From NCBI GenBank assembly GCA_947462765.1, contig CANHQK010000003.1, forward strand, positions 1-64,000: 64,000 bases of DNA. The letters are read 5' to 3'. Both the position numbers and the translations under genes were made by a program. This DNA is from Bdellovibrionales bacterium. Lineage in GTDB: Bacteria > Bdellovibrionota > UBA1018 > CAIMNF01. Positions 1 through 64,000 of this stretch are shown here, piece after piece (positions within the stretch are counted from its first letter, which is position 1; each line of letters begins with the position of its first letter). Under the pieces are notes generated by a model, which was not told the DNA's origin, did not search any database, and saw nothing but the letters and a program-made list of their open reading frames with translations.

Positions 1-2
1 AG

Positions 3-101
3 CCTTACCTCCCTCGGCTTAAACTCCCACCGAAATTCATCACGACACTCGAGGCGGGAGCCGGGTTCAAAGAACTCTCAAAGCTACTCCTGAAGCAGTG
101 A
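3..101 (+). CDS. 3' end of an unidentified protein (partial)
   Basis: An open frame enters from the left edge and ends at a TGA at 99-101, giving about 32 C-terminal residues that finish in KELSKLLLKQ. The composition (alternating hydrophobic and charged residues) looks like real coding sequence, and the stop lies 10 bases before the next gene on the same strand, which fits an operon. There is too little sequence to name a family. An nhaA-type antiporter would suit the NhaR-like neighbour, but nothing in the tail supports it. Confidence 0.45.
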   Translation, partial: PYLPRLKLPPKFITTLEAGAGFKELSKLLLKQ

Positions 102-111
102 GCTAAAACCG

Positions 112-1002
112 ATGAATCCCTGGATCAACTACCACCACCTCTTTTACTTCAAAACGATCGCCGAAGAGGGCGGGGTATCCAAAGCCGCCAAGAAACTCCG
201 TCTCGGCCAGCCGACTCTCTCGGCCCAATTGAAGTCCTTTGAGAACCAACTCGGGGTCCGCTTGTTCGAGAGAACTGGCCGCGATTTGATCCTGACCGAG
301 CAAGGAAAAGTGGTGCTGGACTATGCAAAATCGATTTTCAATTCAGGACTCGAAATGCTCGAAGTGCTCCGTGACGAAGGCAAGCAGGCCAAGCCTCATT
401 TTCACATCGGCACGATCGACAGCGTCCCAAAGCAGATCACCGCGGACCTGGTCAGCTGCGCCCTGGAAGTCTCGGAGTGCAGGATCACCCTGTCCGAAGG
501 AAAGCTCGAATCCTTGTTATCCGAATTGAAGGCCTTCAGAATGGATCTCATCCTGACCAATAGCCTGCCCGCCGGACCTCAGGCGCAAGGAATCCGCAGC
601 AGATCGGTTTACCGGGAAAACGTCTCCGTGTTCGCGGCTCCGGCATATAAAAAACTCAGAAAAGATTTTCCGCGATCCCTCTCCGGACAACCTTTCATTA
701 TCCCCACCTATGACAGTCGTCTGAGACAGGATCTAGAGAGCTGGATGCACCATCAGGAGATCTATCCGGAAATCGTCATCGAGAGCCAGGACATCGCGAT
801 CAAAAAAATGCTCGCAATCAAAGGTATTGGCCTCATCCCTGCCACACCCGCTTCAGTCGCTCATCAGGTGAAACAGGGAGAACTGATTGAAATCGGAACG
901 CTGGAGGGAGTGAGCGAAGAGTTCTTCGTTCTGAAGGCCGATCGGAAAATCGAGAATCCCGTCGGAAAAGCTGTTTTCAAGCGGTTCCATGTATCTCTTT
1001 AA
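112..1002 (+). CDS. nhaR: LysR-family transcriptional regulator, NhaR-like
   Basis: A 296-residue LysR-type activator. The N-terminal winged helix-turn-helix (about residues 5-65) starts with INYHHLFYF and has the helix QPTLSAQLKSFE; the INYxHLxYF opening is typical of the NhaR subgroup. Residues 90-290 form the LysR effector-binding domain. In Enterobacteria NhaR activates the sodium/proton antiporter nhaA in response to sodium. No antiporter is visible here, so the target is unknown. The ATG at 112 fits the family N-terminus. The gene before it ends 10 bases upstream, so the two may be co-transcribed. Family assignment is firm; the NhaR subgroup is inferred from sequence memory. Confidence 0.85.
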   Translation: MNPWINYHHLFYFKTIAEEGGVSKAAKKLRLGQPTLSAQLKSFENQLGVRLFERTGRDLILTEQGKVVLDYAKSIFNSGLEMLEVLRDEGKQAKPHFHIGTIDSVPKQITADLVSCALEVSECRITLSEGKLESLLSELKAFRMDLILTNSLPAGPQAQGIRSRSVYRENVSVFAAPAYKKLRKDFPRSLSGQPFIIPTYDSRLRQDLESWMHHQEIYPEIVIESQDIAIKKMLAIKGIGLIPATPASVAHQVKQGELIEIGTLEGVSEEFFVLKADRKIENPVGKAVFKRFHVSL

Positions 1003-1035
1003 ACAATAAGATAAATTATATTTATCGATTTTTAC

Positions 1036-1041
1036 TATAAT
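1036..1041 (+). promoter_or_regulatory. TATAAT -10 element upstream of the HPF-like gene
   Basis: A perfect TATAAT lies in an AT-rich patch (about 1003-1045) just after the LysR stop and 37 bases before the next ATG. The sequence 17 bases upstream (AAATTA) is a poor -35, so the promoter may depend on the AT-rich context. It would start transcription near 1048 and give the HPF-like gene its own expression. Confidence 0.5.
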
Positions 1042-1078
1042 AGATCGGACGCTATCCTGTTTCCAAGGAGGGATCCTT

Positions 1079-1444
1079 ATGATCCAGATGGTGTTCAAGA
1101 ATCTGCCCCAGTCCGAATTGACCCAGGCGATCGTACTGAGAAGAATCGTCGGGTTGCTGTCGAAATTTCCATCGCTCGAGAATTCCCGCGTGCTCGTCAC
1201 CCTTGAAATGGAGAACTCCCCGACCCAAGCCGGGGTGGATCACTTCTCGGTGAAACTCCAGATCCTCTCTGGCCCGCTCCGGGGACTGAGAATTTCGAAA
1301 TCGTCCGACACCCTCCACTCTGCCCTTGCCGAAGTGATGGAGGACGGATTCGAGACTTTTTCGAGGTACTACCACAAGAAACGCGATCAAAAACGCCAGC
1401 GGGCACGGCGTCATGCTGAGCGCTTGAAGGAGACTGGATCATGA
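1079..1444 (+). CDS. HPF/RaiA-like ribosome-associated protein
   Basis: A 121-residue protein with the layout of short ribosome hibernation factors: an N-terminal strand (MIQMVFKNLPQS), a helix with basic residues (IVLRRIVGLLSKF), three strands (VLVTLEMEN, HFSVKLQILSG, LRGLRISKSS) and a long C-terminal helix (LHSALAEVMEDGFETF) ending in a very basic tail rich in KKRDQKRQRARRH. HPF/RaiA proteins bind the 30S A and P sites in stationary phase and block translation. The identity rests on fold layout and length; sequence identity to classical HPF looks low. A GGAGGG ribosome-binding site lies at about 1068-1073. Its stop overlaps the start of a possible 23-residue peptide. Confidence 0.6.
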   Translation: MIQMVFKNLPQSELTQAIVLRRIVGLLSKFPSLENSRVLVTLEMENSPTQAGVDHFSVKLQILSGPLRGLRISKSSDTLHSALAEVMEDGFETFSRYYHKKRDQKRQRARRHAERLKETGS

Positions 1445-1512
1445 CCAAGCCCCTCTTTTCGCTGATGACCTGGCTCACGTTTTTGTTCTGGTATGCTAAC
1501 CGGAATCTTTGA
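1441..1512 (+). CDS. possible 23-residue hydrophobic peptide
   Basis: The ATG at 1441 overlaps the HPF-like stop (ATGA) and is preceded by GGAG with an 8-base spacer. It opens a 23-codon frame encoding MTKPLFSLMTWLTFLFWYAN plus three residues, a single membrane-spanning hydrophobic stretch. Its last 17 bases overlap the 3' end of the convergent dipeptidase gene. Start, Shine-Dalgarno and coupling look right, but so short a frame could be chance. Confidence 0.3.
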   Translation: MTKPLFSLMTWLTFLFWYANRNL

Positions 1513-2116
1513 TCCGGCTTAACGGAGCCCGTGCGATTTCTTCGAAGCTGAAATTCATGACAGGCCAGTCGTGGTGTGACTCATGGTTGAAGTGCCACCA
1601 CTCGACCGAGATGCCTTTGAATCCGTTGCTCTCCATCGCTTCGCGGAGCAGGTTTCTGAGGCGCCTCGACTCGAGACTCCCGCCCTCATAGGAGGCATGA
1701 GCCTTTTCGTTCATTTCATCGAAATCGCTCGGCATTTCGACGGCATTGCCGGTCTTCAGATCGAAAAGAGACAGATCCACTGCACAGCCCCGGTTGTGTG
1801 AAGAGCCCCTGGCAGGATCAGCCAGAAATCCGCGGTCGTGTTCGTTGGAGTGGTCCCAAAAGAGCTTGCTCACCGACCAGGGACGGTAACCATCGAAAAT
1901 CAGGAGGCCGTAACCGTGTCGCGCAAGGTCTCGATGAGCCCGATGGAGATCCTCCTCCACATGCGCCAACAGGTAGGCTTTTGCCTCTGAATAGACCTTC
2001 CTGCCGAAGAAATTATCTTTCCTGGCATAACGAATGTCGAAACGGTACCCCGCTGCTGACTCTTCCAGATCGGTCAATCTGAGCACTTGATCGCGGACCT
2101 TCAATAGCCTAATCAT
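1496..2116 (-). CDS. ddpX: D-alanyl-D-alanine dipeptidase (VanX/DdpX type)
   Basis: A 206-residue M15D zinc peptidase that splits D-Ala-D-Ala. The signature SxHxxGxAxD is present as SSHNRGCAVD (zinc ligands His107 and Asp114), the catalytic ExWH as EWWH (Glu172, His175), and the arginine of the YRPW motif is Arg78. No signal peptide is visible, so it should act in the cytoplasm, recycling or trimming cell-wall dipeptide. I chose the ATG at 2116 (MIRLLKV) because longer versions run deep into the deformylase gene; the 8-base overlap with def indicates translational coupling. A role in vancomycin resistance is not implied, since no vanH or vanA neighbour is present. Confidence 0.88.
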   Translation of the reverse strand: MIRLLKVRDQVLRLTDLEESAAGYRFDIRYARKDNFFGRKVYSEAKAYLLAHVEEDLHRAHRDLARHGYGLLIFDGYRPWSVSKLFWDHSNEHDRGFLADPARGSSHNRGCAVDLSLFDLKTGNAVEMPSDFDEMNEKAHASYEGGSLESRRLRNLLREAMESNGFKGISVEWWHFNHESHHDWPVMNFSFEEIARAPLSRIKDSG

Positions 2117-2669
2117 CGAGCTCCCCGATATCCTCGGCGCGCTCGTGAGCGAGGTGTTTGGCGTATTCTTCCGTGAACGCAATCGGAGAAGTCCCCGGCC
2201 CATATTCGATCCGGTCGACAAAAAGCACTCCACCCAGATGATCGAGCTCGTGTTGAAATACGGTGGCCAAAAAGCCTTCGGCCACAATGGAACGGTCCTT
2301 GGCCTCCAGATCCTTGAAATCGACCCGGATCTTGCGCGGCCGGTAAACCAGGCCCCGGATCTCAGGAACCGACAGGCAACCTTCCCAATATCCCTGCCTG
2401 GTCTCATCGAGCACGGTGATCTTCGGATTCACGACCACGGTCGGTGGAACGGGATTCTCCTCATCTTCCTGATAGTCGATGATGGCAAGCGAGATCGACT
2501 CATGCACCTGGGGCGCTGCAATTCCAATCCCGCCATATTCCTCCATGGTATCGAACAGATCCTGGACGAACCGACGGATTTCCGGAGAGAGGATCTCTTC
2601 GCGGTTCAACTCACGCGCCTTCAGGCGCAAAACCGGATGCCCCATTCGGGCGACTTTTCTGATGGCCAT
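2109..2669 (-). CDS. def: peptide deformylase
   Basis: A 186-residue metalloenzyme that removes the formyl group from nascent N-terminal methionine. All three family motifs are present: GIGIAAPQV, EGCLSVP (Cys metal ligand) and QHELDHL (two His ligands and the catalytic Glu). Length is normal. The start MAIRKVARMGHPVLR matches the family. The stop overlaps the start of the dipeptidase gene by 8 bases. The usual partner fmt is not nearby. Confidence 0.97.
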   Translation of the reverse strand: MAIRKVARMGHPVLRLKARELNREEILSPEIRRFVQDLFDTMEEYGGIGIAAPQVHESISLAIIDYQEDEENPVPPTVVVNPKITVLDETRQGYWEGCLSVPEIRGLVYRPRKIRVDFKDLEAKDRSIVAEGFLATVFQHELDHLGGVLFVDRIEYGPGTSPIAFTEEYAKHLAHERAEDIGELDD

Positions 2670-2711
2670 GAGGGGATTCTAACATCGAAGTCCGCCGGAA
2701 TTAAGACGGTT

Positions 2712-3698
2712 TTAGGATACTTTCTTGTCTTTTTCAGGCAGCTCGGTGAATGCGGTGACCCGGTTCCGGCCCTGTTCTTTTGAAACATAGAGCGCCTGGT
2801 CGGCGTGCTCGAGTACTTCCTCGAAAGTGTGGCCACACACAGGAAAAGAAGACACCCCGACGCTCACCGTCACCTTACCGAGCGGTTGGAATTCACCGAA
2901 CGGAAACACCGTTTTTTCAATTCGGGATCGAATCACCTCTGCCTGGAGCTTGGTCTCATGAATGTCTGAATTCCGGCACAAGACGACGAATTCCTCACCG
3001 CCGTATCGGGCTGGCAAGTCTTGCGAGCGCACACACTCCTGAAGGGTGCGAGCCACGATCCGGAGCACGTCGTCTCCGGCCGGGTGACCATTCCGGTCAT
3101 TGAACTTCTTGAAGTGATCGACGTCGATGAATATGACTCCGTACTGACCTTGGAAGGATTGGGCTTGATGATGGACCGACGCCAGAACTTCCTTAAAGTA
3201 ACGGTAGTTTTTGAGACGGGTCATTTCGTCGGTTGTCGAAAGCGTGGTCAACACGGCATTTAGCTCGAGGAGCTCCCTTTCGGCACGTTTCTCAGCCGTG
3301 ATATCCCGGGCGATGAATTGAATAACCTCGATGTAGTCCAGGATCTTCAACTTCTCCGCGGCAACCTCAAAGACAAACTCGTCTCCTTTCTCGTCATGGT
3401 AGACGAGCTCGGTGCCGGGGAAAGGATCCTTCAACTTGCTGTTCAGAAACTCCTCCGCCTTGAGAACTTTGGGGAGTTCTGTACCGAGAACACGTGCCTC
3501 GTCGAGCCCGAGCAATTTGAGAGCCGCCTCATTGCACTCCAAAACACGATAGGAGTGGCGATCGATCAAAAATACGGCCTCGGCCATCCGATGAAACAAG
3601 TCCGAGTAATTCGCGAGTTGCGAAAGCGTTCCTCCGACCATGCGCCCCTCGAAGAGCTCATGTAACATGTCTTTTTTGGCTGAAGAAGAATCGCTCAT
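2712..3698 (-). CDS. PAS-GGDEF diguanylate cyclase
   Basis: A 328-residue cytoplasmic signalling protein. Residues about 30-135 form a PAS sensor domain (YSDLFHRMAEAVFLIDRHSY, then EVIQFIARDIT), followed by a short helical linker and a GGDEF domain (about 155-315). The active-site loop is GGEEF at 233-237, and an inhibitory I-site RSQD sits five residues before it (224-227). It should therefore make c-di-GMP under product inhibition. A PilZ protein at 31255-31953 is a possible c-di-GMP receptor in the same window. The gene has its own promoter region, divergent from the next gene. Confidence 0.92.
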   Translation of the reverse strand: MSDSSSAKKDMLHELFEGRMVGGTLSQLANYSDLFHRMAEAVFLIDRHSYRVLECNEAALKLLGLDEARVLGTELPKVLKAEEFLNSKLKDPFPGTELVYHDEKGDEFVFEVAAEKLKILDYIEVIQFIARDITAEKRAERELLELNAVLTTLSTTDEMTRLKNYRYFKEVLASVHHQAQSFQGQYGVIFIDVDHFKKFNDRNGHPAGDDVLRIVARTLQECVRSQDLPARYGGEEFVVLCRNSDIHETKLQAEVIRSRIEKTVFPFGEFQPLGKVTVSVGVSSFPVCGHTFEEVLEHADQALYVSKEQGRNRVTAFTELPEKDKKVS

Positions 3699-3849
3699 AT
3701 TGGACTTATCGGCAAAGGCGTCAAAAAATTGAGTTTTTTTAATCTCCCGGAATTCAAGTCTAAATTATTGAAATAATGAATAAAATACCCATTCCGACGC
3801 CGACCTTTCTTGACTTGAACCTCGACCCAGTCAGAAAGCCAACGGTCGC

Positions 3850-4926
3850 GTGAATGCGCCCACGTGTTATCCTGTATGCGGGATGAAGCTCCTGATCCGA
3901 CACAGACTGTTGCCTACGGCCCTACTGCTTTTAGTGGTCAGCCTTCCGTTCGCGACGCCCCAGGCCTTAGCGGACAACTGCTTCAGCCGTTTTTTCACAT
4001 CGGTCTTCGGAAAAAAAGAGACGGGGCCTGATCCGATTCTCGGGCTCGCGCCTGGAACGAAGGTCTCCTTCAACTCGAAAGGGACCCCACTCGAAGGCGA
4101 GGTGATCAGCCACTCCTTCGAGGAAATCAAGATCCGCGGGAATGATGGAAAAGATTACCGGATCAAGCGGAAGCGCGCAGGTGAACTCACCGAACTCTCT
4201 CCTCCTTCAGACCGGAACTCGCTCGCTCATCAATTATGGGAGCTCCGTAAAAAGACTCGTTTGAGCGGACAGACCGACCTGTGGCCCGATATCAGGTCCG
4301 CGGTTCAAGCAGAGATTGAACAAATCCGACTGATGAGTAAATCCGACCGCAAGGCTTACCTTGAGCGGGTCGGTGACGGGGTCGTCGGAAAATTGAAACA
4401 GAAGTACGGTCACGATGAATTCGGATTTCACTTCAATCTCCACGGCGGAATACTCGAAGAGTATGTCGATCGTGGTGGAATCATGATCTCGCGCGGGGAC
4501 ATCGCACTGAATTATGGTGGCGGTGACCCCAATTACAAGGTCTACTTCTTCAGATCTTCAAATGTGAGTCTTTATCAGCTTCTCAGTGAGGGGAACCCCC
4601 AACTTTACGGAGCCGGGCGCATGGGGAGTGTGCTCATGGTGTTTCCCTATGACTCGGACTACATCCGGAAAGGCATGAAAGAAAAAGGCATTCGAAGCCC
4701 GAGTTCGATCTCTCTGGATTTCGATGAAAACTGGGTCGGAAAGCAAGAAATCTCCCGCCACACGGGTACTGCAGTCGGCATTCCGGCGACCGAGTTCCTT
4801 GCCCCTCCTGCGGAAGTTTTCGTGGGCATGAGAAAAAAAGTCGGCATGGGAGGATTGAGCCGGGACGAGGAAACCCTGGCCGCCATGCGGTTCCTCGAAC
4901 GGTTTTGGGCTGAATTCGGTCGTTGA
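3850..4926 (+). CDS. exported protein of unknown function
   Basis: A 358-residue protein (GTG start at 3850). The ATG at 3883 is an equally likely start that opens directly with a signal peptide (MKLLIRHRLLPTALLLLVV, cleavage after ALA). The mature part starts with a small strand-rich segment (PGTKVSFNSKGTPLEGEVI...IKIRGNDGKDYRIKRKR, about residues 67-105) that resembles a KOW/Tudor-like barrel. A longer domain follows with several aromatic and glycine-rich stretches (FHFNLHGGILEEYVDRGGIM, ALNYGGGDPNY). I do not recognise the family. It is convergent with the MotB-like gene. Confidence 0.7.
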   Translation: MNAPTCYPVCGMKLLIRHRLLPTALLLLVVSLPFATPQALADNCFSRFFTSVFGKKETGPDPILGLAPGTKVSFNSKGTPLEGEVISHSFEEIKIRGNDGKDYRIKRKRAGELTELSPPSDRNSLAHQLWELRKKTRLSGQTDLWPDIRSAVQAEIEQIRLMSKSDRKAYLERVGDGVVGKLKQKYGHDEFGFHFNLHGGILEEYVDRGGIMISRGDIALNYGGGDPNYKVYFFRSSNVSLYQLLSEGNPQLYGAGRMGSVLMVFPYDSDYIRKGMKEKGIRSPSSISLDFDENWVGKQEISRHTGTAVGIPATEFLAPPAEVFVGMRKKVGMGGLSRDEETLAAMRFLERFWAEFGR

Positions 4927-4952
4927 ACTCGGCAATTGACTCTACCGGGCGA

Positions 4953-5546
4953 TCAGCGCATTTCGATGTGCAGCTCGACCCGTTCCGCACTTGCGGCAAC
5001 TCCGGCTCCGATCCGCATCTTGAGCCTCCGTGATTCAGGAAAATTACGCTCAAGATGATCGACCAACCAGGAAGCCCGCTCGGTGGCCAAACGGTAATCC
5101 CCCATCTGGGTGAAAACCGAAACACCTTGGGCCTCGTCGCGGTCCTCCTTGAATCCCTCGATCCTGACCTGCAAAGAGGGTCCCAGTTCAGGAATTAGAA
5201 TCCTGGCCAAGGCATCGATCAATGGGACCCAGGTCTCGGAGATCGAGGCGGACTGATCATCGTACAATTCGTCACTCTCGATCGAGATCACAACACGATG
5301 CGAGGTTCTCCAAAGACGCACACCATCCGCCTTGACCTTGAACCACTCACTGTCCTGCAAGCGTTTGTATAGGATCTGCAGAGCATGTGGCTGGTCGATT
5401 TCCGTGCTCGGAACCGGGATCGGTGACGGAGACACTTCCGAGCTCACCACCGGAGCATGCACCCGGGAAGCAAAGAGCCCCAGAGCCACAATCGCTAGCC
5501 CCTGGTACACGGTGACTCGCCCCGACCCTCTCAAGCGTCGGCCCAT
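4953..5546 (-). CDS. MotB/OmpA-like protein without the channel aspartate
   Basis: A 197-residue protein with one N-terminal membrane segment (about residues 11-28) and a C-terminal region (about 75-195) that follows the OmpA/MotB peptidoglycan-binding fold (VVISIESDELYDD, LQVRIEGFKED, DYRLATERASWLV, AERVELHIE). The ATG at 5546 is preceded by AGGTG and overlaps the MotA-like gene by 16 bases, so the two are coupled. MotB, ExbD and TolR all carry an essential membrane aspartate; none is present in this segment. It may therefore be a structural or sensory partner rather than part of an ion-driven stator. Confidence 0.6.
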   Translation of the reverse strand: MGRRLRGSGRVTVYQGLAIVALGLFASRVHAPVVSSEVSPSPIPVPSTEIDQPHALQILYKRLQDSEWFKVKADGVRLWRTSHRVVISIESDELYDDQSASISETWVPLIDALARILIPELGPSLQVRIEGFKEDRDEAQGVSVFTQMGDYRLATERASWLVDHLERNFPESRRLKMRIGAGVAASAERVELHIEMR

Positions 5547-6265
5547 CTCGGATTCACCTGCACTTTCGACCTGAGCCGGTCTCCCACCAACTCGACCGTG
5601 ACTCCATCCTGGATGCACGTGAGCCCCTCCTCAAGCAACTCGTAATGAATGCGGGCCTCGTTGCGGAGGAATTCAAATCGCCCCCCAAAAGCCGCTTCCA
5701 GAATGAGCTGGAGAAACAACATCAAGCCAAAGGGAACAAATGCAAGCCCGAAACCCGTTGCCCCGGGTCGCATCAAAATGGATCCGAACAGAACCAGCGT
5801 CGGCACCAGCCCGACCAGGGGGATGAGAGCGATCACCCGTTCGAAAAAATCACGATTCAATTCGATCAGGCGGAACCGGGTCTCACACTGGGAGCGGATC
5901 AAGGGCAGCAATGTTGATTTCTCATGCCCGTCCATGACCTTTTTCATCAGGTGCCTGAGAAAAGGATCCTTCAGATCCTTACGCCTCGATTCCATGGCCA
6001 GGAGGCCCTCTTGCCGGACCGTCCGGGCAAGCGATTCGAGCTCTCGGATCATCGATTCCGAATTCAGCGTGAAAGGCCCATCGACCTGGGCCCAGGATTC
6101 AGGGCCCCAACCTTCGGGGGCCGCGAGGCAGTAGACGGCACCGATCCCGCTCGCCAGGGTCAAAACCAGTACAATTCCGTAGGATAGCCCCGGTCCGAAT
6201 CCATCGAGTTGGAAGGAGAAACCCGCATACAGCACCATGAGGAACACGCCGAGACCCTTGATCAT
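5531..6265 (-). CDS. MotA-like inner-membrane protein
   Basis: A 244-residue protein with MotA/ExbB topology: two N-terminal membrane segments (about residues 3-50), a cytoplasmic helical region with many charged residues (about 65-150), then two more membrane segments (about 150-200, ALIPLVGLVPTLVLFGSIL and FGLAFVPFGLMLFLQLILEA) and a C-terminal cytoplasmic tail. The ALIPLVGLVPTL stretch corresponds to the proline-containing third segment of MotA. It is co-transcribed with the MotB-like gene through a 16-base overlap. Sequence divergence and the altered partner make a flagellar role doubtful. Confidence 0.6.
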   Translation of the reverse strand: MIKGLGVFLMVLYAGFSFQLDGFGPGLSYGIVLVLTLASGIGAVYCLAAPEGWGPESWAQVDGPFTLNSESMIRELESLARTVRQEGLLAMESRRKDLKDPFLRHLMKKVMDGHEKSTLLPLIRSQCETRFRLIELNRDFFERVIALIPLVGLVPTLVLFGSILMRPGATGFGLAFVPFGLMLFLQLILEAAFGGRFEFLRNEARIHYELLEEGLTCIQDGVTVELVGDRLRSKVQVNPRWADA

Positions 6266-6295
6266 TCTTGCTCCTAGTGTACCCTATCCCTCAGC

Positions 6296-7336
6296 ATGAT
6301 CACCAGAAAACCCGTAATTCTAGGCATTCTGATCGTCGGCGTAATAGTCGGGACCGTCCTGACGACGGCTCGCGGTCCCTTTGAAAAGGGCCTCCCCACA
6401 GAATGGATTGAAAACACCTTCCCTCCGGCTCCAGATGAAGAAACGCTTTTACCATTCGCTTATACACTTGGAATCTGGCCGACACACTTCGAAGGAGATC
6501 CGATCGTCACTCGCTTGACGTATCAAAAGGGGCCGCCCAGCCAATTCATCAGCAGCATGGTGCAAATCTGGAAACCGATCGAGGTGGAGCTCACGCTTCA
6601 TGGCCCGAGAACTCTGATTGCAAACCAGACCGCGGAGGCCTGGCGCCGTTGTTTCCAGTCCGGGTTCTCTTGCAAGGAGCAGAAAACGAAATTCAAGCAG
6701 CTCCTCTTTCCGGATGAGGTCGAACATGAGCGGCACGAGAAGGTGCTCACCTGGTTCGACGGTCTCGACCCATGGAGCGCAAGAGGTGTGCACCTGTTCA
6801 TCCGGGCTGGCACCTACCGGATCGACCGCTACGCAGTGATCACGCCGGCAGGAGCCGTCCAGCTCTTTTCTCTGAAGACCGCCTCGAATCCGGTGGGCGA
6901 TGCGGGCCGGACCCTGTTCCAGAAGACCCTGGCGTCCATGAAGGTGAAGGACGACCTCCCGAGCAACCGGGCCTGGATCCAGAACCGGATCAAGACCGTG
7001 AGCCTGAAAGACGTACGAGCCCTCCCGGATCAGAAAGCCCGATTGGAGCGCCTGATCCGAATTCAAAACTGGATCTTCTCCAATCTGTCAGTCGATCCCT
7101 CGCAACTCCCTTCCTTTTTCCACTTGGCAGGCACCACCCACCTACTGGCTATGGAGCTCCTGAAAACCAAAGAGCGGATTTTCGAGAACCAGGAGGCCTG
7201 GATCCTCGGAGTGATGCCTCTCATGAAATCCCTGATCTCTTTCGCACAGGATTTCAAGGACAGTGAGCCGGAAGTGAAAAACATGGAGGCGCTTCTGCAA
7301 GACATCCTCGTCGAGCAAAAGCGCCTCTCACGTTAA
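6296..7336 (+). CDS. membrane-anchored protein of unknown function
   Basis: A 346-residue protein with one N-terminal membrane segment (residues 7-25, VILGILIVGVIVGTVLT) that probably serves as an uncleaved anchor, leaving the rest in the periplasm. The body mixes strand-rich sequence (about 85-215) with a helical C-terminal third (about 240-346). I recognise no domain. It is divergent from the MotA-like gene with only 30 bases between, so the two genes may share a control region, and convergent with htpX. Confidence 0.65.
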   Translation: MITRKPVILGILIVGVIVGTVLTTARGPFEKGLPTEWIENTFPPAPDEETLLPFAYTLGIWPTHFEGDPIVTRLTYQKGPPSQFISSMVQIWKPIEVELTLHGPRTLIANQTAEAWRRCFQSGFSCKEQKTKFKQLLFPDEVEHERHEKVLTWFDGLDPWSARGVHLFIRAGTYRIDRYAVITPAGAVQLFSLKTASNPVGDAGRTLFQKTLASMKVKDDLPSNRAWIQNRIKTVSLKDVRALPDQKARLERLIRIQNWIFSNLSVDPSQLPSFFHLAGTTHLLAMELLKTKERIFENQEAWILGVMPLMKSLISFAQDFKDSEPEVKNMEALLQDILVEQKRLSR

Positions 7337-7356
7337 ATTGCCAGCAAACCAGTTAA

Positions 7357-8289
7357 TCAGAACGCGCGGGTGTTCTCGAGAGCGGCAATGCGCTCCTCGA
7401 GAGGAGGATGAGATGCGAACAGACGGAGGAAGCCGCCTTTGCGGTTCGAGATCTGCATCGCCTGCATGGCTGCCGGGGCCGGCTCGGCATCGAAGGGTTG
7501 CTCGTAAGCCATTTGAAGCTTCTTGAGAGCGGCGATCATTTTCTCGCGACCCGCAACCTTGGCACCGCCCTGATCCGCACGGAACTCCCTCCAGCGGGAA
7601 AACCAGGCCACTACCATGGATCCGAGAACCAGGAAAACCATCTCAAAAAGTTGGATCAACATGAACTCGGCAAAAGTCCCGAGACCCCCCTTACCGCGCT
7701 CGCGGTCGTCTTCACTGCGAGTGGCTTGGGAAATTGCGAAAGCGAGAATGCGAGCCAGGAACATGGCAAACGCGTTCACGACCCCTTGGATCAGGGTCAG
7801 AGTGACCATGTCTCCGTTGGCAACGTGAGCGATCTCATGCCCGATCACGCCCTCGACCTCTGCCTTGCTCATGCGCGAAAGAAGTCCGGTCGAAACCGCA
7901 ACGAGCGAGCGCGAGCGGGAAGGCCCTGTTGCAAAGGCATTCAAGTCAGGGGAATCGTAAATCCCGACCTCGGGCATGGTGGTGAGACCAGCGGAACGGG
8001 CGGCAGTGTGCACCATGTGCACCAGGTTGGAGAGCTCGGGATCTCTCGTATTGGGATCGATCACTTCGACCCCCATCATCGACTTCGCCATGAACCGGGA
8101 CAACAAAAGGGAAATCAGTGATCCCCCCATACCCCACACCAGACAGATCACCGCTAATGATCGATAGTCCAATCCATAGGCGGTCACGTAATGCCCGACA
8201 CCAAGGAGCTTCATGACGAAGCTCAAAGTGAGCATCACCAGGATGTTTACCAGAAAAAATAAACCGATGCGTTTGACCCAAGTGAACAT
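7357..8289 (-). CDS. htpX: HtpX membrane metalloprotease
   Basis: A 310-residue M48 zinc protease of the inner membrane that takes part in quality control of misfolded membrane proteins. Two N-terminal membrane segments (MFTWVKRIGLFFLVN...) are followed by the HEIAHVANGD zinc/catalytic motif, two further hydrophobic segments and the third-ligand helix EFRADQGGA. I placed the start at the ATG at 8289 because GGAGG lies 10 bases upstream; a 10-residue longer frame lacks this. It is separated by 42 bases from the preceding mevalonate kinase gene on the same strand. Confidence 0.96.
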   Translation of the reverse strand: MFTWVKRIGLFFLVNILVMLTLSFVMKLLGVGHYVTAYGLDYRSLAVICLVWGMGGSLISLLLSRFMAKSMMGVEVIDPNTRDPELSNLVHMVHTAARSAGLTTMPEVGIYDSPDLNAFATGPSRSRSLVAVSTGLLSRMSKAEVEGVIGHEIAHVANGDMVTLTLIQGVVNAFAMFLARILAFAISQATRSEDDRERGKGGLGTFAEFMLIQLFEMVFLVLGSMVVAWFSRWREFRADQGGAKVAGREKMIAALKKLQMAYEQPFDAEPAPAAMQAMQISNRKGGFLRLFASHPPLEERIAALENTRAF

Positions 8290-8331
8290 ATCAATGATCC
8301 TCCAACAGTCTTTGTACAATAGAATGGTCTC

Positions 8332-9210
8332 TTATTCGCGGATGTCAAGAGCACCTGACTGAGCGCCCCACAAAGCGACCCAAAAACCGCCTAAACCGGC
8401 TCCTGTCAGTTTCACCGCGAGTGCGCCCTGCTTCAAAAGTTCATGCTTTTGCCCGATCAAATCGGGGGTCAGCAAACCCCAGGTTTCGAAGCAATTCTGG
8501 GCGTCTTGCATGGCCTTGGCAATTCGACTTTCTCCCCTTGACACATCCTTTTGAAACTCGAGCAAACCTTCTTTTGCCAGGCGGGTCGCCTCATCCATTT
8601 TCTGATCGAAGCGATCAGCCAGGTGCGGATGAATCTGGCGCCAATGCTTCACTTTCTCAACACAGTCCAGGGTCTGCCCACGCAATCCTGAATCGTATAA
8701 CTCGAATCGGGGCAAACGCTCCACACCTTCCAGAGGACGAGCCCCGCGGGCCATGGAGAATTCAATCGGCCGGCCATGCGCGATGGCATGCACATCCATC
8801 CCGCTACTCTTACCGTGAAACACATCCTCGAGATGGGTCGAAAGCGGAATCCATGATGCCTCGTCTGTGCCGGTCTTCCAAATCACCAGACGTGCGATAG
8901 CGGTACAAAGAGCGGCTGAAGAACCGAGTCCGGCCCCGATCGGAATCTGACTCCGGATATCGACCTCACCAGAATCGAATGCCCCGGAGTCCTGCCCCAG
9001 GTATTCCAGGGCCCGCCCGATCAGACTCCGTACCACGGACTGAAACGGATTGGCTGTGATCGAAAACCCTTTTTGTTTGCGGTAAATCAGTTTCAAAGAA
9101 AATGTAGGGTGAGGAAAAGCTATGGCTTCCTTTCCCCGGAGCACGGCATGCTCCCCGGTGAGCACCCACTTGGCCGGGACCTCGATGGTGAAATCAGAAA
9201 TGCGAGTCAT
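8332..9210 (-). CDS. mvk: mevalonate kinase (GHMP family)
   Basis: A 292-residue GHMP kinase that phosphorylates mevalonate. The N-terminal PAKWVLTGEHAVLRG strand-loop, the ATP loop PIGAGLGSSAA, the GKSSGMD motif and the C-terminal KLTGAGLGG are all present and match mevalonate kinase rather than homoserine or galactokinase. The ATG at 9210 has GGAG 10 bases upstream and overlaps mvaD by 17 bases. With mvaD and a third GHMP kinase upstream, it completes the three ATP-dependent steps to isopentenyl diphosphate. HMG-CoA synthase and reductase are not in the window. Confidence 0.9.
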   Translation of the reverse strand: MTRISDFTIEVPAKWVLTGEHAVLRGKEAIAFPHPTFSLKLIYRKQKGFSITANPFQSVVRSLIGRALEYLGQDSGAFDSGEVDIRSQIPIGAGLGSSAALCTAIARLVIWKTGTDEASWIPLSTHLEDVFHGKSSGMDVHAIAHGRPIEFSMARGARPLEGVERLPRFELYDSGLRGQTLDCVEKVKHWRQIHPHLADRFDQKMDEATRLAKEGLLEFQKDVSRGESRIAKAMQDAQNCFETWGLLTPDLIGQKHELLKQGALAVKLTGAGLGGFWVALWGAQSGALDIRE

Positions 9211-10222
9211 CGAAACGGGCTCCTTTCCCGCTGACATCCATGACGATCCTCAAACCGGGGTGGACTGTGGCAAAGAAATGCTGCCAGAGCGAGGCCTCGG
9301 CGGATGGAACAAACAGATGCGCATTTGCTCCGGCATCGAATGTGAGGATGCCATTACGAGACGGCACTCCTCCTTCGCTGTCCCGGATCCGACGGATCCA
9401 GGCTTCGCTCTCGCCGTTCCAATAACGGAAGGCCGGCACACTCGTATGAAATAACTCATGCATGTCGATCGCTTCCTCGAGGACCACCTCCGGCAATAAT
9501 CCACGATCCGATCCGTGCAATCCCTGACGGACCCTTTCCAAGCGGGCACGGACGCGCTCCTCGCGCCCTTTGAACCGGGCAGAAGTCCTGACCCTTTCAT
9601 GGGCCTCGCTCGAGGAAACATCCTTTACACCGGTCTCGAGTAAAAGAATGAAATCAACATATTCACCAACCGGATACCATTCGGTGATGCCGGAATCAGG
9701 ATCCCATTCGACAAAGGGACCACCAAAAGAACGGCAGGAGCTTCCGGAGCCTTTTGCCGACACGGCGGCCAGCGACTTCCGGAGCTGCGGATCCTTCTCG
9801 AAAGAATCCCGGAAACGAGGGAGATCCTGACCGCACAACACTCCGGCCCAGGCCAGCGTCAAAGCAGCAAAACCCGATGCGCTCGTGGCAATCCCGGTTC
9901 CAGCGGGCACAGTATTCAGAGTGAGGATCTCGTACACCCCGGACGGGGCGCTGACTGCAAAGCCGAACGGCTCGAGCACTGACTGAAACAACGCTACATC
10001 GGACAAAAAAGCTGATGCCTTGGCAAGACCCACTACCGGCGGGACATAGCCCCGGTCCGAAAAGCGGAACACCAGCCCGTCGGAATCTGCCACACGGGTG
10101 ATCCGGGTATGAGTCCCCGAATTGGAAAGTGTCATCGACAGAGACGGGTTCGAGGGCTTGCCTGCATGCTTTCCCATGTACTTGATCCAGGCGATATTGA
10201 CCGGGGCAAACACCTTCACCAT
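9194..10222 (-). CDS. mvaD: diphosphomevalonate decarboxylase
   Basis: A 342-residue enzyme of the mevalonate pathway that converts diphosphomevalonate to isopentenyl diphosphate. Signatures are PVNIAWIKYMGKH near the N-terminus, GTGIATSASGFAAL (phosphate loop), GSGSSCRSFGGPFVEW, and DAGANAHLF with the catalytic Asp. The ATG at 10222 has GGAG 5 bases upstream; a GTG two codons earlier overlaps that GGAG. The start overlaps the upstream kinase gene by 7 bases, which indicates a coupled operon. Confidence 0.93.
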   Translation of the reverse strand: MVKVFAPVNIAWIKYMGKHAGKPSNPSLSMTLSNSGTHTRITRVADSDGLVFRFSDRGYVPPVVGLAKASAFLSDVALFQSVLEPFGFAVSAPSGVYEILTLNTVPAGTGIATSASGFAALTLAWAGVLCGQDLPRFRDSFEKDPQLRKSLAAVSAKGSGSSCRSFGGPFVEWDPDSGITEWYPVGEYVDFILLLETGVKDVSSSEAHERVRTSARFKGREERVRARLERVRQGLHGSDRGLLPEVVLEEAIDMHELFHTSVPAFRYWNGESEAWIRRIRDSEGGVPSRNGILTFDAGANAHLFVPSAEASLWQHFFATVHPGLRIVMDVSGKGARFDDSHF

Positions 10223-11019
10223 ACGCACTCCGTAAGCGATTCACGGATCCGGAGCCCGGCCTGTTCCACATAAGGCCTGATGGAGGCCTGATTGACCCCG
10301 GGTTTGAGAACCAATAAAAACTGATCATGAAGCCCGGCACCGCAGCCCTTCACACCCTCGACTCCCTCGATGGTTTGCAAAGCTTCACGGATCTGCCTGG
10401 CATCATCTGACTCTCGTCCCGTACGGTACAACTCCTCGGCGAACTCTCCCAGAACAGCAAAGCCCCCTTCAACGGGATCCTGGATCTGCCTCCGGAAACG
10501 GGTCACCAGGCCACTCAATCGCTCATACCGGATCGGAGGACGATCGAGCATCAGGTCCTCATGAGTCGGACGCTTGGAAGGTTGCAAACGCTCGAGGAGA
10601 TACATCCGCTCATACACCTGCGGAGAGGCGATCGACCGGGGAGAACTGATTTTTTCCGCCTGGAGCAATAAATCGGCACCACTCGCGAGGGGAACATGAC
10701 GCCGGTACCAATGATGGATCTCCCGGGGATCCGGCAAAGCCCCGTACACTTGTCTCCAGGCCATCAAGCACTCCGCAGTAGACCCGCCATACCCGGGAGG
10801 CGCGGAGTCCTCGAGCAATCGAAACCTGACACGCCCCTCACCCGCATCCTGCAACAAAATGCCTGCAGGAGATTCAGGATGGGGAAACCTACCCTCGACC
10901 GAGTCACCGAACTCGAAACGGTACCCGGGCCGGATCGCCTCGAGGACGGCATCCCCACCCTCAAGAACCAGATACTCGCCAATCAAAAATATTTTTGCGG
11001 GGACCTCGACGATCTCCAA
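10216..11019 (-). CDS. divergent GHMP kinase, probable phosphomevalonate kinase
   Basis: A 267-residue protein starting at a TTG (11019) 8 bases after the sufB stop. The N-terminus IVEVPAKIFLIGEYLVLEGG is a clear GHMP kinase strand. The ATP loop is unusual (PPGYGGSTAE instead of PxxxGLGSSA), and the C-terminal motif is GCGAGLHDQF instead of KxxGAGGGG. Its place next to mvaD and mvk supplies the missing middle step of the pathway, so phosphomevalonate kinase is the best reading; this is inferred mainly from context. No ATG or GTG fits without running back into sufB. Confidence 0.65.
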   Translation of the reverse strand: MEIVEVPAKIFLIGEYLVLEGGDAVLEAIRPGYRFEFGDSVEGRFPHPESPAGILLQDAGEGRVRFRLLEDSAPPGYGGSTAECLMAWRQVYGALPDPREIHHWYRRHVPLASGADLLLQAEKISSPRSIASPQVYERMYLLERLQPSKRPTHEDLMLDRPPIRYERLSGLVTRFRRQIQDPVEGGFAVLGEFAEELYRTGRESDDARQIREALQTIEGVEGVKGCGAGLHDQFLLVLKPGVNQASIRPYVEQAGLRIRESLTECVW

Positions 11020-11026
11020 GCCTGCC

Positions 11027-12451
11027 TCACCCGACCGAACCCTCGAGCTTGAGCTCGAGCAAACGATTGGCCTCCAGAGCGAACTCCATCGGCAATTGCT
11101 TGAACACTTCGTCACAGTATCCGTTGATGATGAGCTTCACGGCCTCCTCGGCTTCGATTCCACGGGACTGAAGATAAAACAGCTGATCCTCACTCACCTT
11201 CGAAGCGGTTGCCTCGTGTTCCACCACCGCAGTGGGATTACGGACCTCGATATAGGGAATGGTGTTTGCCGTGCACTTGGCACCGATCAGCAAGGAATCG
11301 CACTGTGTGTGGTTCCTGGCCCCTTCTGCACCCGGAAGGACCACCACGCCACCGCGGTAAGTGTTGCGCCCCTCCCCGGTCGAAATGCCCTTGGAGAGGA
11401 TCCGACTCTTGGTGTTCTTGCCGATATGGATCATTTTTGTCCCGGTATCGGCCTGCATCTTATCATTGGTGATGGCGACTGAATAAAACTCACCAGTGGA
11501 GCCATCACCCTCAAGAACACACGAAGGATACTTCCACGTCACCGAAGAACCGACCTCGACCTGCGTCCAGGAGATCTTCGAGTTCCGGCCCTTGCACAGT
11601 CCTCGTTTTGTAACAAAATTATAGATTCCACCCTTGCCCTCGGCATCGCCGGAATACCAGTTCTGAACAGTGGTGTACTTGATCACGGCACCCTCGAGAG
11701 CGACGAGCTCCACAGTCGCTGCATGGAGTTGGTTCTCATCGCGCATGGGGGCCGTACAACCTTCCATGTAACTCACCTCGGAGCCCTCATCCGCGACAAT
11801 CAGCGTGCGCTCGAACTGACCGGTGCCTTGAGCGTTGATCCGAAAGTAAGTGGACAGATCAAGCGGGCACTTCACACCCTTCGGGATGTAAACAAATGAG
11901 CCATCGCTGAACACCGCAGCATTCAGCGCGGCATAGTAATTGTCCGTGGCAGGCACCACCGACCCGAGGTATTTCTTTACGAGCTCGGGATGCTCCTTCA
12001 AGGCCTCGGAGATCGAACAAAAAATGATCCCGTGTTTTTTCAGCTCCTCGCGTTGGGTGGTGACAACCGAAACCGAATCGAACACCGCATCGACAGCCAC
12101 ACCGGCCAACATCTTTTGCTCGTGAAGCGGAATCCCCAATTTTTCGTAGGTTTCGAGCAACTTCGGATCGACCTCATCGAGGCTGTTCAGCTTCTTTTTC
12201 TGCTTGGGAGCGGAGTAATAGCTGATGGCCTGGAAGTCGATCTCAGGATAGGTCACGTCCGCCCACTTGGGCTCCTTCATTTTCTGCCAGATGCGGAAGG
12301 CCTTGAGCCGGTACTCGAGCATGAACTCGGGTTCTTCTTTTTTCCCTGAAATGAAGCGGACCGTTTCCTCGCTCAGGCCCGGGGGCAGGCGGTCTTCTTC
12401 GATATCGGTCACAAATCCGTATTTGGAATAGTCCTTGTTCTGAAAATCCAT
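11027..12451 (-). CDS. sufB: SufB, Fe-S cluster scaffold subunit
   Basis: A 474-residue SufB of normal length, the scaffold of the SufBCD complex on which Fe-S clusters are built. Recognisable blocks are [26 protein letters not shown], the beta-helix core, and [19 protein letters not shown] near the C-terminus with the conserved Cys ([10 protein letters not shown]) region. It is separated from sufC and sufD by sufS, sufU and sufT, an order unlike E. coli sufABCDSE. It is followed directly by the mevalonate-pathway genes. Confidence 0.97.
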
Positions 12452-12455
12452 AAAT

Positions 12456-12761
12456 TCACCAGATCCCTAAACGGTCTTTGACTTCATCCGAAGCCATGGT
12501 CTTCGGATCCCACTTCGGCTCGAACACGAGCTTCACTTCCGCCTCTTTCATCCCCGGATACTCAAGGAGGCGATTCTTGACATTTGCCACGAAAGTGTCT
12601 GCAACAGGGCAGTGCGGGCTGGTCAGGGTCATCACCACATCAGCACCGGTTTTCTCAGTACGGAACGAGGCCTCGTAAATCAGACCGAGATCCACAATCG
12701 ACAAAAACATCTCCGGGTCCTGAACCGGATGCAACCATTCGAGAAGCACGGGATCACGCAT
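12456..12761 (-). CDS. sufT: SufT-like MIP18/DUF59 Fe-S maturation protein
   Basis: A 101-residue single-domain MIP18 family protein ([34 protein letters not shown] with the conserved Cys, [13 protein letters not shown]). Such proteins assist late Fe-S cluster delivery. The ATG at 12761 overlaps the sufU stop by 8 bases. A longer frame exists but lies wholly within sufU. Cytoplasmic. Confidence 0.9.
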
Positions 12762-13194
12762 GAGGAGTCTCCAATCCTTTCTTGAGGGTGGTCCAGGGTA
12801 GCAAGGCGCACTTGATCCGAACCGGAAAGCGCTTGATGCCGTAAAGGGCCACGATATCCTCGGATGAATCTTCAGAGGGGAGCACATCAGGCCGATCCTC
12901 ACCCTGCATCTTGGCACGGAACCCCTCGATGAGACCGGAAACGCGATCGAGCGGCTGGCCCTGGACCATCTCGGTCATGATGCTGGCAGACGCCATGCAG
13001 ATCGAGCAGCCCTCCCCTTCGAAAGTACAGCTCACCAGCTTCCCGTCACGCATCTTCAATCCCAGTGTGACCTTGTCGCCGCAAAGCGGATTGAACCCGT
13101 TCTCACGGATCTCGGCATCGACCGCCAAACCCCAATTCCGGGGTGATTCGTGATGGTCAGCTAACACTTCTCCAAAGACGTCACGATAGTTCAT
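12754..13194 (-). CDS. sufU: SufU-type sulfur carrier/scaffold
   Basis: A 146-residue U-type protein. Metal ligands are visible: NPLCGD (Cys38, Asp40), GCSIC (Cys63 and Cys66) and a C-terminal IKCALLPW Cys. In Bacillus and mycobacteria, SufU accepts sulfur from SufS through a zinc site, replacing SufE. It lies directly after sufS with a 4-base overlap, which supports that partnership. Length is normal. Confidence 0.93.
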   Translation of the reverse strand: MNYRDVFGEVLADHHESPRNWGLAVDAEIRENGFNPLCGDKVTLGLKMRDGKLVSCTFEGEGCSICMASASIMTEMVQGQPLDRVSGLIEGFRAKMQGEDRPDVLPSEDSSEDIVALYGIKRFPVRIKCALLPWTTLKKGLETPHA

Positions 13195-14423
13195 GAACTC
13201 TTCCTTCTGAAGAACTGGGGGGCGCTCTTCAATGCATCGATGAGCTGATCCGCCTCCTCGAGAGTGTTATAGAAACTGAAACTGGCCCGGCATGTCGCCG
13301 GCAGACCAAGACGCAGCATGAGCGGATGGGCACAATGGTGGCCCGCACGCACTGATATACCCCTCATATCCAGAAAGGTCGCCAGGTCGTGAGCATGAAC
13401 ACCATCGATCGCAATGCTGAAAATCGGGGCACGGTGATGCGGATCCTTGGGCCCCAGCAAGCGCAGACCGGGAATGGACACGATCCGTTCGAGAACATAA
13501 GCGGTGATGCGATCCTCGTACTCCTGGATCCGGGTACGGCCCTGGGTCTCGATATAATCGATGGCAGCCCCTAGACCGATCACGCCAGCGATATCAGGCG
13601 TGCCGGCCTCGAACTTATGCGGGAGTTCGTTCCACTCGGAGTCCAAATCACCCACGTGAGAGATCATGTTTCCGCCCACCTGATAGGGCGGCATACGGGA
13701 GAAAACCGCTTCCCGGCCCCAAAGCACGCCGACTCCGGTCGGTCCGCACAGTTTGTGGGCCGAGAATGCCAGGAAGTCAATGGGCCCGAGGCGGGAGATC
13801 TCGACCTCCCCATGAGCGATGCCTTGCGCAGCGTCGACCACGATCGTACTGCCGACCAGCTTAAACCGTGAAGCAAGCGAAGCAACGGGGTTGGTCACCC
13901 CGGTCACGTTGCTCAAAAGCGAAACCGCGAGAATCTTGGGTTTCAAGGCAAGAACACGGTCCACTTCTTTGGGATCGAGCCGAAGATCAGAGGTCAGCTC
14001 GATGATTTCGAATCGGGCACCCTTCCGTTTTGCGAGCTGTTGCCAGGGCACGAAATTGGCATGATGCTCCATTCGCGTAACGGCGATCACATCTCCAGGA
14101 CCGACCGTGCTCTCACCGAAAGCCGATGCGATCAAATTGATGGCTTCGGTGGTCCCTTTGGTGAATACGATCTCACGTTCGGATGCGGCACCCAGAAACC
14201 GGACCACCTTGCTCCGGACCGATTCAAACGCATCTGTGGCCTCCTGGGAGAGTTTGTAGACTCCGCGGTGTACATTGGCATTGGTCTCGAGATAATACCG
14301 GACGATCGCATCGACCACTTTCTTCGGGCGTTGGGAAGTCGCCGCATTGTCGAGGTAGCACAAGGGCTTGCCATCGACCATTCTGGAAAGGATCGGAAAA
14401 TCGCGCCGGATGAGCTCGTTCAT
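13191..14423 (-). CDS. sufS: SufS cysteine desulfurase
   Basis: A 410-residue PLP enzyme that takes sulfur from cysteine and hands it to SufU. The PLP lysine lies in FSAHKLCGPTG, and the catalytic cysteine in RAGHHCAHP. The N-terminal YLDNAATSQRP is typical of group II desulfurases. The ATG at 14423 has AGGAGG 7 bases upstream and forms an ATGA overlap with the sufD stop; a GTG two codons upstream is less likely. Confidence 0.96.
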   Translation of the reverse strand: MNELIRRDFPILSRMVDGKPLCYLDNAATSQRPKKVVDAIVRYYLETNANVHRGVYKLSQEATDAFESVRSKVVRFLGAASEREIVFTKGTTEAINLIASAFGESTVGPGDVIAVTRMEHHANFVPWQQLAKRKGARFEIIELTSDLRLDPKEVDRVLALKPKILAVSLLSNVTGVTNPVASLASRFKLVGSTIVVDAAQGIAHGEVEISRLGPIDFLAFSAHKLCGPTGVGVLWGREAVFSRMPPYQVGGNMISHVGDLDSEWNELPHKFEAGTPDIAGVIGLGAAIDYIETQGRTRIQEYEDRITAYVLERIVSIPGLRLLGPKDPHHRAPIFSIAIDGVHAHDLATFLDMRGISVRAGHHCAHPLMLRLGLPATCRASFSFYNTLEEADQLIDALKSAPQFFRRKSS

Positions 14424-15223
14424 GACCACTCCTCCTCGAGGACACCGAGGCGGGATTCGATCTCATGTCGGATGGAAACATCCGAGATCCACTCGAGAGG
14501 CTGCCGTAAGAACCCTTTGAGCATCATCGCCTCAGCGGTCTCAGGATCGATTCCCCTCGCCTGCAAATAATAAGTTTGCTCGGGCTCGAGCGAACTCGTA
14601 CTGCTCCCGTGAGCACATTTCACCTCATCGTTCTCAATGAGGAGTTTCGGAAAGGAATCGACCGTTGCATGCTTCGAAAGCATGAGATTCCGGTTTTTTT
14701 GAAAAGCCTCGGTCCTGGGAGCCGACTGCAGGATGTGGATCCTGCCATTAAACACCGTACGGGACTCATCCCGCGCTGCACACCACACTTGTAAATCGCT
14801 ATAGGTGTCAGAAACAGAATGCACGGCATCCGCACGAATCGAGAATTGCTGTCTGGCCTTGGCATTTAGCAATCCACGAAGCTCGATGCGCGCACCCCGC
14901 CCCTCTACGGAGGTGTCGATCTCAAACGCAGATTTTGCCCCGCCATCGAGAATGACCGTCAGCTTGAGCGCGCTGTCAGACCCGGCTTTCACCCTGACAC
15001 GGGAGAGCGACTCCACTTCGGCGGAAGTGGCTTGTTCGATCACCATCTCGAGTCGGGCACCTTCGCCCAGGTTGATGTCGATTTCATGAACACCACTCAC
15101 ATTCGGGATCCGGTAGTGCTGCACGCCCAAGGAGGGATTGCGTCCTGCGACCACCTCAACCGCATGGCGACTCCCGGGTCCCGGAACGGCGTCCTTTGTT
15201 TTGAAGATCTGATATTCTTTCAT
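14420..15223 (-). CDS. sufD: short SufD subunit of the SufBCD complex
   Basis: A 267-residue SufD, much shorter than the roughly 420 residues of E. coli SufD. The beta-helix core and C-terminal helical domain are intact, including VKCAHGSSTSSLEPEQTYYL with the conserved functional His, followed by LQARGIDPETAEAMMLKGF. What is missing is the N-terminal domain. The reading frame is open and well started (ATG 15223), so this looks like a natural short form, not a broken gene. Confidence 0.88.
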   Translation of the reverse strand: MKEYQIFKTKDAVPGPGSRHAVEVVAGRNPSLGVQHYRIPNVSGVHEIDINLGEGARLEMVIEQATSAEVESLSRVRVKAGSDSALKLTVILDGGAKSAFEIDTSVEGRGARIELRGLLNAKARQQFSIRADAVHSVSDTYSDLQVWCAARDESRTVFNGRIHILQSAPRTEAFQKNRNLMLSKHATVDSFPKLLIENDEVKCAHGSSTSSLEPEQTYYLQARGIDPETAEAMMLKGFLRQPLEWISDVSIRHEIESRLGVLEEEWS

Positions 15224-15229
15224 GACCGA

Positions 15230-15973
15230 TCAGGCGCCTTCCACCCAGTCATAGCCGCGCTCTTCAAGCTTGAGAGCCAGTTCCGGGCCTCCGCTTTCAA
15301 GCACTCTTCCGCTACCGAACACATGAACCACATCCGGTTTGATATAATTCAACATCCGCTGGTAATGCGTGATCACAAGCATGCCCCGGTCGGAGTTCCG
15401 GAACGACTGGAGGTTCTCCGAGACAATCCGGAGGGCATCGATATCGAGGCCGGAGTCGGTCTCATCGAGGACGGCCATCTTGGGTTGGAGCAACCTGAGC
15501 TGAAGAGTTTCGAGACGCTTCTTTTCCCCTCCGCTGAACCCCTCGTTCAAGGAGCGGGTCATGAACGCCTCGGGAATCGAAAGGTGTTTGAGTTCTTCCT
15601 TGATCAGTGCGCGGAACTTGGAGGGTTCGATCTCGCCGGCACGAACGGATTTCATCGAAGCCCGGAGAAAGGAAGCGACACTGACACCCGGGATGGCAAC
15701 CGGATATTGGAAGGCCAGGAATAGACGCTTCTTGGCACGTTCCTCGGGCTTCAAATGGGTGATGTCCTCACCATCCAGCAGGATGCTCCCGGAAAGCACC
15801 TGGTATTTGGGATGTCCCATCAGGGTGTAGGAGAGCGTGGTCTTTCCCGTACCGTTACGGCCCATGATGGCGTGCACTTCTCCGCGGCGAACCACGAGGT
15901 TGACGCCTTTCAGGACTTCTTTGCCTTCCACGGCGACGTGAAGGTCACGGATCTCGAACAATGGTGCACTCAT
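15230..15973 (-). CDS. sufC: SufC ATPase
   Basis: A 247-residue ABC-type ATPase that powers the SufBCD scaffold. Walker A is GRNGTGKTT, the signature is GFSGGEKKR, Walker B is MAVLDETDSGLD, and the switch His is in VITHYQRML. Size and motifs match SufC. Start (15973) and rrf2 stop overlap as ATGA. Confidence 0.97.
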   Translation of the reverse strand: MSAPLFEIRDLHVAVEGKEVLKGVNLVVRRGEVHAIMGRNGTGKTTLSYTLMGHPKYQVLSGSILLDGEDITHLKPEERAKKRLFLAFQYPVAIPGVSVASFLRASMKSVRAGEIEPSKFRALIKEELKHLSIPEAFMTRSLNEGFSGGEKKRLETLQLRLLQPKMAVLDETDSGLDIDALRIVSENLQSFRNSDRGMLVITHYQRMLNYIKPDVVHVFGSGRVLESGGPELALKLEERGYDWVEGA

Positions 15974-16464
15974 GATCTCAGCTCCCCTTTTCTCATCTGA
16001 CCGACATGATCACTCGCGATCGAGCGTGTTTTGTCGCGGATTTCCTCCTCGGGCCGGATGAGGTCGGCCAGAGTCATTCTCGAAGTGAACTCTTCAACGT
16101 ATCCTGAAAGCAAATCCCAGAACGGACGGATCGAACAGGACCCGAATCGCACGCAGGCGTCTGACTTTCCGGTAAAGGACTTGCAAAATTCCGAACCGGA
16201 CTTCTTCCTGCCGTTCAGCGCATCGAGCACCTCTTTCAGGGAGATCTCAGCGGGCTGCCTCGAGAGAGCGAAGCCCCCTTTGATTCCGCGGACAGTGCGA
16301 ACGAGCTCGGCCCGCTTCAAAAGCAACATGAACTTGGAGACGTACTCGATGGAAAGTCCTTCGCGCTCCGCAATTTCCGGAGCCGACAGGGTGGTCCCTT
16401 CGGGCAAAGACGCGAGTTGAACCGCACAACGCAGTCCGTATTCCTCCAAAGCGGTGACGTTCAT
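15970..16464 (-). CDS. Rrf2-family Fe-S-sensing regulator of the suf operon
   Basis: A 164-residue Rrf2/IscR-type repressor, first gene of the suf operon. The winged helix-turn-helix is at about 5-65 (LSIEYVSKFMLLLKRAELV, RGIKGGFALSR). Cys94, Cys104 and Cys110 form the Fe-S ligand pattern seen in IscR and SufR. It likely senses cluster status and represses suf through the palindrome at 16522-16554. The 4-base overlap with sufC couples regulator and operon. The name SufR or IscR would need experimental support. Confidence 0.9.
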   Translation of the reverse strand: MNVTALEEYGLRCAVQLASLPEGTTLSAPEIAEREGLSIEYVSKFMLLLKRAELVRTVRGIKGGFALSRQPAEISLKEVLDALNGRKKSGSEFCKSFTGKSDACVRFGSCSIRPFWDLLSGYVEEFTSRMTLADLIRPEEEIRDKTRSIASDHVGQMRKGELRS

Positions 16465-16516
16465 GGCCTCGGATCATGCCACGAGACCCGGATTGAAACA
16501 ATACTTTTTTGTACGG

Positions 16517-16546
16517 ATTTTAGTCTAATCTGTTGAAATCCAACAA
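16517..16546 (-). promoter_or_regulatory. candidate suf operon promoter
   Basis: On the minus strand, TTGTTG (16541-16546) and TAAAAT (16517-16522) are separated by 18 bases, about 50 bases before the rrf2 ATG. The spacer and -35 lie inside the palindrome at 16522-16554, as expected for a repressed promoter. TTGGAT with a 15-base spacer is an alternative -35. Confidence 0.5.
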
Positions 16547-16554
16547 CTTAGACT
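16522..16554. promoter_or_regulatory. 33-bp imperfect palindrome, likely Rrf2 operator
   Basis: Plus-strand arms AGTCTAATCTGTTG and CAACAACTTAGACT flank a 5-base centre (AAATC); 12 of 14 arm positions pair. It sits exactly between the bamB stop and the rrf2-suf promoter. There is no T-run on either side, so a terminator is unlikely. Position over the -35 and spacer of the suf promoter makes autoregulation by the adjacent Rrf2 protein the best inference. Confidence 0.6.
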
Positions 16555-17684
16555 CACGGTAGGTAGCGAAAGGCGTAGAGGTTTCCGCCTCGGCTCATGG
16601 CAAAGAGGGTGCGGCGCTTGGCATCGTAGGCGAGATTACCCGTGAACCCCGAACCATAGCCCACCTGAAAACGGTCCACCAAGGCCCCGGTCTCCCGGTC
16701 GAGGGTGTACAAATATTCATTGCTGGAGCTGAACACCACATGGCGACCGAGCACCAATACCCGAGAAGGAACCCCTTGATCGAGTTCGAACTTCCAGATT
16801 CCTTTCCCGGTCTTGGCATCGAGTGCGTGAACCTCACCCGCAGAGGCCGGCACGAACAGGGTGTTACCCGAAAGGGTCACCGCATTCGATCCTCCGAGGT
16901 CCTCTCGGGCCCACAGGGTACTCCCCGTCCGGGCATTCAAAGCATAGAGCGCATTATCATAAGCCGGCACATAAACGATTCCGCCCGACTCGAGGAACTC
17001 GGCTCCGAGACTTGAAAAACGCCGGTTCGGATTCAATTGTTTTTCCCAAAGGACCTTACCGTCCTTACGAGAGAGTGCCACCAGGGCGCCATCTGCAAAA
17101 CCAACCCAAAGGGTATCTCCCAGCACCAGCGGTTTCGAGCCCCCATGAAGTCCGGGACCGCTCGCGTTGCGCCGACGGTAGTGCCATTGCCACTTCCCCG
17201 TTTTCGATTCAAGACTGAGCAAGGCATCGTCGCTGGTCACAATGTAGAGGTCGTCTCCATCCAGGGCGGGACGGGATGCCACCGGGTTCCGTAAGGGGTA
17301 GGTCCAATTGACCTTGCCGGTGTCGAGCGAGATCGAGTAGATGTTTCCGTCTCCACCCGTGAAAAACGCATTTTCCTTCCCGGGCTCAATCTGACTGAGC
17401 ACCCCGTTTGGAAGTGGCAACTTCCACCGGGGACGCGGAATCCTGGGATACATCGCTGTCAGGCCGAAGCGACTGCTCCCAAAAATGAGGGTGGTCTCGT
17501 GGAATACGGGGCTCGAATACTCCATTCCCGGCGTGGCAAGGGAGCTCGAATCCGGTTGAATGGCGTAGGTCCACTGCCTGCGAAGCACCTCACGTTCGGG
17601 ACGGAAGCCTACACGCAAATCCCTCGAACTGCATGCAGTCAGAACCAGGAGTCCGAGTGCGACAACCGCCGGAATCCGGATCAT
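16554..17684 (-). CDS. bamB: BamB outer-membrane assembly lipoprotein
   Basis: A 376-residue PQQ-type beta-propeller lipoprotein of the BAM complex. The signal peptide ends in the lipobox LTAC (Cys18). Repeated propeller blades follow, each with a D-x-x-T-G-x-x-x-W type loop (SLDTGKVNWTY, SKTGKWQW, NARTGSTLWA, DAKTGKGIWKF). The neighbouring YfgM-like gene repeats the E. coli order yfgM-bamB (der, the third gene there, lies far away here). Confidence 0.9.
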   Translation of the reverse strand: MIRIPAVVALGLLVLTACSSRDLRVGFRPEREVLRRQWTYAIQPDSSSLATPGMEYSSPVFHETTLIFGSSRFGLTAMYPRIPRPRWKLPLPNGVLSQIEPGKENAFFTGGDGNIYSISLDTGKVNWTYPLRNPVASRPALDGDDLYIVTSDDALLSLESKTGKWQWHYRRRNASGPGLHGGSKPLVLGDTLWVGFADGALVALSRKDGKVLWEKQLNPNRRFSSLGAEFLESGGIVYVPAYDNALYALNARTGSTLWAREDLGGSNAVTLSGNTLFVPASAGEVHALDAKTGKGIWKFELDQGVPSRVLVLGRHVVFSSSNEYLYTLDRETGALVDRFQVGYGSGFTGNLAYDAKRRTLFAMSRGGNLYAFRYLP

Positions 17685-18328
17685 GAATTCTCTTTCACCC
17701 AGGACTGGGCCATTTCCGCCTGCTTGCTTCCCTGCATTTCCTTATTGAGTCGCTCACTGAAAACCTTGGCCTTGGAAGTGTCTCCGGCCTTGAGGTTGAG
17801 ACGCACCAGTCCGAGCAGGAGGTCAGCCTTCAGACCCTCTACGTTCTCTCCGAGTCCCGACTGGAACTGGAGGATCGCCTGCTTGGCGTCGCCGTTTTTC
17901 TCCTGACTGAGACCCAGGAAATAAAGAGCGGTGGCTTTCTGAAAAGAAGTACCGGCCAGACTCACGGCCTTCTGGAATGCGGGCTCGGCTTTTTTGAATT
18001 GGTTGTGTTCGAAATAGAGGTTGCCAAGTTTGAGCGCCGCTTCGAAGCCGACCCGCTTCGGAGTTCCTGAGGCGGCCGAGATCGCGTTCAGTTCAGCAAT
18101 GGTTTTGGGGTAACTCGCGTCGACATCAAGCGTGACACCGGGGGCACGGTCTTTCTCGGGGACTGAGGTGTTCTCTTCCACGAATGTTTTCTGGATCCGG
18201 TACAGAGCGCTCTTGCTCTCCATTTCCTTTGTCTCGAGGTGGCGCTGCACACCGAAAGTGGTGGCCCCACCCAGAACGATCAGAATGACCAGGACCAGAA
18301 TATTTCTCGAAGTCAGTAAGGATTCCAT
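17681..18328 (-). CDS. YfgM-like membrane-anchored TPR protein
   Basis: A 215-residue protein with one N-terminal membrane segment (NILVLVILIVLGGATTFG) and periplasmic tetratricopeptide-like helices (about 105-205: AALKLGNLYFEHNQFKKAEP, ALYFLGLSQEKNGDAKQAI). E. coli YfgM binds the SecYEG translocon and PpiD and passes clients to periplasmic chaperones. The pairing with bamB (4-base overlap) supports this. No good Shine-Dalgarno is visible; ATG 18328 is preferred over a TTG at 18349. Confidence 0.75.
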   Translation of the reverse strand: MESLLTSRNILVLVILIVLGGATTFGVQRHLETKEMESKSALYRIQKTFVEENTSVPEKDRAPGVTLDVDASYPKTIAELNAISAASGTPKRVGFEAALKLGNLYFEHNQFKKAEPAFQKAVSLAGTSFQKATALYFLGLSQEKNGDAKQAILQFQSGLGENVEGLKADLLLGLVRLNLKAGDTSKAKVFSERLNKEMQGSKQAEMAQSWVKENS

Positions 18329-18356
18329 ACGATAGATGTATGGTTTCAAAGGACTA

Positions 18357-18384
18357 TTGTCAAAGCAAAAGCCTGTGTTACGCT
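18357..18384 (+). promoter_or_regulatory. candidate promoter of the outer-membrane barrel genes
   Basis: TTGTCA (18357-18362), 16 bases, TACGCT (18379-18384), 11 bases before the ATG at 18395. If used, the transcript would have almost no leader. It lies in the 66-base divergent gap with the YfgM-like gene. Confidence 0.35.
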
Positions 18385-18394
18385 CTAAGGCAGC

Positions 18395-18901
18395 ATGATC
18401 AAAACGCTGGTCCGGACGGGCCTCACTCTCGGTTTCCTTCTTTGTTCCGGTGAGGTCGGCCAGGCGCGTGAACTCCTGGGACGAGCGGGTCTTGGCTACA
18501 ATGCCCAGTTCTCGAATGCCGACCGGAACGGCCAGACGCCGGCCATGAGTCTCAAATACGCTTTCGCACCCCGCTCCGCGCTGGAGGTGGTGACGGGATT
18601 CTACTCGGGAGCCGGCGGAAATGGAGTCGTTGCGTTAAAATACTGCCGGACTATCCGCTCGGAGAACTATGTGAACTTTTACTTCCCTCTCGGGCTTGGT
18701 TACCTCACTTCCAGGGGTACGAGTGGGATCGAAGTTCTAGGAGGTCTCGGTGCCGAATTCTTCATTCCCGGCGTAGATAGCGTGGGAATGAGCTTCGAGG
18801 CCGGACTGAGTGGTGAGAGCATCAGCTCCGGAACGGGAACCTTTGTTTTGAAAACCTTTGGGGCGAGTTTTCTGAATGCGGGCATGCACTATTATTTCTA
18901 A
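18395..18901 (+). CDS. exported protein, probable outer-membrane beta-barrel
   Basis: A 168-residue protein with a signal peptide (LGFLLCSGEVGQARE) and alternating strand-like sequence throughout (AGLGYNAQFSN, SLKYAFAPRSALEVVTGFY, YVNFYFPLGLGYLTS, GMSFEAGLSGE), ending in the typical barrel C-terminus MHYYF with terminal Phe, the signal read by the BAM complex. It likely inserts into the outer membrane; function unknown. It overlaps the next gene, another barrel, by 26 bases. Confidence 0.75.
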   Translation: MIKTLVRTGLTLGFLLCSGEVGQARELLGRAGLGYNAQFSNADRNGQTPAMSLKYAFAPRSALEVVTGFYSGAGGNGVVALKYCRTIRSENYVNFYFPLGLGYLTSRGTSGIEVLGGLGAEFFIPGVDSVGMSFEAGLSGESISSGTGTFVLKTFGASFLNAGMHYYF

Positions 18902-19652
18902 AACGCTGTTTGCGCTGCTGCTTCTCTTCCAGCTCACCGGGCCCGAGGTTGCCTCCGCACAGCCCCCGGTGGGGGGTGCGATCGGTGAATCGGCTCCCAG
19001 CGCACCCTCGAAAAAGAACGAGGATCACGGTTTGTTCGATCAATCCTCACCCTACCTCGATTACGGCGACTTCAATCTGACCGAGGAAGAGAACGAGGAC
19101 ACGCAATATTTCCAGAACGGGCGCTTCTTCGGGTTGAGCTTCGGTGGCGGTTATCAGGCGGCTACAGGAAACAGGGGTAAACTCTATGAACCGGCACTTC
19201 CTCGATTCGACGTCAGGGTCCAGTACTGGTTCAACTTCCAGTTCGCGGCAGATCTGGGTATCTTTTTCGCCAACCACAACTTCCTGGACGGGAACACCAA
19301 CTACGAGGTCAAGCTCATCGGCTACGGTGCGCACCTCAAGTATTACTTCGATGTCCGCGACGCGGCGGCCCCAATCACCTTCGCTAACCCTTATCTCGCA
19401 TTCGGATTCGGGGCTTTGACCAAAAACCAGATCAGCGCTACTCAATCGACGCCGGATACGGACTCCACCCTCAGCATCGCAGGCGGAGGCGGTTTGGAGT
19501 TCCCGATCGTCCACAGAAGAACCTACCTCAATCTAGAACTCCTATTCCACACGCAGAACTTCACCGACACGAACGAAACCCGCTACCGTGCGGTTTCGGA
19601 CCTGACCGGAGGGTTCTTCACTCTGCTCGGGCACTTCATGTTCACTTGGTGA
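18876..19652 (+). CDS. exported protein, probable outer-membrane beta-barrel
   Basis: A 258-residue protein with a signal peptide (ALLLLFQLTGPEVASAQ), an acidic, probably disordered stretch (about 30-75), then strands with alternating aromatic residues (FFGLSFGGGYQAAT, RFDVRVQYWFNFQFAADLGI, VKLIGYGAHLKYYFDV, YLNLELLFHTQNF) and a final GHFMFTW. The ATG at 18876 lies inside the previous gene, so the two are coupled. Function unknown; possibly the second half of a barrel pair. Confidence 0.75.
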   Translation: MRACTIISKTLFALLLLFQLTGPEVASAQPPVGGAIGESAPSAPSKKNEDHGLFDQSSPYLDYGDFNLTEEENEDTQYFQNGRFFGLSFGGGYQAATGNRGKLYEPALPRFDVRVQYWFNFQFAADLGIFFANHNFLDGNTNYEVKLIGYGAHLKYYFDVRDAAAPITFANPYLAFGFGALTKNQISATQSTPDTDSTLSIAGGGGLEFPIVHRRTYLNLELLFHTQNFTDTNETRYRAVSDLTGGFFTLLGHFMFTW

Positions 19653-19653
19653 T

Positions 19654-20331
19654 TCAAACGTAAGGGTTGTGCCGTTTCTCGTGGCCGATCGTGGTCGATA
19701 GTCCGTGCCCGGGCCAGGCGCAGGTGTCGTCATCGAGCACCAACAAACGGTTCCGGATGCTCTTGACCAGCAAGGCTTCATCTCCGCCCCACAGATCAGC
19801 CCGACCGATATCCTCACGAAAAAGCGTATCCCCGGTGAAAACCATCTCAGGAACCGCATTGGCTGTGTCAGAGTGCAAATGGAAGCAAACCCCTCCCGGG
19901 GAATGCCCCGGAGTATGGAGCACGGAAAACTTGAGGGTTCCGAACTCGAGCGACTGGCCGTCCTCGAAATAGCGATCCACGGGTAAAGGAGCGTTCATCC
20001 GGAAACCGAACCGCGCCGCCTGCTGGGGCAACATCGAATAGATGAACTCGTCCTCCCGGTGGAGAAAAATAGACGGAGCGTCGACTCCGTTCTGCATCAG
20101 CGCCTCCTTGACTCCCCGGGCAGCACCGATGTGATCGAAATGGGCATGCGTATGAAGGAGGGCCCGAACCCGTACCGGTTGACCGAGCTCTTTGCCAATG
20201 CGACCGATTTCTGTGAGGATGCGGTCCGCCTCATCTCCCGGATCGACCACGACCGCCTCACGGGTCTCCGGACAGACCAGGATTTGGCAATTGCACATCA
20301 GGCGTCCGACAGGGAGAGTCTTCTGGATCAT
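19654..20331 (-). CDS. metallo-beta-lactamase-fold hydrolase (glyoxalase II-like, YcbL type)
   Basis: A 225-residue zinc hydrolase. Ligand motifs are HTHAHFDHIG, HTPGHSPGG, GDTLF and PGHG. The short length without the C-terminal substrate domain of GloB suits the type II glyoxalase YcbL group acting on S-lactoylglutathione or a related thioester. The exact substrate is not shown by sequence. Its start overlaps the queA stop by 4 bases. Confidence 0.88.
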   Translation of the reverse strand: MIQKTLPVGRLMCNCQILVCPETREAVVVDPGDEADRILTEIGRIGKELGQPVRVRALLHTHAHFDHIGAARGVKEALMQNGVDAPSIFLHREDEFIYSMLPQQAARFGFRMNAPLPVDRYFEDGQSLEFGTLKFSVLHTPGHSPGGVCFHLHSDTANAVPEMVFTGDTLFREDIGRADLWGGDEALLVKSIRNRLLVLDDDTCAWPGHGLSTTIGHEKRHNPYV

Positions 20332-21407
20332 CGATCCAAGATTAGCATGGCATCGCCGTAACTGTAAAACCGGTATCGTTCACGCACGGCCTCTTCGTAT
20401 ACGCTGAGCGTGAACCCGAGATCTCCGATGAATGAAGCAATCATCATGATCAGGGTGCTTCCGGGCAGGTGAAAGTTGGTGATCATGGCATCGGTGAACT
20501 TCCACTGGTAACCGGACCCGGGATGGATGAACAGGTTCACGTCACTGACGCCCGGAACCAAATCGAAACCTTCGGCCCCCGGAACAGATCTCCCCTCGAG
20601 TGCGCGCGTGGTGGTCGTCCCCACGGCCAAAATGGTTTTTCCCGCACGCTTGGACAGGTTCAAACTTTCGGCGACGGTGGGTGATATCTCGACCGGCTCC
20701 GCGTGCATCACGTGATCCCTGACATCCGCGACACTCACCGGTTTGAACGTGCCGATGCCCACATGGAGAGTGAGTTCCTGCCAGTCCATCCCCTCGGATC
20801 TGAGGCGCCCGATCAGTTCCGGTGTGAAGTGACGACCGGCGGTCGGTGCGGCAACCGAGCCCGCGCGGGTTCCGAAAACGGTGTTGTAGGTTTCTAACTC
20901 CTCGGGACCCCACTCTTTTCTTTTGGCCACGATGTACGGCGGCAAGGGGACCTCCCCGATGTCGGCCTCGACCGGATCACGCGAGAATTTTGCAGTCAGA
21001 ATCACCCCGGCCGGAGATTCCTCTCGCCGGATGACTTCTGCCCGAACCCATCCCCCTTCACGATCGGGAATCTTGAACAGGAAGCCCGGCAAAACCCGGG
21101 CACCGGTTTTCATCAAACCCTCCCAACAAGCGGACTCCACTCGCCGGAGCATGAAAAACTCGACCTTTCCTCCGGTGTCCTCACGCTCACCGAGTAACCG
21201 TGCGCGGATCACCCGCGTGTTGTTCGCGACGATCACGGTTCCGGGATCGAGGATTGATGGAATTTCACTGAAGATCCGGTGCTCCAAAGTCCGCGACTTC
21301 CGGTTCACAACGAGCAGGCGCGAACGATCCCTTTGTTCGAGGGGTTCTGCGGCAATCAATTCTTCGGGCAGGGTGTATTGATAGTTCCGTACATCGAACA
21401 GATCCAT
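20328..21407 (-). CDS. queA: QueA, tRNA preQ1 ribosyltransferase-isomerase
   Basis: A 359-residue enzyme that transfers the ribosyl part of S-adenosylmethionine to preQ1 in tRNA, forming epoxyqueuosine. Signatures are DLFDYxLP-like DVRNYQYTLPEELIA, VVNRKSRTLEHRIF, TAGRHFT, LHVGIGTFKPV, THFHLP-like NFHLPGSTLIMMI, and YRFYSYGDAML at the C-terminus. Normal length. It is followed by the metallo-beta-lactamase-fold gene; tgt is not nearby. Confidence 0.96.
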   Translation of the reverse strand: MDLFDVRNYQYTLPEELIAAEPLEQRDRSRLLVVNRKSRTLEHRIFSEIPSILDPGTVIVANNTRVIRARLLGEREDTGGKVEFFMLRRVESACWEGLMKTGARVLPGFLFKIPDREGGWVRAEVIRREESPAGVILTAKFSRDPVEADIGEVPLPPYIVAKRKEWGPEELETYNTVFGTRAGSVAAPTAGRHFTPELIGRLRSEGMDWQELTLHVGIGTFKPVSVADVRDHVMHAEPVEISPTVAESLNLSKRAGKTILAVGTTTTRALEGRSVPGAEGFDLVPGVSDVNLFIHPGSGYQWKFTDAMITNFHLPGSTLIMMIASFIGDLGFTLSVYEEAVRERYRFYSYGDAMLILDR

Positions 21408-21422
21408 GACGGGAACCTTACC

Positions 21423-21899
21423 CTATTCACCTGGCTTTTGCACCAGACCGGTCAGGTAGCAATCCCCGGCAAAAAACTCGATTTCGACCACTCCGCACTT
21501 CTTGATCCCGATCCGGGCTCCGGTGAGGCGCTCGACCAGGACCGGAATGATGTCCCCGTGAGAACAGGCCACGAGTAGGTCCGGACCCTGGTATTTCCAC
21601 TCATCCATGAACTCGCCCAATCGGGCCAAGAGCTCTTCCTGTCGTTCGATAGGTCCTGTTTCCGTAAGGCGTCCGTCGATCTCGAGTTCGCCACCGTACC
21701 GCTCGACCAAAGGTCCGAGGGTTTCCCGGCACCGCTTTTTCGGCGAGGAGAGAAACCGGACCTCTCCCTCGATCCGCTTTTCAAAATACCGGAGCAATCG
21801 TTTCACCTGCTGTTCGCCTTTTTCACTGAGGCCATTGTCCTTTGAAGGGACCTCGGTATCGCGATGAGCATGACGAATCAGAATCAATCGCTTTTCCAT
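21423..21899 (-). CDS. SixA-type histidine phosphatase
   Basis: A 158-residue histidine phosphatase superfamily protein. The phospho-accepting motif is LIRHAHRD near the N-terminus, with a second catalytic His in ACSHGDI. The small size resembles SixA, which dephosphorylates phosphohistidine on phosphotransfer proteins, but small phosphoglycerate mutase-like enzymes have the same fold, so the substrate is open. Confidence 0.82.
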   Translation of the reverse strand: MEKRLILIRHAHRDTEVPSKDNGLSEKGEQQVKRLLRYFEKRIEGEVRFLSSPKKRCRETLGPLVERYGGELEIDGRLTETGPIERQEELLARLGEFMDEWKYQGPDLLVACSHGDIIPVLVERLTGARIGIKKCGVVEIEFFAGDCYLTGLVQKPGE

Positions 21900-21906
21900 C
21901 CGCGCC

Positions 21907-22737
21907 TCACTTCACCCGTTCGAGGGTTCCGCACCGTTTCGAAAAAGGAGACTCGGATGCGGGTGAACGCGAGCAAATTTTTCGGGTGAGCTCGAGGTAT
22001 TCTTCGAGCAACGCCAAAGGATAAGGCTTTTGTGCCATTGCCGAAGAGAATATCGGGGTACGCGGATCCAGTCTCTCTTTCCAGCGCTTCATCTCGGCCG
22101 AACCGGGCTCGAGCCGGGTCAGACGGTCCAGAAAGTCGCGATAGTGCTGTCCGAGGTAATAGAACGAGCGCTTCCATTTCTCACCATCCGCCATCGCTTT
22201 CCACACCATTCCACAACGGGCCCTGACCAGTGCCAAATCCTCTTCGGGAATCACCCGTGATTTCGAACGATCGATCCATTCACGACCGACGCGGCATTCG
22301 TATGCGATCGCCTCAGCCTCGCCCCCCTCGCCCTCGATTCCCCGGACCACGTAATCCCCGGGTTTCAAAGCGGGATGAAACGGATTCTCTTTGGGCCGGA
22401 GTGCGTGGACCAACTCATGAGCCAGATCGAGCGCTTGAAACACAGGACTCTTCGACCCGGAAATGATCACCCGGGTATCGTAATGGACGGTCTCCACCTC
22501 ATCGTGAACCGTCCGGGTGGCGGTGACCTCTGTCCGGGATACCTGACCGAGAACCCAAGTGATCCGCCCCTCACGGGCGGCTTCGAGAACCTGCCGCCCG
22601 GATTCGGTGGTCTCTAACAATCGCTCCGCCTGCTCCAAGGTCGAAACGGTGGACGAATCGTTCCGGGCGGAAGCGGGAGTCCGCACCAACGCGAGTAAAA
22701 CAACACCGAGCAGGGAGCCGAATCGAGTGAGCCTCAC
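21907..22737 (-). CDS. exported putative zinc metallopeptidase
   Basis: A 276-residue protein with a signal peptide (LLGVVLLALVRTPASARN). A possible zinc site is HELVH in LDLAHELVHALRP, and a Glu-rich helix about 30 residues later (GEGGEAEAIAYECRVGREW) could give the third ligand and an extra acidic residue. The arrangement resembles M91/effector-type metallopeptidases. Residues beyond 180 are helical. The gene lies 7 bases upstream of the phosphatase gene. The peptidase call rests on the HExxH motif alone. Confidence 0.6.
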   Translation of the reverse strand: MRLTRFGSLLGVVLLALVRTPASARNDSSTVSTLEQAERLLETTESGRQVLEAAREGRITWVLGQVSRTEVTATRTVHDEVETVHYDTRVIISGSKSPVFQALDLAHELVHALRPKENPFHPALKPGDYVVRGIEGEGGEAEAIAYECRVGREWIDRSKSRVIPEEDLALVRARCGMVWKAMADGEKWKRSFYYLGQHYRDFLDRLTRLEPGSAEMKRWKERLDPRTPIFSSAMAQKPYPLALLEEYLELTRKICSRSPASESPFSKRCGTLERVK

Positions 22738-22939
22738 TCCTCATCTTTCGGAGCCTTGCCGTCAATTCTTTAGACAGGTGTGTGATCCTTTCCTGACAGG
22801 TCCGAAGGTCCACCAAACTCATTAAAACCAAAGCCTCGTAATTACAATCACTTGAAGCGGCGACCGAACTCCGCTGGCCTCAGTCTGGCTGGCATCCTTT
22901 TTGAAGATAAGGGGATACAGAAAGGCCAGGCACCGCAAA

Positions 22940-23977
22940 GTGAAAACCATCTCCCTGATCCTTGCATTCCTCATCCTGACCCTTCCGCTGACTCAAGCAG
23001 CGTCCCCGAAAGCATTCCAGATCCGGAACTGGGGTCTCGAGGACCGAGCGATCAGTGTCGAGCGTGCCTGGAAACTCACCGAAGGCAGTCGCAATGTGAT
23101 TGTGGCCGTGATCGATACCGGAATCGATGCCTCCCACCCTGATTTGAAACCCAATCTCTGGAAGTCTCCTGGAAACCGGAATCGCCCTTCCAGCGGATCC
23201 GTTTACGGATGGGACTTTGTGACCCAAGGCCCGAACCCGGTCGACTTCCACGGACACGGGACTCACATTGCGGGTATCATCGGAGCCATCGCAAATCCCC
23301 GGACCGGTACCTCGGGAGTCACCCGGAACGTTCAGATCATGCCGGTCCGCTACTATTCGGAACATGCGCCCGGATCTGTGAACCTGTCCAATACGATCAA
23401 AGCCCTGCATTACGCGATCGACAACGGTGCACGGATCATCAACTACTCCGGCGGCGGCCCCGAGTATTCCGAGGAGGAATACCAGGCGATGAAAAAAGCC
23501 GAGGAGCGTGGAGTCCTCATCGTCGCTGCAGCCGGTAATGACCGTCACAACACCGATGTCGAAGAGTACCGGTATTACCCTGCCGCATACGGACTGAAAG
23601 GCCTGAAGAACATCATCACGGTGGCATCCATGGACTCTGAAAACCGGATCCTGCCCTCCTCCAACTGGGGCGTACGCTCAGTCGATGTCGCTGCTCCGGG
23701 CGAAAGCATCTTGAGTACCATTCCTGGCGGACGCTACGGGCGGATGACCGGGACATCCCAAGCCACAGCATTTGTCTCGGGAATCGCAGCACTGATCCTC
23801 TCAAAGGCACCCGCACTGAGCCCGGCCCAAGTGAAAGAACTCATCGTGAAGAACACGACTCCCATCGCCAACCTCCGAACCAAGGTCGGCTCGGGCGGCA
23901 AGGTCGACGCGTTCCGAGCGATCTCGGCTCTGGACGCAGGTCGTGGCGCCGATCGCTCCACGGCTTCCAAAAAATAA
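22940..23977 (+). CDS. secreted subtilisin-like serine protease (S8)
   Basis: A 345-residue S8 peptidase with signal peptide (ISLILAFLILTLPLTQAA). The triad is complete: Asp in AVIDTGID, His in HGHGTHIAG, Ser in GTSQATAFVSG, and the oxyanion Asn in AAAGND. There is almost no propeptide between signal and catalytic domain. I propose the GTG at 22940, which leaves a compact signal peptide; a TTG at 22901 would add 13 mostly basic residues. Predicted to work in the periplasm or outside the cell. Confidence 0.9.
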   Translation: MKTISLILAFLILTLPLTQAASPKAFQIRNWGLEDRAISVERAWKLTEGSRNVIVAVIDTGIDASHPDLKPNLWKSPGNRNRPSSGSVYGWDFVTQGPNPVDFHGHGTHIAGIIGAIANPRTGTSGVTRNVQIMPVRYYSEHAPGSVNLSNTIKALHYAIDNGARIINYSGGGPEYSEEEYQAMKKAEERGVLIVAAAGNDRHNTDVEEYRYYPAAYGLKGLKNIITVASMDSENRILPSSNWGVRSVDVAAPGESILSTIPGGRYGRMTGTSQATAFVSGIAALILSKAPALSPAQVKELIVKNTTPIANLRTKVGSGGKVDAFRAISALDAGRGADRSTASKK

Positions 23978-24015
23978 TGCCGGTCCTCCGTTCTCTTTGC
24001 TAGACTGAGTCCACG

Positions 24016-25620
24016 TTGAAGGCGCTAGTTTTGTCCGCATCCCTGAGCGGAATCCTGTATGTGCTGTCGTTCGCCCCTTGGGACCTCCATGTCTTCCAGT
24101 GGTTCGCCTTTGTTCCATTACTTTGGGCAGCGGACAGGATCCGGGAACGTCCAGGATCGCTGAAGGCGACCCTCCTGGCCGGAACCTGGATGTCGATGAT
24201 CATCTGCTTCGGTGGCTTTTACTGGATGGTGGGAGCGACCATGAGATACGGTGGTCTGCCCCTTCCAGCAGCGCTGGGGGTATTCCTGGCCTTCTCATTT
24301 ACCGGTCAGCTCCAGGTGCCGCTTTATTTGTGGCTCCGGGACCGCCTGCTACGACAGTCTTCCAAAACGACCACGGCCATTCTTGTGCAACCGCTCTTGC
24401 TCGGAATATTTTATGCCGGAATCGAGTCCCTCTATCCGAAAGTTTTTCTTGATACGGCCGGACATGCGTTTCAAGCCTCTCTCAGGATCCGTCAGGCTGC
24501 GGATATTGGAGGAGTCTTCTTCCTGACTTTTCTCTCACTCGTGGTCAATGAAGGCCTGACTGCCACCTTTCGCTCTAAAAAGCGCAGTCCCGCGGCCCTC
24601 GCGCTTGGGCTCATTGTCCTCACTCTTGCCTACGGGCAGTGGCGGGTGAACCAGCATGCGGTTTACGAAGCCGAACGCACACCCTCCGCTCCACAGCTGA
24701 AGGTTTCGATGATTCAGGCCAACATCGGTGATTTCGTTAAAGTGGCGGCCGAACAGGGAACCCATGATGCCATGACGACCGTGCTCGAGCAGTACCTCGG
24801 TCTCTCAAGAAAGGCCGTCGAAGGAGAGCACCGTCCCGATGCGGTCATCTGGCCCGAAACGGCCTACCCCTCGATTTTCGGAAGCCCTGAATCACCCAAC
24901 GAAAAACGGATGGAAAGTCGTCTTCTTGGTTTTCTCGAGTCCCTACCCGGAACTCTCATCTTCGGGGGTTATGACCGTGACTTGAAAGGGGTGGAGTACA
25001 ATTCTCTTTTTTTCCATCAGGCTTCCACGCCATCGACCCGTGTCTACCACAAGAATGTGCTCCTCATGTTCGGCGAGACCCTACCCTTCGCAGAATCCTT
25101 CCCGTCGATGAAAACCTGGTTTCCCACCATGGGTTTTTTCGGCAGAGGCCCGGGGCCTGAGGTGATCGAGGTGAAAAACAAGGAAGGCCGGTCTTTCCGG
25201 ATGGCTCCATCGATTTGCTATGAGGGCCTGATCGGTGAGCATTCAGCCAAGGGCGCCTTGCTCGGTGCGGATGCATTGTTGAATGTGACCAATGACTCCT
25301 GGTTCGGCCCGGACGGAGAGCCCTACCTCCACCTTGCCCTGACCCGTTTCCGCACGGTGGAGACGCGATTGCCCCTCCTCCGTTCCACGAACACCGGATT
25401 CAGTGTTTGGATGGATGCCCTGGGCGAGACCCGGGGGCAGACCGGCTTGTTCGAGAGCGCCGTGCTGAACGCAGACATCCAGCACCGGACCTGGCCACTC
25501 TCTCCTTATCTCGAGATAAGCAGGAGTCTCGGGCTGATGAACTGGTTTGAGCGGGTCTGCCAGATCCTGACCCTCATTTTCACGGGCATTTTTTTCGCTC
25601 GCCGCCTCCGCTCCACTTGA
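24016..25620 (+). CDS. lnt: apolipoprotein N-acyltransferase
   Basis: A 534-residue inner-membrane enzyme that adds the third acyl chain to lipoproteins. The N-terminal half holds about six membrane segments. The nitrilase domain has the triad Glu281 (WPETAYP), Lys346 (YHKNVLLMFGE) and Cys401 (SICYEG). A final membrane segment (QILTLIFTGIFFARR) precedes the end. The only usable start is the TTG at 24016, since an in-frame TAG lies 15 bases upstream. The window has several likely substrates (25754-26284, bamB, 50483-51544). Confidence 0.95.
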   Translation: MKALVLSASLSGILYVLSFAPWDLHVFQWFAFVPLLWAADRIRERPGSLKATLLAGTWMSMIICFGGFYWMVGATMRYGGLPLPAALGVFLAFSFTGQLQVPLYLWLRDRLLRQSSKTTTAILVQPLLLGIFYAGIESLYPKVFLDTAGHAFQASLRIRQAADIGGVFFLTFLSLVVNEGLTATFRSKKRSPAALALGLIVLTLAYGQWRVNQHAVYEAERTPSAPQLKVSMIQANIGDFVKVAAEQGTHDAMTTVLEQYLGLSRKAVEGEHRPDAVIWPETAYPSIFGSPESPNEKRMESRLLGFLESLPGTLIFGGYDRDLKGVEYNSLFFHQASTPSTRVYHKNVLLMFGETLPFAESFPSMKTWFPTMGFFGRGPGPEVIEVKNKEGRSFRMAPSICYEGLIGEHSAKGALLGADALLNVTNDSWFGPDGEPYLHLALTRFRTVETRLPLLRSTNTGFSVWMDALGETRGQTGLFESAVLNADIQHRTWPLSPYLEISRSLGLMNWFERVCQILTLIFTGIFFARRLRST

Positions 25621-25645
25621 ATCGTTGATAGCCATCGCCCGGTCA

Positions 25646-25666
25646 GGTGTCCAAAGCCTGGACACC
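25646..25666. repeat. inverted repeat upstream of a sigma-54 promoter
   Basis: GGTGTCC (25646-25652) and GGACACC (25660-25666) are perfect inverted copies with 7 bases between. It lies after the lnt stop and about 38 bases before the sigma-54-like element. It has no T-run, so it is a weak terminator candidate; it could be an activator-binding site. Confidence 0.35.
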
Positions 25667-25703
25667 CGGACCTCCCTGGAGCCCCTTTCCGCAGGGGAAG
25701 GAG

Positions 25704-25721
25704 TTGGCATCGGGGTTGCAT
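25704..25721 (+). promoter_or_regulatory. sigma-54-type promoter
   Basis: TTGGCATCGGGGTTGCAT has GG at -24 and GC at -12 with the exact 10-base gap and matches the consensus TGGCAC-N5-TTGC at almost every position. It lies 32 bases before the ATG of the lipoprotein gene at 25754. It is nearly identical to the element at 29076-29093. Use would need RpoN and an enhancer-binding protein, neither of which is in the window. Confidence 0.7.
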
Positions 25722-25753
25722 TCCTTCAAGGTGTAGGGATTGAGAGGGAGAAT

Positions 25754-26284
25754 ATGAAAATCATTAAAAACCTGTCTCTGGGATTGATTCTGGCCGGATT
25801 GGTGTCCGCTTGCGGTGCACGCCCGCAATTTGCAGATCGCTTCGATGGCTACTCCAACTCCTGGGGTCCCTCCGAATCCGGACAATACATGTCCGCTGAC
25901 CTTCAGTGCTCGGAAATCCCGAACATCACCGGAACCAGTGGCGCCGCCTCCCAGGAATACCGGGCCTGCCGGACCCAGACGGCTTCCACTTCGATCCGCA
26001 TTTTCCCTGCCGACGGCGCCCTCCGCACCGTGTGTGTGTTCCCCACTCTCGGTGGCCGTGGCATCGTTTCGAATCCCTACGGAAACGTCTACAACCGCTA
26101 TGCGGTCCAGTGCACGAACGTGAGCGCAGAGGGTGCCTCCATCACTTTCGGATCGATTCAGTTCGATGGCATCCAGGTGGTCCGCGCGACGGACGCAGGA
26201 ACCCTGTCCTTCTGTCTGGCCCACAGTAACGTATCGGCCTGCGCCTCGCAGTATTCGCTTCAGAACGCGAGCGGATCCCTCTAA
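25754..26284 (+). CDS. small lipoprotein of unknown function
   Basis: A 176-residue lipoprotein. The signal peptide MKIIKNLSLGLILAGLVSAC ends in a lipobox with Cys20. The ATG at 25754 has GAGGGAG just upstream; longer frames lack a signal. The mature protein is rich in Ser, Thr, Asn and Gly with several scattered cysteines (LQCSEIP, YRACRT, VCVFPT, VQCTNV, FCLAH, SACASQ), which could form disulfides in the periplasm. It appears to be a single gene driven by the sigma-54 promoter at 25704. Family not recognised. Confidence 0.75.
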   Translation: MKIIKNLSLGLILAGLVSACGARPQFADRFDGYSNSWGPSESGQYMSADLQCSEIPNITGTSGAASQEYRACRTQTASTSIRIFPADGALRTVCVFPTLGGRGIVSNPYGNVYNRYAVQCTNVSAEGASITFGSIQFDGIQVVRATDAGTLSFCLAHSNVSACASQYSLQNASGSL

Positions 26285-27240
26285 TGGATGTTTCTGCGGA
26301 CCTTCTCGGGCAGGAGATTCTCACCTGCCTCGGCCTGATCCATTGAAGACGGGCTCCCGAGCACTTCTTTCTTTCCATGGCGGCACATGCCGACCAATTC
26401 AGGATCCCGGGTCGGGAACACATCAATGATCTCGATCTGCGTCTCGTCAGCAGTATCCTTGGCGATCACTACATACCAATACGGCTCGTCGTGATCATAG
26501 CGTTTAATGAAATGGTAGATCCGCTTGGCCGACTTCGGCTGATAGCTCCAGAGCTCGTTCGGCTTCTGTAAGGTCTCCTCGAGACACTTTTGATAAAAAC
26601 CGAAATCTTCGGGAGCGATATCGTTCGCCTTACGTGACCTGATGATCATGGCCCGGACAGAATCGGCCTCGGTCCAAGGCTCGGCAAGCCGATCCGATTC
26701 GGAATCTTCCCCACGTGAACGAACAGGGGAACCTTCTTCGGTCGTCTCGGACGCCCCCCCATCCTTCACCACGCTCATCTGATCGCCACGACGGAAAACA
26801 TCCACGAGGCCTCTGTCAGAGCTTACGAAAGCGAGATAGAGGAAGCTCGGCTCACCCCTCAACATGAGGCAAACCGCAACAGCCCAGACTTTCTTGCTTT
26901 CGGGCGTGTATTCGGAAATCAAAGTGTAGCGCCGGTCCCCCTTCGGAAGAGTCTCCATCCAGACTTCATCAGGATTCTCGAGAGCCATCCATCTGAAGTG
27001 AGCATACCGCTCACGCTCTTCGCTCGACAGATCTTGAGGGGAAACATGTTTCCCGTACTCGCGTTCGAGCTTTTCGATCTCAGGGGTGAAGTGGCTGACG
27101 ATGCAACCTTCATCACAGAAATATCTGCCGACTTCCTCTTCAACAAAAAGGGCCTGATCCCGCTTGGAAATGACCTTTTTACACTCTTCGCAATGAATTT
27201 TTGCCGATTTCTTGGCCGAACCGCGCGGTTTTGAACTCAT
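26281..27240 (-). CDS. zinc-ribbon protein with a duplicated domain
   Basis: A 319-residue cytoplasmic protein. Cys17, Cys20, Cys42 and Cys46 form a treble-clef-like zinc ribbon. Two copies of one domain follow: about 76-152 (NPDEVWMETL...RRYTLISEY...VDVFRRG) and about 212-289 (KPNELWSYQP...KRIYHFIKRY...IDVFPTRD...CRHG), joined by an acidic linker (160-195). The P-x-E-[VL]-W opening recalls small barnase/EndoU-like (PBECR-type) domains, but I cannot confirm nuclease residues. It converges on the lipoprotein gene with a 4-base overlap. Confidence 0.65.
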   Translation of the reverse strand: MSSKPRGSAKKSAKIHCEECKKVISKRDQALFVEEEVGRYFCDEGCIVSHFTPEIEKLEREYGKHVSPQDLSSEERERYAHFRWMALENPDEVWMETLPKGDRRYTLISEYTPESKKVWAVAVCLMLRGEPSFLYLAFVSSDRGLVDVFRRGDQMSVVKDGGASETTEEGSPVRSRGEDSESDRLAEPWTEADSVRAMIIRSRKANDIAPEDFGFYQKCLEETLQKPNELWSYQPKSAKRIYHFIKRYDHDEPYWYVVIAKDTADETQIEIIDVFPTRDPELVGMCRHGKKEVLGSPSSMDQAEAGENLLPEKVRRNIH

Positions 27241-27461
27241 CCTAAGTCCCCCGGGAGTTGCTCTCCGATTGCCGACCCCATCCTAGGGCCTACTCTTCAA
27301 GTCTGAGCCCTGCCGGGGATCCCGTCAATGACAGCTTTCCACCGCAGTTCCGGGAAAAGGCGGCCTGGAACCGGGAGGCGAGCGTGGAAATTTTGTCGTT
27401 GCGCTTTTTTCCTGACTCCGGAAAACTATTGGAAGGGGTAGGATGCCCCTGTTTGGCACAT

Positions 27462-27483
27462 CACTTCACCCACACTTCACCCA
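27462..27483. repeat. perfect tandem 11-mer duplication
   Basis: CACTTCACCCA occurs twice in direct succession (27462-27472 and 27473-27483), immediately before the GGAGGGG ribosome-binding site of the next gene and right after TTGGCAC (27453-27459), a perfect sigma-54 -24 box. The -12 position reads CA rather than GC. Confidence 0.6.
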
Positions 27484-27498
27484 CGGAGGGGTACGGGG

Positions 27499-27807
27499 AT
27501 GATCACAGTCTCACAAGAACAGCTCACCACGGTCGAATACCTGATCAAACAATCCACTCAAGGGAACCACATTCTTTTTGATATCGATGTGGTTCGGAAG
27601 GTTTTCTCGAATCAGACCAAGCCCATGAGCGAAGCAGAGGCCCGTGAAATCGAAGGGCACATCGAGAAGCTCATCTGCCTCGAAGGCTATGAACGGCAGA
27701 AGGCTTACCTCTCCAGGCTTCCCGAGATGGTCCTGTACAGGGTCGTGAAAATCTATTTCAACATCGTCGAAAACAATCTGTTTGAAACCAGCCGGATCCG
27801 CCATTGA
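27499..27807 (+). CDS. small conserved-looking cytoplasmic protein, unknown function
   Basis: A 102-residue protein without signal or membrane segment, predicted mostly helical (MSEAEAREIEGHIEKLICLEG, QKAYLSRLPEMVLYRVVKIYFNIVEN). GGAGGGG lies 8 bases before the ATG. It is 18 bases upstream of the coiled-coil/alpha-crystallin-like gene and is probably co-transcribed with it, so it may be a partner. The 258 bases before it hold the tandem 11-mer and a sigma-54-like -24 box; I see nothing else there. No family recognised. Confidence 0.7.
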   Translation: MITVSQEQLTTVEYLIKQSTQGNHILFDIDVVRKVFSNQTKPMSEAEAREIEGHIEKLICLEGYERQKAYLSRLPEMVLYRVVKIYFNIVENNLFETSRIRH

Positions 27808-27825
27808 TCCAGGAAGGAGCCTCCC

Positions 27826-28968
27826 GTGAGCCGAGTTGAAAACGGTTATTCTGCAAGCCAGGAACTGGCGGAGCAGTACCGCCTCCAACGGGAACAAAAA
27901 CAGTCCCTGCAAGACTCCCACGAAGCCGAAGTCGAGAATCTAAAAAAATCACATATGGCCGAAACGTCCGATTTACAGGACCGTTTTGAGTCCTCCTCAC
28001 AGGCCCAGCGCCTCGCCCACTACGAGCACCTCCGGAACCAGAAGAATCAGATCAACCGCGAGGAACGCGATCTCCAGACTCGGGGACGCGAGTCGATTGC
28101 AGAGACCAAGCGAGAACTCGAAACCGAGGCGTTCAAGACAGAGCAAGAAGGCCGGACCCGGGTTGAAGATCAAAGAAAGCGCTATGCCGCACTCGAGCAG
28201 TACGAACGCCAACGTGAGCGCACGGCCAAGGACGACCTCCACCGGAGCCACATCCGGAACACCGAGCTCCTGGTTCAGAACACTGAGAAGGCCACCCAGG
28301 ATCTCCGGGAGCAACGGGAGGCCTACCTCGAGGTTCAGAAAGAAAACCACCGGGCGTCCCTCGAGGGAATCCGCGACCATTATCAGAAAATCCGGGACGA
28401 GAAGCATCAGCGGTACGTCGATGAACTCCGTGAGGTCGAGCACCGGACGACCGAATCCTTGAATGAACGGAAACTCGCTTCCGCAGAGAAGCTCCGGATC
28501 CAAGATACCCGCGCTAACGACCCCTTCTACCGGATCAAGCAATTCGAGTCCGCCATGGAAGACCGGGGTGAGACGATCTCACTCCGGGTGAGAGTTCCCG
28601 AGCATGAGCGCAAGGGCGTGCGTGTCCAAGTGAGCGGGAATGACCTTGAATTGATCGGAACCCGGGTGTCAGACGAACGGGCCATGTTGGAACCGGGCCG
28701 TGTGGTCTCCACCCGTTCCCACCAGATCCTCTCCGAACGCTTTGCCCTCCCGGCCCCCGTTGATCCGAAGTCCGTCTCCATGCATGAAGACGGCGAATGG
28801 ATCGAGTACCGTCTCGTCAAGTTCGGACCCCATCACCCTGTGTCGGGGCCCGCCTCCCATCAAATCGATCAGGACCTCAGTCCGATCGCACGGGAGCTCC
28901 GCTTTGTCGAAAACCTTCCCCGCCCTTCCGTGATGAACCAGGACAGCGGGAAGGGAACCCTCACCTGA
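27826..28968 (+). CDS. long coiled-coil protein with a C-terminal alpha-crystallin-like domain
   Basis: A 380-residue cytoplasmic protein. Residues about 10-225 are an almost uninterrupted charged helix rich in Glu, Arg, Gln and Lys, a predicted coiled coil. Residues about 248-334 look like a small heat-shock/alpha-crystallin domain: ISLRVRVPEHERKGVRVQVS, NDLELIGTR, then SERFALPAPVDPKSVSM and EYRLVKF, matching the strand order with the conserved F-x-L-P-x-x-V-D block. The tail (335-380) appears disordered. The GTG start has GGAAGGAG upstream. Likely a filamentous or oligomeric scaffold with chaperone-like ends; function inferred only from layout. Confidence 0.75.
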   Translation: MSRVENGYSASQELAEQYRLQREQKQSLQDSHEAEVENLKKSHMAETSDLQDRFESSSQAQRLAHYEHLRNQKNQINREERDLQTRGRESIAETKRELETEAFKTEQEGRTRVEDQRKRYAALEQYERQRERTAKDDLHRSHIRNTELLVQNTEKATQDLREQREAYLEVQKENHRASLEGIRDHYQKIRDEKHQRYVDELREVEHRTTESLNERKLASAEKLRIQDTRANDPFYRIKQFESAMEDRGETISLRVRVPEHERKGVRVQVSGNDLELIGTRVSDERAMLEPGRVVSTRSHQILSERFALPAPVDPKSVSMHEDGEWIEYRLVKFGPHHPVSGPASHQIDQDLSPIARELRFVENLPRPSVMNQDSGKGTLT

Positions 28969-29039
28969 ATAAGATTTAGACACTCACTGAAGATCCCTGA
29001 CAGCAACGGAACCCGTTGATCTGAAAAATCCCCAGTTAT

Positions 29040-29061
29040 TTCAAGCGAATCTTGGTTTGAA
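29040..29061. repeat. imperfect palindrome upstream of a sigma-54 promoter
   Basis: TTCAAGCGAA-TC-TTGGTTTGAA: two 10-base arms pairing at 8 positions, ending 14 bases before the sigma-54 -24 box. It may be a protein-binding site, though activator sites for sigma-54 usually lie further upstream. Confidence 0.35.
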
Positions 29062-29075
29062 TCCGGCCTTCCGGC

Positions 29076-29093
29076 TTGGCATCCCTGTTGCAT
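29076..29093 (+). promoter_or_regulatory. sigma-54-type promoter
   Basis: TTGGCATCCCTGTTGCAT keeps the GG-N10-GC geometry and differs from the element at 25704 at only three of 18 positions; the downstream CTTC is also shared. It lies 66 bases before the ATG at 29160, with no other gene between. The two elements probably serve one regulon. Confidence 0.75.
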
Positions 29094-29159
29094 TTCTTCT
29101 GATCACAAGCAGAAGCGTAAGCGAAAATAAACGTGACAGTGAGTAAAGGAACCAACCTG

Positions 29160-29483
29160 ATGTCAGCAGCGAAAGACTCTTCCCAGCCCAGCTTCTTCAT
29201 CTACTCCAACTTCCCCCACCTTGCCTTGAAGGGAAAGTCGATCGCTCAGCCCGAACTCACCAAAGGCATGGTTCTCAAATCAGCTCGTGCAGAAGCACTC
29301 CCTGCCCCGGCTGAAGTCCGGGTCGTTTCGCAGGCCGAAACCGAAGCCTTCGCAGGCTGGACCTCAGGAGAGGCTGGCTCTGCCCGGAGCGGAGTCGCAC
29401 AACAACTTCTCACACTCCGCCAAGCGCGGAAGCGGCTCTCGTTCATGATGCAAGAAATCGACGAGATCCTGAAACGCGCCTGA
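29160..29483 (+). CDS. small protein of unknown function under a sigma-54 promoter
   Basis: A 107-residue protein. The N-terminal half is Ser/Ala/Pro-rich and probably flexible; the C-terminal 35 residues form an amphipathic helix (QQLLTLRQARKRLSFMMQEI...). No signal peptide or membrane segment. AAAGGA lies 9 bases before the ATG at 29160; a GTG at 29133 would add nine residues. It is transcribed alone, with a terminator right after it. Family not recognised. Confidence 0.6.
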   Translation: MSAAKDSSQPSFFIYSNFPHLALKGKSIAQPELTKGMVLKSARAEALPAPAEVRVVSQAETEAFAGWTSGEAGSARSGVAQQLLTLRQARKRLSFMMQEIDEILKRA

Positions 29484-29531
29484 TCGGCGCCCCACAAGTG
29501 TCCCCCTCAACCCCTCAACCCTACCCTCGAG

Positions 29532-29570
29532 CCGGGGACGGAGTCAGACTCCGTCTCCGGTTTTTTCTTT
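29532..29570 (+). terminator. rho-independent terminator
   Basis: A 13-bp stem (CCGGGGACGGAGT / ACTCCGTCTCCGG, one G-T wobble) with a 3-base loop, followed by TTTTTTCTTT. It ends the sigma-54-driven gene at 29160-29483. It also covers the last codons and stop of the convergent gene at 29544-29870. Confidence 0.9.
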
Positions 29571-29870
29571 CACCTTGATGCGGATCTCGAGCGTGACGTC
29601 ATTCTTCCTGAAAAAGTCCGAAATCAGCACCGACGGGTCGATCTTGTCCTGGACCTTTGCCAGCATCTCGGACACGACATTCTCCATGAACTCCTTGCGA
29701 ACATTCTTGGCCCCGTCGAGAATCCCGCCCACAATCTCCTTCGGCAGCTTGAACTCGGACACCAGGGTCTTCAATGCATCCTCGGTCAAAAAAAAGGTCC
29801 CCACACCGACTGTCAGAAGCTTCTTGGCCCAACCGAGGGAACCCGATCCATCGTCTTTTTCGTCTGACAT
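29544..29870 (-). CDS. small cytoplasmic protein of unknown function
   Basis: A 108-residue protein with a predicted helical body (LGWAKKLLTVGVGTFFLTED, LPKEIVGGILDGAKNVRKEF, VVSEMLAKVQDKI) and a C-terminal strand (DVTLEIRIKVKEK). Layout recalls phasin-like or PHA-granule helper proteins, but no signature supports that. It is the last gene of the PilZ-glpX-START run, 3 bases after the preceding stop. Its 3' end lies in the terminator hairpin. Confidence 0.65.
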   Translation of the reverse strand: MSDEKDDGSGSLGWAKKLLTVGVGTFFLTEDALKTLVSEFKLPKEIVGGILDGAKNVRKEFMENVVSEMLAKVQDKIDPSVLISDFFRKNDVTLEIRIKVKEKTGDGV

Positions 29871-29873
29871 CGT

Positions 29874-30305
29874 TCAAAGCCCTTTCGCGCGCTGATAGAA
29901 GGAATCCATCATCGAGGGCAAGGTGCTTTTGACAATTCCCTTCAAGATAAACCCCGGAACTGAAAAATTGAATTCGACCTCGAGGGAGTACTTCACTTTA
30001 CAGCTGTTCGGGCCCGTGGCTTGGATCTTCCAGGCTCCATTATTCACCTTGAAGAACTCACTTTTCAGCAGGCTCCAATCGACCTCACCGGCTGCAGGAT
30101 TCTCCCGGATCTTGAGCACATAGCTCATGTCCTTCGACATCATCGAGAGGTCGTAATGGGCAGTGACATTCCCGTCCGCTGCCCGCTCAACGCGGACTTT
30201 TTTCATCCCTTCGACAAATTCTGGATATTTCTCGTAATCAGCCACCGCCTTGAAATACTTGTCGGCGCTGACTTCGAAACTTTTTTCGTGTTCTGCCTGG
30301 GCCAT
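29874..30305 (-). CDS. RatA/COQ10-like START-domain protein
   Basis: A 143-residue SRPBCC/START-fold protein (MAQAEHEKSFEVSADKYF, DYEKYPEFVEGMKKVRVE, CKVKYSLEVEFNFSVPGFIL). The family includes COQ10 (ubiquinone binding) and RatA, a ribosome-association factor; sequence does not decide between them. The ATG at 30305 has a textbook TAAGGAGGT 5 bases upstream. It follows glpX by 11 bases in the same operon. Confidence 0.8.
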   Translation of the reverse strand: MAQAEHEKSFEVSADKYFKAVADYEKYPEFVEGMKKVRVERAADGNVTAHYDLSMMSKDMSYVLKIRENPAAGEVDWSLLKSEFFKVNNGAWKIQATGPNSCKVKYSLEVEFNFSVPGFILKGIVKSTLPSMMDSFYQRAKGL

Positions 30306-30316
30306 GATGGACCTCC

Positions 30317-31258
30317 TTAGCGATTGAAATGGTGTTGAGTGTGAATGTAACGGATCGTACCGGTCTCGGAACGCATGACCACCGAATGGCTTTCCGCGCC
30401 TCCCTTGAAGAACCGGATCCCGTTCAGGAATGTCCCTTGGGTCACCCCCGTCGCACAAAACATGACATGCCCCTTGGCCAGATCCTGGATTCCATAAATC
30501 TTTCGGAGATCGCTGATGCCCATACGATTCGCCCGTGCGCGTTCGGCATCGTCCTTGAACACCAGACGACCGATAAAATCACCACCCCGGCAACGGAGAG
30601 CGGCAGCCGCAATCACTCCCTCAGGGGCACCTCCGGTGCCAAAGAGCACATCCACCCCGCTGGTGGGCTCGGTCGTAGCAATGGCAGCCGAGACATCTCC
30701 GTCTCCGATGAGCCAAATCCTAGCTCCTGCCATCCGGACTTCCTTGATCAACTCCTCATGCCGGGGACGATCGAGAATGATGGCAGTGAGATCTGAAACA
30801 GAACATTTTTTCGCCCGAGCGATCTCTTCCAAGTTCTCAGTGGGAGAACGATTGAGATCGACGGCACCCTTGGCCTCGGGACCGACCGCGATTTTTTCCA
30901 TATAACAGTCAGGCGCATGAAGAAAGTTTCCTTCCTCGGCGATCGCAATGACCGAAATCGAATTATTGAGGCCTTTTGCGCAAATAGTGGTGCCTTCGAG
31001 TGGATCAAGAGCCAGATCCAAACGAGCCGACCCACCCTTTCCGACTTTCTCGCCGATGTAGAGCATAGGAGCCTCATCGCGCTCCCCCTCGCCAATGACC
31101 ACCCGCCCGTCAAACTCGACCGAATTCAGAGCGTTTCTCATGGCATCGACCGCCGCCTGATCAGCAAGCTTCTCGTCTCCACGCCCCATCAGTCTGGCAC
31201 TCGATAGCGCCGCAGCTTCAGTGACCCGGACGAACTCCAGCGCAAAGTTGCGATTCAT
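30317..31258 (-). CDS. glpX: class II fructose-1,6-bisphosphatase
   Basis: A 313-residue GlpX enzyme of gluconeogenesis. Motifs are IGEGERDEAPMLYIGE, LALDPLEGTT (metal and phosphate binding), GDGDVSAA and GTGGAPEGVIAAAAL. Length is normal. Start overlaps the PilZ stop as ATGA. It is probably the sole FBPase evidence in the window; no class I fbp is seen. Confidence 0.95.
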   Translation of the reverse strand: MNRNFALEFVRVTEAAALSSARLMGRGDEKLADQAAVDAMRNALNSVEFDGRVVIGEGERDEAPMLYIGEKVGKGGSARLDLALDPLEGTTICAKGLNNSISVIAIAEEGNFLHAPDCYMEKIAVGPEAKGAVDLNRSPTENLEEIARAKKCSVSDLTAIILDRPRHEELIKEVRMAGARIWLIGDGDVSAAIATTEPTSGVDVLFGTGGAPEGVIAAAALRCRGGDFIGRLVFKDDAERARANRMGISDLRKIYGIQDLAKGHVMFCATGVTQGTFLNGIRFFKGGAESHSVVMRSETGTIRYIHTQHHFNR

Positions 31259-31953
31259 GTCAAAACTCCTTTTTCAAGATGCGAGAGGATCCTTTCACGA
31301 TGGGCCCCATCGGCAATGGGTGCGGTCTTCACCAACTCACGGGCGGTGTCGATCAGTGTGCGGTCCAACACGGGGTGGTAGTCGATCAGACGGGTTTCCA
31401 GGCGGACAATGCCGTGGGCATACCCCCCATCATCCTCCGCCACGGCCTGACCGGTCCGGATCCCGTCCTCAGACTCCCATTGGACAAAACTATGGTGCAC
31501 ATACAAAGTCCAACGATTCAGAGTTCTGGAAGATTCACCTGCCTCGCCGAAATAGAGCAAGAGATCGACGCCGACCGGATTGTGATACCAATCCGTTCCC
31601 GCAAAATCCGGAAGTTCGTACTTGCGAAGACTCTCCCCGAGTTTCACCGGATGGGAAATCGCCTCGAGATGTGAGAGCAGTTCAGGGCTAGGCTCCACCC
31701 ACTCCCCACCGACCAGAGTCCCACGAATGTACTTCACCTCGAACCGACAGGGTAATTTACGTCCCTCCACCTTCACTGTTCCGGGTTGCTGGCTCGCCAC
31801 TGTGAAATGAGCGAGATCGTCTTTTTCACTCAGCCGGATGGCCAGACCCCCGAGTGAGATGTCTTGAACCGGATAGTTCCGTGAACGGGTATCGGAGTGG
31901 AACTGACAGGGCGAGATGTGAAATCGGGGTAGCTTCCGTTTTTCGTGACTCAT
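31255..31953 (-). CDS. PilZ-domain protein
   Basis: A 232-residue protein. The N-terminal 100 residues carry the c-di-GMP-binding pattern of PilZ: an Arg-rich RKLPR near the start and the D-x-S-x-G-G motif as DISLGGLAI. The rest (about 110-232) has no recognised domain. The ATG at 31953 is chosen because the longer frame starts within a divergent promoter region. First gene of an operon with glpX. The GGDEF protein at 2712-3698 could supply its ligand. Confidence 0.75.
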   Translation of the reverse strand: MSHEKRKLPRFHISPCQFHSDTRSRNYPVQDISLGGLAIRLSEKDDLAHFTVASQQPGTVKVEGRKLPCRFEVKYIRGTLVGGEWVEPSPELLSHLEAISHPVKLGESLRKYELPDFAGTDWYHNPVGVDLLLYFGEAGESSRTLNRWTLYVHHSFVQWESEDGIRTGQAVAEDDGGYAHGIVRLETRLIDYHPVLDRTLIDTARELVKTAPIADGAHRERILSHLEKGVLT

Positions 31954-32041
31954 AGGTTTGAGTGCAAGAATAACCTGAAAATTCAGAGGATTGCAAATAA
32001 GCCTTTTACAAAGACGGGGGTGCGTTGCACACTCAAAACAC

Positions 32042-32701
32042 ATGGAAAACCGGCAAGAGCCCTTCGATCAGATGACCTTCCATACCACACCGAACTACCT
32101 GACCCTCCTCCGGGTCTTTTTTGTTCCGGCGGTCATCGTCTCGCTGTATCAGGGCACTCCGTTTTGGGATTTTTTGGGAGCTGTATTCTTCGGTCTGGCC
32201 GGGATCACGGACTACTTCGATGGCTATCTGGCGCGTAAACACAAGATTGAGACCGTATACGGAAAACTCCTTGATCCGCTAGCCGACAAGTTTCTCGTGA
32301 TTTGTTCATTCATCATGCTGCAACACCTCGGTCGGATGAGTCCCATCGTGGTGATGTTACTGGTCTGCAGGGAGCTCACCATCACCGGACTGCGTGCATT
32401 GGCGAGCGCAGAGGGGGTCATTGTGGCCGCATCTCAAGGAGGCAAGTGGAAAACCGCTACACAAATGTCGGCCATCCCCTGCCTCATGCTCGATCACGCG
32501 CTTGGGTTCCCATTTCTGGCGGTCGGAACGTGGCTGACTTACCTGTCCCTCGGGCTCTCTCTCTGGAGCGCCAAGGACTACATAGTGGAGTTCTTCAGGG
32601 GCCTGAAGCGGGCCACGGAACTCAGAAAACAGAAGCGCCTCGAGAGACGGGCTGCAAAGCTCCGCAAAAAGGAAGCCAAACGGAACCGCAATCCCGGCTG
32701 A
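32042..32701 (+). CDS. pgsA: CDP-diacylglycerol-glycerol-3-phosphate phosphatidyltransferase
   Basis: A 219-residue inner-membrane enzyme that makes phosphatidylglycerol phosphate. The CDP-alcohol phosphatidyltransferase motif D-G-x2-A-R-x8-G-x3-D-x3-D is present (FDGYLARKHKIETVYGKLLDPLADK region). Four to five membrane segments, then an unusually long basic tail (LRKQKRLERRAAKLRKKEAK). I chose the ATG at 32042; another at 32072 (MTFHTTPNYLTLLR) is also possible. Confidence 0.92.
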   Translation: MENRQEPFDQMTFHTTPNYLTLLRVFFVPAVIVSLYQGTPFWDFLGAVFFGLAGITDYFDGYLARKHKIETVYGKLLDPLADKFLVICSFIMLQHLGRMSPIVVMLLVCRELTITGLRALASAEGVIVAASQGGKWKTATQMSAIPCLMLDHALGFPFLAVGTWLTYLSLGLSLWSAKDYIVEFFRGLKRATELRKQKRLERRAAKLRKKEAKRNRNPG

Positions 32702-32712
32702 TCAGGCCTTTT

Positions 32713-33267
32713 TCAGGCCTTCGGTGGGAACCATTTGGATTCGGGGTGCGACGATGCCTGATTCACAGCCCGAGCCATCACAAAGAGGCAATCGCTGAGA
32801 CGATTCAGGTACCGGACGGACTCGGGGCGGATGGGCTCACTGTGGGAAAGATCCACGCACTCACGCTCGGCTCTCCGGATGATGGTCCGGGCGAGATGCA
32901 GAGCTGAACCTGCCTGACCTCCCCCCGGCAGAATGAAATTCCGAAGGGGCTCGAGACCCGCTTCCATCGTATCGATCTCGTTCTCAAGACGCTGAACTTC
33001 GGTCTCGGCCAAAACCGCACAACTGTTCTTGGAACCATGCGGGGTGGCCAATTCGGACCCCAGTTGGAACAGCTCGCCCTGGATCCGGGTCAAAGGCTCA
33101 CGAAAGCGATCCGTCGGACCGGAAAGGAATGAAATCGCGAGCCCGATCATGGAGTTCGCCTCATCCAAGGTCCCGTAGGCATTGACGCGGGGATGGGATT
33201 TCATCACTCTTCCACCGCCGAACAAGGAAGTTTCGCCAAGGTCTCCGGATTTCGTATAAATTTTCAT
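32713..33267 (-). CDS. cob(I)alamin adenosyltransferase, PduO type
   Basis: A 184-residue ATP:corrinoid adenosyltransferase (MKIYTKSGDLGETSLFGGGR, AYGTLDEANSMIG, RRAERECVDL, YLNRLSDCLFVMAR). It makes adenosylcobalamin, so the cell probably uses a B12-dependent enzyme. Normal length, single gene. No cobalamin riboswitch is visible upstream. Confidence 0.95.
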   Translation of the reverse strand: MKIYTKSGDLGETSLFGGGRVMKSHPRVNAYGTLDEANSMIGLAISFLSGPTDRFREPLTRIQGELFQLGSELATPHGSKNSCAVLAETEVQRLENEIDTMEAGLEPLRNFILPGGGQAGSALHLARTIIRRAERECVDLSHSEPIRPESVRYLNRLSDCLFVMARAVNQASSHPESKWFPPKA

Positions 33268-33310
33268 ACCTTGAGCCTATGCGATCCCGAATTTACCCGC
33301 CAATAAATTC

Positions 33311-33339
33311 TTGACCCCGTCCCCGTTTCGGGCTATTCA
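33311..33339 (+). promoter_or_regulatory. promoter of tRNA-Gly
   Basis: TTGACC (33311-33316), a 17-base spacer and TATTCA (33334-33339), 32 bases before the mature tRNA 5' end. The spacing is ideal and there is no other gene in between. Confidence 0.6.
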
Positions 33340-33371
33340 GAGAGCCTAGCTGTTCATTCAGGCTGTTCCAA

Positions 33372-33448
33372 GCGGGAGTAGCTCAGTTGGCTAGAGCGCC
33401 ACGTTGCCAACGTGGAGGTCGAGGGTTCGAGCCCCTTTTCCCGCTCCA
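33372..33448 (+). tRNA. tRNA-Gly(GCC)
   Basis: Full cloverleaf of 77 bases: acceptor GCGGGAG pairing with TTCCCGC, D-arm with AGTTGG, anticodon stem CCACG/CGTGG around TTGCCAA (anticodon GCC), T-arm GAGGG-TTCGAGC-CCCTT, discriminator T and an encoded CCA. The nitroreductase ATG follows after only 10 bases. Confidence 0.97.
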
Positions 33449-33458
33449 TTTTTCTCAC

Positions 33459-34085
33459 ATGTCACCCGATTCTCCTCCCTTCGATGCAGCATTCAGAGAT
33501 TCATTCTACCGCTTGCTGCAAGCGCGAAGGTCGATCCGCAAGTTCAGGCCCGAACTTCCGCCACGTGAAACCCTCGACCGGATCCTGAATGCCGCTCTGG
33601 AGGCTCCCTCCGGAAAAAACCGCCAGAACTGGCGCTTTTTCGTTCTAACAGGAGCAAAGCGTGATGCCTACCTGAGCCTGTCCCAAAAATCCTGGCTCGG
33701 CATCAAGGAGATCCTCGAAAAACGTCTCAAGCCCTCACTGTACCAATTCACAGAACGGTTCTTTTACACACTGGGAGACGCCCCGGTAGTGATCCTGTGT
33801 TATTCCGCTAATGATCGGGATGAGAAGCACCTGACCAGCGTGGGATCCGTTTACATGGCCATCGAAAATCTGAATCTCGCCGCGGTGGCGGAAGGGCTCG
33901 GTTGTTGCACCATGGGAGCACCGCTTGAAATCAAAGCCGAGGTGGACTCATTCCTCGGCATTGAAGCACACCGGGAATCCGGTGTGGAAGAACTGGAACT
34001 GCTCTGCGCGGTCGTACTCGGATATCCGGACCACTCACCACCGAGAGCTCCACGCCAGCTTGAAAATCGAGTCCGCTGGCTCTAA
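33459..34085 (+). CDS. nitroreductase-family flavoprotein
   Basis: A 208-residue FMN-dependent nitroreductase. The FMN-binding opening RRSIRKFRPELPP and the APSGKNRQNWRF loop are clear, with GLGCCTMGAPL later in the chain. The substrate (quinone, nitro compound or other) cannot be told. The ATG at 33459 has no Shine-Dalgarno and lies 10 bases after the tRNA CCA, so it is likely read from the tRNA promoter; after tRNA processing the mRNA would be nearly leaderless. Confidence 0.85.
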   Translation: MSPDSPPFDAAFRDSFYRLLQARRSIRKFRPELPPRETLDRILNAALEAPSGKNRQNWRFFVLTGAKRDAYLSLSQKSWLGIKEILEKRLKPSLYQFTERFFYTLGDAPVVILCYSANDRDEKHLTSVGSVYMAIENLNLAAVAEGLGCCTMGAPLEIKAEVDSFLGIEAHRESGVEELELLCAVVLGYPDHSPPRAPRQLENRVRWL

Positions 34086-34101
34086 TCCCTGAAAAAAGAG
34101 C

Positions 34102-34383
34102 TCAGTGCTGAGCTTCTTCTTTTTTCTCTTCTTTGTTCTCGCCCTTGGGCTCGCTCTTATGTTCGCAGTTCTTGCAGCCCTTCTTCTTCTTTTTCTTCTT
34201 CATCTTGCAGTTTTTGCCACTGCAATCCTTATCGCAACCACCTTCGCAGTCATCCTTTTTCTGCTCGGCAGCCGGAGCCTCTTGCTTAGCCGGAGCAGCG
34301 GCATCATCCGCGCGAACGACTGGCGAGAGAAACAGTGAGAAAGCAACAACAGGAACCAAAGCGAATTTCTGAATAGAAGTCAT
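34102..34383 (-). CDS. exported Lys/Cys-rich small protein
   Basis: A 93-residue protein with a signal peptide (FALVPVVAFSLFLSPVVRADD). The mature part has six cysteines in the pattern C-x3-C-x3-C-x4-C-x10-C-x2-C, with seven consecutive lysines in the middle, and an acidic/basic tail (EPKGENKEEKKEE). This looks like a periplasmic metal-binding or disulfide-rich peptide. AAGGAG lies 7 bases before the ATG. Family unknown. Confidence 0.65.
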   Translation of the reverse strand: MTSIQKFALVPVVAFSLFLSPVVRADDAAAPAKQEAPAAEQKKDDCEGGCDKDCSGKNCKMKKKKKKKGCKNCEHKSEPKGENKEEKKEEAQH

Positions 34384-34503
34384 GAATTTCTCCTTATCTC
34401 CTCATTCTAATCACTCCTGGAGAAGTCGGGTCACAATTTTTTCCCTGAAAACCCATGCAGATTATTTAAACTCCCCGAATAGAAGAAAGCGGGAATTTAA
34501 AAA

Positions 34504-35718
34504 GTGATTAAATTTCTTATGGTTAGCACATTCATGGGAGCTATGGCCTTCGGATCGACCCCCGATCCAGAGGCCTTCTGCCGTGATTATCTGGCCCTGC
34601 GTCAGAAACAGTCCCATTCCCGTCCCACTCCCGATCAAACCTTGAAGCTCCTGTTCCATCCAAGGAGCCTGATTCGTGCCCGCCAATGGGACCGCCCGGT
34701 CCCCCTGCTGTCACCCCGTGATGCCGACAAGACTGCACGTAAAGTAGCCTATGTCATGCTCAAGGCTCCGGAGTGGGATGATTCCGTAGTCCGTGCGGTT
34801 CGCGAGACCCAACAACGGATCCGCCGTCTTCCAATCGTTCAGGACTTGGCCCGCATCGAGACTCTGAATGCTTGCAGGAGCGTCATCAAACAAGATTCCT
34901 TCGGCTACGCCAGGATGAGCGATTACCTCGATCAGTTCAAAAATGCCGAGCCCCACCTCGAGGCAAAAAGGCAATGGGAACTCCGTGCGCTGGTTGAAAA
35001 AAAACTCGCTGCATTTGCGCGAAAAGGCTGGGAAATTCGCTTCCCTCGAACTTACTTCGAATTCATGAGCGAGCTGGAGCGCGAGCGCGACATCCGCGAG
35101 GCCATGCTGATCAGCCATGCCGATGCCGATGGAAAGCTATACGATGCGTCCGGTAACGCAGTTCCCAAAGGATTTCTCCTGAATCTACCCGTGAATCTTG
35201 GGAAACTCATCCTGTTCAGTTGTCATTCTGAGGCCGTCCTCAATCACTACGAAGCGATTCAGGCCTCCTCTACCCTGGACATCCACTATCCCGAGCTCAG
35301 GGATCGCCTTCAGAACCTATACCAGACTTCGATTCCAGTCGTGGCTCTCCGGGGAATGCTCGTCTCAGCTGAAGCTGGAATCACGACTCGCTCCGAACCT
35401 GATCGGGCCTGCAAGCTCGACGTGGTCCTGCCCGAAGTATCCGGAAGGTACGAGATCTTGCTTCAGAACCGCCTGATCGGGATTCTTGACCGTGCCCGAG
35501 AAAAGTCCATCCCGTTCGACTGCTCCCTGCTCGGGTCCGGGAAACTCATTTTCAAGCTCCATCATGCTGAAGGCGAATCAAGGCCCCCTCCCCGGGTGTC
35601 CGAGATGCGCCTCACGACTCCCGGGTCAGGAATGGTCCCGCTCCGGGTGAAGGAGTTCGTTTCGTCAGACGGCACCCGCCACATCCAAACCATCGGTACC
35701 ACAGGAGGTCACCCATGA
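34504..35718 (+). CDS. exported protein of unknown function
   Basis: A 404-residue protein with a short N-terminal signal (IKFLMVSTFMGAMAFGS, GTG start at 34504; an ATG at 34519 is an alternative). The middle is helical and charged (100-220), the last 150 residues more strand-like. Four cysteines are spread through the mature chain (AFCRDY, NACRSV, FSCHSE, RACKLD, FDCSLL adds a fifth). First gene of a run with two paralogous exported proteins; its stop overlaps the next start as ATGA. No family recognised. Confidence 0.7.
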   Translation: MIKFLMVSTFMGAMAFGSTPDPEAFCRDYLALRQKQSHSRPTPDQTLKLLFHPRSLIRARQWDRPVPLLSPRDADKTARKVAYVMLKAPEWDDSVVRAVRETQQRIRRLPIVQDLARIETLNACRSVIKQDSFGYARMSDYLDQFKNAEPHLEAKRQWELRALVEKKLAAFARKGWEIRFPRTYFEFMSELERERDIREAMLISHADADGKLYDASGNAVPKGFLLNLPVNLGKLILFSCHSEAVLNHYEAIQASSTLDIHYPELRDRLQNLYQTSIPVVALRGMLVSAEAGITTRSEPDRACKLDVVLPEVSGRYEILLQNRLIGILDRAREKSIPFDCSLLGSGKLIFKLHHAEGESRPPPRVSEMRLTTPGSGMVPLRVKEFVSSDGTRHIQTIGTTGGHP

Positions 35719-36233
35719 AATCCATGAACCCATCCATTAAACGCCGGATCAGCGCACTGATCCTGTCCACCACTCTCACTTTCGGAGCCATCAGTGGCCC
35801 TAGCCCTCGAGCAGAAGCTGGAGTGATTGTCGCCGCTGCTTCCTCGCTTTATGTGACCATCCCGGCACTGGCCATCGCAGGAATGCTCGGAGGCTTCGGC
35901 ACTGCGGTCGGATCGATCTACTACGCGATTGATCATCGTGACAAAGCCTGGTGGGCGTACGCATTTTTCATGCTCGATGCGGAACTGCAAAGCGGAAACC
36001 TCCAACAGAACATCGAGCAGCGCTACCCTGGTATCGATTCCACGGTTGCAGCCGAAATCGCAAAAATGGTGACTGAGAAGGCGAAAGAGACCGCATTCAA
36101 CGAAAAAGGCCTGAAGGAGATCATGCTCTCCGAGGCGGAACTCGCGCCGGTGATCGAACTGCTTGCTGAGACCGATCCCGCCCTTGGACAAAAGCTGAGT
36201 AACGAACTCACTCGCGCCACACTGGTGAAGTGA
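35715..36233 (+). CDS. exported protein, member of a tandem paralogue pair
   Basis: A 172-residue protein with a signal peptide (ISALILSTTLTFGAISG...AEAG). A hydrophobic, glycine-rich segment follows (about 36-70, VIVAAASSLYVTIPALAIAG), then a helical C-terminal domain shared with the next gene (AYAFFMLDAELQSGNLQQNI, RYPGIDSTVA, GLKEIMLSEAEL). The two proteins align over their last 95 residues at roughly 45-50% identity by eye. Likely membrane-associated or periplasmic. Confidence 0.72.
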   Translation: MKSMNPSIKRRISALILSTTLTFGAISGPSPRAEAGVIVAAASSLYVTIPALAIAGMLGGFGTAVGSIYYAIDHRDKAWWAYAFFMLDAELQSGNLQQNIEQRYPGIDSTVAAEIAKMVTEKAKETAFNEKGLKEIMLSEAELAPVIELLAETDPALGQKLSNELTRATLVK

Positions 36234-36258
36234 ACCTGATCAATCATTGGAGAAAAAT

Positions 36259-36735
36259 ATGAAACTCATGAAAAACCTGAAAGCCAAAGCCGCCCTCCTC
36301 GCCTGCCTGACCGCTGCCACCGTGGCTCCGACCACGAACGCGAATGCGGGGATCATCATCGGAGTCGCCATTCCGGGAATCGGATCCGCGCTGGTGGGTC
36401 TCACCATCACCTCTGCAGGATTCTTTTGGGGAATCCAGAGCGAAGACCTGAATTATTGGGCCGCCGCGATGTTCGTGCTCGACCAGGATGCCCATCCTGA
36501 AGGGCTCCGGTCGGCCCTCGAAAAGCGCTATCCCGGAATCGACTCGGCGGTGGCCCTTGAACTCGGTCAGCTCATCTCGAACAAAGCCGCCCAACTCGAG
36601 CGGAACGGACAGGGACTCAAGGAAGTCGTCCTGACCGAGGCTGAATTGGGGCCAGTCCTCCAGATCCTCGAGGAAACCGGCTCCGATCTTGGGGCCCGCT
36701 TGATCCAGGACTTGACCCGTAGCTCGTTGAAATGA
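36259..36735 (+). CDS. exported protein, second member of the tandem paralogue pair
   Basis: A 158-residue paralogue of the preceding gene: signal peptide (AALLACLTAATVAPTTNANAG), glycine-rich hydrophobic segment (GIIIGVAIPGIGSALVGLTI), then the shared domain (AAMFVLDQDAHPEGLRSALE, RYPGIDSAVA, GLKEVVLTEAEL, LGARLIQDLTR). The ATG at 36259 has GGAG 6 bases upstream. The shared RYPGIDS and LxEAEL blocks define the family; I cannot name it. Confidence 0.75.
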   Translation: MKLMKNLKAKAALLACLTAATVAPTTNANAGIIIGVAIPGIGSALVGLTITSAGFFWGIQSEDLNYWAAAMFVLDQDAHPEGLRSALEKRYPGIDSAVALELGQLISNKAAQLERNGQGLKEVVLTEAELGPVLQILEETGSDLGARLIQDLTRSSLK

Positions 36736-36819
36736 TGAGAGCCTGGCCCGGCCGGACCCTGAACAGATTCGGCCGGGCCCCCCTTAAGTCCTGAGCAAAT
36801 CCTGCCGATCAGTCGTACA

Positions 36820-37290
36820 ATGCTTAAGCTCCTGACTGGCCTCACCCTCTGGTTACTCCTGTTCGCGCTCTACCCGCTATCGACCCGTGCGCAAGTCCAC
36901 GGAAGCGGAGGAGGCCCGGACCGCCCAATGAACCAGGAAGCGATGTGTACCGAGCTTCGGGACCGGAGCCGTGACCTCGAAAAGGAATACCTTGAATCAA
37001 GGAGTATTTCCTATGAGGGAGACCAAAGCTTCTTCGACGAAATGAAACGCCTTGCAGCCAAGTCGATATACAAAGCAGTGAGTAAAACCAGCTGGATGAG
37101 CAGCTCCTGCGGAGGCGTCTCGCTTCCGGCACACACCCCGGAACAACTCGAACTGCTCCGCCGAGTCGATCGGCTCTGGGACCAAGGGACAAAAGCTCCG
37201 AATCATTGCCTGAAACGCTTTTCTTCCCGCTCCCGGAATCAATCCGCCCTCAAGTGCGTGATCCAGTCCCTGTCCCATGACGGCAAATGA
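36820..37290 (+). CDS. small exported protein of unknown function
   Basis: A 156-residue protein with a clear signal peptide (LLTGLTLWLLLFALYPLSTRAQ). The mature part is polar and helical with four cysteines (AMCTELRD, SSCGGVS, HCLKRF, LKCVIQS), compatible with two disulfides. It follows the paralogue pair by 84 bases and overlaps the next gene by 14 bases. Family unknown. Confidence 0.68.
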   Translation: MLKLLTGLTLWLLLFALYPLSTRAQVHGSGGGPDRPMNQEAMCTELRDRSRDLEKEYLESRSISYEGDQSFFDEMKRLAAKSIYKAVSKTSWMSSSCGGVSLPAHTPEQLELLRRVDRLWDQGTKAPNHCLKRFSSRSRNQSALKCVIQSLSHDGK

Positions 37291-38476
37291 GGACCGACAT
37301 CGCTACTTTTTAGAGACCTTCCGCCTCCTGAGGTCTGATAAACGGAAGTTCATCTACCGGCTCAATCACCATGAGTTCTCGGTAATGGAAGGACGATTGC
37401 TCAGAGGCTACCTGGAGTTCCATCGGAACTCGAAGGCCGGAGCACTCAAAGAACTCAGAGTCAGCCCCTTCAGCGAACCATTCTACGAAGGTGTCCGGCT
37501 CTATCTGGTGGGTCTGGTATACAACCAACACAGTCACTTCAGATACGCCGTCGAAAATCTCGAGCGTTCCGTTCAGACTTTCCACTCGGTCCCGCACCTC
37601 GGATTCATACTGAACCCGCTTTACCTGCTCATCCTGGCTCTGGGAAATCGAAGGGAACTCGAACGGATGACCCGTCTTCTGGCGGAGCTGGAATCGATCC
37701 CGGTGAACACAGGTTTCGAAAAGCTTCAGGTCTTTCACTGCAAGATCCTCCATGCACTCTTCACAGGTGAGACCGTGCGTTGTCTTGAATGGCTCGATCA
37801 GGCATTCCGCTTTAAGAAAGAAGACCTTCAAACCTTTGAACCACACCTGCTCATCATCCGGGTTGCAGCCTTGATCAAGGAGCTGCGTTACGAGGAGGCC
37901 CTCTCCATCCTGGAGCGGTACAAAAAAACAGCTTCGAATGCAATTGTCCGGGCGAACTATGCTTACATCAAGGCACTGCTCACCCATCTGCACCGCGGGG
38001 CACCCTTGTACATCTATGCTTCGAAATTCAAGGACTTCCCGGAGCTCCACTGGCAACTTGAAACAGTGAAACTGCTTTCGATCGGAGATCTCAATGGCGC
38101 TCGAAAACACTGGAACCAACTTCGAAAACACAACCCGGGTCTTTACGGACCCGACTTCGAATACCGGGGTGAACCGTCTTTGTTTTCACAGTGTCTGGAC
38201 CGGTATCGCGCTCATACGAGGGCTGAAGAAGTTGCTGAAACAGAGCTTGATGCCATCACGTCGAAAAGGGATCGATTGCACTATTTACTCACGAGGAGCT
38301 CGGCCCCGATTCAGGCCGACCGGTTGGTGAAATTGATCTGGGGTGAGGAAGCAGATGAAAAAACCCTTGCCAGGCTAAGGAAGCTGATCTCCAACTACTG
38401 TAAGGAACAAAATGTACAGGTCATTTCCAGCCATTACAGTTACCGTCTGGTGCGACAGACGGGCGAAACCAAGTAG
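37277..38476 (+). CDS. cytoplasmic helical-repeat protein with a winged-helix-like C-terminus
   Basis: A 399-residue protein without signal peptide. Residues about 40-320 are tandem helical hairpins typical of TPR-like repeats (VRLYLVGLVYNQHSHFRYAV, AALIKELRYEEALSILERY). The last 65 residues (ADRLVKLIWGEEADE, ARLRKLISNYCKE, VISSHYSYRLV) fit an OmpR/PhoB-type winged helix, including the L-x-x-x-I-W-G and final Y-R-L. This is the domain order of a TPR-linked transcription regulator, reversed relative to SARP/BTAD proteins. It may regulate the exported-protein genes it follows. Confidence 0.7.
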   Translation: MTANEDRHRYFLETFRLLRSDKRKFIYRLNHHEFSVMEGRLLRGYLEFHRNSKAGALKELRVSPFSEPFYEGVRLYLVGLVYNQHSHFRYAVENLERSVQTFHSVPHLGFILNPLYLLILALGNRRELERMTRLLAELESIPVNTGFEKLQVFHCKILHALFTGETVRCLEWLDQAFRFKKEDLQTFEPHLLIIRVAALIKELRYEEALSILERYKKTASNAIVRANYAYIKALLTHLHRGAPLYIYASKFKDFPELHWQLETVKLLSIGDLNGARKHWNQLRKHNPGLYGPDFEYRGEPSLFSQCLDRYRAHTRAEEVAETELDAITSKRDRLHYLLTRSSAPIQADRLVKLIWGEEADEKTLARLRKLISNYCKEQNVQVISSHYSYRLVRQTGETK

Positions 38477-39285
38477 TTGGAGTACTCGAGCCGGTTCAGC
38501 GATGCACAGATGCCCGGATCGACCGGACAGGCCCAACCCCTCCGCTTTAACTCCTGTTCCACCTTTGTCTGGATGCCGATCTTCATCTCAGAGCAATTCA
38601 ATGCCTCATCCCAAGCCGGATTCACATAGTCAGACCAGGTGAACACCTCTTCGAGAACCCACCCTCTTTCTTCTTCGCAACGGAAATAGGCTCGGGGTCC
38701 CTCCACCAGTCTCGACCAGAAACGGTAGCCCTGGTAATTCGCCGCGATATCCGCCCAGGATTTCACCCCCGAGGTTCCGAGGCCCCAAAGTCCGTCCTCG
38801 CCGTGTTCGCTTTCCAGCACCCTCTCGAGCGGAACTCCTCCGCGAACCCGGTCGTAGAAATCGAGTCCCTGCATGAAGAAATGCCCGATTTTATCTGTTC
38901 CAACCATCTGTCCAGCCAGCTTGAAGCTCCGCCCGATCCCGAACATCTTCATGATCGGAGAATCAAAAAACGAGAGATCACGGTAAACACTGGTCCTCAC
39001 CCCGATAGGAGTCTTCTCAACGGAATCCGTGAACTCGATCCAAAGTTCGAGGATCCCGGTGGGATCCGGTCGAATCCAACGGAGGATTTCCTGACGAAGT
39101 ACGGCCACGCTGCAAAGACCGGGGGCCTCCAAACGGGAATCCCGTGCCGCTCGATCGAGGATGCCATTCACCTTTGAATCCAAAACTGGAAGCGCATCCC
39201 GGATCAGGGAGTCCCGGGCCGAAAAATTATCGACCTCGTAGGCCTGAACTGCCTGTAAGAACACAAAAAAGAACCAAAGGACCAT
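38440..39285 (-). CDS. exported protein of unknown function
   Basis: A 281-residue protein with a short signal (MVLWFFFVFLQAVQAYE). The block GTDKIGHFFMQGLDFYDR resembles the DK-x-x-HF motif of DUF2279-type proteins, and a helical body with four cysteines follows (YFRCEEE, LNCSEM, WACPVDPGIC). Its 3' end overlaps the convergent helical-repeat gene by 37 bases. No function can be assigned. Confidence 0.65.
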   Translation of the reverse strand: MVLWFFFVFLQAVQAYEVDNFSARDSLIRDALPVLDSKVNGILDRAARDSRLEAPGLCSVAVLRQEILRWIRPDPTGILELWIEFTDSVEKTPIGVRTSVYRDLSFFDSPIMKMFGIGRSFKLAGQMVGTDKIGHFFMQGLDFYDRVRGGVPLERVLESEHGEDGLWGLGTSGVKSWADIAANYQGYRFWSRLVEGPRAYFRCEEERGWVLEEVFTWSDYVNPAWDEALNCSEMKIGIQTKVEQELKRRGWACPVDPGICASLNRLEYSNYLVSPVCRTRR

Positions 39286-39337
39286 CCTGCTTTCCTAGCA
39301 TCGGGCAGGGGCCTTTACAATTCCACTCTCCTCAGCT

Positions 39338-41488
39338 ATGATGCGCCGCATGAAAAACCATTCTCCATTATCGATTGCGATCCTGACCCTCCTTTTCGCC
39401 CAGCAGGTCTTCGCTCAGAGCGTGACTTATTCGGGGTATTACAACGGCCCTCGGGTGGACGTGAACTTCATCCAGACGCCACCTGCGCAGTATCAGGAGT
39501 GCCGCGAAAAATACATTAATTCCACAGCTCGCATCTACAGTGCCTGCAGTTTCGGGGTCGATGAAGCGCGCCGGATGGCTGAGCGCTTCGGGGGTGGAAA
39601 GGGACGGATCGAAGGTTATTTACGTGGATTCTCGTGGGGACTGTACTCTTCAGTCCAATCGAACCGCTCCAATGCCGACGCGATGTCCCTCGGGGCAGCC
39701 CTCAATGCCGACCTTCTCGGACGTATCGATCGGGCAAGCCAGGAAGGCTCCTCACGTGGAAAGAACGCCGGCGAAACCCGTGGAGCCTCCGAGGCCAGAA
39801 AACGGTTTACATCAGCGCTCGACAGCGGCATGAGTCCGATCGAAGAAATCGGTGCGATTCCCCCCTCGGCCTTCTCGTCCCGCTACTCCGACCCTTACTC
39901 GAGCTTGATCGGCAAGCCCCAGAGCCTCGAAGACATGCTCAAACAACCGGTCGAAGATCTGAGTCAGATTCGAGTGTACGACAGCTACGACAGTGTGTTT
40001 CTGGGAGACGTTCCCCGCTTCAACCTGTTTGACTATTATTTCAGCGACGGAACCTACCGGTTTGAGATGGCCCGTTGGGTGGAGCCTCAAGCAGCCATTC
40101 AACAGTGGTTGAACCGCCCGATTGACACCAAGCCACAATATGAGGCCCTCGGGACGGATACGGTACAGGTCACCGTGCAAAACCCGAAACCGGGCGAGCC
40201 TGCAACTCGGACCGAAACCATCCAGCTGAAGGAGATCTTCCGCAAGTCGTTTGTCAATGCATACGGCTGGTACGTGAATTACTATTTTTCACAGAATTTC
40301 TACACGCAGCTCGATCTCGGACAGCGGGTCGGCGAATCGATCGGAAAGCAAGTCGGTCTCCGTTATGCGCGGGAATCAGGACAGGTCAAATCCTTCAATG
40401 AGAAATTCCAGCGGGATGAACGGGCGGCTTATGAGGCGGTCTTCACAAACGCTTACCGAAATGGATTCCTGAACACCTTCCGTGACTACGCGTCAAACCC
40501 CAAGCCGGAAGTGGACGGTTTCGACATCATCGGTGAACTCGATGATGGCATCCTCCAGCCCGGTGAACGCATCGCTGTAGCCTTCCGGATCAAGAACTAC
40601 GGAAAGATCGCGACCAGCGGCAGTGCCTACCTCGAAGGCGTGCAAAATCCATTGTCCAGCAAGGAGATCCAGATTCCAGCACTGAGTTCGACTCTGGTTC
40701 GCACGGACTACATCGGAACGATTTCAACGTCGGTGCAGAACTCGGCCAATCTGAACATCGGACTGACCGTTTCTGGTAAAGGCTTCGGCGCCTTTACCGT
40801 CCTCCAGAACGCGCGGGTCATGAGACAAGTCACTCCGCTCGCGATCGAGATCAAGACCCTGGCGCCGACAGGCCAGGCTATCGTGAGTTACAGCGTCAAA
40901 AACCACTCCAGGCTGAACTCCTCCGCAAGTGTCCGCGTGGTGCTCCGGGATTCGCTCGGAAGGACACTCGAAGAGAACTTGGGACTCATCGGTGGAAATC
41001 AGACTGCAACCGCCCAATTCCAACTCGACGGGTACTCGCCCCTCGACTTGATTCGTGGTTCGGGGATCATCGTAAGGGGACAGATGTTCCTCGGCGACCT
41101 CGTAGTGGGTGAACTCGGAGGAACCGTGATTTCTCAGGATCCGGTGGCGGATCTTGCACGGGCATTTGCCATCCAGAGCCAGGACGCAACCCGTTCGGAC
41201 CTGGTTCGTGCGCTCCAGACCGAGCTCGTCGATCGTATTACAGGTGAAACCGCCAATATCGAGCGGAAGGGATACGAGCGCCAAGGAGATTCCACCTACC
41301 TCCAGCAAACCCTGAATGCATACCGGAGCAGAACCCAGAACGCTCTGGCTCGTGAGTCTTATGCCTCGCTCGCCCGCGCCTTGTGGCCAGCACGTAAGGC
41401 GTTCACGAACTTTATCGGCATCAAGTCTTGCAACCGCAAGTTCTTTGAGTCGGCGGTGAAGGAGTTGAACGGCGGGAAGAAGCCTTGA
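39338..41488 (+). CDS. large exported protein with CARDB-like beta domains
   Basis: A 716-residue protein with a signal peptide (LSIAILTLLFAQQVFAQS). The N-terminal third is helical and glycine/serine-rich with long Arg/Glu stretches (RAERF, GSSRGKNAGETRGASEARK). Residues about 400-610 look like two adhesion-type beta domains: DDGILQPGERIAVAFRIKNY and AIVSYSVKNHSRLNSSASVRV match the strand pattern of CARDB/NEW1-type domains. The C-terminal 100 residues are helical. Probably a secreted or surface-attached structural protein. Confidence 0.7.
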   Translation: MMRRMKNHSPLSIAILTLLFAQQVFAQSVTYSGYYNGPRVDVNFIQTPPAQYQECREKYINSTARIYSACSFGVDEARRMAERFGGGKGRIEGYLRGFSWGLYSSVQSNRSNADAMSLGAALNADLLGRIDRASQEGSSRGKNAGETRGASEARKRFTSALDSGMSPIEEIGAIPPSAFSSRYSDPYSSLIGKPQSLEDMLKQPVEDLSQIRVYDSYDSVFLGDVPRFNLFDYYFSDGTYRFEMARWVEPQAAIQQWLNRPIDTKPQYEALGTDTVQVTVQNPKPGEPATRTETIQLKEIFRKSFVNAYGWYVNYYFSQNFYTQLDLGQRVGESIGKQVGLRYARESGQVKSFNEKFQRDERAAYEAVFTNAYRNGFLNTFRDYASNPKPEVDGFDIIGELDDGILQPGERIAVAFRIKNYGKIATSGSAYLEGVQNPLSSKEIQIPALSSTLVRTDYIGTISTSVQNSANLNIGLTVSGKGFGAFTVLQNARVMRQVTPLAIEIKTLAPTGQAIVSYSVKNHSRLNSSASVRVVLRDSLGRTLEENLGLIGGNQTATAQFQLDGYSPLDLIRGSGIIVRGQMFLGDLVVGELGGTVISQDPVADLARAFAIQSQDATRSDLVRALQTELVDRITGETANIERKGYERQGDSTYLQQTLNAYRSRTQNALARESYASLARALWPARKAFTNFIGIKSCNRKFFESAVKELNGGKKP

Positions 41489-42084
41489 GTCTTTTCCTGT
41501 CCACGTTTTCCGTGATCTTCCTGGCAGAACTGCCAGACAAAACCGCACTGGCCACCCTGCTCTTGGCGAGCAAGGGTGGCCGGTTGCCGGTATTCAGTGG
41601 TGTGGCTCTGGCGTTCCTGATCCAATGTGTGATCGCAGTCGGGGTGGGAAACTGGATCGGCAAGCTTTCTCCGGTCTGGGTGAAAGGAGGAACGGGTATC
41701 CTGTTCCTGATCTTCGCGCTGATGTCCTACCGGAAATTGACGGAGGAAGAGGAGAACGGAACCGAGCGGGACAGTGAAGAGCCGCAAGCGGGCTTCCTCA
41801 TGCATGCCTCCAAAGCCTTCATGGTCATCTTTCTGGCCGAATGGGGAGACCTGACGCAACTCACCACCGCTTCACTCTCAGCCCGCTATCCCTCGGAACC
41901 CGCGGTGATCTTCACAGCCTCTCTCCTGGCTCTCTGGAGCGTGACTGCCATCGCAGTGATTCTCGGACAAAAGCTCACCCGCTGGGTCTCACCCAAACGA
42001 TTGCTCGCGGGATCCGCGGCACTATTCGGATTCATGGGTGCCTGGTTCCTGTTTGAAACTGTACTTCAGATACGAAACCTGTAA
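41485..42084 (+). CDS. GDT1/TMEM165-family (UPF0016) membrane transporter
   Basis: A 199-residue inner-membrane protein with two homologous halves of three segments each, carrying the family signatures AELPDKTALA and AEWGDLTQLT (E-x-[GP]-D-[KR/L]-T). Family members move Mn2+ or Ca2+ and protect against Mn toxicity. It starts at a TTG that overlaps the preceding stop (TTGA), so it is coupled to the large exported protein. It converges on the phoB-like gene with a 19-base overlap. Confidence 0.9.
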   Translation: MSLFLSTFSVIFLAELPDKTALATLLLASKGGRLPVFSGVALAFLIQCVIAVGVGNWIGKLSPVWVKGGTGILFLIFALMSYRKLTEEEENGTERDSEEPQAGFLMHASKAFMVIFLAEWGDLTQLTTASLSARYPSEPAVIFTASLLALWSVTAIAVILGQKLTRWVSPKRLLAGSAALFGFMGAWFLFETVLQIRNL

Positions 42085-42737
42085 CCCTCACCGCGGACTG
42101 TCTCGATCCGGATCCCCTCAGGTCCCAATTTTTTCCTGAGCGAGAACACATGAGTATCGATGGCCCGATCGATCACGGCAATTCCGGGACCTTGCACTTT
42201 TTGAATGAGCTCGTCACGGGTGAGCACATGGCCTGGAAATTCGAGCAAAGCCTCGAGAAGCTTGAATTCGTTCGGAGTCAGGTGAATCCTCTCTCCGAGA
42301 AGAAAAACATCGAAAGATCTCGGATCGATCAACAATCCGCCGACTCCGATCTTTCCGGAACCGGGCAGACCGCTTCCGACGAGGGTGCGGATCCGTTCCT
42401 GAAGATGCCTGCGTTCAAGAGGCTTCTGAATCACCTCGTCCAAACCGGCTCTCAATCCCCTCTGTACCCGGACCGGATCTCCGGGAGCGGCGATCACGAG
42501 CACCCGATACCCGCCTACAGCACAGGAGCCCATGCGCTCCAAAAACTCCTCGAGTGTCAACTCCGGAACTCTGGCATCCAGCACCACGAGGTCTACAGGC
42601 TGAAGGGAAAACTCCCGCAACATGGCCAATGGATCACCAAAGGCCATCACTTCAAGGCCTGCACCACGAAGCTCATCGGACAGCAACTGCCGGAACTCCT
42701 CGTCCTCTTCCAGAATGAGCGCTTTTTTTTGACTCAT
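42066..42737 (-). CDS. phoB: PhoB-like response regulator
   Basis: A 223-residue OmpR-family regulator, last gene of the pst-phoU operon. The receiver has the acidic pocket (ILEEDEE), phospho-acceptor Asp54 (VVLDARVPE) and the lysine in IQKPL. The usual Thr/Ser of the switch motif appears as Ala (VIAAPGD), which could alter signal transmission. The winged helix covers about 130-223 and ends GEGYRFRI. No PhoR kinase is in the window. Confidence 0.85.
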   Translation of the reverse strand: MSQKKALILEEDEEFRQLLSDELRGAGLEVMAFGDPLAMLREFSLQPVDLVVLDARVPELTLEEFLERMGSCAVGGYRVLVIAAPGDPVRVQRGLRAGLDEVIQKPLERRHLQERIRTLVGSGLPGSGKIGVGGLLIDPRSFDVFLLGERIHLTPNEFKLLEALLEFPGHVLTRDELIQKVQGPGIAVIDRAIDTHVFSLRKKLGPEGIRIETVRGEGYRFRI

Positions 42738-43408
42738 GACTTTTGTCCGTTATGGAACCCTCCATGCCGGATATCCTTGCCGGTGGAAGCAAAAATCACA
42801 TCTTCCGCAATATTGGTCGCGTGATCTCCCAAACGCTCGAGATTCCGGGAAACCAGCATCAGATCCACCGCCCCTTCGACCTGCCTGCTATCCTGCTTCA
42901 TGACCTCGATCAGACGACGGAAACTGGAGCGCTTGGCCTCGTCTACCACATCATCCTGTAAGAGAACCTGTTCCGAAAGAGTCACGTCCCCTTTCACGAA
43001 TGCATCCATCGCATCGCGAACCATCTTCCGCACGGTATGGGCCATACTCGCAATGGTCGCCGCCTCGGGGAGAGGATCCTTGCCGAGGTAATCCCGCACA
43101 TTCAATGAAATATTCATCGCCTGGTCTCCCATCCGTTCCAGATCCGAATTGATCTTCAGAATCGCAAGGATCATCCGGAGATCGGCCGCCAGAGGAGACT
43201 GTTGGGCGATCAGCTTCAAACAAAGCTCGTCCACCTCCAGGTGATATCCGTTGATCCGATCCTCGTACTCCCTGACTTTTTTCAGCCGCTCAGGGTCCCG
43301 CTCGATCAATCCCTCAGTTGCTTCTTCAACCGCAGACTCCACCGCCTGCCCCATGGACAGGATCACCGATCTCAGCTTGTTCAGTTCATGGTCAATCTGT
43401 CTTTGCAT
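42734..43408 (-). CDS. phoU: PhoU phosphate-signalling protein
   Basis: A 224-residue helical protein made of two three-helix repeats with metal-binding E/D-x-x-x-D-x-x-x-N motifs (SDLERMGDQAMNIS, SRNLERLGDHATNIAED). PhoU links the Pst transporter to the PhoR-PhoB pathway and limits phosphate uptake. Start is at 43408, 19 bases after pstB; the stop overlaps phoB as ATGA. Confidence 0.96.
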   Translation of the reverse strand: MQRQIDHELNKLRSVILSMGQAVESAVEEATEGLIERDPERLKKVREYEDRINGYHLEVDELCLKLIAQQSPLAADLRMILAILKINSDLERMGDQAMNISLNVRDYLGKDPLPEAATIASMAHTVRKMVRDAMDAFVKGDVTLSEQVLLQDDVVDEAKRSSFRRLIEVMKQDSRQVEGAVDLMLVSRNLERLGDHATNIAEDVIFASTGKDIRHGGFHNGQKS

Positions 43409-43427
43409 CGTTCCTCTCCTACCCGGC

Positions 43428-44198
43428 TCAGCCGAATCTCCCTGTGATGTACTCCTCGGTACGACGATCCCCCGGCGTGGTGAACACCCGTGTGGTCGGA
43501 CCGTACTCGATCAAACTCCCGTATAAGAAAAATGCGGTCCGATCCGAGATCCTGGCCGCTTGTTGCATATTGTGAGTCACCATCAGGATCGTTGTTTCTT
43601 TCTTAAGCTGAATCACCAATTCTTCGATTTTGGCCGTTGAAACCGGATCAAGTGCACTGGTGGGCTCATCCATCAGGAGCACGGGTGGCTTCACAGCTAG
43701 GGCTCTCGCAATGCACAAACGCTGCTGCTGCCCTCCCGATAGAGACATGCCTGAAGCCCCGAGCTTGTCCTTGACCTCGTTCCAAAGAGCCGCCTCACGG
43801 AGAGCTGCTTCGACGCGGGCTTCGAGTTCCACACCTTTAGCAATCCGATTCAACCGAAGACCCGAGGCTACATTCTCAAAAATACTCATGGAAGGAAACG
43901 GATTCGGTTTCTGAAATACCATGCCGATCCTCCGACGGATCCGAACCGGATCGGTTCCAGTCGCATAGATGTCCTGACCCTCGAGACTCACCCGGCCTTC
44001 TGCCCGACCACCGGGTGTCTCTTCGTGAAGACGGTTCAGACACCTTAGAAATGTGGACTTCCCGCAACCGGAAGGTCCGATGAAGGCAATCACTTCATGC
44101 GGTGAAACCTCGAGGTCGATTCCATGTAAAATCTCGTTCGACTCGACGAAAGCCTTCAGCCCATTGACTTCAAGTAAAGCATTGGTTGAGCTCATCAT
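43428..44198 (-). CDS. pstB: phosphate ABC transporter ATP-binding protein
   Basis: A 256-residue ABC ATPase. Walker [10 protein letters not shown], signature LSGGQQQR, Walker [12 protein letters not shown], switch [16 protein letters not shown]. The P-loop and Q-loop sequences match PstB. The ATG at 44198 overlaps the pstA stop as ATGA and follows AGAAGGG; longer frames run into pstA. Confidence 0.97.
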
Positions 44199-45025
44199 CC
44201 ATCCCTTCTCCGCGGCAAAAAAAATCTGATCACCAGATTCAAACCGAGCACCATCAGTATCAGGATCAAAGCACCCCCCCAGGCTTTGGAATGCCACTCC
44301 TCGTACGGGCTCACCGCATAGGTATAAATCTGAACCGGGATCGAGGCCAAGGGTTGGGAGAGCCCCTGGAACCAGTGTTGAGAGGCGAATGCGGTGAAAA
44401 GCAAAGGCGCGGTCTCACCGGCAATCCGTGCTACGGCCAGGATCACACCCACCGTGAGGGAACGGACACTCCCCTTCAATACGATGCTCAAAATGACTCT
44501 CGCCTTCGGAAGGCCGAGCGCGAGTCCGGCCTCACGAACCGAACGGGGCACAAGCTTAAGCATCTCTTCAGTCGTCCGGGCAATCAGGGGAATCATGATC
44601 ATGGACAGCGCAACCGCTCCGGCATGGGCCGAGAATCCCTTGAAAGGCCTGACCACCAGTGCGTATGCAAACAACCCGACCACAATCGATGGTATGCTCG
44701 AAAGAAGTTCGACCACGACGCCTAGCAAACGGGAAACGGGCTTTTGTGAATACTCCGAAAGCAGGATTCCCATTCCCAGACCGAGCGGAATCGAGATCAG
44801 AGAACACATCGATATGAGAACCACCGACCCCAGAATGGCATGACCGATCCCACCGCCCGGATCACCGACCGGGGCGGGGAGACTGGTGAAAAACTCAGGG
44901 GTCAGAGAGGGTGCGCCATGGGAAACCACATAAAACAACACACTGAACAAGGGGACCAGCGCAATCAGAGCCAGCACGCACAGTCCGGACAGAAACAAAC
45001 GGTTCAGCCAACGTCTGGTATTCAC
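44195..45025 (-). CDS. pstA: phosphate ABC transporter permease PstA
   Basis: A 276-residue permease with about six membrane segments and the EAA-loop coupling sequence ([18 protein letters not shown]). It starts at a GTG (45025) that overlaps the pstC stop as GTGA, with a G-rich Shine-Dalgarno upstream. Confidence 0.95.
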
Positions 45026-45942
45026 TTCGAATCCCCCCCCTTCCGGAGAGAGATCCGCAAAAACAAAAACAAGCACCCTGAGATCAGGAGCAAGACCAGC
45101 CCCACCACTCCCAGTGCCGAAAGATGTGTTCCCGTAGCTTCAGCCACCTCGGAGGCCACCGCACTGGCCATGGTTTGATGGGGTGCAAAAAGTGAGAGGG
45201 AGATTTCAGCCGTATTTCCAATCACCATGGTCACCGCCATGGTCTCACCCAAAGCCCGAGATAGACCGAGGATCATCGCACCGAGGATTCCAGAGCGTGA
45301 ACTCGATACCACTCCGATCCAAAGCATCTCAGAGCGGGTCGAACCCAGGGCAAGCACCCCTTCCTTGAGTGGACGCGGAACCGCACGGAATACCTCTTTG
45401 CAAATGGCCGTGATCGTCGGCGTGATCATGATGGAAAGAATCATCCCTGCTGCCAACATACCGACCCCGTATATCGGTCCTGAAAACAACGGGATGAAAC
45501 CGAGAGAACCGCGTAAAAACGGCTCAACACTGGTCCGGAGCCAAGGAATCACAACGAACAACCCCCAGAGCCCGTACACCACACTCGGAATCGCTGCGAG
45601 CATCTCCACCAGGAACCCGAATATCGCTCCCACACGAGCCGGCGCGATCTCGGTCAGAAACAAAGCGGCTGCAACACTGACCGGTGTGGCCAAGAGCAGA
45701 GCGAGCAGGGAACTCACCAGGGTTCCGTAAATGAACGGCAGGATCCCGAAAGATTTGAGCGGTGGATTCCACTCCAGACCCAGCAAATTCAAAAGTCCGA
45801 CCTCCTGGAAAGCCGGTAAGCCCAGATCAATCAAAAAAACAAACATCCCGCCGAGCAGGAGGAATGCCAGAATCGCAAATCCATAAAGAACTCTGCGAAA
45901 ATACAAATCGACCAGGTTCTTTTCGACCGGGATGTCCCTCAT
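45022..45942 (-). CDS. pstC: phosphate ABC transporter permease PstC
   Basis: A 306-residue permease with six membrane segments and the EAA loop (ALGSTRSEMLWIGVVSSS). NPPLKSFGILPFIYGTL is typical of PstC. Start overlaps the pstS stop as ATGA. Confidence 0.95.
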   Translation of the reverse strand: MRDIPVEKNLVDLYFRRVLYGFAILAFLLLGGMFVFLIDLGLPAFQEVGLLNLLGLEWNPPLKSFGILPFIYGTLVSSLLALLLATPVSVAAALFLTEIAPARVGAIFGFLVEMLAAIPSVVYGLWGLFVVIPWLRTSVEPFLRGSLGFIPLFSGPIYGVGMLAAGMILSIMITPTITAICKEVFRAVPRPLKEGVLALGSTRSEMLWIGVVSSSRSGILGAMILGLSRALGETMAVTMVIGNTAEISLSLFAPHQTMASAVASEVAEATGTHLSALGVVGLVLLLISGCLFLFLRISLRKGGDSK

Positions 45943-47003
45943 GGCCGCATGATCTCCTGTTCACTCCGCGCGAGACGGTCCAAAACCCTTTTGATCAAGG
46001 GCTTCGGCAAGGGAGCGTAATTCAAGCCTGCACTCAGCTCTTGGCCGTTTCTCAAGGCCCAAGCAAGAAAACCGAATAACGCGGTCCTGACATTCCCCCT
46101 CGGCATCCGGTCATAAACGAGCAGATAAGTGAAAGAACTGATTGGATATGCCCCCGTTGCTGGAACCAGCGTGATCGAAGCCCGGAAATCATCCGGAATG
46201 GTGGCGAGAGCCCCCTCAGCGGCTAGAGTCACACTCCTCGGGGAAGGCTCGATATACTCACCCCGTGCATTACGGACCGAGGCTACCGGCAGTCCGAGTG
46301 TTTTTGCGAAAACAAGCTCCACATAGCCAATCGAACCGGGAATCTGCTTGATGAAGCTGGTAACCCCTTCATTGCCCTTCCCTCCGATACCGGTCGGCCA
46401 TCGAAGCGCCGATCCCTTACCGACTTTATTCTTCCACTCCTCGGAGGATTTCGAAAGAAACTCTGAAAAAATAGAGGTGGTGCCGCTTCCGTCCGCACGA
46501 TGAACCACGAGGATGTCGGGATCCTGAGGAGATTCGAGTACGGTTTTCTCTGTCGGATTCAATTCGACAATTCTCGGATCCGCCCAACGAGTGATCTTAC
46601 CGAGAAAAATCCCGGCAATGACTTCTCCGGACAGCTTCAGGGGCCCCTTCAGTCCGGCCTTCTGGTAGGTGAGGACCACCGCCCCCATCGTTGCGGGAAT
46701 ATGCAAGACCGGCGACTTGGCCTTCTTCAGCTGTTCATCCGACATCGGCGCATCAGAGGCTCCGAAATCGACAGTCTGATCAAGCAACTGGCGGATCCCC
46801 CCTCCGCTCCCGATGGACTGGTAATTGAAGGCCAGAGCGGGATGCTCTTTCTCGTAAACGGAAAACCACCGGGAGTACAAGGGGTATGGAAAGGTGGCTC
46901 CGGCTCCGTTCACCATGAGCTTCCTCTCGAGCCAGTCGGCCCGGACTGTTCCCGGCCAGGCCAACGCCGGGAGCAGGAAAAAACCCAGGAGGATTCCACG
47001 CAT
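45939..47003 (-). CDS. pstS: phosphate ABC transporter substrate-binding protein
   Basis: A periplasmic phosphate-binding protein (about 354 residues from 47003). Signal peptide MRGILLGFFLLPALAWPGTV, then the ligand-binding motifs GAGATFPYPLY, YQSIGSGGG, FGASDAPM and HRADGSGTTSIF, all typical of PstS. Start could be 47003 or 47009; a TTG at 47045 is unlikely. The gene opens the pstSCAB-phoU-phoB operon. I found no clear Pho box in the roughly 75 bases shared with tyrS. Confidence 0.92.
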   Translation of the reverse strand: MRGILLGFFLLPALAWPGTVRADWLERKLMVNGAGATFPYPLYSRWFSVYEKEHPALAFNYQSIGSGGGIRQLLDQTVDFGASDAPMSDEQLKKAKSPVLHIPATMGAVVLTYQKAGLKGPLKLSGEVIAGIFLGKITRWADPRIVELNPTEKTVLESPQDPDILVVHRADGSGTTSIFSEFLSKSSEEWKNKVGKGSALRWPTGIGGKGNEGVTSFIKQIPGSIGYVELVFAKTLGLPVASVRNARGEYIEPSPRSVTLAAEGALATIPDDFRASITLVPATGAYPISSFTYLLVYDRMPRGNVRTALFGFLAWALRNGQELSAGLNYAPLPKPLIKRVLDRLARSEQEIMRP

Positions 47004-47079
47004 GGACATGGCCTGAGCTTGCGATTTCAGAGGGCTTTTTGTCAATGCAGAAGCGCAGGACTTGGATTAAGATCAGGCC

Positions 47080-48393
47080 ATGCGTAACCCGATTTATTCC
47101 GAGCTACAATCCCGTGGAATCCTGTACCAGGTCACAGATGAGTCCCTGAACGGCCACCTCGAAAAAAGTCCGGCCACCCTGTATTGTGGCTTCGATCCGA
47201 CCAGCGACTCCCTCCATGTCGGCAGCCTATTCCCGCTTCTGACTCTCCGACGCTTCCAAATGGCCGGACATCGCCCGATCATTGTCCTGGGCGGAGCGAC
47301 AGGCATGGTTGGCGACCCGAGCGGCAAATCCCAGGAGCGCAATCTCCAGACCCCCGAGCAAGTCGCGAGGAATCTGGCTGGAATTCGTAAAGTGGCCGAA
47401 ACCTTCCTCGATTTCACGCCCGGATCGGACCACGCGGCGCTCATTGTCGACAACAGCGAATTCTACCGCGACATGAACGTCCTCACCTTCTTGCGCGAAG
47501 TGGGCAAGCACTTCACAGTGAACCACATGACCCAGAAGGACTCGGTCCGCTCACGCATGGAAGACCGGGATCACGGGATCTCTTACACCGAATTTTCATA
47601 CATGCTCCTGCAAGCATATGATTTCTACTGTCTGCATGAGCGATACGGTTGCACCCTCCAGATCGGGGCGTCCGATCAGTGGGGGAATATCACCGCCGGC
47701 ACCGAGCTGATCCGAAAGAAACTGGCCCATGGCGAGGCCACTTCACCGGACTCCCCCCTTCCGGCTTTCGGCCTCACCCATCCCCTGATCACCCGGCCTG
47801 ACGGGGTGAAATTCGGCAAAACGGAAAAAGGAGCAGTCTGGCTTTCGCCAGAAAAGACCTCTCCATACCAATTCTACCAATTCTTTATCCAATCCCCGGA
47901 TAGCGTGGTGATCACTTGGCTCAAGTACCTCACGTTCCTTCCATTGGAGCAAATTGAGACACTGAGCGGACAACTCGAGCGGGAGCCCGAGAAAAAAGCG
48001 GCTCAGACTGCGCTGGCCCGCGAACTGACCCGTCTGGTTCACGGCGAGGAAGCGCTACAAAGAGCCGAGGCGGCGACCCGCGCACTCTTCGGTGCCGAGT
48101 TGAAGGATCTTGATCTCGTCACACTCCATGAACTCTTTGCTGACGCTCCCGCTACCGAACTCTCCCGTGAGCGTATTATGGCGGGTTTACCGCTCGTCGA
48201 TCTTCTTGCTGAATCAGGATTATTCCAATCCAAGGGGGCTGCTCGCAAAGAAATCCCCGCGGGAGGGGTTTATCTCAACAATGAACGGATCACCGATGTC
48301 TCTTTCACTGTTCAAACCACGAACCTGATCGCCGGATCCGCGCTCGTGCTCCGCAAGGGGAAGAAAAACTACCACCTCTTGAAGTTCATTTGA
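47080..48393 (+). CDS. tyrS: tyrosyl-tRNA synthetase
   Basis: A 437-residue class I synthetase. The HIGH-type motif appears as HVGS (SLHVGSLFPL), KMSKS as KFGKT (GVKFGKTEKG), and tyrosine recognition as the YxxxQxxDxxN-like block around QAYDFYCL and GASDQWGN. The C-terminal S4 RNA-binding domain (GAARKEIPAGGVYLNN) is complete. The 3' end overlaps the convergent hydrolase gene by 8 bases. Confidence 0.97.
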   Translation: MRNPIYSELQSRGILYQVTDESLNGHLEKSPATLYCGFDPTSDSLHVGSLFPLLTLRRFQMAGHRPIIVLGGATGMVGDPSGKSQERNLQTPEQVARNLAGIRKVAETFLDFTPGSDHAALIVDNSEFYRDMNVLTFLREVGKHFTVNHMTQKDSVRSRMEDRDHGISYTEFSYMLLQAYDFYCLHERYGCTLQIGASDQWGNITAGTELIRKKLAHGEATSPDSPLPAFGLTHPLITRPDGVKFGKTEKGAVWLSPEKTSPYQFYQFFIQSPDSVVITWLKYLTFLPLEQIETLSGQLEREPEKKAAQTALARELTRLVHGEEALQRAEAATRALFGAELKDLDLVTLHELFADAPATELSRERIMAGLPLVDLLAESGLFQSKGAARKEIPAGGVYLNNERITDVSFTVQTTNLIAGSALVLRKGKKNYHLLKFI

Positions 48394-49501
48394 GAAGACG
48401 GGGGCTGTTGTCTGTTGTCTCGACAGGACGGATCCCGTCAAACTGGTTCCGACGGGTCTGAATACGCGTCCAGCCGAATCCTTCATTCATGGAATCGCCA
48501 CTCAGGGCATGAGCCAGGACTTTGGAGGTCACCAGCGGACGTTCCATCTGGGGAATGTGGCCGGTTTTCTTCAGCACGTAAGCATCCAAATACTCACCGT
48601 ATGATTCGATCCAATTGCGAACCCAATGGGTCGGGACAAAGCGGTCGGTATCCCCCCAGATCACCGTCAATTTCTTTGCCATGAATGGACGTGAACCGTC
48701 TATAAAATGATCGTCCCGAACTGAATCCACAAAACTCCGGATCGACGGTCGTTCGTAGAATTCCTTGAAATCCCGGTTGAGCAGAGGACCGAACTTCTTC
48801 GGGTCAAACACGATCAATTCCAGTAGTTCTTCGAGAGTCAGTCCCTGATTCCTGACAATGAAGTCACCGAAAATCCTCCGCTCCTCTGTCGGAATCAATC
48901 CGGACGGGGCGATTGCGATGAACTGCTCGATGAGCAGGTTGAACTGCTGGGCGGTCTTGCCGGCAAGCCATGCCCCGAGAGAGTGCCCCATCAACACCTC
49001 GGGGGGATAAAGGTCGCACACCATTCTGACGACCCCGAGTAGGATTTCCATCGATGAGACCATTTCATGATGGGACAGGAACCCCATATAACCGGGAAAA
49101 TCGATCACCAGGACCTCGTCGAAACGACGGGTCAGCTCAGCCTTGCTGAGGGTGAAAAATGGCAACCAGGAGCCGGGAGAGTCACCCAGTCCGGGAACAA
49201 ATACCAGACGCCGGACTTTCTGCCCGGCTGGAGTCTCCCGAAGCGTCTTCCGGATCACATAAAACACCGCATCGCCTTGCTTGAGCTCCTCAAATCTGAA
49301 GCCGGCTTTCTCGAAGGCCTGCCGGAGCGCAAAATGAAGCACTTGGTTCTTATTGGGAATACGCGCCTTGACAGCTTCAACCCAGCGGTCGCGCCTCAAG
49401 GTCTGACTCACCCTGTATTTTACAGTTTCCTTGAGCCCTTCGAGCATCCACTCCGCGAACTCGTTCGGATCGAAGGGAGAGGTTTGCTTCTGTTGACTCA
49501 T
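48386..49501 (-). CDS. alpha/beta hydrolase
   Basis: A 371-residue hydrolase. The nucleophile elbow is MGHSLGAW, the acid GDTDRFVP, and the His in KKTGHIPQ; the oxyanion loop is VFVPGLGDSPGSW. A 90-residue N-terminal extension precedes the core. The substrate is unknown. Its start overlaps the SPFH gene stop as ATGA, so it may act on membrane lipids or lipoproteins next to that protein. Confidence 0.85.
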   Translation of the reverse strand: MSQQKQTSPFDPNEFAEWMLEGLKETVKYRVSQTLRRDRWVEAVKARIPNKNQVLHFALRQAFEKAGFRFEELKQGDAVFYVIRKTLRETPAGQKVRRLVFVPGLGDSPGSWLPFFTLSKAELTRRFDEVLVIDFPGYMGFLSHHEMVSSMEILLGVVRMVCDLYPPEVLMGHSLGAWLAGKTAQQFNLLIEQFIAIAPSGLIPTEERRIFGDFIVRNQGLTLEELLELIVFDPKKFGPLLNRDFKEFYERPSIRSFVDSVRDDHFIDGSRPFMAKKLTVIWGDTDRFVPTHWVRNWIESYGEYLDAYVLKKTGHIPQMERPLVTSKVLAHALSGDSMNEGFGWTRIQTRRNQFDGIRPVETTDNSPRLLK

Positions 49502-50451
49502 GAATTCTTCGGTGAATCGAAGAGTGACTTGGCATTCAAGGCCATCAGATCGCGGAGATTCTTACTCATCCCATCCACAGAACCGTCGAAGAACAAGATA
49601 TTCCCGCTCGAGTTCTCACTGATATTCTTCAGGGCCTCGGTCCACATCGAAAACAGGATGAAGGACGCATCGAGGTTGCTCTTCTGCATCTCACCAGCGG
49701 CAGCACTCATCCCCCTGGCCACTTCCTCACGGAAGCGGGCCACGGCTTGTCCTCGTAACATGGCTGCATTCATCTCGGCCTCAGCCTGGATCCGGATCGC
49801 ATTACCCTCGGCTTCAGCGGCCTTGGTCTTGGTAATCAAAAGAGCCTGTCCCTCGTTCTCCGCAGCGGCTTTCATGTTGTTCGCCGCGACGACCTTGCTC
49901 ATCGAGCGCATGACCTCCTCGTCGAAAGTCACGTCATTCACCTGAAGATCGATCAGGTGGTAGCCCCACTCTTCCAGGTGCTGATCCATGTTCTCTTTCA
50001 CTGCATGGGTGATTTCAGTGCGCAGCGAGAGGATCTCAGACTGGCGTTTGGTGGCCACGAATGAGCGGATGCTCCCCTCTACAGAACGGGACAAAGTCTG
50101 CATGAAGCTCCGGTAGTCCATGAATTTGAAGGCGACATTCTTGATCGTCTCTTCCTCCGAGTCTTTGACCGAGTACAGGAGCATGGCCTTGAAATTCACG
50201 TTGGCTTGATCCTGGGTGACCGCCTGGAACTGGAGCTCGATCGACTGGTTCTGGAGAGAAATCTTCGAGAAAACCTGTTCGATCACGGGAATCTTGAAAT
50301 TCAACCCTGCCCGGAGAGTCCGGGAATATTTCCCGAAAAGGGTCAGGACTGTCACGGTACCTTGCTGCACTGTCACAATGCCGGTCAAGAGGATGACAAA
50401 AAGAATGATGCCCAGAATCAACATTGCAGGATTCTCCATAATATTTTCCAT
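49498..50451 (-). CDS. SPFH/band-7 membrane protein (stomatin/QmcA-like)
   Basis: A 317-residue protein with one N-terminal membrane segment (MLILGIILFVILLTGIVTV) and the SPFH domain (about 30-200), followed by a coiled helix with AEAEGNAIRIQAEAEMNAAML. Such proteins form large ring-like cages or membrane microdomains and may regulate FtsH-type proteases. Here the partner gene is the alpha/beta hydrolase, coupled by a 4-base overlap. Confidence 0.88.
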   Translation of the reverse strand: MENIMENPAMLILGIILFVILLTGIVTVQQGTVTVLTLFGKYSRTLRAGLNFKIPVIEQVFSKISLQNQSIELQFQAVTQDQANVNFKAMLLYSVKDSEEETIKNVAFKFMDYRSFMQTLSRSVEGSIRSFVATKRQSEILSLRTEITHAVKENMDQHLEEWGYHLIDLQVNDVTFDEEVMRSMSKVVAANNMKAAAENEGQALLITKTKAAEAEGNAIRIQAEAEMNAAMLRGQAVARFREEVARGMSAAAGEMQKSNLDASFILFSMWTEALKNISENSSGNILFFDGSVDGMSKNLRDLMALNAKSLFDSPKNS

Positions 50452-50482
50452 ATCGTTCAGGCTGAGAGCTTAATCCAAACAC

Positions 50483-51544
50483 CTACCTCCGCAAAACATA
50501 ATCCGAGCGGGCCCCCTCTTGGGCCTTTCGGATGAAGACACGCTGTTTCGCACCGATTCCAAACAAGACTTGACGCACATCAGTCAGTACGGAGCGCGAT
50601 GCGTAATAACCGTGTCCCAGCCCGGTCAACCCGGGGTCATCGACCTCTGAAACGTTCACGACGTCCACGCCCTCCTGCCTGAAGCAGGAACCGAGGCGCT
50701 CCTGATGATTCACTTTCTTGGAGGCCGTCATCGCATGATCCTTGTCGGAACAGAACAGCGTCACTCTGCCGGAAATGGATTTCAATGCAGGAAGGATTCG
50801 TACGAACTCCTCCGGGTCGAAATCAGGGGCATTCAAAATCAACTCCTGCACGACCACACGTCCGGCTTCGGGGGCGAAACGGGACAACGCTGGTAATACC
50901 ACTTCGTGTCCCATGGAATGAACCATCCATTGAATCGGGACCCAAAGCGAAGCAAGCTCCCGTAGCACCTGCACGGTGGGCTCGATACTGGCCAAAGCGT
51001 GCTTGCGATTGAGTTCGTAGGTCCGGTTGATCAAGGTCTGGGCAAGAAATCCACCGTTCCCCCCGGCAGGCCAGGATAACAACACCACCTTGCCCTGGAA
51101 TTTAAGATCATAGGCCAACTGGGCCGCGCGCTGGAGGGCTTCATCAAACCGGACATTGAAGCCATGAGTGAAAACGAGGATCCCCCACTCCGACGACAAT
51201 CCCAACTGTTTTTTCCAGTCCTCTAGAGGGACTTGAACCCTTTCAGCCATCCGGGAAGGAAGGCTCCCCACTCCGCGCTCCCCCGATACGTCGACCCGGG
51301 TCTTTCCAAAATAGGTCGAACTCGCCGGATAGATGCCTTCTTGCTCACGATTCGTCGCGAACCAAACCTCGACCTCGCGGGCTCCCACCCACTCCTCTGG
51401 AAAAGCTTTTGATTCCTCCATGCCCATGAACGACCGGATCCGGAGCAAGGCCCCATCAGGAAGTGCCGGGGGCGGGGGCGGAGGAGAAGAACACGACACC
51501 AGGAGGACCAGCAGAGCTGTCCCGGGCAAGCACCTTTTCAGCAT
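50483..51544 (-). CDS. DUF900-type alpha/beta hydrolase lipoprotein
   Basis: A 353-residue lipoprotein: lipobox LLVSC (Cys18), then a proline run and an alpha/beta hydrolase of the DUF900 type. Key blocks are VFTHGFNVRFDEAL, VVLLSWPAG, and MVHSMGHEVV (nucleophile Ser). A His in GHGYYAS and the acid in CSDKD could complete the triad. Substrate unknown. It lies 31 bases before the SPFH gene on the same strand. Confidence 0.82.
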   Translation of the reverse strand: MLKRCLPGTALLVLLVSCSSPPPPPPALPDGALLRIRSFMGMEESKAFPEEWVGAREVEVWFATNREQEGIYPASSTYFGKTRVDVSGERGVGSLPSRMAERVQVPLEDWKKQLGLSSEWGILVFTHGFNVRFDEALQRAAQLAYDLKFQGKVVLLSWPAGGNGGFLAQTLINRTYELNRKHALASIEPTVQVLRELASLWVPIQWMVHSMGHEVVLPALSRFAPEAGRVVVQELILNAPDFDPEEFVRILPALKSISGRVTLFCSDKDHAMTASKKVNHQERLGSCFRQEGVDVVNVSEVDDPGLTGLGHGYYASRSVLTDVRQVLFGIGAKQRVFIRKAQEGARSDYVLRR

Positions 51545-51592
51545 GGCACCAATCTACCTCCCCGGCACCCTTTGCGGTAGATCGAAAAAAAT

Positions 51593-51680
51593 GGTGCCGA
51601 GGACCGGAATCGAACCGGTACGTCTGTTGCCAAACCCAGGATTTTAAGTCCTGTGCGTCTACCAATTTCGCCACCCCGGC
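51593..51680 (-). tRNA. tRNA-Leu(TAA)
   Basis: An 88-base class II tRNA with a long variable arm. Acceptor GCCGGGG pairs with CCTCGGC; the anticodon arm is CAGGA-CTTAAAA-TCCTG (anticodon TAA); T-arm CCGGTTCGATTCCGG; discriminator A and encoded CCA. It lies 56 bases downstream of der on the same strand. Confidence 0.97.
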
Positions 51681-51736
51681 AATGAGGATCGGATGCCCCA
51701 CAGTTTGCCCATGACCGGGGATGTTTGCAAGACTCC

Positions 51737-53095
51737 TTATCCCTTAGTCTTCAAAAAATGCATCCGGACCGGGCTTCCGAGATATCCGTAGTGCTCCCGG
51801 ATGGCCCTGACCAAGTGCCGGCTCAGGCTGAAATGAATCTTGCGCGGATCGCTCACATGGGCAACGAAAGTCGGAGGGTTCCGACCTGACTGGTGCACAA
51901 AATAGAACTTTGCATTGTTCGGGTTGTGGATTTCGGCAGCATTCCGGAGAAATTCTGTCAGCTCTTTGGTCTGGATCTTGAGAGATCGCTGCTCGATCAC
52001 GGCTTGAGCCACCCGGAACAACCGGTCGAGCCCGATCGAGTCCTTGGCGGTGGTGAAGACGAGCGGAGCATAGCCGAGAAAACGGATCTTCTTCCGGATC
52101 TCCTCCTCAGCGAGCTTCTGGGAAAAATCCTTGTTTCCAACCTGCGTATCCCACTTGTTCAGAACGAGAATCACACTGCATCCCATCTCTTCGATGAGGC
52201 CGGCAATCTTCTCGTCCTGCTCGTACACCCCTTGTTCCCCATCCATCACCAGGAATGCCAGGTCGGCACGCTCGAGGGTCTTTCGGGTTTGAACCACGGA
52301 CAAGACTTCAATCCCCTGCTCGGTCTTGTTCTTCCGGCGGATCCCGGCCGTATCGATCACGGTGAAATCTTTGCCATTCCAGTTGATGTCCAAATCAATC
52401 GCATCGACGGTGGTGCCGGCAATCGGACTCACGATCGTACGCTTCTCGCCACAAATGGCGTTCAGCAAAGTGCTCTTCCCGACGTTCGGTTGTCCGACGA
52501 TGGCAATCCGGGGGGTTCGAGGAACATAAACCTCCTCCTTCTCCGACTCCGCGTCCTCCTCAGAAACCACCGGAAGGGCCTCTGGATTCAACAAATCGAC
52601 CACCATCTCCTTCAACTCATCGATCTGAAGGGCATGCTCGGCCGAGACAGGAAGCAATCGATCCACACCGAGGGCGTAGAACTCCGCGAAACGCTCCTCG
52701 GCCAAATCAGAGTCGGCCTTGTTCAATACCAGAATCACGGGGATTTTCTCGCTGACTCCGGACCGACGGAGCTCCGAAAAAACCTCTTCATCCGCCTGGG
52801 TCAGTCCGACCTTGATATCCACGACAAAGAGAACCACAGAAGCCTCTTTGAGCGCGGTATCCACTTGGAGACGGATCTCTTCCTTGAACTGCCCCTCTCC
52901 GAGACCACCGGTATCAATGAGGTTCACCGGGTACTCTTTGGCACGGACCCAGAAGCTCGCGGGCTCCACAATACGATCGCGCGTCACTCCCGGCGTGTCG
53001 AGCACCAAGGCCCGCTTTCGACCGAGTAGCCGATTGAACAGACTGCTTTTACCGACATTGGGTCGCCCCACGATCACCACATTGATGGAATTCAT
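51737..53095 (-). CDS. der: Der/EngA double-domain ribosome-assembly GTPase
   Basis: A 452-residue protein with two tandem G domains (P-loops GRPNVGKSSLFN and GQPNVGKSTLLN) and a C-terminal KH-like domain. It assists 50S assembly. Its start overlaps the era stop as ATGA. In E. coli der sits next to bamB; here it follows era and rnc. Confidence 0.97.
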   Translation of the reverse strand: MNSINVVIVGRPNVGKSSLFNRLLGRKRALVLDTPGVTRDRIVEPASFWVRAKEYPVNLIDTGGLGEGQFKEEIRLQVDTALKEASVVLFVVDIKVGLTQADEEVFSELRRSGVSEKIPVILVLNKADSDLAEERFAEFYALGVDRLLPVSAEHALQIDELKEMVVDLLNPEALPVVSEEDAESEKEEVYVPRTPRIAIVGQPNVGKSTLLNAICGEKRTIVSPIAGTTVDAIDLDINWNGKDFTVIDTAGIRRKNKTEQGIEVLSVVQTRKTLERADLAFLVMDGEQGVYEQDEKIAGLIEEMGCSVILVLNKWDTQVGNKDFSQKLAEEEIRKKIRFLGYAPLVFTTAKDSIGLDRLFRVAQAVIEQRSLKIQTKELTEFLRNAAEIHNPNNAKFYFVHQSGRNPPTFVAHVSDPRKIHFSLSRHLVRAIREHYGYLGSPVRMHFLKTKG

Positions 53096-54039
53096 CGTTT
53101 ATCCTTACCGGCCCGAGCGCCTCTTGCGTCATATTCGTAGCCGAGCTGTTTCATCTTTCTGGACTCGGAAGTCCAACCTTCGAGCACTTTCACCCGCAAC
53201 TCAAGAAACACGCGCTCACCGATGAGCTCCTCGATCTCCTTGCGGGCCGCCGTGCCGATCTCTTTGATCTTTTTACCGCCCGCACCGATGACCATCCCCT
53301 TTTGACTCTCGCGTTCGACGTAAATCAAAGCCGAAATGGCGACGGGCTTGAAATCCTCACGATAACTCTCGATCTCTACCGCGCAGCTATAAGGCAATTC
53401 GTCACCAAGCTTCATAAAAAGCTGCTTCCGAATCATCTCGGCGACGACAAACCGAGAGCTGCGATCGGTCAAGGCCTCGGGGTCCTCGTACAAGGGAGGT
53501 CCATCCGGTAAGCGATCGAACAGATCTTTGACGAGTTCGGGAACGCCAGTTTTCTTCTCCGCCGAGATCTCGATCGGTGGAAGGACCTCGACTCCGGCTC
53601 CGGTCAGGACAGTCCGGCACTCCTCGAAAAAACCCGCGACCCACTCGAATTTTTCAGGCTCTCTTTTTTTCAAATCACACTTGTTCAGAATCGGAAGCAC
53701 AGGAGCTTCCGACATCCGGAGAACCTCCAGCACCAACCTTTCGGCTTCGGGTTTACTCCAAGGGTCGACCAGGTACAGCACCAGATCCGGTCCCTCCAGT
53801 GCCCGCCGGACCTCCTGCATCATGAAAGCGTTGATCCCGCCTTCCCGCGCCCGATGGATCCCGGGGGTATCCACGAAAACGATCTGCCCCCTCTCATCCG
53901 AAAGTATCCCTCGAATCTGATCCCGGGTGGTCTGCGCTTTAGGGGTGACGATCGAAATCGACTCCCCCAGGACTGCATTCAAAAAGGTACTTTTCCCAGT
54001 GTTCGGCCTTCCGACCAAAGCGATCACTCCTGATTTCAT
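53092..54039 (-). CDS. era: Era ribosome-assembly GTPase
   Basis: A 315-residue GTPase with P-loop GRPNTGKSTFLN, switch II DTPGIHR, NKCD and the C-terminal KH domain (MVIGAGGKKIKEIGTAARKE). Era binds the 3' end of 16S rRNA during 30S maturation. The rnc-era order is conserved in many bacteria; starts and stops overlap by 4 bases. Confidence 0.97.
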   Translation of the reverse strand: MKSGVIALVGRPNTGKSTFLNAVLGESISIVTPKAQTTRDQIRGILSDERGQIVFVDTPGIHRAREGGINAFMMQEVRRALEGPDLVLYLVDPWSKPEAERLVLEVLRMSEAPVLPILNKCDLKKREPEKFEWVAGFFEECRTVLTGAGVEVLPPIEISAEKKTGVPELVKDLFDRLPDGPPLYEDPEALTDRSSRFVVAEMIRKQLFMKLGDELPYSCAVEIESYREDFKPVAISALIYVERESQKGMVIGAGGKKIKEIGTAARKEIEELIGERVFLELRVKVLEGWTSESRKMKQLGYEYDARGARAGKDKR

Positions 54040-54770
54040 TTTTCGAATCCCCCTTCGATTTCCGGAAGGATCCGGAGGGCCTCACAGGCCGCATTTTGTT
54101 CGGCATCTTTTTTCGACGATCCTTCACTCGATGCGAGGACGCGATCCTTCACCCGCACTTCGACAGTGAACACCTTGGCATGGTCGGGCCCAGCGGATGC
54201 GGTCAAATGGTAAGTGGGCGTCAGACGGAACCGGCTCTGGATCAACTCCTGCAACCGTGTTTTGTGATCCTGGAAAGAAATCGCGTTAGAGTCGGCGCGG
54301 AACAAAGGTGCGAAAAGGTAGCGAACCACCGGATAAACGGCGTTGAAGCCTCCATCGATGTAAATCGCGGCAATCAGAGCTTCGAACGCGCTCGACAGGA
54401 TCGAGGCCTTCTCGTGCCCCCCTGACCTGAGTTCCCCTTTACCCAGCAACATCAATCCGCTCAAGCGGAGACTCTTCGAGATCTCACTCAAGGTCTTCTC
54501 ATTCACCACTGCAGCACGCATTTTGGACAACTGCCCTTCGCTAGCCTCCGGAAAGGCCTCAAGGAGCAAATCCGAGATCACGAGCCCGAGAACCGAATCT
54601 CCGAGAAACTCGAATCGCTCATTATTCCGTTGGGCCGGAAGGCGCTCTTGATGGTTCTCATGACCGAAGGAGACATGGGTCATGGCCAGAATGAGCAACC
54701 TGGGATCTCCGAATATATAGCGAATCTGATCCTGCAAGCCCTGGAGTGTCTGGGGTTTCTGTTCAGGCAT
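54036..54770 (-). CDS. rnc: ribonuclease III
   Basis: A 244-residue double-strand-specific endonuclease. The RNase III signature NERFEFLGDSVLGL is at about 45-58, the catalytic Glu region FEALIAAIYIDGG later, and the dsRNA-binding domain covers about 170-240. ATG 54770 overlaps the mtaB-like stop by 8 bases; the longer frame is not supported. Confidence 0.96.
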   Translation of the reverse strand: MPEQKPQTLQGLQDQIRYIFGDPRLLILAMTHVSFGHENHQERLPAQRNNERFEFLGDSVLGLVISDLLLEAFPEASEGQLSKMRAAVVNEKTLSEISKSLRLSGLMLLGKGELRSGGHEKASILSSAFEALIAAIYIDGGFNAVYPVVRYLFAPLFRADSNAISFQDHKTRLQELIQSRFRLTPTYHLTASAGPDHAKVFTVEVRVKDRVLASSEGSSKKDAEQNAACEALRILPEIEGGFEK

Positions 54771-56187
54771 GGGTTTCTCCGATCCAAGACACTTCGCCCG
54801 ATGCCCGGTCGATGAACCAACGACCCACACGTACCTGCACCACCCGGTTCCTGGCAATTTCCGGAGACAAGGCCTCCTCTGGCAAAAGCACGCGTTGGTA
54901 GTCTCTTGAGTAACCTGACAGCCAGGTCCTCGCGCCGTCCGGACCCTTGACACGTCCCTCGATCAACACCCCGTCGATCCGATCCCGACCCCCGGCACGG
55001 GCTTCCGAAAACCGCCCAGTCATGCGATCGAGACTGATGGAGAGCAAGCGCCGGGCACGCTCTTTCCGTTTTGAGAATTCGACCGGATCCGGAAGCCGGG
55101 TGGCAGGAGTGCCGGATCGTTCACTGTAGGGGAACACATGCAGACGCGACCAGTAGAGCCCCTGAAGTCGGTTTTCCATGGCAGTGAATTCCTCTTCGGA
55201 CTCTCCCGGAAACCCTGTGATCAGGTCCATGCCCACAAACGGGCGTCGTTTCATCGTTGCGAGCCGCTCAAGGCAGGATTCCACCTCTGACACCGTGTAC
55301 TTTCGCTTCATCAACTTGAGAATGCGGGACTCGGTGTGCTGAACCGATACATGAAAATGGGGACAAAAGGCCTCGTGATCCTCCATCAATCCGACCATAC
55401 GTTCTGAGATCTCGGTCGGATCGAGAGACCCGACCCTCAAACGTTCGATGCCGGACCGGGTCAGTATCGATTCAATCAAATCGTCGACTCTCGGTCGGTC
55501 TGACCAATCGATTCCGTAGTCCCCGATATTGGTACCGGTGAGAATCACCTCCCGGATCCCCTCCTGCTTGAGGAGACTCACTTGTTCCACAATATTTTCG
55601 ATCGAAAGGCTCCGGGCCGGACCCCGCCCGTAAGGGATCACGCAATAGGTGCAAAAAGCATTGCAACCTTCCTGGATCTTGATGAACGCCCTCGTTCTGA
55701 ATGTCGAAGCGGTCGGATCGAGACTCAGGAGTTCTTCCGCACCTGTCGACGGCATCGCCCACTCCCGGTCGATCGGATGCCTCGAACGGAACTCCTCGTA
55801 TCCCCTGACCGATCCGAGGATCTCGGGCTCGGAAGGGTTGACTTCAAGATGTCGGACAATCCAATCGGCAGCCCGATCCTTGTCCTGATTGCCCACCACT
55901 GCACTCACACCCGGGATCTTCAATGCCGATTCGGGATCGACCTCGGCGCCACAACCGGTATAAATCACTCGTACCGCGGGATTCTTCCGCGCAAGATCCC
56001 GAACGAGCTTACGGGATTGCCGGTCGGCCTCATCTGTGACCGTACAGGAATTGACGACAATGACATCGGCATCAGCATCGCCTGTCGCGGGACTCCATCC
56101 GTGTCGGAGGAGCCCAGACTCGATCTGTTGCCCGTCGGACGAGTTTGCCTTGCATCCGAGTGTCTTGACCAGGAAACGCTTCTTCAT
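54763..56187 (-). CDS. mtaB: MtaB-type tRNA methylthiotransferase (radical SAM)
   Basis: A 474-residue radical SAM enzyme. The N-terminal UPF0004 domain holds three cluster cysteines (TLGCKAN, NSCTVTDEA, TGCGAE); the radical SAM motif is GCNAFCTYCVIP; a TRAM-like RNA-binding end follows. The layout matches MtaB, which converts t6A37 to ms2t6A37, better than MiaB or RimO. ATG 56187 forms an ATGA overlap with the MnmA-like gene. Confidence 0.92.
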   Translation of the reverse strand: MKKRFLVKTLGCKANSSDGQQIESGLLRHGWSPATGDADADVIVVNSCTVTDEADRQSRKLVRDLARKNPAVRVIYTGCGAEVDPESALKIPGVSAVVGNQDKDRAADWIVRHLEVNPSEPEILGSVRGYEEFRSRHPIDREWAMPSTGAEELLSLDPTASTFRTRAFIKIQEGCNAFCTYCVIPYGRGPARSLSIENIVEQVSLLKQEGIREVILTGTNIGDYGIDWSDRPRVDDLIESILTRSGIERLRVGSLDPTEISERMVGLMEDHEAFCPHFHVSVQHTESRILKLMKRKYTVSEVESCLERLATMKRRPFVGMDLITGFPGESEEEFTAMENRLQGLYWSRLHVFPYSERSGTPATRLPDPVEFSKRKERARRLLSISLDRMTGRFSEARAGGRDRIDGVLIEGRVKGPDGARTWLSGYSRDYQRVLLPEEALSPEIARNRVVQVRVGRWFIDRASGEVSWIGETHA

Positions 56188-57221
56188 TTCATCACCAGAA
56201 TCCTTGCGCCACCGAGAATCTCCTGGTTCTCCAACCAAACCACTCTCTGGCCATTCTCAAGCGAAACATCCGCCACCTTCAAAGGTTCGTCGAATACCGC
56301 CTTCATCCGGTTTCCCTCATACTGGACCAGCCTCACAGGCAGGGGGCGTTCCGCCCCTTGGAACAGGAGTCCGGTGCGGACTTCCCGCATTCCGGGATCC
56401 GGTTTGACAAACCAATAGGCCTCATCGAGATGGACTTCCCGGTAGACGGCATCGAAATCTTCAACCACTTCCACCACCGATTCGGAACGGAAGAAAGTTT
56501 TGACCCGGTAGATCCGCTCGGGGTGGAGAGGGTGTTTCCACAGCCCTCCGTTTTCGAATAGATGAGCGGGCGACTCACCCAGCACTTCGCGGGTTTCCGT
56601 CATGACCTTGTAGCGGATGCGGCTCCGGCCAGAAGGGACCAGATCCGGATCCTGTCCCACGAGCTTCCAATCGACATCGAACTCGCGAGTGATCTCGGCA
56701 GGAGCCACTTCGAGAGCGAGCTTTTCCAGCATGCTCGAAGGAATAGATCCGACCGGCAACATCATTTTCGAGAGCTCGATTTGTCCCAGCCCGACCAATA
56801 AAAGAACCGCCTCGAGGTCGGAACCCGCGCCCTGAACCACCCGGGTCAAGCCGGCAGACGGGTCTTCCTGCAGAGTCACCGCATATCCACCGGCTATACG
56901 GTCGGTCTTGTAAGAGTCGGCCGCCTCGAGCAAACGAGGCAACAACACTTTAGTATGAAAAACGGTTTTCGGCAAAAACTGAGCAGCCTGGACCTCTGAG
57001 GTCTCAAGCTCGGACCGCGCGATTCTAAGCCACGCCTCGCGCACCGAGACAGACTGGATCTGAACGCCAAGTTTACGTTCGAGCTCGTGGATCCTTTCGG
57101 CCTGTTTTTCCGAACTACTCAGGTCGAAGTGAATTCCACGGACTTGGAATCCCTGCTTCTTCAAAAGCCAGGCGGTCACGATACTTTTCGGCCCTCCGCT
57201 GATGGCTACCAGGATTTTCAC
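56184..57221 (-). CDS. MnmA-like PP-loop protein lacking cysteines
   Basis: A 345-residue protein with the MnmA layout: PP-loop ATPase domain (SGGPKS at residues 8-13, IRGIHFDLSS, IAGGYAVTL) and the C-terminal tRNA-binding beta-barrel ending GGARILVMK. The normal SGGVDS has lost its Asp, and the NPCxxCN site and the second catalytic Cys are gone; there is no cysteine anywhere in the chain. It cannot do the persulfide chemistry of MnmA (2-thiolation of U34) in the usual way. It sits between the NifS-like gene and mtaB with 4-base overlaps, so it is expressed and maintained. Confidence 0.75.
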   Translation of the reverse strand: MKILVAISGGPKSIVTAWLLKKQGFQVRGIHFDLSSSEKQAERIHELERKLGVQIQSVSVREAWLRIARSELETSEVQAAQFLPKTVFHTKVLLPRLLEAADSYKTDRIAGGYAVTLQEDPSAGLTRVVQGAGSDLEAVLLLVGLGQIELSKMMLPVGSIPSSMLEKLALEVAPAEITREFDVDWKLVGQDPDLVPSGRSRIRYKVMTETREVLGESPAHLFENGGLWKHPLHPERIYRVKTFFRSESVVEVVEDFDAVYREVHLDEAYWFVKPDPGMREVRTGLLFQGAERPLPVRLVQYEGNRMKAVFDEPLKVADVSLENGQRVVWLENQEILGGARILVMK

Positions 57222-58387
57222 AAGCCACGCCCCTTCTGTTCGAGGATCCCCGACAAAGCACCCAGGAATCCCTCCACTTCCGCAGAGCTGTGTTCAGGAC
57301 CCAAGGAAACGCGGATCGAGTTGAGCGCGGCCTCGCGTGTAGCCCCCATGGACAAGAGCACTCTGGAGGGCTCGATCACTTTAGCCTTGCAAGCGCTTCC
57401 GTGACTGACGGCGAAACCCCTTAAGTCAAGGAGCTCGATCCAGTTCTCATATGACTGGAATTGTTTGAAACTGAAACGGGTCGTATTGGTAATCCGGCGT
57501 TCCTGCCAACCCCAGATCTGTATGGAAGGATCGATACGAACCAACCCTTCTTCGAGCATTTTTTGCAAAGGAGCTGTCTTGCGCTGAAACCCGACCGGGT
57601 CCAACTCCTCGCACGCGAATCGCGTGGCGAGAATGCCAAGCACATTCTCGGTTCCACCCCGAAGACCGCCATTCTGGGAGCCGGTCAAAAGCGGAACCAG
57701 CCGGGCTCCCGGGCGTCTCCAAATGAGACCGGTACCGGCCGGCGCACCGATTTTGTGCGATGAAAAGGTCACGAAGTCCGCGGGTGAAGCCGAGACATCG
57801 AGAGGAATCTTTCCCCAAACCTGGGCTCCGTCGAGATGCAAGCGCACCTCCACCCCGGATTCACGCATGATCCGGGACAATTCCCCCAGCGGAGTCAGTA
57901 CGCCGGTTTCATTGTTCGCCCAGAAAAGGCTCAATCCGATCGACCGGAGACCCCGGCTACGGGCTTCTTTCAACAGCTCCGCAAGACGCGCAAGATCGTA
58001 AGCGCCCTCGGGAAGGAGGGGCAATTCCGCCTTGAACGGGACACCCAGTTCCTCGAGCAGATCGTGGCTGGCGGAATGCTCACCGGCACCGATGATCATT
58101 CCCTCCACGGTCCGCTCCAAGCTCCGGATCACGGTTTGGTTTGCCTCCGTTCCGGAGGAAACCCAGACCAATTCGTCGGGAGAAACCGCCTGCCCCAAGG
58201 ACCGTGCCACCACAAGGGAGGCCTCGTACAAGAGGTGCTGGATTTTCTGACCCGGACGGTGCCGGCTGGATGGATTCGCCAGGTACAACTCCTCGTTCTT
58301 CAAGAACGAGATCAGTCGGTCCCTGAGCGAATGGCTGATACCCGCGGAAGCGTTGTAATCAAGATAGTGGACGTTCTTTTGCCACAT
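57218..58387 (-). CDS. NifS/IscS-type cysteine desulfurase
   Basis: A 389-residue PLP enzyme. The PLP lysine lies in FSSHKIGAPAGTG, and the catalytic Cys in SHGSACKAKV, placing it in group I (NifS/IscS) rather than SufS type. It likely feeds sulfur to tRNA modification, as it is followed by the MnmA-like and MtaB genes. Its start overlaps the end of the rrf2 gene by 29 bases. Confidence 0.9.
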   Translation of the reverse strand: MWQKNVHYLDYNASAGISHSLRDRLISFLKNEELYLANPSSRHRPGQKIQHLLYEASLVVARSLGQAVSPDELVWVSSGTEANQTVIRSLERTVEGMIIGAGEHSASHDLLEELGVPFKAELPLLPEGAYDLARLAELLKEARSRGLRSIGLSLFWANNETGVLTPLGELSRIMRESGVEVRLHLDGAQVWGKIPLDVSASPADFVTFSSHKIGAPAGTGLIWRRPGARLVPLLTGSQNGGLRGGTENVLGILATRFACEELDPVGFQRKTAPLQKMLEEGLVRIDPSIQIWGWQERRITNTTRFSFKQFQSYENWIELLDLRGFAVSHGSACKAKVIEPSRVLLSMGATREAALNSIRVSLGPEHSSAEVEGFLGALSGILEQKGRGL

Positions 58388-58877
58388 CCGGTGTCACGCT
58401 TCCCGCTCCGGAGGAGCTGCTCCGGTTCAGCAACTGAGTTCCCGACTTCGGAAGCTCTTGTTGGCCGCGTGCCTTGCGGATCAGATCGCCCACGCTAGTC
58501 GTGGTCAGATAATCCTGCATGATGGTACCCAAGTTCTCGAAATAAGACTTGGTGAGAACAAATTCCACCGTGTCACTCTTCAGGTCGCCGCTACCGATCA
58601 AATCTTTGGCCGGATTGATATTTTCGCCTACTGAGGTCAGAACCTCACGTACCGAAATCTCATCCATGGTCCGGGACAACACATAGCCACCCCCTGGTCC
58701 ACGCACGGATTTCACCACGGAGCCCTTACGAAGCCTGCGGAACAATTGCTCCAAATAATGGAGCGAAATGTTCTGCCGCTCGGAAATCTCCTGTAAGCGG
58801 ACGGGCTTCCCGTTCGAATGGAACGAGAGATCAAGAATGGCACGGACTGCATAACGGCCTTTGGATGTTAAACGCAT
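58359..58877 (-). CDS. Rrf2-family regulator without cluster cysteines
   Basis: A 172-residue IscR-like repressor with the full winged helix (MRLTSKGRYAVRAILDL, NISLHYLEQLFRRLRKGSVV, RGPGGGYVLSR). The loop that carries the three Fe-S cysteines in IscR has none here (INPAKDLIGSGDLKSDT), and the protein has no cysteine at all. It must therefore sense something other than a bound cluster, or act constitutively. GCAGGAGG lies 7 bases before the ATG. First gene of the rrf2-nifS-mnmA-mtaB-rnc-era-der run. Confidence 0.88.
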   Translation of the reverse strand: MRLTSKGRYAVRAILDLSFHSNGKPVRLQEISERQNISLHYLEQLFRRLRKGSVVKSVRGPGGGYVLSRTMDEISVREVLTSVGENINPAKDLIGSGDLKSDTVEFVLTKSYFENLGTIMQDYLTTTSVGDLIRKARGQQELPKSGTQLLNRSSSSGAGSVTPDVAKERPLS

Positions 58878-58943
58878 CTGACTACCTCCTGCGCGTTTTG
58901 GGACATGAACTTCCGCTCGAATGACACACCCGAGCGCTCAGGG

Positions 58944-58973
58944 GTTTTACCATTATTTGCCCGCTCAAGTCAA
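58944..58973 (-). promoter_or_regulatory. candidate promoter of the rrf2-nifS operon
   Basis: On the minus strand, TTGACT (58968-58973), 18 bases, TAAAAC (58944-58949). It would start transcription about 60 bases before the rrf2 ATG, next to the AT-rich block at about 58974-59050. Confidence 0.4.
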
Positions 58974-59116
58974 CTATATTGTCTCTGTTGAATTAATAAA
59001 TATATATCAATAAATACAAGATATTACATAACAACAACTCAAATTCGTCAAGTTCATGTCGCTTTGTTCTTCAGAAATTCCCGATTGATCCGATCAGAAC
59101 ATGAGGGATTTTTGAC

Positions 59117-59818
59117 ATGGGCAATCCGCAGAAGAAAAAGGATGAGACGAGCAGTTCGATCGTGGTGGATGAATTCAGCTCTGCCGTGCCCGGGGTCACC
59201 ATGCTCTTGAATCCTCAAGTGATTTTTGAGCGAGAGGCCTCCAGGGCCAAACAAGAACAATCGGGATCTCCCGAACCGGAGCATCCGGTTGCAGAAACGT
59301 TCGAAACCGAGAGTGAAGGTGTTTCGCTTTCTGTCGAGATCCCGCTGACTGAAACTCCGGTGAGCGAGGCCCCGATGAGCGCCTCACAGGTTGACGTCGC
59401 AGCCCATCCCGACACTCCACTCTCACGACTCGGTGTCCTGATGGAACTCCACTTTGAGGATGAGGGATCCGGTTTCCGTTTCATCAAGGCCGTTCCTCAC
59501 TCGCAGGGAGAAATCAAAGACTGGCAGCAGGAGGCTTACCGGGGCATGAAAATCGAACTCGATGTGCTCGGAATCAACATTTCCTTCCAGGAATTCTCTG
59601 CAAAGAAAAATCATTTCGAGGCCGATGCGTTCTGTACTCCGGATGACGCGTGGATTCAGACTGTTCGCTCGAGGGACCACTCGACCCGCATGTATGTCTT
59701 GATCACAAATCGCTCCCTGCTGCTGGAGAAAGAAACGGTTTACACCCTTCTCGAAGGAACGGGAGAAAAAGAATCCGGTGACGACAGCGGCTCAATCGAA
59801 ATCGATTTTGCATCTTAA
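59117..59818 (+). CDS. cytoplasmic protein of unknown function
   Basis: A 233-residue acidic protein. The first 100 residues are Ser/Glu/Pro-rich and probably disordered; residues about 105-220 look folded with strands (VLMELHFEDEGSGFRFIKAVP, KIELDVLGINISFQEF, RMYVLITNRSLLLEKETVYT). No signal or known motif. It is alone on the plus strand here, behind an AT-rich region, and its stop overlaps the convergent tsaE gene by 4 bases. Confidence 0.65.
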   Translation: MGNPQKKKDETSSSIVVDEFSSAVPGVTMLLNPQVIFEREASRAKQEQSGSPEPEHPVAETFETESEGVSLSVEIPLTETPVSEAPMSASQVDVAAHPDTPLSRLGVLMELHFEDEGSGFRFIKAVPHSQGEIKDWQQEAYRGMKIELDVLGINISFQEFSAKKNHFEADAFCTPDDAWIQTVRSRDHSTRMYVLITNRSLLLEKETVYTLLEGTGEKESGDDSGSIEIDFAS

Positions 59819-60288
59819 CCGGTGATCCGGTAGGTTCTCACTTCGTCCTCGCCCGATTCGATAGTAATCCGGAGGGCGCGTTTGCCGATCCGCTCCGGAT
59901 GCTCGGTGTAGACGAGCAGTTCTTCATTGAACAAAGATCCCCACTCGATCAGCACCAGGCATCCCCGTTCCTCAAACTGCTCCAGGATTCCCGAATCCTC
60001 CAACTCGGAAGGATCCCTCAGCCTGTAAAGATCAATATGGTAAACCGGCATGCCTGTGGATGCCCGGTAGGTCTGAACCAGAGGAAAAGTGGGACTCCCG
60101 TGCGAAACCGCCCCGGGGCAAAGTGACTCGATCACCACTCGCGCCAGTGTGGACTTGCCGGCTCCCATCTCACCCTCCAGAAAAACCAGGGTGTCCGGGC
60201 CGAAGTCCTCCTCGAGAATGCCGGCCAAACGTTCCCGCAGTCCGCTTTCAGAGCAGTCGGGCCATACGAGGTTCTTCTTCTTCACCAT
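59815..60288 (-). CDS. tsaE: TsaE, tRNA t6A biosynthesis ATPase
   Basis: A 157-residue ATPase required with TsaB and TsaD to make t6A37. Walker A is EGEMGAGKST; family blocks SPTFPLVQTY and YHIDLYRL follow. Start at 60288 (MVKKKN) fits the family N-terminus; a GTG at 60339 would add 17 residues. It overlaps the end of nnr by 41 bases. The MtaB enzyme at 54763 acts on the same nucleotide. Confidence 0.93.
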   Translation of the reverse strand: MVKKKNLVWPDCSESGLRERLAGILEEDFGPDTLVFLEGEMGAGKSTLARVVIESLCPGAVSHGSPTFPLVQTYRASTGMPVYHIDLYRLRDPSELEDSGILEQFEERGCLVLIEWGSLFNEELLVYTEHPERIGKRALRITIESGEDEVRTYRITG

Positions 60289-61837
60289 AACGTTTTTGGA
60301 GTTCGAGATAAGCTCCTGGAATCGAGCGAATGATATCACCCGCCATCATCCCCCGGGGACTCACTCTGCGGGCAGCCCGCGCGCCGGCAAGTGAATGGAG
60401 GTAGACGCCCACCTGAGTCGCATCGAATCCGGGAATGCCCTGTGCAAGTAACCCGCCGATCATCCCGGCCAAGACGTCTCCCGAGCCCGCTGTGGCCATG
60501 CCCGAGTTTGGAAAATGATTGAGATACATGGTTTCATCAGGAGAAAGCATCAGGGTCGCAGCGCCCTTGAGCAGGACCACTGAATGCGTCAGATCCACCG
60601 CACGCTTCAGCGCCCCGATCGGATCGTTGACGACTTGGTCTTTCTTCCAGCCGACCAATCTGGCCATCTCTCCCGGATGGGGGGTCAATACGGTCGGTGC
60701 CTTACGGCGCTGACAGAGCGCATGCATCCCATGCTCGGAAATCAGGTTGAGCGCATCAGCATCGAGCACCACCGGCCCGGGAAAATACCCGAGAACATTT
60801 TCGAGCAACTTCCTCGCTTCGGGACGATTTCCCATGCCCGGTCCCAACACCAATGCCGAAAACTGGGAGAGCTGCTCCGAATATCGCTCATAATCACGCT
60901 CGGTTCCCGGAATGGACAAAGTCATCGCTTCGGTCGGAACTTGGGACACAAGATCCCGGATGGAATCACCCCAAGTGGCCGCAGTCGCCAAGCCGGCTCC
61001 GGTCCGGAGTGCTGCATGCGTAGCCATCGCAATCGCCCCGGTCCGCCCGGGAGAACCGCCTATCAGAAGAACATGACCGAAGGTGTTTTTATGGGCGTAT
61101 CGATCCCGCCTGAGAATCTTCCGGGCCACGGTCTTGGCCTGAAGTAAAAACTTATCTCCTTCTACCGAAAACCGGTGCGGAAGTGAGATATCGACATTCA
61201 CGAGCTTGCCACGGGTGTTGGCCCCGGGTGGAAGAAAATGTCCGAGCCGGGGGAATCCGAATGAGATGGTCAAGGAAGCTTCAATCGCAATGCCCTTCAC
61301 CTGACCGGAATCCCCACTCACTCCGGTCGGAATGTCGAGACTGACAATCTCCTGGAAGTGCCGGTTCATGATTTCAATCACGTCGTAGAAGTGCCCCTCA
61401 AGATCCCCCTTGAGTCCTGTCCCGATGATCCCATCGATCGCCAGATCGAAACCCCCGGCTTGCGCTAAAAACGCTTCGATCTCCTGCGCTTCCACGATGT
61501 GGGTCATTTTGGCTTTCATCCGCTGGAGAATCTTGAAATTCTCAGCGGTGGCACCCTTGTATTCAGATCCTTTGACGAGATGGAAAACCCGGACCTTACG
61601 TCCGAGTCCGAGCAGCTGGCGGGCCACTACAAAAGCATCACCGGCGTTATTTCCCTTGCCGGCAAAAACCAAGATCTCATGATCGAGTCCGGCTCGAGGA
61701 TATTCTCTCACGATGATCTCGCTCGCCGCGCGCCCTGCGTTTTCCATCAACAGGACCGGACCGATACCCATTTCGGTCTCGGCAGTGCGATCAAGCGTCC
61801 TCATCTCCTCATTGGTGCAGATTCTCAGCTGGTACAT
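60248..61837 (-). CDS. nnr: bifunctional NAD(P)H-hydrate epimerase/dehydratase
   Basis: A 529-residue fusion that repairs damaged NAD(P)H. N-terminal epimerase domain (about 1-225: GNNAGDAFVVARQL, IDGIIGTGLKG) and C-terminal ADP/ATP-dependent dehydratase (about 240-520: VVLDADALNLI, LTPHPGEMARL, GSGDVLAGMI). The order and length are those of YjeF/Nnr. It lies 12 bases after pdxJ. Confidence 0.96.
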   Translation of the reverse strand: MYQLRICTNEEMRTLDRTAETEMGIGPVLLMENAGRAASEIIVREYPRAGLDHEILVFAGKGNNAGDAFVVARQLLGLGRKVRVFHLVKGSEYKGATAENFKILQRMKAKMTHIVEAQEIEAFLAQAGGFDLAIDGIIGTGLKGDLEGHFYDVIEIMNRHFQEIVSLDIPTGVSGDSGQVKGIAIEASLTISFGFPRLGHFLPPGANTRGKLVNVDISLPHRFSVEGDKFLLQAKTVARKILRRDRYAHKNTFGHVLLIGGSPGRTGAIAMATHAALRTGAGLATAATWGDSIRDLVSQVPTEAMTLSIPGTERDYERYSEQLSQFSALVLGPGMGNRPEARKLLENVLGYFPGPVVLDADALNLISEHGMHALCQRRKAPTVLTPHPGEMARLVGWKKDQVVNDPIGALKRAVDLTHSVVLLKGAATLMLSPDETMYLNHFPNSGMATAGSGDVLAGMIGGLLAQGIPGFDATQVGVYLHSLAGARAARRVSPRGMMAGDIIRSIPGAYLELQKRYGEEEEPRMARLL

Positions 61838-61849
61838 GGACTCTCTCTC

Positions 61850-62611
61850 CTATGGAGCATGAATGGCGGCAACCATCTCGCGAACCGCCTGTTCGAGACC
61901 GACCAAAGCGGCCCGACAAACAATGGCATGGCCGATATTGAATTCTTCAATCACATCAAGAGCGGCGATTTTTCTCACATTCTTAAAATCAAACCCGTGT
62001 CCTGCATGGAGATGGATCCCGACCTCGCGTCCGGCACGAACCGCATCCTTCAGTTTGATGAACTCCGACTTTTCTATCTTCTTGCTATTCTTACCGTAAA
62101 ACTTCTGGGTGGCATTGCAGTACTTTCCGGTATGGATTTCGACGGCATCCGCACCGAGTTCCTTTGAAAGCTTCACCGCTGCAGCATCCGGCTCGATGAA
62201 CAGAGAAACGCGTATTCCCTTTTTCTTGAAATCACTGATCGCTTTCTTGATCCGGGCTCGGTATTTTTTCACATCGAGCCCGCCCTCAGTGGTCAACTCT
62301 TCCCGACGCTCGGGAACGAGACAGACCCACTCCGGCCTCACTTTCAACGCGATCTTCAGCATGGAAGGGGCGAGCGCACACTCTAGATTGAGCGGAAGCT
62401 CCGCTTTTTTCCTGAGAGCGATCACGTCGGCATCCTGAATGTGCCGACGATCTTCGCGTAAATGAATGGTGATCTGATGGGCGCCGGCTTTTTTCACCAG
62501 AGCCGCAGCTTCGAGCAAATCGGGATAGGGTGTCCCACGAAGCTGCCTGAGTGTTGCGATGTGATCGATGTTGACTCCCAATCGTGGGATGAGCCAAGGC
62601 GTGGTGTTCAT
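61850..62611 (-). CDS. pdxJ: pyridoxine 5'-phosphate synthase
   Basis: A 253-residue TIM-barrel enzyme that forms pyridoxine phosphate from 1-deoxyxylulose 5-phosphate and aminoacetone phosphate. Motifs are GVNIDHIATLRQ, ITIHLREDRRHI and GHGFDF. The use of deoxyxylulose phosphate is notable since this organism uses the mevalonate pathway for isoprenoids. Start overlaps the glmM stop as ATGA. Confidence 0.96.
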   Translation of the reverse strand: MNTTPWLIPRLGVNIDHIATLRQLRGTPYPDLLEAAALVKKAGAHQITIHLREDRRHIQDADVIALRKKAELPLNLECALAPSMLKIALKVRPEWVCLVPERREELTTEGGLDVKKYRARIKKAISDFKKKGIRVSLFIEPDAAAVKLSKELGADAVEIHTGKYCNATQKFYGKNSKKIEKSEFIKLKDAVRAGREVGIHLHAGHGFDFKNVRKIAALDVIEEFNIGHAIVCRAALVGLEQAVREMVAAIHAP

Positions 62612-64000
62612 TGTCCGAGGTCCTCGATGAGTGATTCTTTCAGTTGGTTGGCAATACGTTCATTGGTCACAGAGCTCTCACTCTCCACCAGGATCCGGAG
62701 CTTGGGCTCCGTTCCCGAATAGCGTACAAAGATGCGGCCTTTTTTTAGACCATCCCGGCATCTTCTGAGGGTCTTCTGATAGGAGTCCAATGTTTCAAGG
62801 TCCTTTCGATCGCGGACCTTGAGATTCAGAAGTGTTTGAGGGAACAAACGGATCCCTTGTTTGAGCTCGGATAGAGGTTTTCCCGTCTTCTGCATGATCT
62901 CGAGCACTTTCAGCGCGGCAAGCGCACCATCCCCGGTGGTCGATGAATCCAAAAAGATGATGTGCCCGGACTGTTCTCCCCCCAGATTGATCCCCTCGGT
63001 GCGCATCTTCTCCACGACAAAGCGATCTCCGACATTCGCCCGGTGCATGATGATGCCTTTTTCTCTGAGCGCGAGCTCGAGACCGATATTCGACATGGGG
63101 GTGGTCACGATCGCGTCCTGCTTGAGCTCCCCCCGCTCTTTCATGGCCAATGCACAAAGCCCGATCACCACATCGCCGTCGAGGATCTCACCATTCTCAT
63201 CAGAGAGGATCACCCGGTCAGCATCTCCGTCGAGCGCGATCCCGATCTGTGACTTGGATCGGCGGGTCAGTTCGGCCATTTTTTCCGGGTATAATGCACC
63301 GATCTCGTGGTTGATATTGGTCCCATTCGGAGAGACCCCGATCGTCGTCAAGACAGCGCCGAGCTCCTCGAAGGCCATCGGTGCGGCCTTGTAGGCAGCC
63401 CCGTTCGCGCAGTCCAAAGCGATTCGCATTCCCGAGAGATCCGCATGATCCGGGAACTTGGATTTCAAGAAAACAATATACCGTCCGTGGGCCTCCTCGA
63501 TCCGGTAAGCCCGGCCGATATCGGCTCCTCTCGGGAGCTCCGCATCCATCCGGGTGGGATCCGCCACCAATTGTTCGATCACCGACTCAACCGCATCCGG
63601 AGCCTTGAAACCATCTGGACCGAAAATCTTGATTCCGTTGTCATGGAACGGGTTATGTGAGGCTGAAATCATCACACCGGCATGGGCCCGCATGCTCTGG
63701 GCCACAAAAGCAACACCCGGAGTCGGCAGAGGCCCGAGTAGGATCGCCTCACCCCCCATCGCACAAACACCGGAGGCAAGAGCCTGCTCGATCATATACC
63801 CGGAACGACGCGTGTCCTTGCCGATGACAATTTTAATCTTCGAAGCATTGCCACTCTTCCTGAACGGATCCCCGAAACCGGACCTCCAGGCATCACGCTC
63901 GCGTAGCAGGGAATACACCAGGGCTCTTCCCACCCGCATGGCCACCTCACCGGTCATGGGATAAACATTCGCCTCGGCGCGGATTCCGTCAGTTCCGAAC
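62608..64000 (-). CDS. glmM: phosphoglucosamine mutase (5' end beyond window)
   Basis: The gene runs off the right edge; about 463 residues are visible. The entry FGTDGIRAEANVYPMTGEV is the GlmM N-terminus. The phosphoserine loop is SASHNPFHDNG, the metal site DGDADR, the sugar loop GGEQSGHI and the C-terminal phosphate loop RYSGTEPKLRI. GlmM makes glucosamine-1-phosphate for peptidoglycan and lipopolysaccharide. A Met at 63957 is internal, not the start. Confidence 0.96.
   Translation of the reverse strand, partial: FGTDGIRAEANVYPMTGEVAMRVGRALVYSLLRERDAWRSGFGDPFRKSGNASKIKIVIGKDTRRSGYMIEQALASGVCAMGGEAILLGPLPTPGVAFVAQSMRAHAGVMISASHNPFHDNGIKIFGPDGFKAPDAVESVIEQLVADPTRMDAELPRGADIGRAYRIEEAHGRYIVFLKSKFPDHADLSGMRIALDCANGAAYKAAPMAFEELGAVLTTIGVSPNGTNINHEIGALYPEKMAELTRRSKSQIGIALDGDADRVILSDENGEILDGDVVIGLCALAMKERGELKQDAIVTTPMSNIGLELALREKGIIMHRANVGDRFVVEKMRTEGINLGGEQSGHIIFLDSSTTGDGALAALKVLEIMQKTGKPLSELKQGIRLFPQTLLNLKVRDRKDLETLDSYQKTLRRCRDGLKKGRIFVRYSGTEPKLRILVESESSVTNERIANQLKESLIEDLGQ

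Follow-up and report, generated by a model that had tools for sequence, protein, structure and literature searches.

The window, a stretch of 64,000 nucleotides (64 kb) analysed as a whole, carries a suf operon headed by a gene for an Rrf2 family regulator, in the order rrf2-sufC-sufD-sufS-sufU-sufT-sufB, and all nearby genes lie on the minus strand. The features relevant here are the following:

11027-12451, minus strand: sufB (NF008773, 867 bits)
12456-12917, minus strand: sufT-like (SUF-associated) protein (TIGR02945, 79.8 bits, below cut-off)
12754-13194, minus strand: sufU (TIGR01994, 126 bits, cut-off 92.5)
13191-14429, minus strand: sufS-like cysteine desulfurase (from the ORF list and the sequence)
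14420-15223, minus strand: sufD (TIGR01981, 192 bits, below cut-off 222)
15230-15973, minus strand: sufC (TIGR01978, 331 bits)
15970-16464, minus strand: Rrf2 family regulator with C94, C104 and C110 (PF02082, 91.9 bits; TIGR00738, 88.6 bits)
16473-16481, minus strand: predicted extended -10 element, TGG followed by CATGAT (by-eye alignment)
16496-16501, minus strand: predicted -35 element TTGTTT, at a conserved position and overlapped by the dyad (by eye)
16496-16519, minus strand: candidate operator AATCCGTACAAAAAAGTATTGTTT, a 24-bp imperfect dyad (conservation; recurrence at nfu and iscS)
16522-16554, minus strand: 33-bp palindrome, most likely a 3'-end hairpin of the bamB-like mRNA
16554-17684, minus strand: bamB-like gene (TIGR03300, 142 bits, below cut-off 285)
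58359-58877, minus strand: IscR-like second Rrf2 protein, with the three cluster cysteines lost and the YLEQ helix kept

An earlier note on this DNA had described the first gene of the operon as an Rrf2 protein with the three Fe-S cysteines, and this was borne out. Both family scores exceed their cut-offs (30 bits for PF02082, 73.3 for TIGR00738), and C94, C104 and C110 are invariant in 14 Rrf2 orthologs, as is S43-K44 in the recognition helix. The ORF listed for the sufT-like protein overlaps sufU by 164 bases; its true start probably lies downstream, inside the ORF.

The same note had placed the palindrome over the -35 element and spacer of the likely rrf2-suf promoter. The promoter implied by this, TTGTTG-N18-TAAAAT in our reading of the sequence, is not conserved. 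By-eye alignment revealed a conserved promoter-like pair nearer to rrf2, TTGTTT-N17-CATGAT with an extended TGG (16501-16473). Again by eye, the 17-bp spacer from -35 to -10 is found in most of the 11 family orthologs, and the -10 in most of them is CATGAT or a variant, usually with TGG before it. The palindrome sits 20 bp or more upstream of this conserved -35, and its far end runs into the bamB-like stop codon. Since a sigma-70 scan of 16350-16700 gave no consensus match, the promoter call rests on conservation. The -10 of the window ends 8 nt before the rrf2 ATG (16464-16481), and the rrf2 transcript is predicted to start about 1-2 nt before the ATG, which would make it near-leaderless. Several members of the genus have 11-20 nt more between the candidate operator and the rrf2 start. 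At one family locus (L008), TTGTTTAAGG is duplicated about 50 bp upstream of rrf2; there it is the second copy that supplies a -35 at the proper distance from the -10, with the candidate operator 10 bp further upstream.

The 33-bp palindrome downstream of the bamB-like gene

The inverted repeat (arms 16522-16535 and 16541-16554; AGTCTAATCTGTTG-AAATC-CAACAACTTAGACT) has exactly the geometry given for it earlier, namely 14-nt arms with 12 of 14 pairs (86%) and a 5-nt centre. As minus-strand RNA it folds with -12.3 kcal/mol (z -3.5). When the 92-bp intergenic stretch was shuffled 20,000 times with dinucleotides preserved, a comparable repeat arose in 19 cases, and three such repeats were observed in the 64-kb window against 1.2 (sd 1.1) expected by shuffling; the palindrome is locally unusual, but not rare given the size of the window. 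Read on the minus strand, it begins on the final base of the bamB-like stop codon (16556-16554).

Footprinting covered the rrf2 upstream DNA of 11 orthologous loci from one family (L001-L011). The palindrome is kept in three of them (L001-L003), which belong to the window's genome and its two closest species, the latter at 95-96% protein identity. It is absent from the other eight (L004-L011), which have no comparable hairpin fold at this place (z -0.5 to +1.5). A DNA search of 13 family genomes found the full-length palindrome only at the three orthologous places, and a search for a second copy within the 64-kb window found none. Two of the checks that the earlier note had proposed, conservation upstream of orthologous suf operons (the lack of which was to count against an operator) and occurrence elsewhere in the genome, hence came out negative.

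Among L001-L003, 1-3 of the 33 bases differ pairwise (91-97% identity); for the final 300 bases of bamB the identity is 84-86%. One G-C pair of the palindrome is replaced by A-U in L002, with G-U as an intermediate in L003; L002 also loses the end pair. The start at the bamB stop codon, the paired change and a divergence somewhat slower than that of bamB coding DNA favour, weakly, an RNA hairpin of bamB, and a 3'-end hairpin of the bamB-like mRNA is in our view the most likely identity of the palindrome. It does not have the form of an intrinsic terminator, as its stem is A+T-rich and is followed by AAAATCC with no T tract, and a terminator scan of 16350-16700 returned 0 terminator-like sites. 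The two other repeats of the same class in the window, 36745-36779 and 29530-29562, occur shortly after ORF ends, at distances of 47 and 9 bp, and the one at 29530-29562 has a T run after it on the plus strand, as expected for 3'-end hairpins.

Two other explanations of the palindrome were weighed. It is possible, though doubtful, that it is a chance repeat with no function, an alternative that concerns the hairpin part of our reading and no other. The 1.2 such repeats expected in a shuffled window agree with this, as does the lack of conservation outside three close species; the start at the stop codon, the one compensatory pair and the somewhat slower divergence than in bamB coding DNA disagree. 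We consider very improbable the earlier note's proposal that the palindrome serves as the operator of Rrf2. The eight family orthologs without the palindrome all keep the adjoining 24-bp dyad, searches showed neither a further copy of it within the window nor a full-length one at any other place in the 13 family genomes, and about 20 bp separate its near edge from the conserved -35 downstream. These points outweigh its quality as an inverted repeat, its local rarity in the shuffles and its higher identity in the two nearest relatives than that of bamB coding DNA. The case shows that an eye-catching palindrome may draw attention away from a fainter, conserved dyad next to it.

A 24-bp dyad upstream of rrf2 and of other Fe-S genes

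Two bp from the palindrome and overlapping the -35, a block common to all 11 family rrf2 upstream regions contains a dyad with the consensus AATCnnTAC-N6-GTAnnGWTT. The TAC and GTA half-sites, six bases apart, are conserved, and so are both flanks. In the window's own copy the left outer half is degenerate and 6 of 12 dyad positions match; more distant orthologs display the symmetric form outright, for example AATCAATACTTAGAAGTATTGATT (L024). Of the 58 genomes searched in the class, 16 bear rrf2, and in all 16 the dyad upstream of this gene scored at least 12/14 on the 14 positions of the consensus. Across the phylum (368 genomes searched), 26 of 31 rrf2 orthologs reached at least 12/14 and 24 at least 13/14, compared with 14 and 2, respectively, among 1289 background windows from those loci, counts that overstate independence because the motif was partly built on the scored rows and near relatives repeat one another. 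An earlier scoring with CAATAC-N6-GTATTG gave at least 10/12 in 20 of 31 orthologs versus 9 of 2780 windows, the 10/12 of L107 being at another place. The five phylum orthologs below 12/14 are L098, L110, L101, L105 and L130. L098 and L110 lie beside suf genes, yet their dyads score 9 and 10; no suf gene was detected beside rrf2 in L101, L105 and L130.

With at most 1 mismatch allowed, a search of the window's genome for the 24-bp pattern gave five distinct places, and a reversed-pattern control 0. Three of the five are upstream of rrf2-suf, of an Nfu-type protein and of an IscS-like protein. A perfect dyad stands 7 bp before the start of the protein with an Nfu/NifU-type C-terminal domain (C36:19523), and another dyad 19 bp before the IscS-like cysteine desulfurase (C15:2000); both loci are unlinked to rrf2-suf. 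The earlier suggestion of a lineage-specific, non-IscR operator at rrf2-suf holds for the dyad at 16496-16519, conserved phylum-wide and recurring at these two Fe-S loci, and fails for the palindrome to which it had been attached. A further match of the pattern, G000 C2:96301, is inside a long ORF and has no evident meaning. At the remaining one of the five, G000 C16:22060-22083 (L170 2561-2584), AATCCGTATTTTCCGGTAAGGATT lies between apparently convergent genes and is conserved in G003 and G008, with no target seen.

Within the window's family (f1), the dyad upstream of nfu scored at least 12/14 in 10 of 10 rrf2-bearing genomes scored, and that upstream of the iscS-like gene at least 11/14 in 12 of 13 genomes, G012 scoring 10. 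Outside the family, genomes without rrf2 gave at most 10 in 32 of 32 nfu upstream regions and at most 9 in 27 of 27 iscS upstream regions, that is, 0 of 59 with the site. The five rrf2-bearing genomes outside the family have the nfu site only in G014 (13/14) and the iscS site in none. That these five mostly lack the nfu and iscS sites indicates that the wider regulon is local; rrf2-suf would be the ancient target, and nfu and iscS probable targets in f1. Of 49 genomes with an nfu match, 48 were scored (all except G041); G005 gave no nfu match at the threshold, but its site is visible at a contig end (L173), ahead of an Nfu-like start. The iscS scoring comprised 45 of 52 matched places, leaving out G050 C91 as too short, G035, G036, G047 and second copies in G023, G049 and G050. 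In two cases the upstream DNA was short (75 bases for nfu in G013, 62 for iscS in G055).

Other patterns were tried and rejected. The looser TACNNNNNNGTATTG matched 4 places in the window's own genome, three of them chance-like by their G+C-rich centres. TACNNNNNNGTATTGWTT found places in 24 of 58 genomes; of three examined outside rrf2 promoters, those in G040 and G056 are coding and that in G038 has no evident target. G038, in which neither rrf2 nor sufC was found at the thresholds used, carries the dyad AATCAATACTTTCAAGTATTGATT near 1686 of L131 (G038 C49), with no clear target.

The protein that may read the dyad

In the genomes compared, the dyad is not only conserved, symmetric in form and recurrent but also nearly restricted to those that bear rrf2. 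Within the class, rrf2 is present in 16 of 58 genomes, all among the 18 of 57 with sufC. G042 and G050 have sufC, no rrf2 and no dyad (best scores within 900 bp: 8 and 10 of 14), and the f5 and f6 genomes are without the dyad. In the sister families f23 and f24 both half-sites are shifted towards CTTTAC-N6-GTAAAG, and Rrf2 has T at recognition-helix position 46 instead of M/L. This covariation of helix and half-site may be a single event, and L107 fits it poorly. If true, it would provide a naturally occurring pair of variants, in recognition helix and half-site, with which to study DNA choice by Rrf2 proteins.

Two genomes of the same genus as the window's, G009 and G010, had no rrf2 or sufC that we could find. 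G009 keeps the iscS dyad (12/14), and G010 keeps both the iscS (11/14) and the nfu dyad (14/14). Their sites may be explained by suf-rrf2 lying in a missing part of the assembly, by a recent loss, or by another protein reading the site. A missing contig is possible, the G010 and G009 assemblies being 87% and 93% complete. A bamB search in both genomes found other DNA after bamB, so a simple contig gap at the old place is unsupported, and we counted this against our reading.

These two genomes, which keep nfu/iscS sites and the IscR-like gene with no suf-type rrf2 found, are what would favour binding of the dyad by the other Rrf2 protein of the window, the cysteine-less, IscR-like product of 58359-58877, or by another regulator. 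We nevertheless judge this unlikely. Upstream of the IscR-like gene stands a half-site of its own, the IscR-like ATATAGTTGACT, conserved in 9 of 11 family members; the product of this gene has the IscR-type recognition helix YLEQ, and throughout the phylum it is the suf-type rrf2 that the dyad accompanies. Still less credence is given to the explanation that the conserved block is promoter only, a -35 with an upstream element and no operator. The block does overlap the -35 TTGTTT in the family, but both half-sites at their distance of six bases are conserved along with both flanks, f23 and f24 alter both halves together, and the same dyad stands 6-9 bp before the nfu ATG, so that it is no -35 for that start. 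The suf-type Rrf2 remains our preferred reader of the dyad. The product of 58359-58877 is possibly a cluster-free IscR; its gene heads a cysteine desulfurase and an MnmA-like gene (named by eye).

Proposed mechanism and comparison with known Rrf2 systems

We hold with good confidence that the dyad is an Rrf2 operator through which rrf2-suf, and in f1 also nfu and iscS, would be repressed, and that the palindrome is most likely a bamB 3'-end hairpin. To judge from sequence, Rrf2 probably switches several Fe-S-cluster genes via the dyad in these Bdellovibrio relatives. Binding, cluster, repression and direction of response we infer as follows. A dimer of Rrf2, probably with a Fe-S cluster on C94/C104/C110, would bind the dyad across the -35 and block RNA polymerase at rrf2-suf; plentiful clusters would keep rrf2 and the suf operon down, and cluster loss would release them. 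In f1 the same Rrf2 would hold the dyad over the predicted -10 of nfu, encoding a Fe-S carrier, and of the iscS-like gene, resulting in a small Fe-S regulon of rrf2-suf, nfu and the IscS-like cysteine desulfurase. The location of the dyad over the -35 (rrf2-suf) or over a predicted -10 just before the ATG (nfu, iscS) fits repression by polymerase block. If true, this would define a specific operator and regulon governing Fe-S genes in a phylum whose bacteria are predator-related and for the most part uncultured, and the Rrf2 regulators of SUF and ISC would gain an operator type set apart by its half-site.

The core of the IscR type 1 site is GAC-N7-GTC. By eye, the dyad with its TAC-N6-GTA core corresponds neither to this site nor to the type 2 consensus as quoted in PMC11475020. 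The Rrf2 protein resembles E. coli IscR in its Rrf2 fold, its Fe-S sensing cysteines and the putative autoregulation of a Fe-S operon, and differs from it in carrying S43-K44 in the recognition helix versus E43-Q44. Against the IscR equivalog model TIGR02010 it scores 61.5, below the cut-off of 207.55. The closest solved structure by sequence is PDB 4cic (profile search, E 3.7e-23), an entry titled BadM/Rrf2 family, which we take to be Thermincola potens IscR; its helix reads YLEQ versus YVSK here. The second-best NCBIfam match is TIGR02944, the Xanthomonas-type SUF regulator and like our protein a SUF-linked Rrf2, with 72.4 bits, below the equivalog cut-off of 110.65. No operator for the TIGR02944 regulator was found in the open-licence PubMed Central literature searched.

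A further parallel is RisR of Myxococcus xanthus. RisR is an Rrf2 protein with three cysteines encoded by the first gene of risR-sufBCDSUT; its site is T(t/g)GAC-N7-GTCC(t/a) with the core GAC-N7-GTC, and the holo form represses suf and isc, cluster loss being thought to release both (PMC9973013). By analogy with RisR as described there, holo-Rrf2 is expected to repress and cluster loss to release (PMC9973013). The two systems share a three-cysteine Rrf2 heading a SUF operon with a site that overlaps promoter hexamers, control of a second, unlinked Fe-S locus (the isc operon for RisR; putative here), and base-contact residues that depart from those of E. coli IscR (PMC9973013). Unlike the RisR site in the form given there, AATCnnTAC-N6-GTAnnGWTT has another half-site and a centre one base shorter, and the conserved dyad does not match the RisR operator type (both by eye). 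The operon also differs from the one described, with sufC first here and sufB there.

The dyad is apparently an undescribed site, distinct from those of IscR and Myxococcus RisR, and neither it nor an Rrf2-suf regulon in this phylum is described in the open-licence PubMed Central literature searched. We think it rather likely that it represents a separate class of SUF-linked Rrf2 operators across many families of the Bdellovibrionota-like phylum, with half-sites and recognition helix altered jointly in one sister group, a three-locus regulon in f1, and one non-IscR sensor beside a cysteine-less IscR-like protein. A comparable case of a lineage-specific palindromic Rrf2 site over or near -35/-10 regions is the Iron-Rhodo-box of Rhodobacter IscR, as presented in PMC4618611. 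The Iron-Rhodo-box differs in being a 19-bp box on iron uptake and storage genes, and Rhodobacter IscR in ligating its cluster through a single cysteine (PMC4618611).

Follow-up and report, generated by a model that had tools for sequence, protein, structure and literature searches.

A sigma-54 regulon very probably accounts for three promoter boxes, starting at 22889, 25704 and 29076, in the 64-kb window (the whole stretch of DNA analyzed, 64,000 nucleotides), which comes from an uncultured relative of Bdellovibrio. An enhancer-binding protein (EBP), likely one with a PocR-like sensor, would activate these promoters from a palindrome that they share, and the regulon appears to extend over the genome and to consist mostly of genes for exported proteins. 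The features concerned are as follows.

22759..22777, no strand: palindrome CCGTCAATTCTTTAGACAG, a putative upstream activating sequence (UAS) before the subtilase gene; 15.4 bits, third best in the 64-kb window
22889..22906, + strand: noncanonical -24/-12 box CTGGCATCCTTTTTGAAG (GG-N10-GA), kept before subtilase orthologs
22940..23977, + strand: exported subtilase (S8 peptidase; PF00082, E = 1.2e-61), probable regulon member, syntenic in genus and order
24016..25620, + strand: apolipoprotein N-acyltransferase gene, lnt (LNT_N, 1.9e-19; CN_hydrolase, 1.3e-13)
25647..25665, no strand: palindrome GTGTCCAAAGCCTGGACAC, putative UAS before the lipoprotein gene; 21.3 bits
25704..25721, + strand: -24/-12 box TTGGCATCGGGGTTGCATTCCTTC / TTGGCATCGGGGTTGCAT (GG-N10-GC), conserved in orthologs
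25754..26284, + strand: 176-aa Cys-rich lipoprotein with an LVSAC lipobox and six further Cys residues, invariant in the alignment
27453..27470, + strand: fourth proposed site, TTGGCACATCACTTCACC, upstream of the coiled-coil operon; rejected, with a score of 0.68
28965..28983, no strand: palindrome CTGAATAAGATTTAGACAC, putative UAS before the 107-aa gene; 21.6 bits, the window's best, conserved
29076..29093, + strand: -24/-12 box TTGGCATCCCTGTTGCATTTCTTC / TTGGCATCCCTGTTGCAT (GG-N10-GC), conserved in all 11 copies found
29160..29483, + strand: 107-aa cytoplasmic protein; in the predicted model, its N-terminal half is disordered and residues 58 to 106 form a C-terminal helix

Promoter boxes and their conservation

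The preliminary description had singled out the boxes at 25704 and 29076 as near identical, with exact GG-N10-GC spacing and a single small orphan gene behind each, and had added degenerate boxes at 22889 (GG-N10-GA) and 27453 (GG-N10-CA). All four sequences exist as described. At 25704 and 29076, GG and GC stand 10 bases apart in a TTGGCAY-N5-TTGCW context, 50 nt before the ATG of the lipoprotein gene and 84 nt before that of the 107-aa gene, and transcription would be expected to start at about 25730 and 29102, respectively. The exact sequence TTGGCATCN3GTTGCATT occurs at these two positions only in the 2.33-Mb draft genome, which holds no copy with one mismatch and no match to the reversed pattern. 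A recent duplication behind the two near-identical promoters was rejected, because the two promoters are not the same in relatives, for example G003 and G010. Genome-wide, the box pattern has 23 matches (7 for the reversed pattern), and the intergenic matches precede genes. In the window alone, with three mismatches allowed, the number of box matches is unexceptional (as many arise in 14 of 100 shuffles), and it is conservation that makes 25704 and 29076 convincing as candidate promoters.

Orthologs were sought in a sample of 117 genomes of the phylum, the window's own included. Twenty of these carry genes of the lipoprotein family and 11 those of the 107-aa family (window's own counted), so both genes have relatives and are orphans in a qualified sense only. 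Neither family has a Pfam or NCBIfam match. On a hand-weighted consensus score, expressed as a fraction of its maximum, the spacer box reaches at least 0.95 before every one of the 11 copies of the 107-aa gene and at least 0.84 before nearly all lipoprotein genes, the exception being a partial match in G006. The box precedes nearly all complete orthologs of both genes, from genus to order and down to 25 to 30% protein identity, and in close relatives it is the best-conserved block of a spacer that has otherwise diverged. Synteny covers the whole neighborhood as well: the order subtilase, lnt, lipoprotein, PBECR2 gene, 102-aa/coiled-coil genes, 107-aa gene holds throughout the genus, and this block can still be recognized in other families of the order.

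A shared palindrome upstream of the boxes

Alignments of the ortholog spacers revealed a 19-bp palindrome, approximately GTGTCYAAA-N-TTTRGACAC, upstream of the boxes of both genes. The palindrome at 25647 lies 57 nt from the -24 box, a spacing that is equal in most genus orthologs; that at 28965 overlaps the stop codon of the upstream coiled-coil gene and lies 111 nt from its box in the window (80 to 111 nt across relatives). A matrix (18.7 bits) built from the sites of these two genes, and hence trained partly on the window's own two sites, gave three strong matches in the 64-kb window, at 28965 (21.6 bits), 25647 (21.3 bits), and 22759 (15.4 bits), with the next match at 9.2 bits. The third of these, absent from the training set, lies 130 nt upstream of the 22889 box and is kept in G001, G009, and G003.

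Because this palindrome stands before the subtilase gene and is among the window's three best, we assign the 22889 box to the regulon. The box keeps GG but has GA (TTGA) in place of GC at -12, in the form TTGGCAY..TTGAA in G001, G009, G003, and G004 and ..TTGTA in G002 and G011; in other families, including family f2, it is canonical (TTGC), each time with the palindrome. Since the altered -12 element is kept in relatives together with the palindrome, it is an old, tolerated variant and not a sign of decay. The lnt gene starts about 39 nt past the subtilase stop codon and is likely read through from the subtilase promoter. The fourth site, at 27453, was rejected as a sigma-54 promoter, as it has no UAS and its box is absent in the nearest relatives (G001, G009, and G004); a chance match is the right reading. 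The proposal of a shared RpoN regulon thus stands for 22889, 25704, and 29076, with rpoN, conservation, a common palindrome, and a probable activator behind it, but not for 27453.

In the same region, most of the genus keeps a block, AATTTTGTCGTTGCGCTTTTTT (27388-27420), that lies between the 102-aa/coiled-coil operon and the divergently oriented PBECR2 gene and is not a sigma-54 box. The PBECR2 protein (26281-27240, - strand), which has a phage-type RelE/EndoU-like nuclease domain, is unlikely to be encoded by a recent phage gene here, because the gene is syntenic throughout the order. The long coiled-coil protein encoded at 27826-28968 has a weak Hsp20-like C-terminal part and forms a conserved pair with the 102-aa protein.

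Beyond the window, the palindrome pattern alone, with at most one mismatch, had 57 matches in 12 genus genomes, compared with 19 for the reversed pattern. Among 45 fetched sites in related genomes, all outside the training loci, 34 had a box (score of at least 0.82) within 20 to 170 nt of the palindrome, where about 1.7 were expected; the corresponding frequencies near control positions were 3.7% (random) and 3.9% (intergenic) (binomial P ~ 1e-38). Distances between the palindrome and the box in these pairs ranged from 36 to 134 nt, with no significant helical phasing (P = 0.34 at 10.5 bp). About 16 promoters of the window's genome carry both elements, a sample gathered by pattern searches that represents an incomplete regulon; the regulon is therefore not limited to one 7-kb neighborhood, as had been suggested. 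Separately, a 19.2-bit palindrome without a good -24/-12 box was observed before a Flp-pilin-like gene at L152 (G000:C13, 8184-8411).

RpoN and the candidate activator

RNA polymerase carrying RpoN waits in a closed complex at a -24/-12 box until a looping EBP dimer opens it with ATP, and sigma-54 promoters require an activator of this type. Both rpoN and EBPs, for which a search had been proposed, were found in the genome: RpoN is encoded by one full-length copy (501 aa; PF04552, E = 2e-65) with a complete RpoN box, ARRTVAKYREML, so the regulon cannot be rejected for absence of rpoN, and about a dozen EBP-like proteins are encoded. We propose that sigma-54 polymerase would use the boxes at 22889, 25704, and 29076 as promoters and that an EBP dimer, bound to the 19-bp palindrome 57 to 130 nt upstream of the box, would contact the promoter through DNA looping and melt it by ATP hydrolysis. 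The predicted activator is an EBP of about 530 aa that combines an N-terminal PocR-like sensor with an AAA+ domain of the GAFTGA type and a helix-turn-helix (HTH) of the Fis type.

At the regulon promoters sampled, no EBP gene adjoins. The palindrome regularly precedes the start codon of the EBP's own gene in one EBP family only (EBP genes of G010, G002, and the window's genome), where one to three copies are found, often two or three in tandem about 21 to 23 bp apart. Across relatives, 24 of 28 candidate EBP genes had one or more palindromes scoring at least 8 bits in the 160 bp upstream, versus 1 of 37 other EBP genes (0.013 expected). Other EBPs, considered in three genomes, were rejected as the activator, the sole upstream match among them lying at the 8.0-bit threshold. 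In further families, both in the class and elsewhere in the phylum, copies of the candidate EBP gene likewise carry the palindrome, and the N-terminal part of the protein was found in 103 of the 117 genomes. In the window's genome, the palindrome, CTGCCTAAAGTTTAGGCAC (19.2 bits), is intact 75 nt before the EBP start codon, and the gene is cut after about 156 residues by the end of contig C26, which is why the domain search missed it; the AAA+ domain and the HTH are accordingly seen in relatives only. There, the protein is 520 to 550 aa long, begins with MINWEELKHIHVIRKLEEIL, has a Sigma54_activat domain (PF00158, 1e-71) with GSFTGA, and closes with a Fis HTH (PF02954, 1.8e-11) ending in LGISRAGLIMKVEKYGL. 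Ten of 12 members matched the PocR sensory domain (PF10114) weakly in their N-terminal sensor (best E = 3.5e-4), and we call the sensor only "PocR-like" because the match, at 20.7 bits, falls below the curated cutoff of 23.9 bits. A search for a solved structural relative of this domain found none. The HTH is nearly identical in G001, G009, G002, and G010, in step with the unchanged palindrome. Taken together, the PocR-like-sensor EBP most likely binds the palindrome as the activator of the regulon.

Because the palindromes before the EBP gene sit tight against its start and no -24/-12 box was noted there, they probably mediate autorepression of a sigma-70-type promoter. EBP-like AAA+/HTH proteins without a GAFTGA loop were also observed, at L140 (G000:C21, 3612-4457, - strand), L050, and L049. 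That on C21 has 282 aa, is 90% identical in G002, and is encoded about 2 kb from an exported gene that appears to be under palindrome control.

It is improbable, in our estimate, that the promoters and palindromes are real but that another EBP binds the palindrome, or that two EBPs share it. The dozen or so EBP-like proteins would leave room for this, Fis-type HTHs can share GTC..GAC half-sites (compare the FleQ box, GTCAAT-N2-ATTGAC; PMC10723142), and in G050 (78% complete) three palindrome-box pairs were found and the candidate EBP was not. However, the PocR-like EBP alone regularly has the palindrome before its own gene, and its HTH is as nearly constant as the palindrome. Less probable still is that the palindrome serves a repressor or other non-EBP regulator while some other EBP activates the boxes: a palindrome by itself does not name its binding protein, but a palindrome tied strictly to boxes at 36 to 134 nt and to an EBP gene has the pattern of an EBP enhancer, and an activator of this type is required at sigma-54 promoters. 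The reading as selection-neutral or chance matches in short spacers, which the shuffle count for the window would allow, is refuted for 22889, 25704, and 29076 by ortholog conservation amid diverging flanks and by association with the palindrome.

Products of the predicted regulon and comparison with known systems

Judged by a simple signal-peptide/lipobox rule and by reading of N termini, at least 14 of the 16 products are exported, with a signal peptide or a lipobox (a lipobox in six). They include the subtilase of the window, an exported protein with ankyrin repeats, behind which a second subtilase follows, two tandem peptides of 60 residues, and several lipoproteins. Because its members are mostly exported proteins and lipoproteins, the regulon probably adjusts the cell surface and the periplasm to a signal sensed in the cytoplasm. 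In the 176-aa lipoprotein, the predicted model is confident from residue 46 on only (pLDDT of about 90 for most of this region), and its fold had no PDB match at E ≤ 0.001.

The products that are not exported are the 107-aa protein, in whose alignment an initial MSA..D and a helical C terminus are conserved, and a histone homolog. The latter, a 66-aa protein, matches the Bdellovibrio histone Bd0055 (PDB 8cmp/8fvx, E = 3e-15), and the box and palindrome of its gene also occur in G001 and G009. Bd0055 has been described as one of the major chromatin proteins of B. bacteriovorus, and probably an important one (PMC10627809). At the histone genes of the three genomes (L145 [G000:C55, 7420-7896], L192, and L209), the box is canonical and accompanied by the palindrome, and the leader is unusually long, with 183 nt from box to start codon.

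The system resembles those of the NtrC/FleQ type in its GG-N10-GC box, upstream palindromes, activator with a GAFTGA-type AAA+ domain and Fis HTH, and RpoN with an RpoN box, but differs from them in the PocR-like sensor of its predicted activator. It also differs from the FleQ box in arm spacing, which is GTC-N9-GAC here and GTC-N8-GAC in FleQ (PMC10723142). Francke et al. (2011, PMC3162934) proposed a general link between sigma-54 and the cell exterior, with which the exported proteins and lipoproteins found here agree; in contrast to that survey, which dealt mainly with precursor biosynthesis and transport and does not mention Bdellovibrio, the putative targets are the surface proteins themselves and a histone homolog. 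Bdellovibrio bacteriovorus, of the same phylum, likewise has RpoN (RpoN-like bd0843; PMC3464611), and in the FliA-driven attack-phase regulon of Bdellovibrio no motif has been assigned to a third of the promoters (PMC3627812). The open-access literature searched yielded neither an RpoN regulon nor its activator for Bdellovibrio or Bdellovibrionota, an absence that is no proof. Sigma-54/EBP regulons as a kind are already known, and the one predicted here from sequence would be a new example.

Palindrome, box, and EBP together make a directly testable regulon in Bdellovibrionota, a phylum known for organisms that prey on bacteria; the presumed targets include a Bd0055-type histone, exported subtilases, and surface lipoproteins, and many uncharacterized exported proteins gain a common regulatory context. 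We speculate, with considerable doubt, that one RpoN-dependent activator, kept across Bdellovibrionota with its autoregulatory palindromes, could act as a global switch for exported proteases and surface lipoproteins and, within this genus, for a histone as well, linking envelope remodeling with chromatin.

Two further loci were observed. At L150 (G000:C7, 3903-4736), two tandem paralogous genes encode exported peptides of about 60 aa, each gene with its own palindrome and box. At L154 (G000:C9, 7636-7848), a sigma-54-like box without a strong palindrome precedes a gspC-like gene belonging to a type II secretion cluster and may answer to another EBP.
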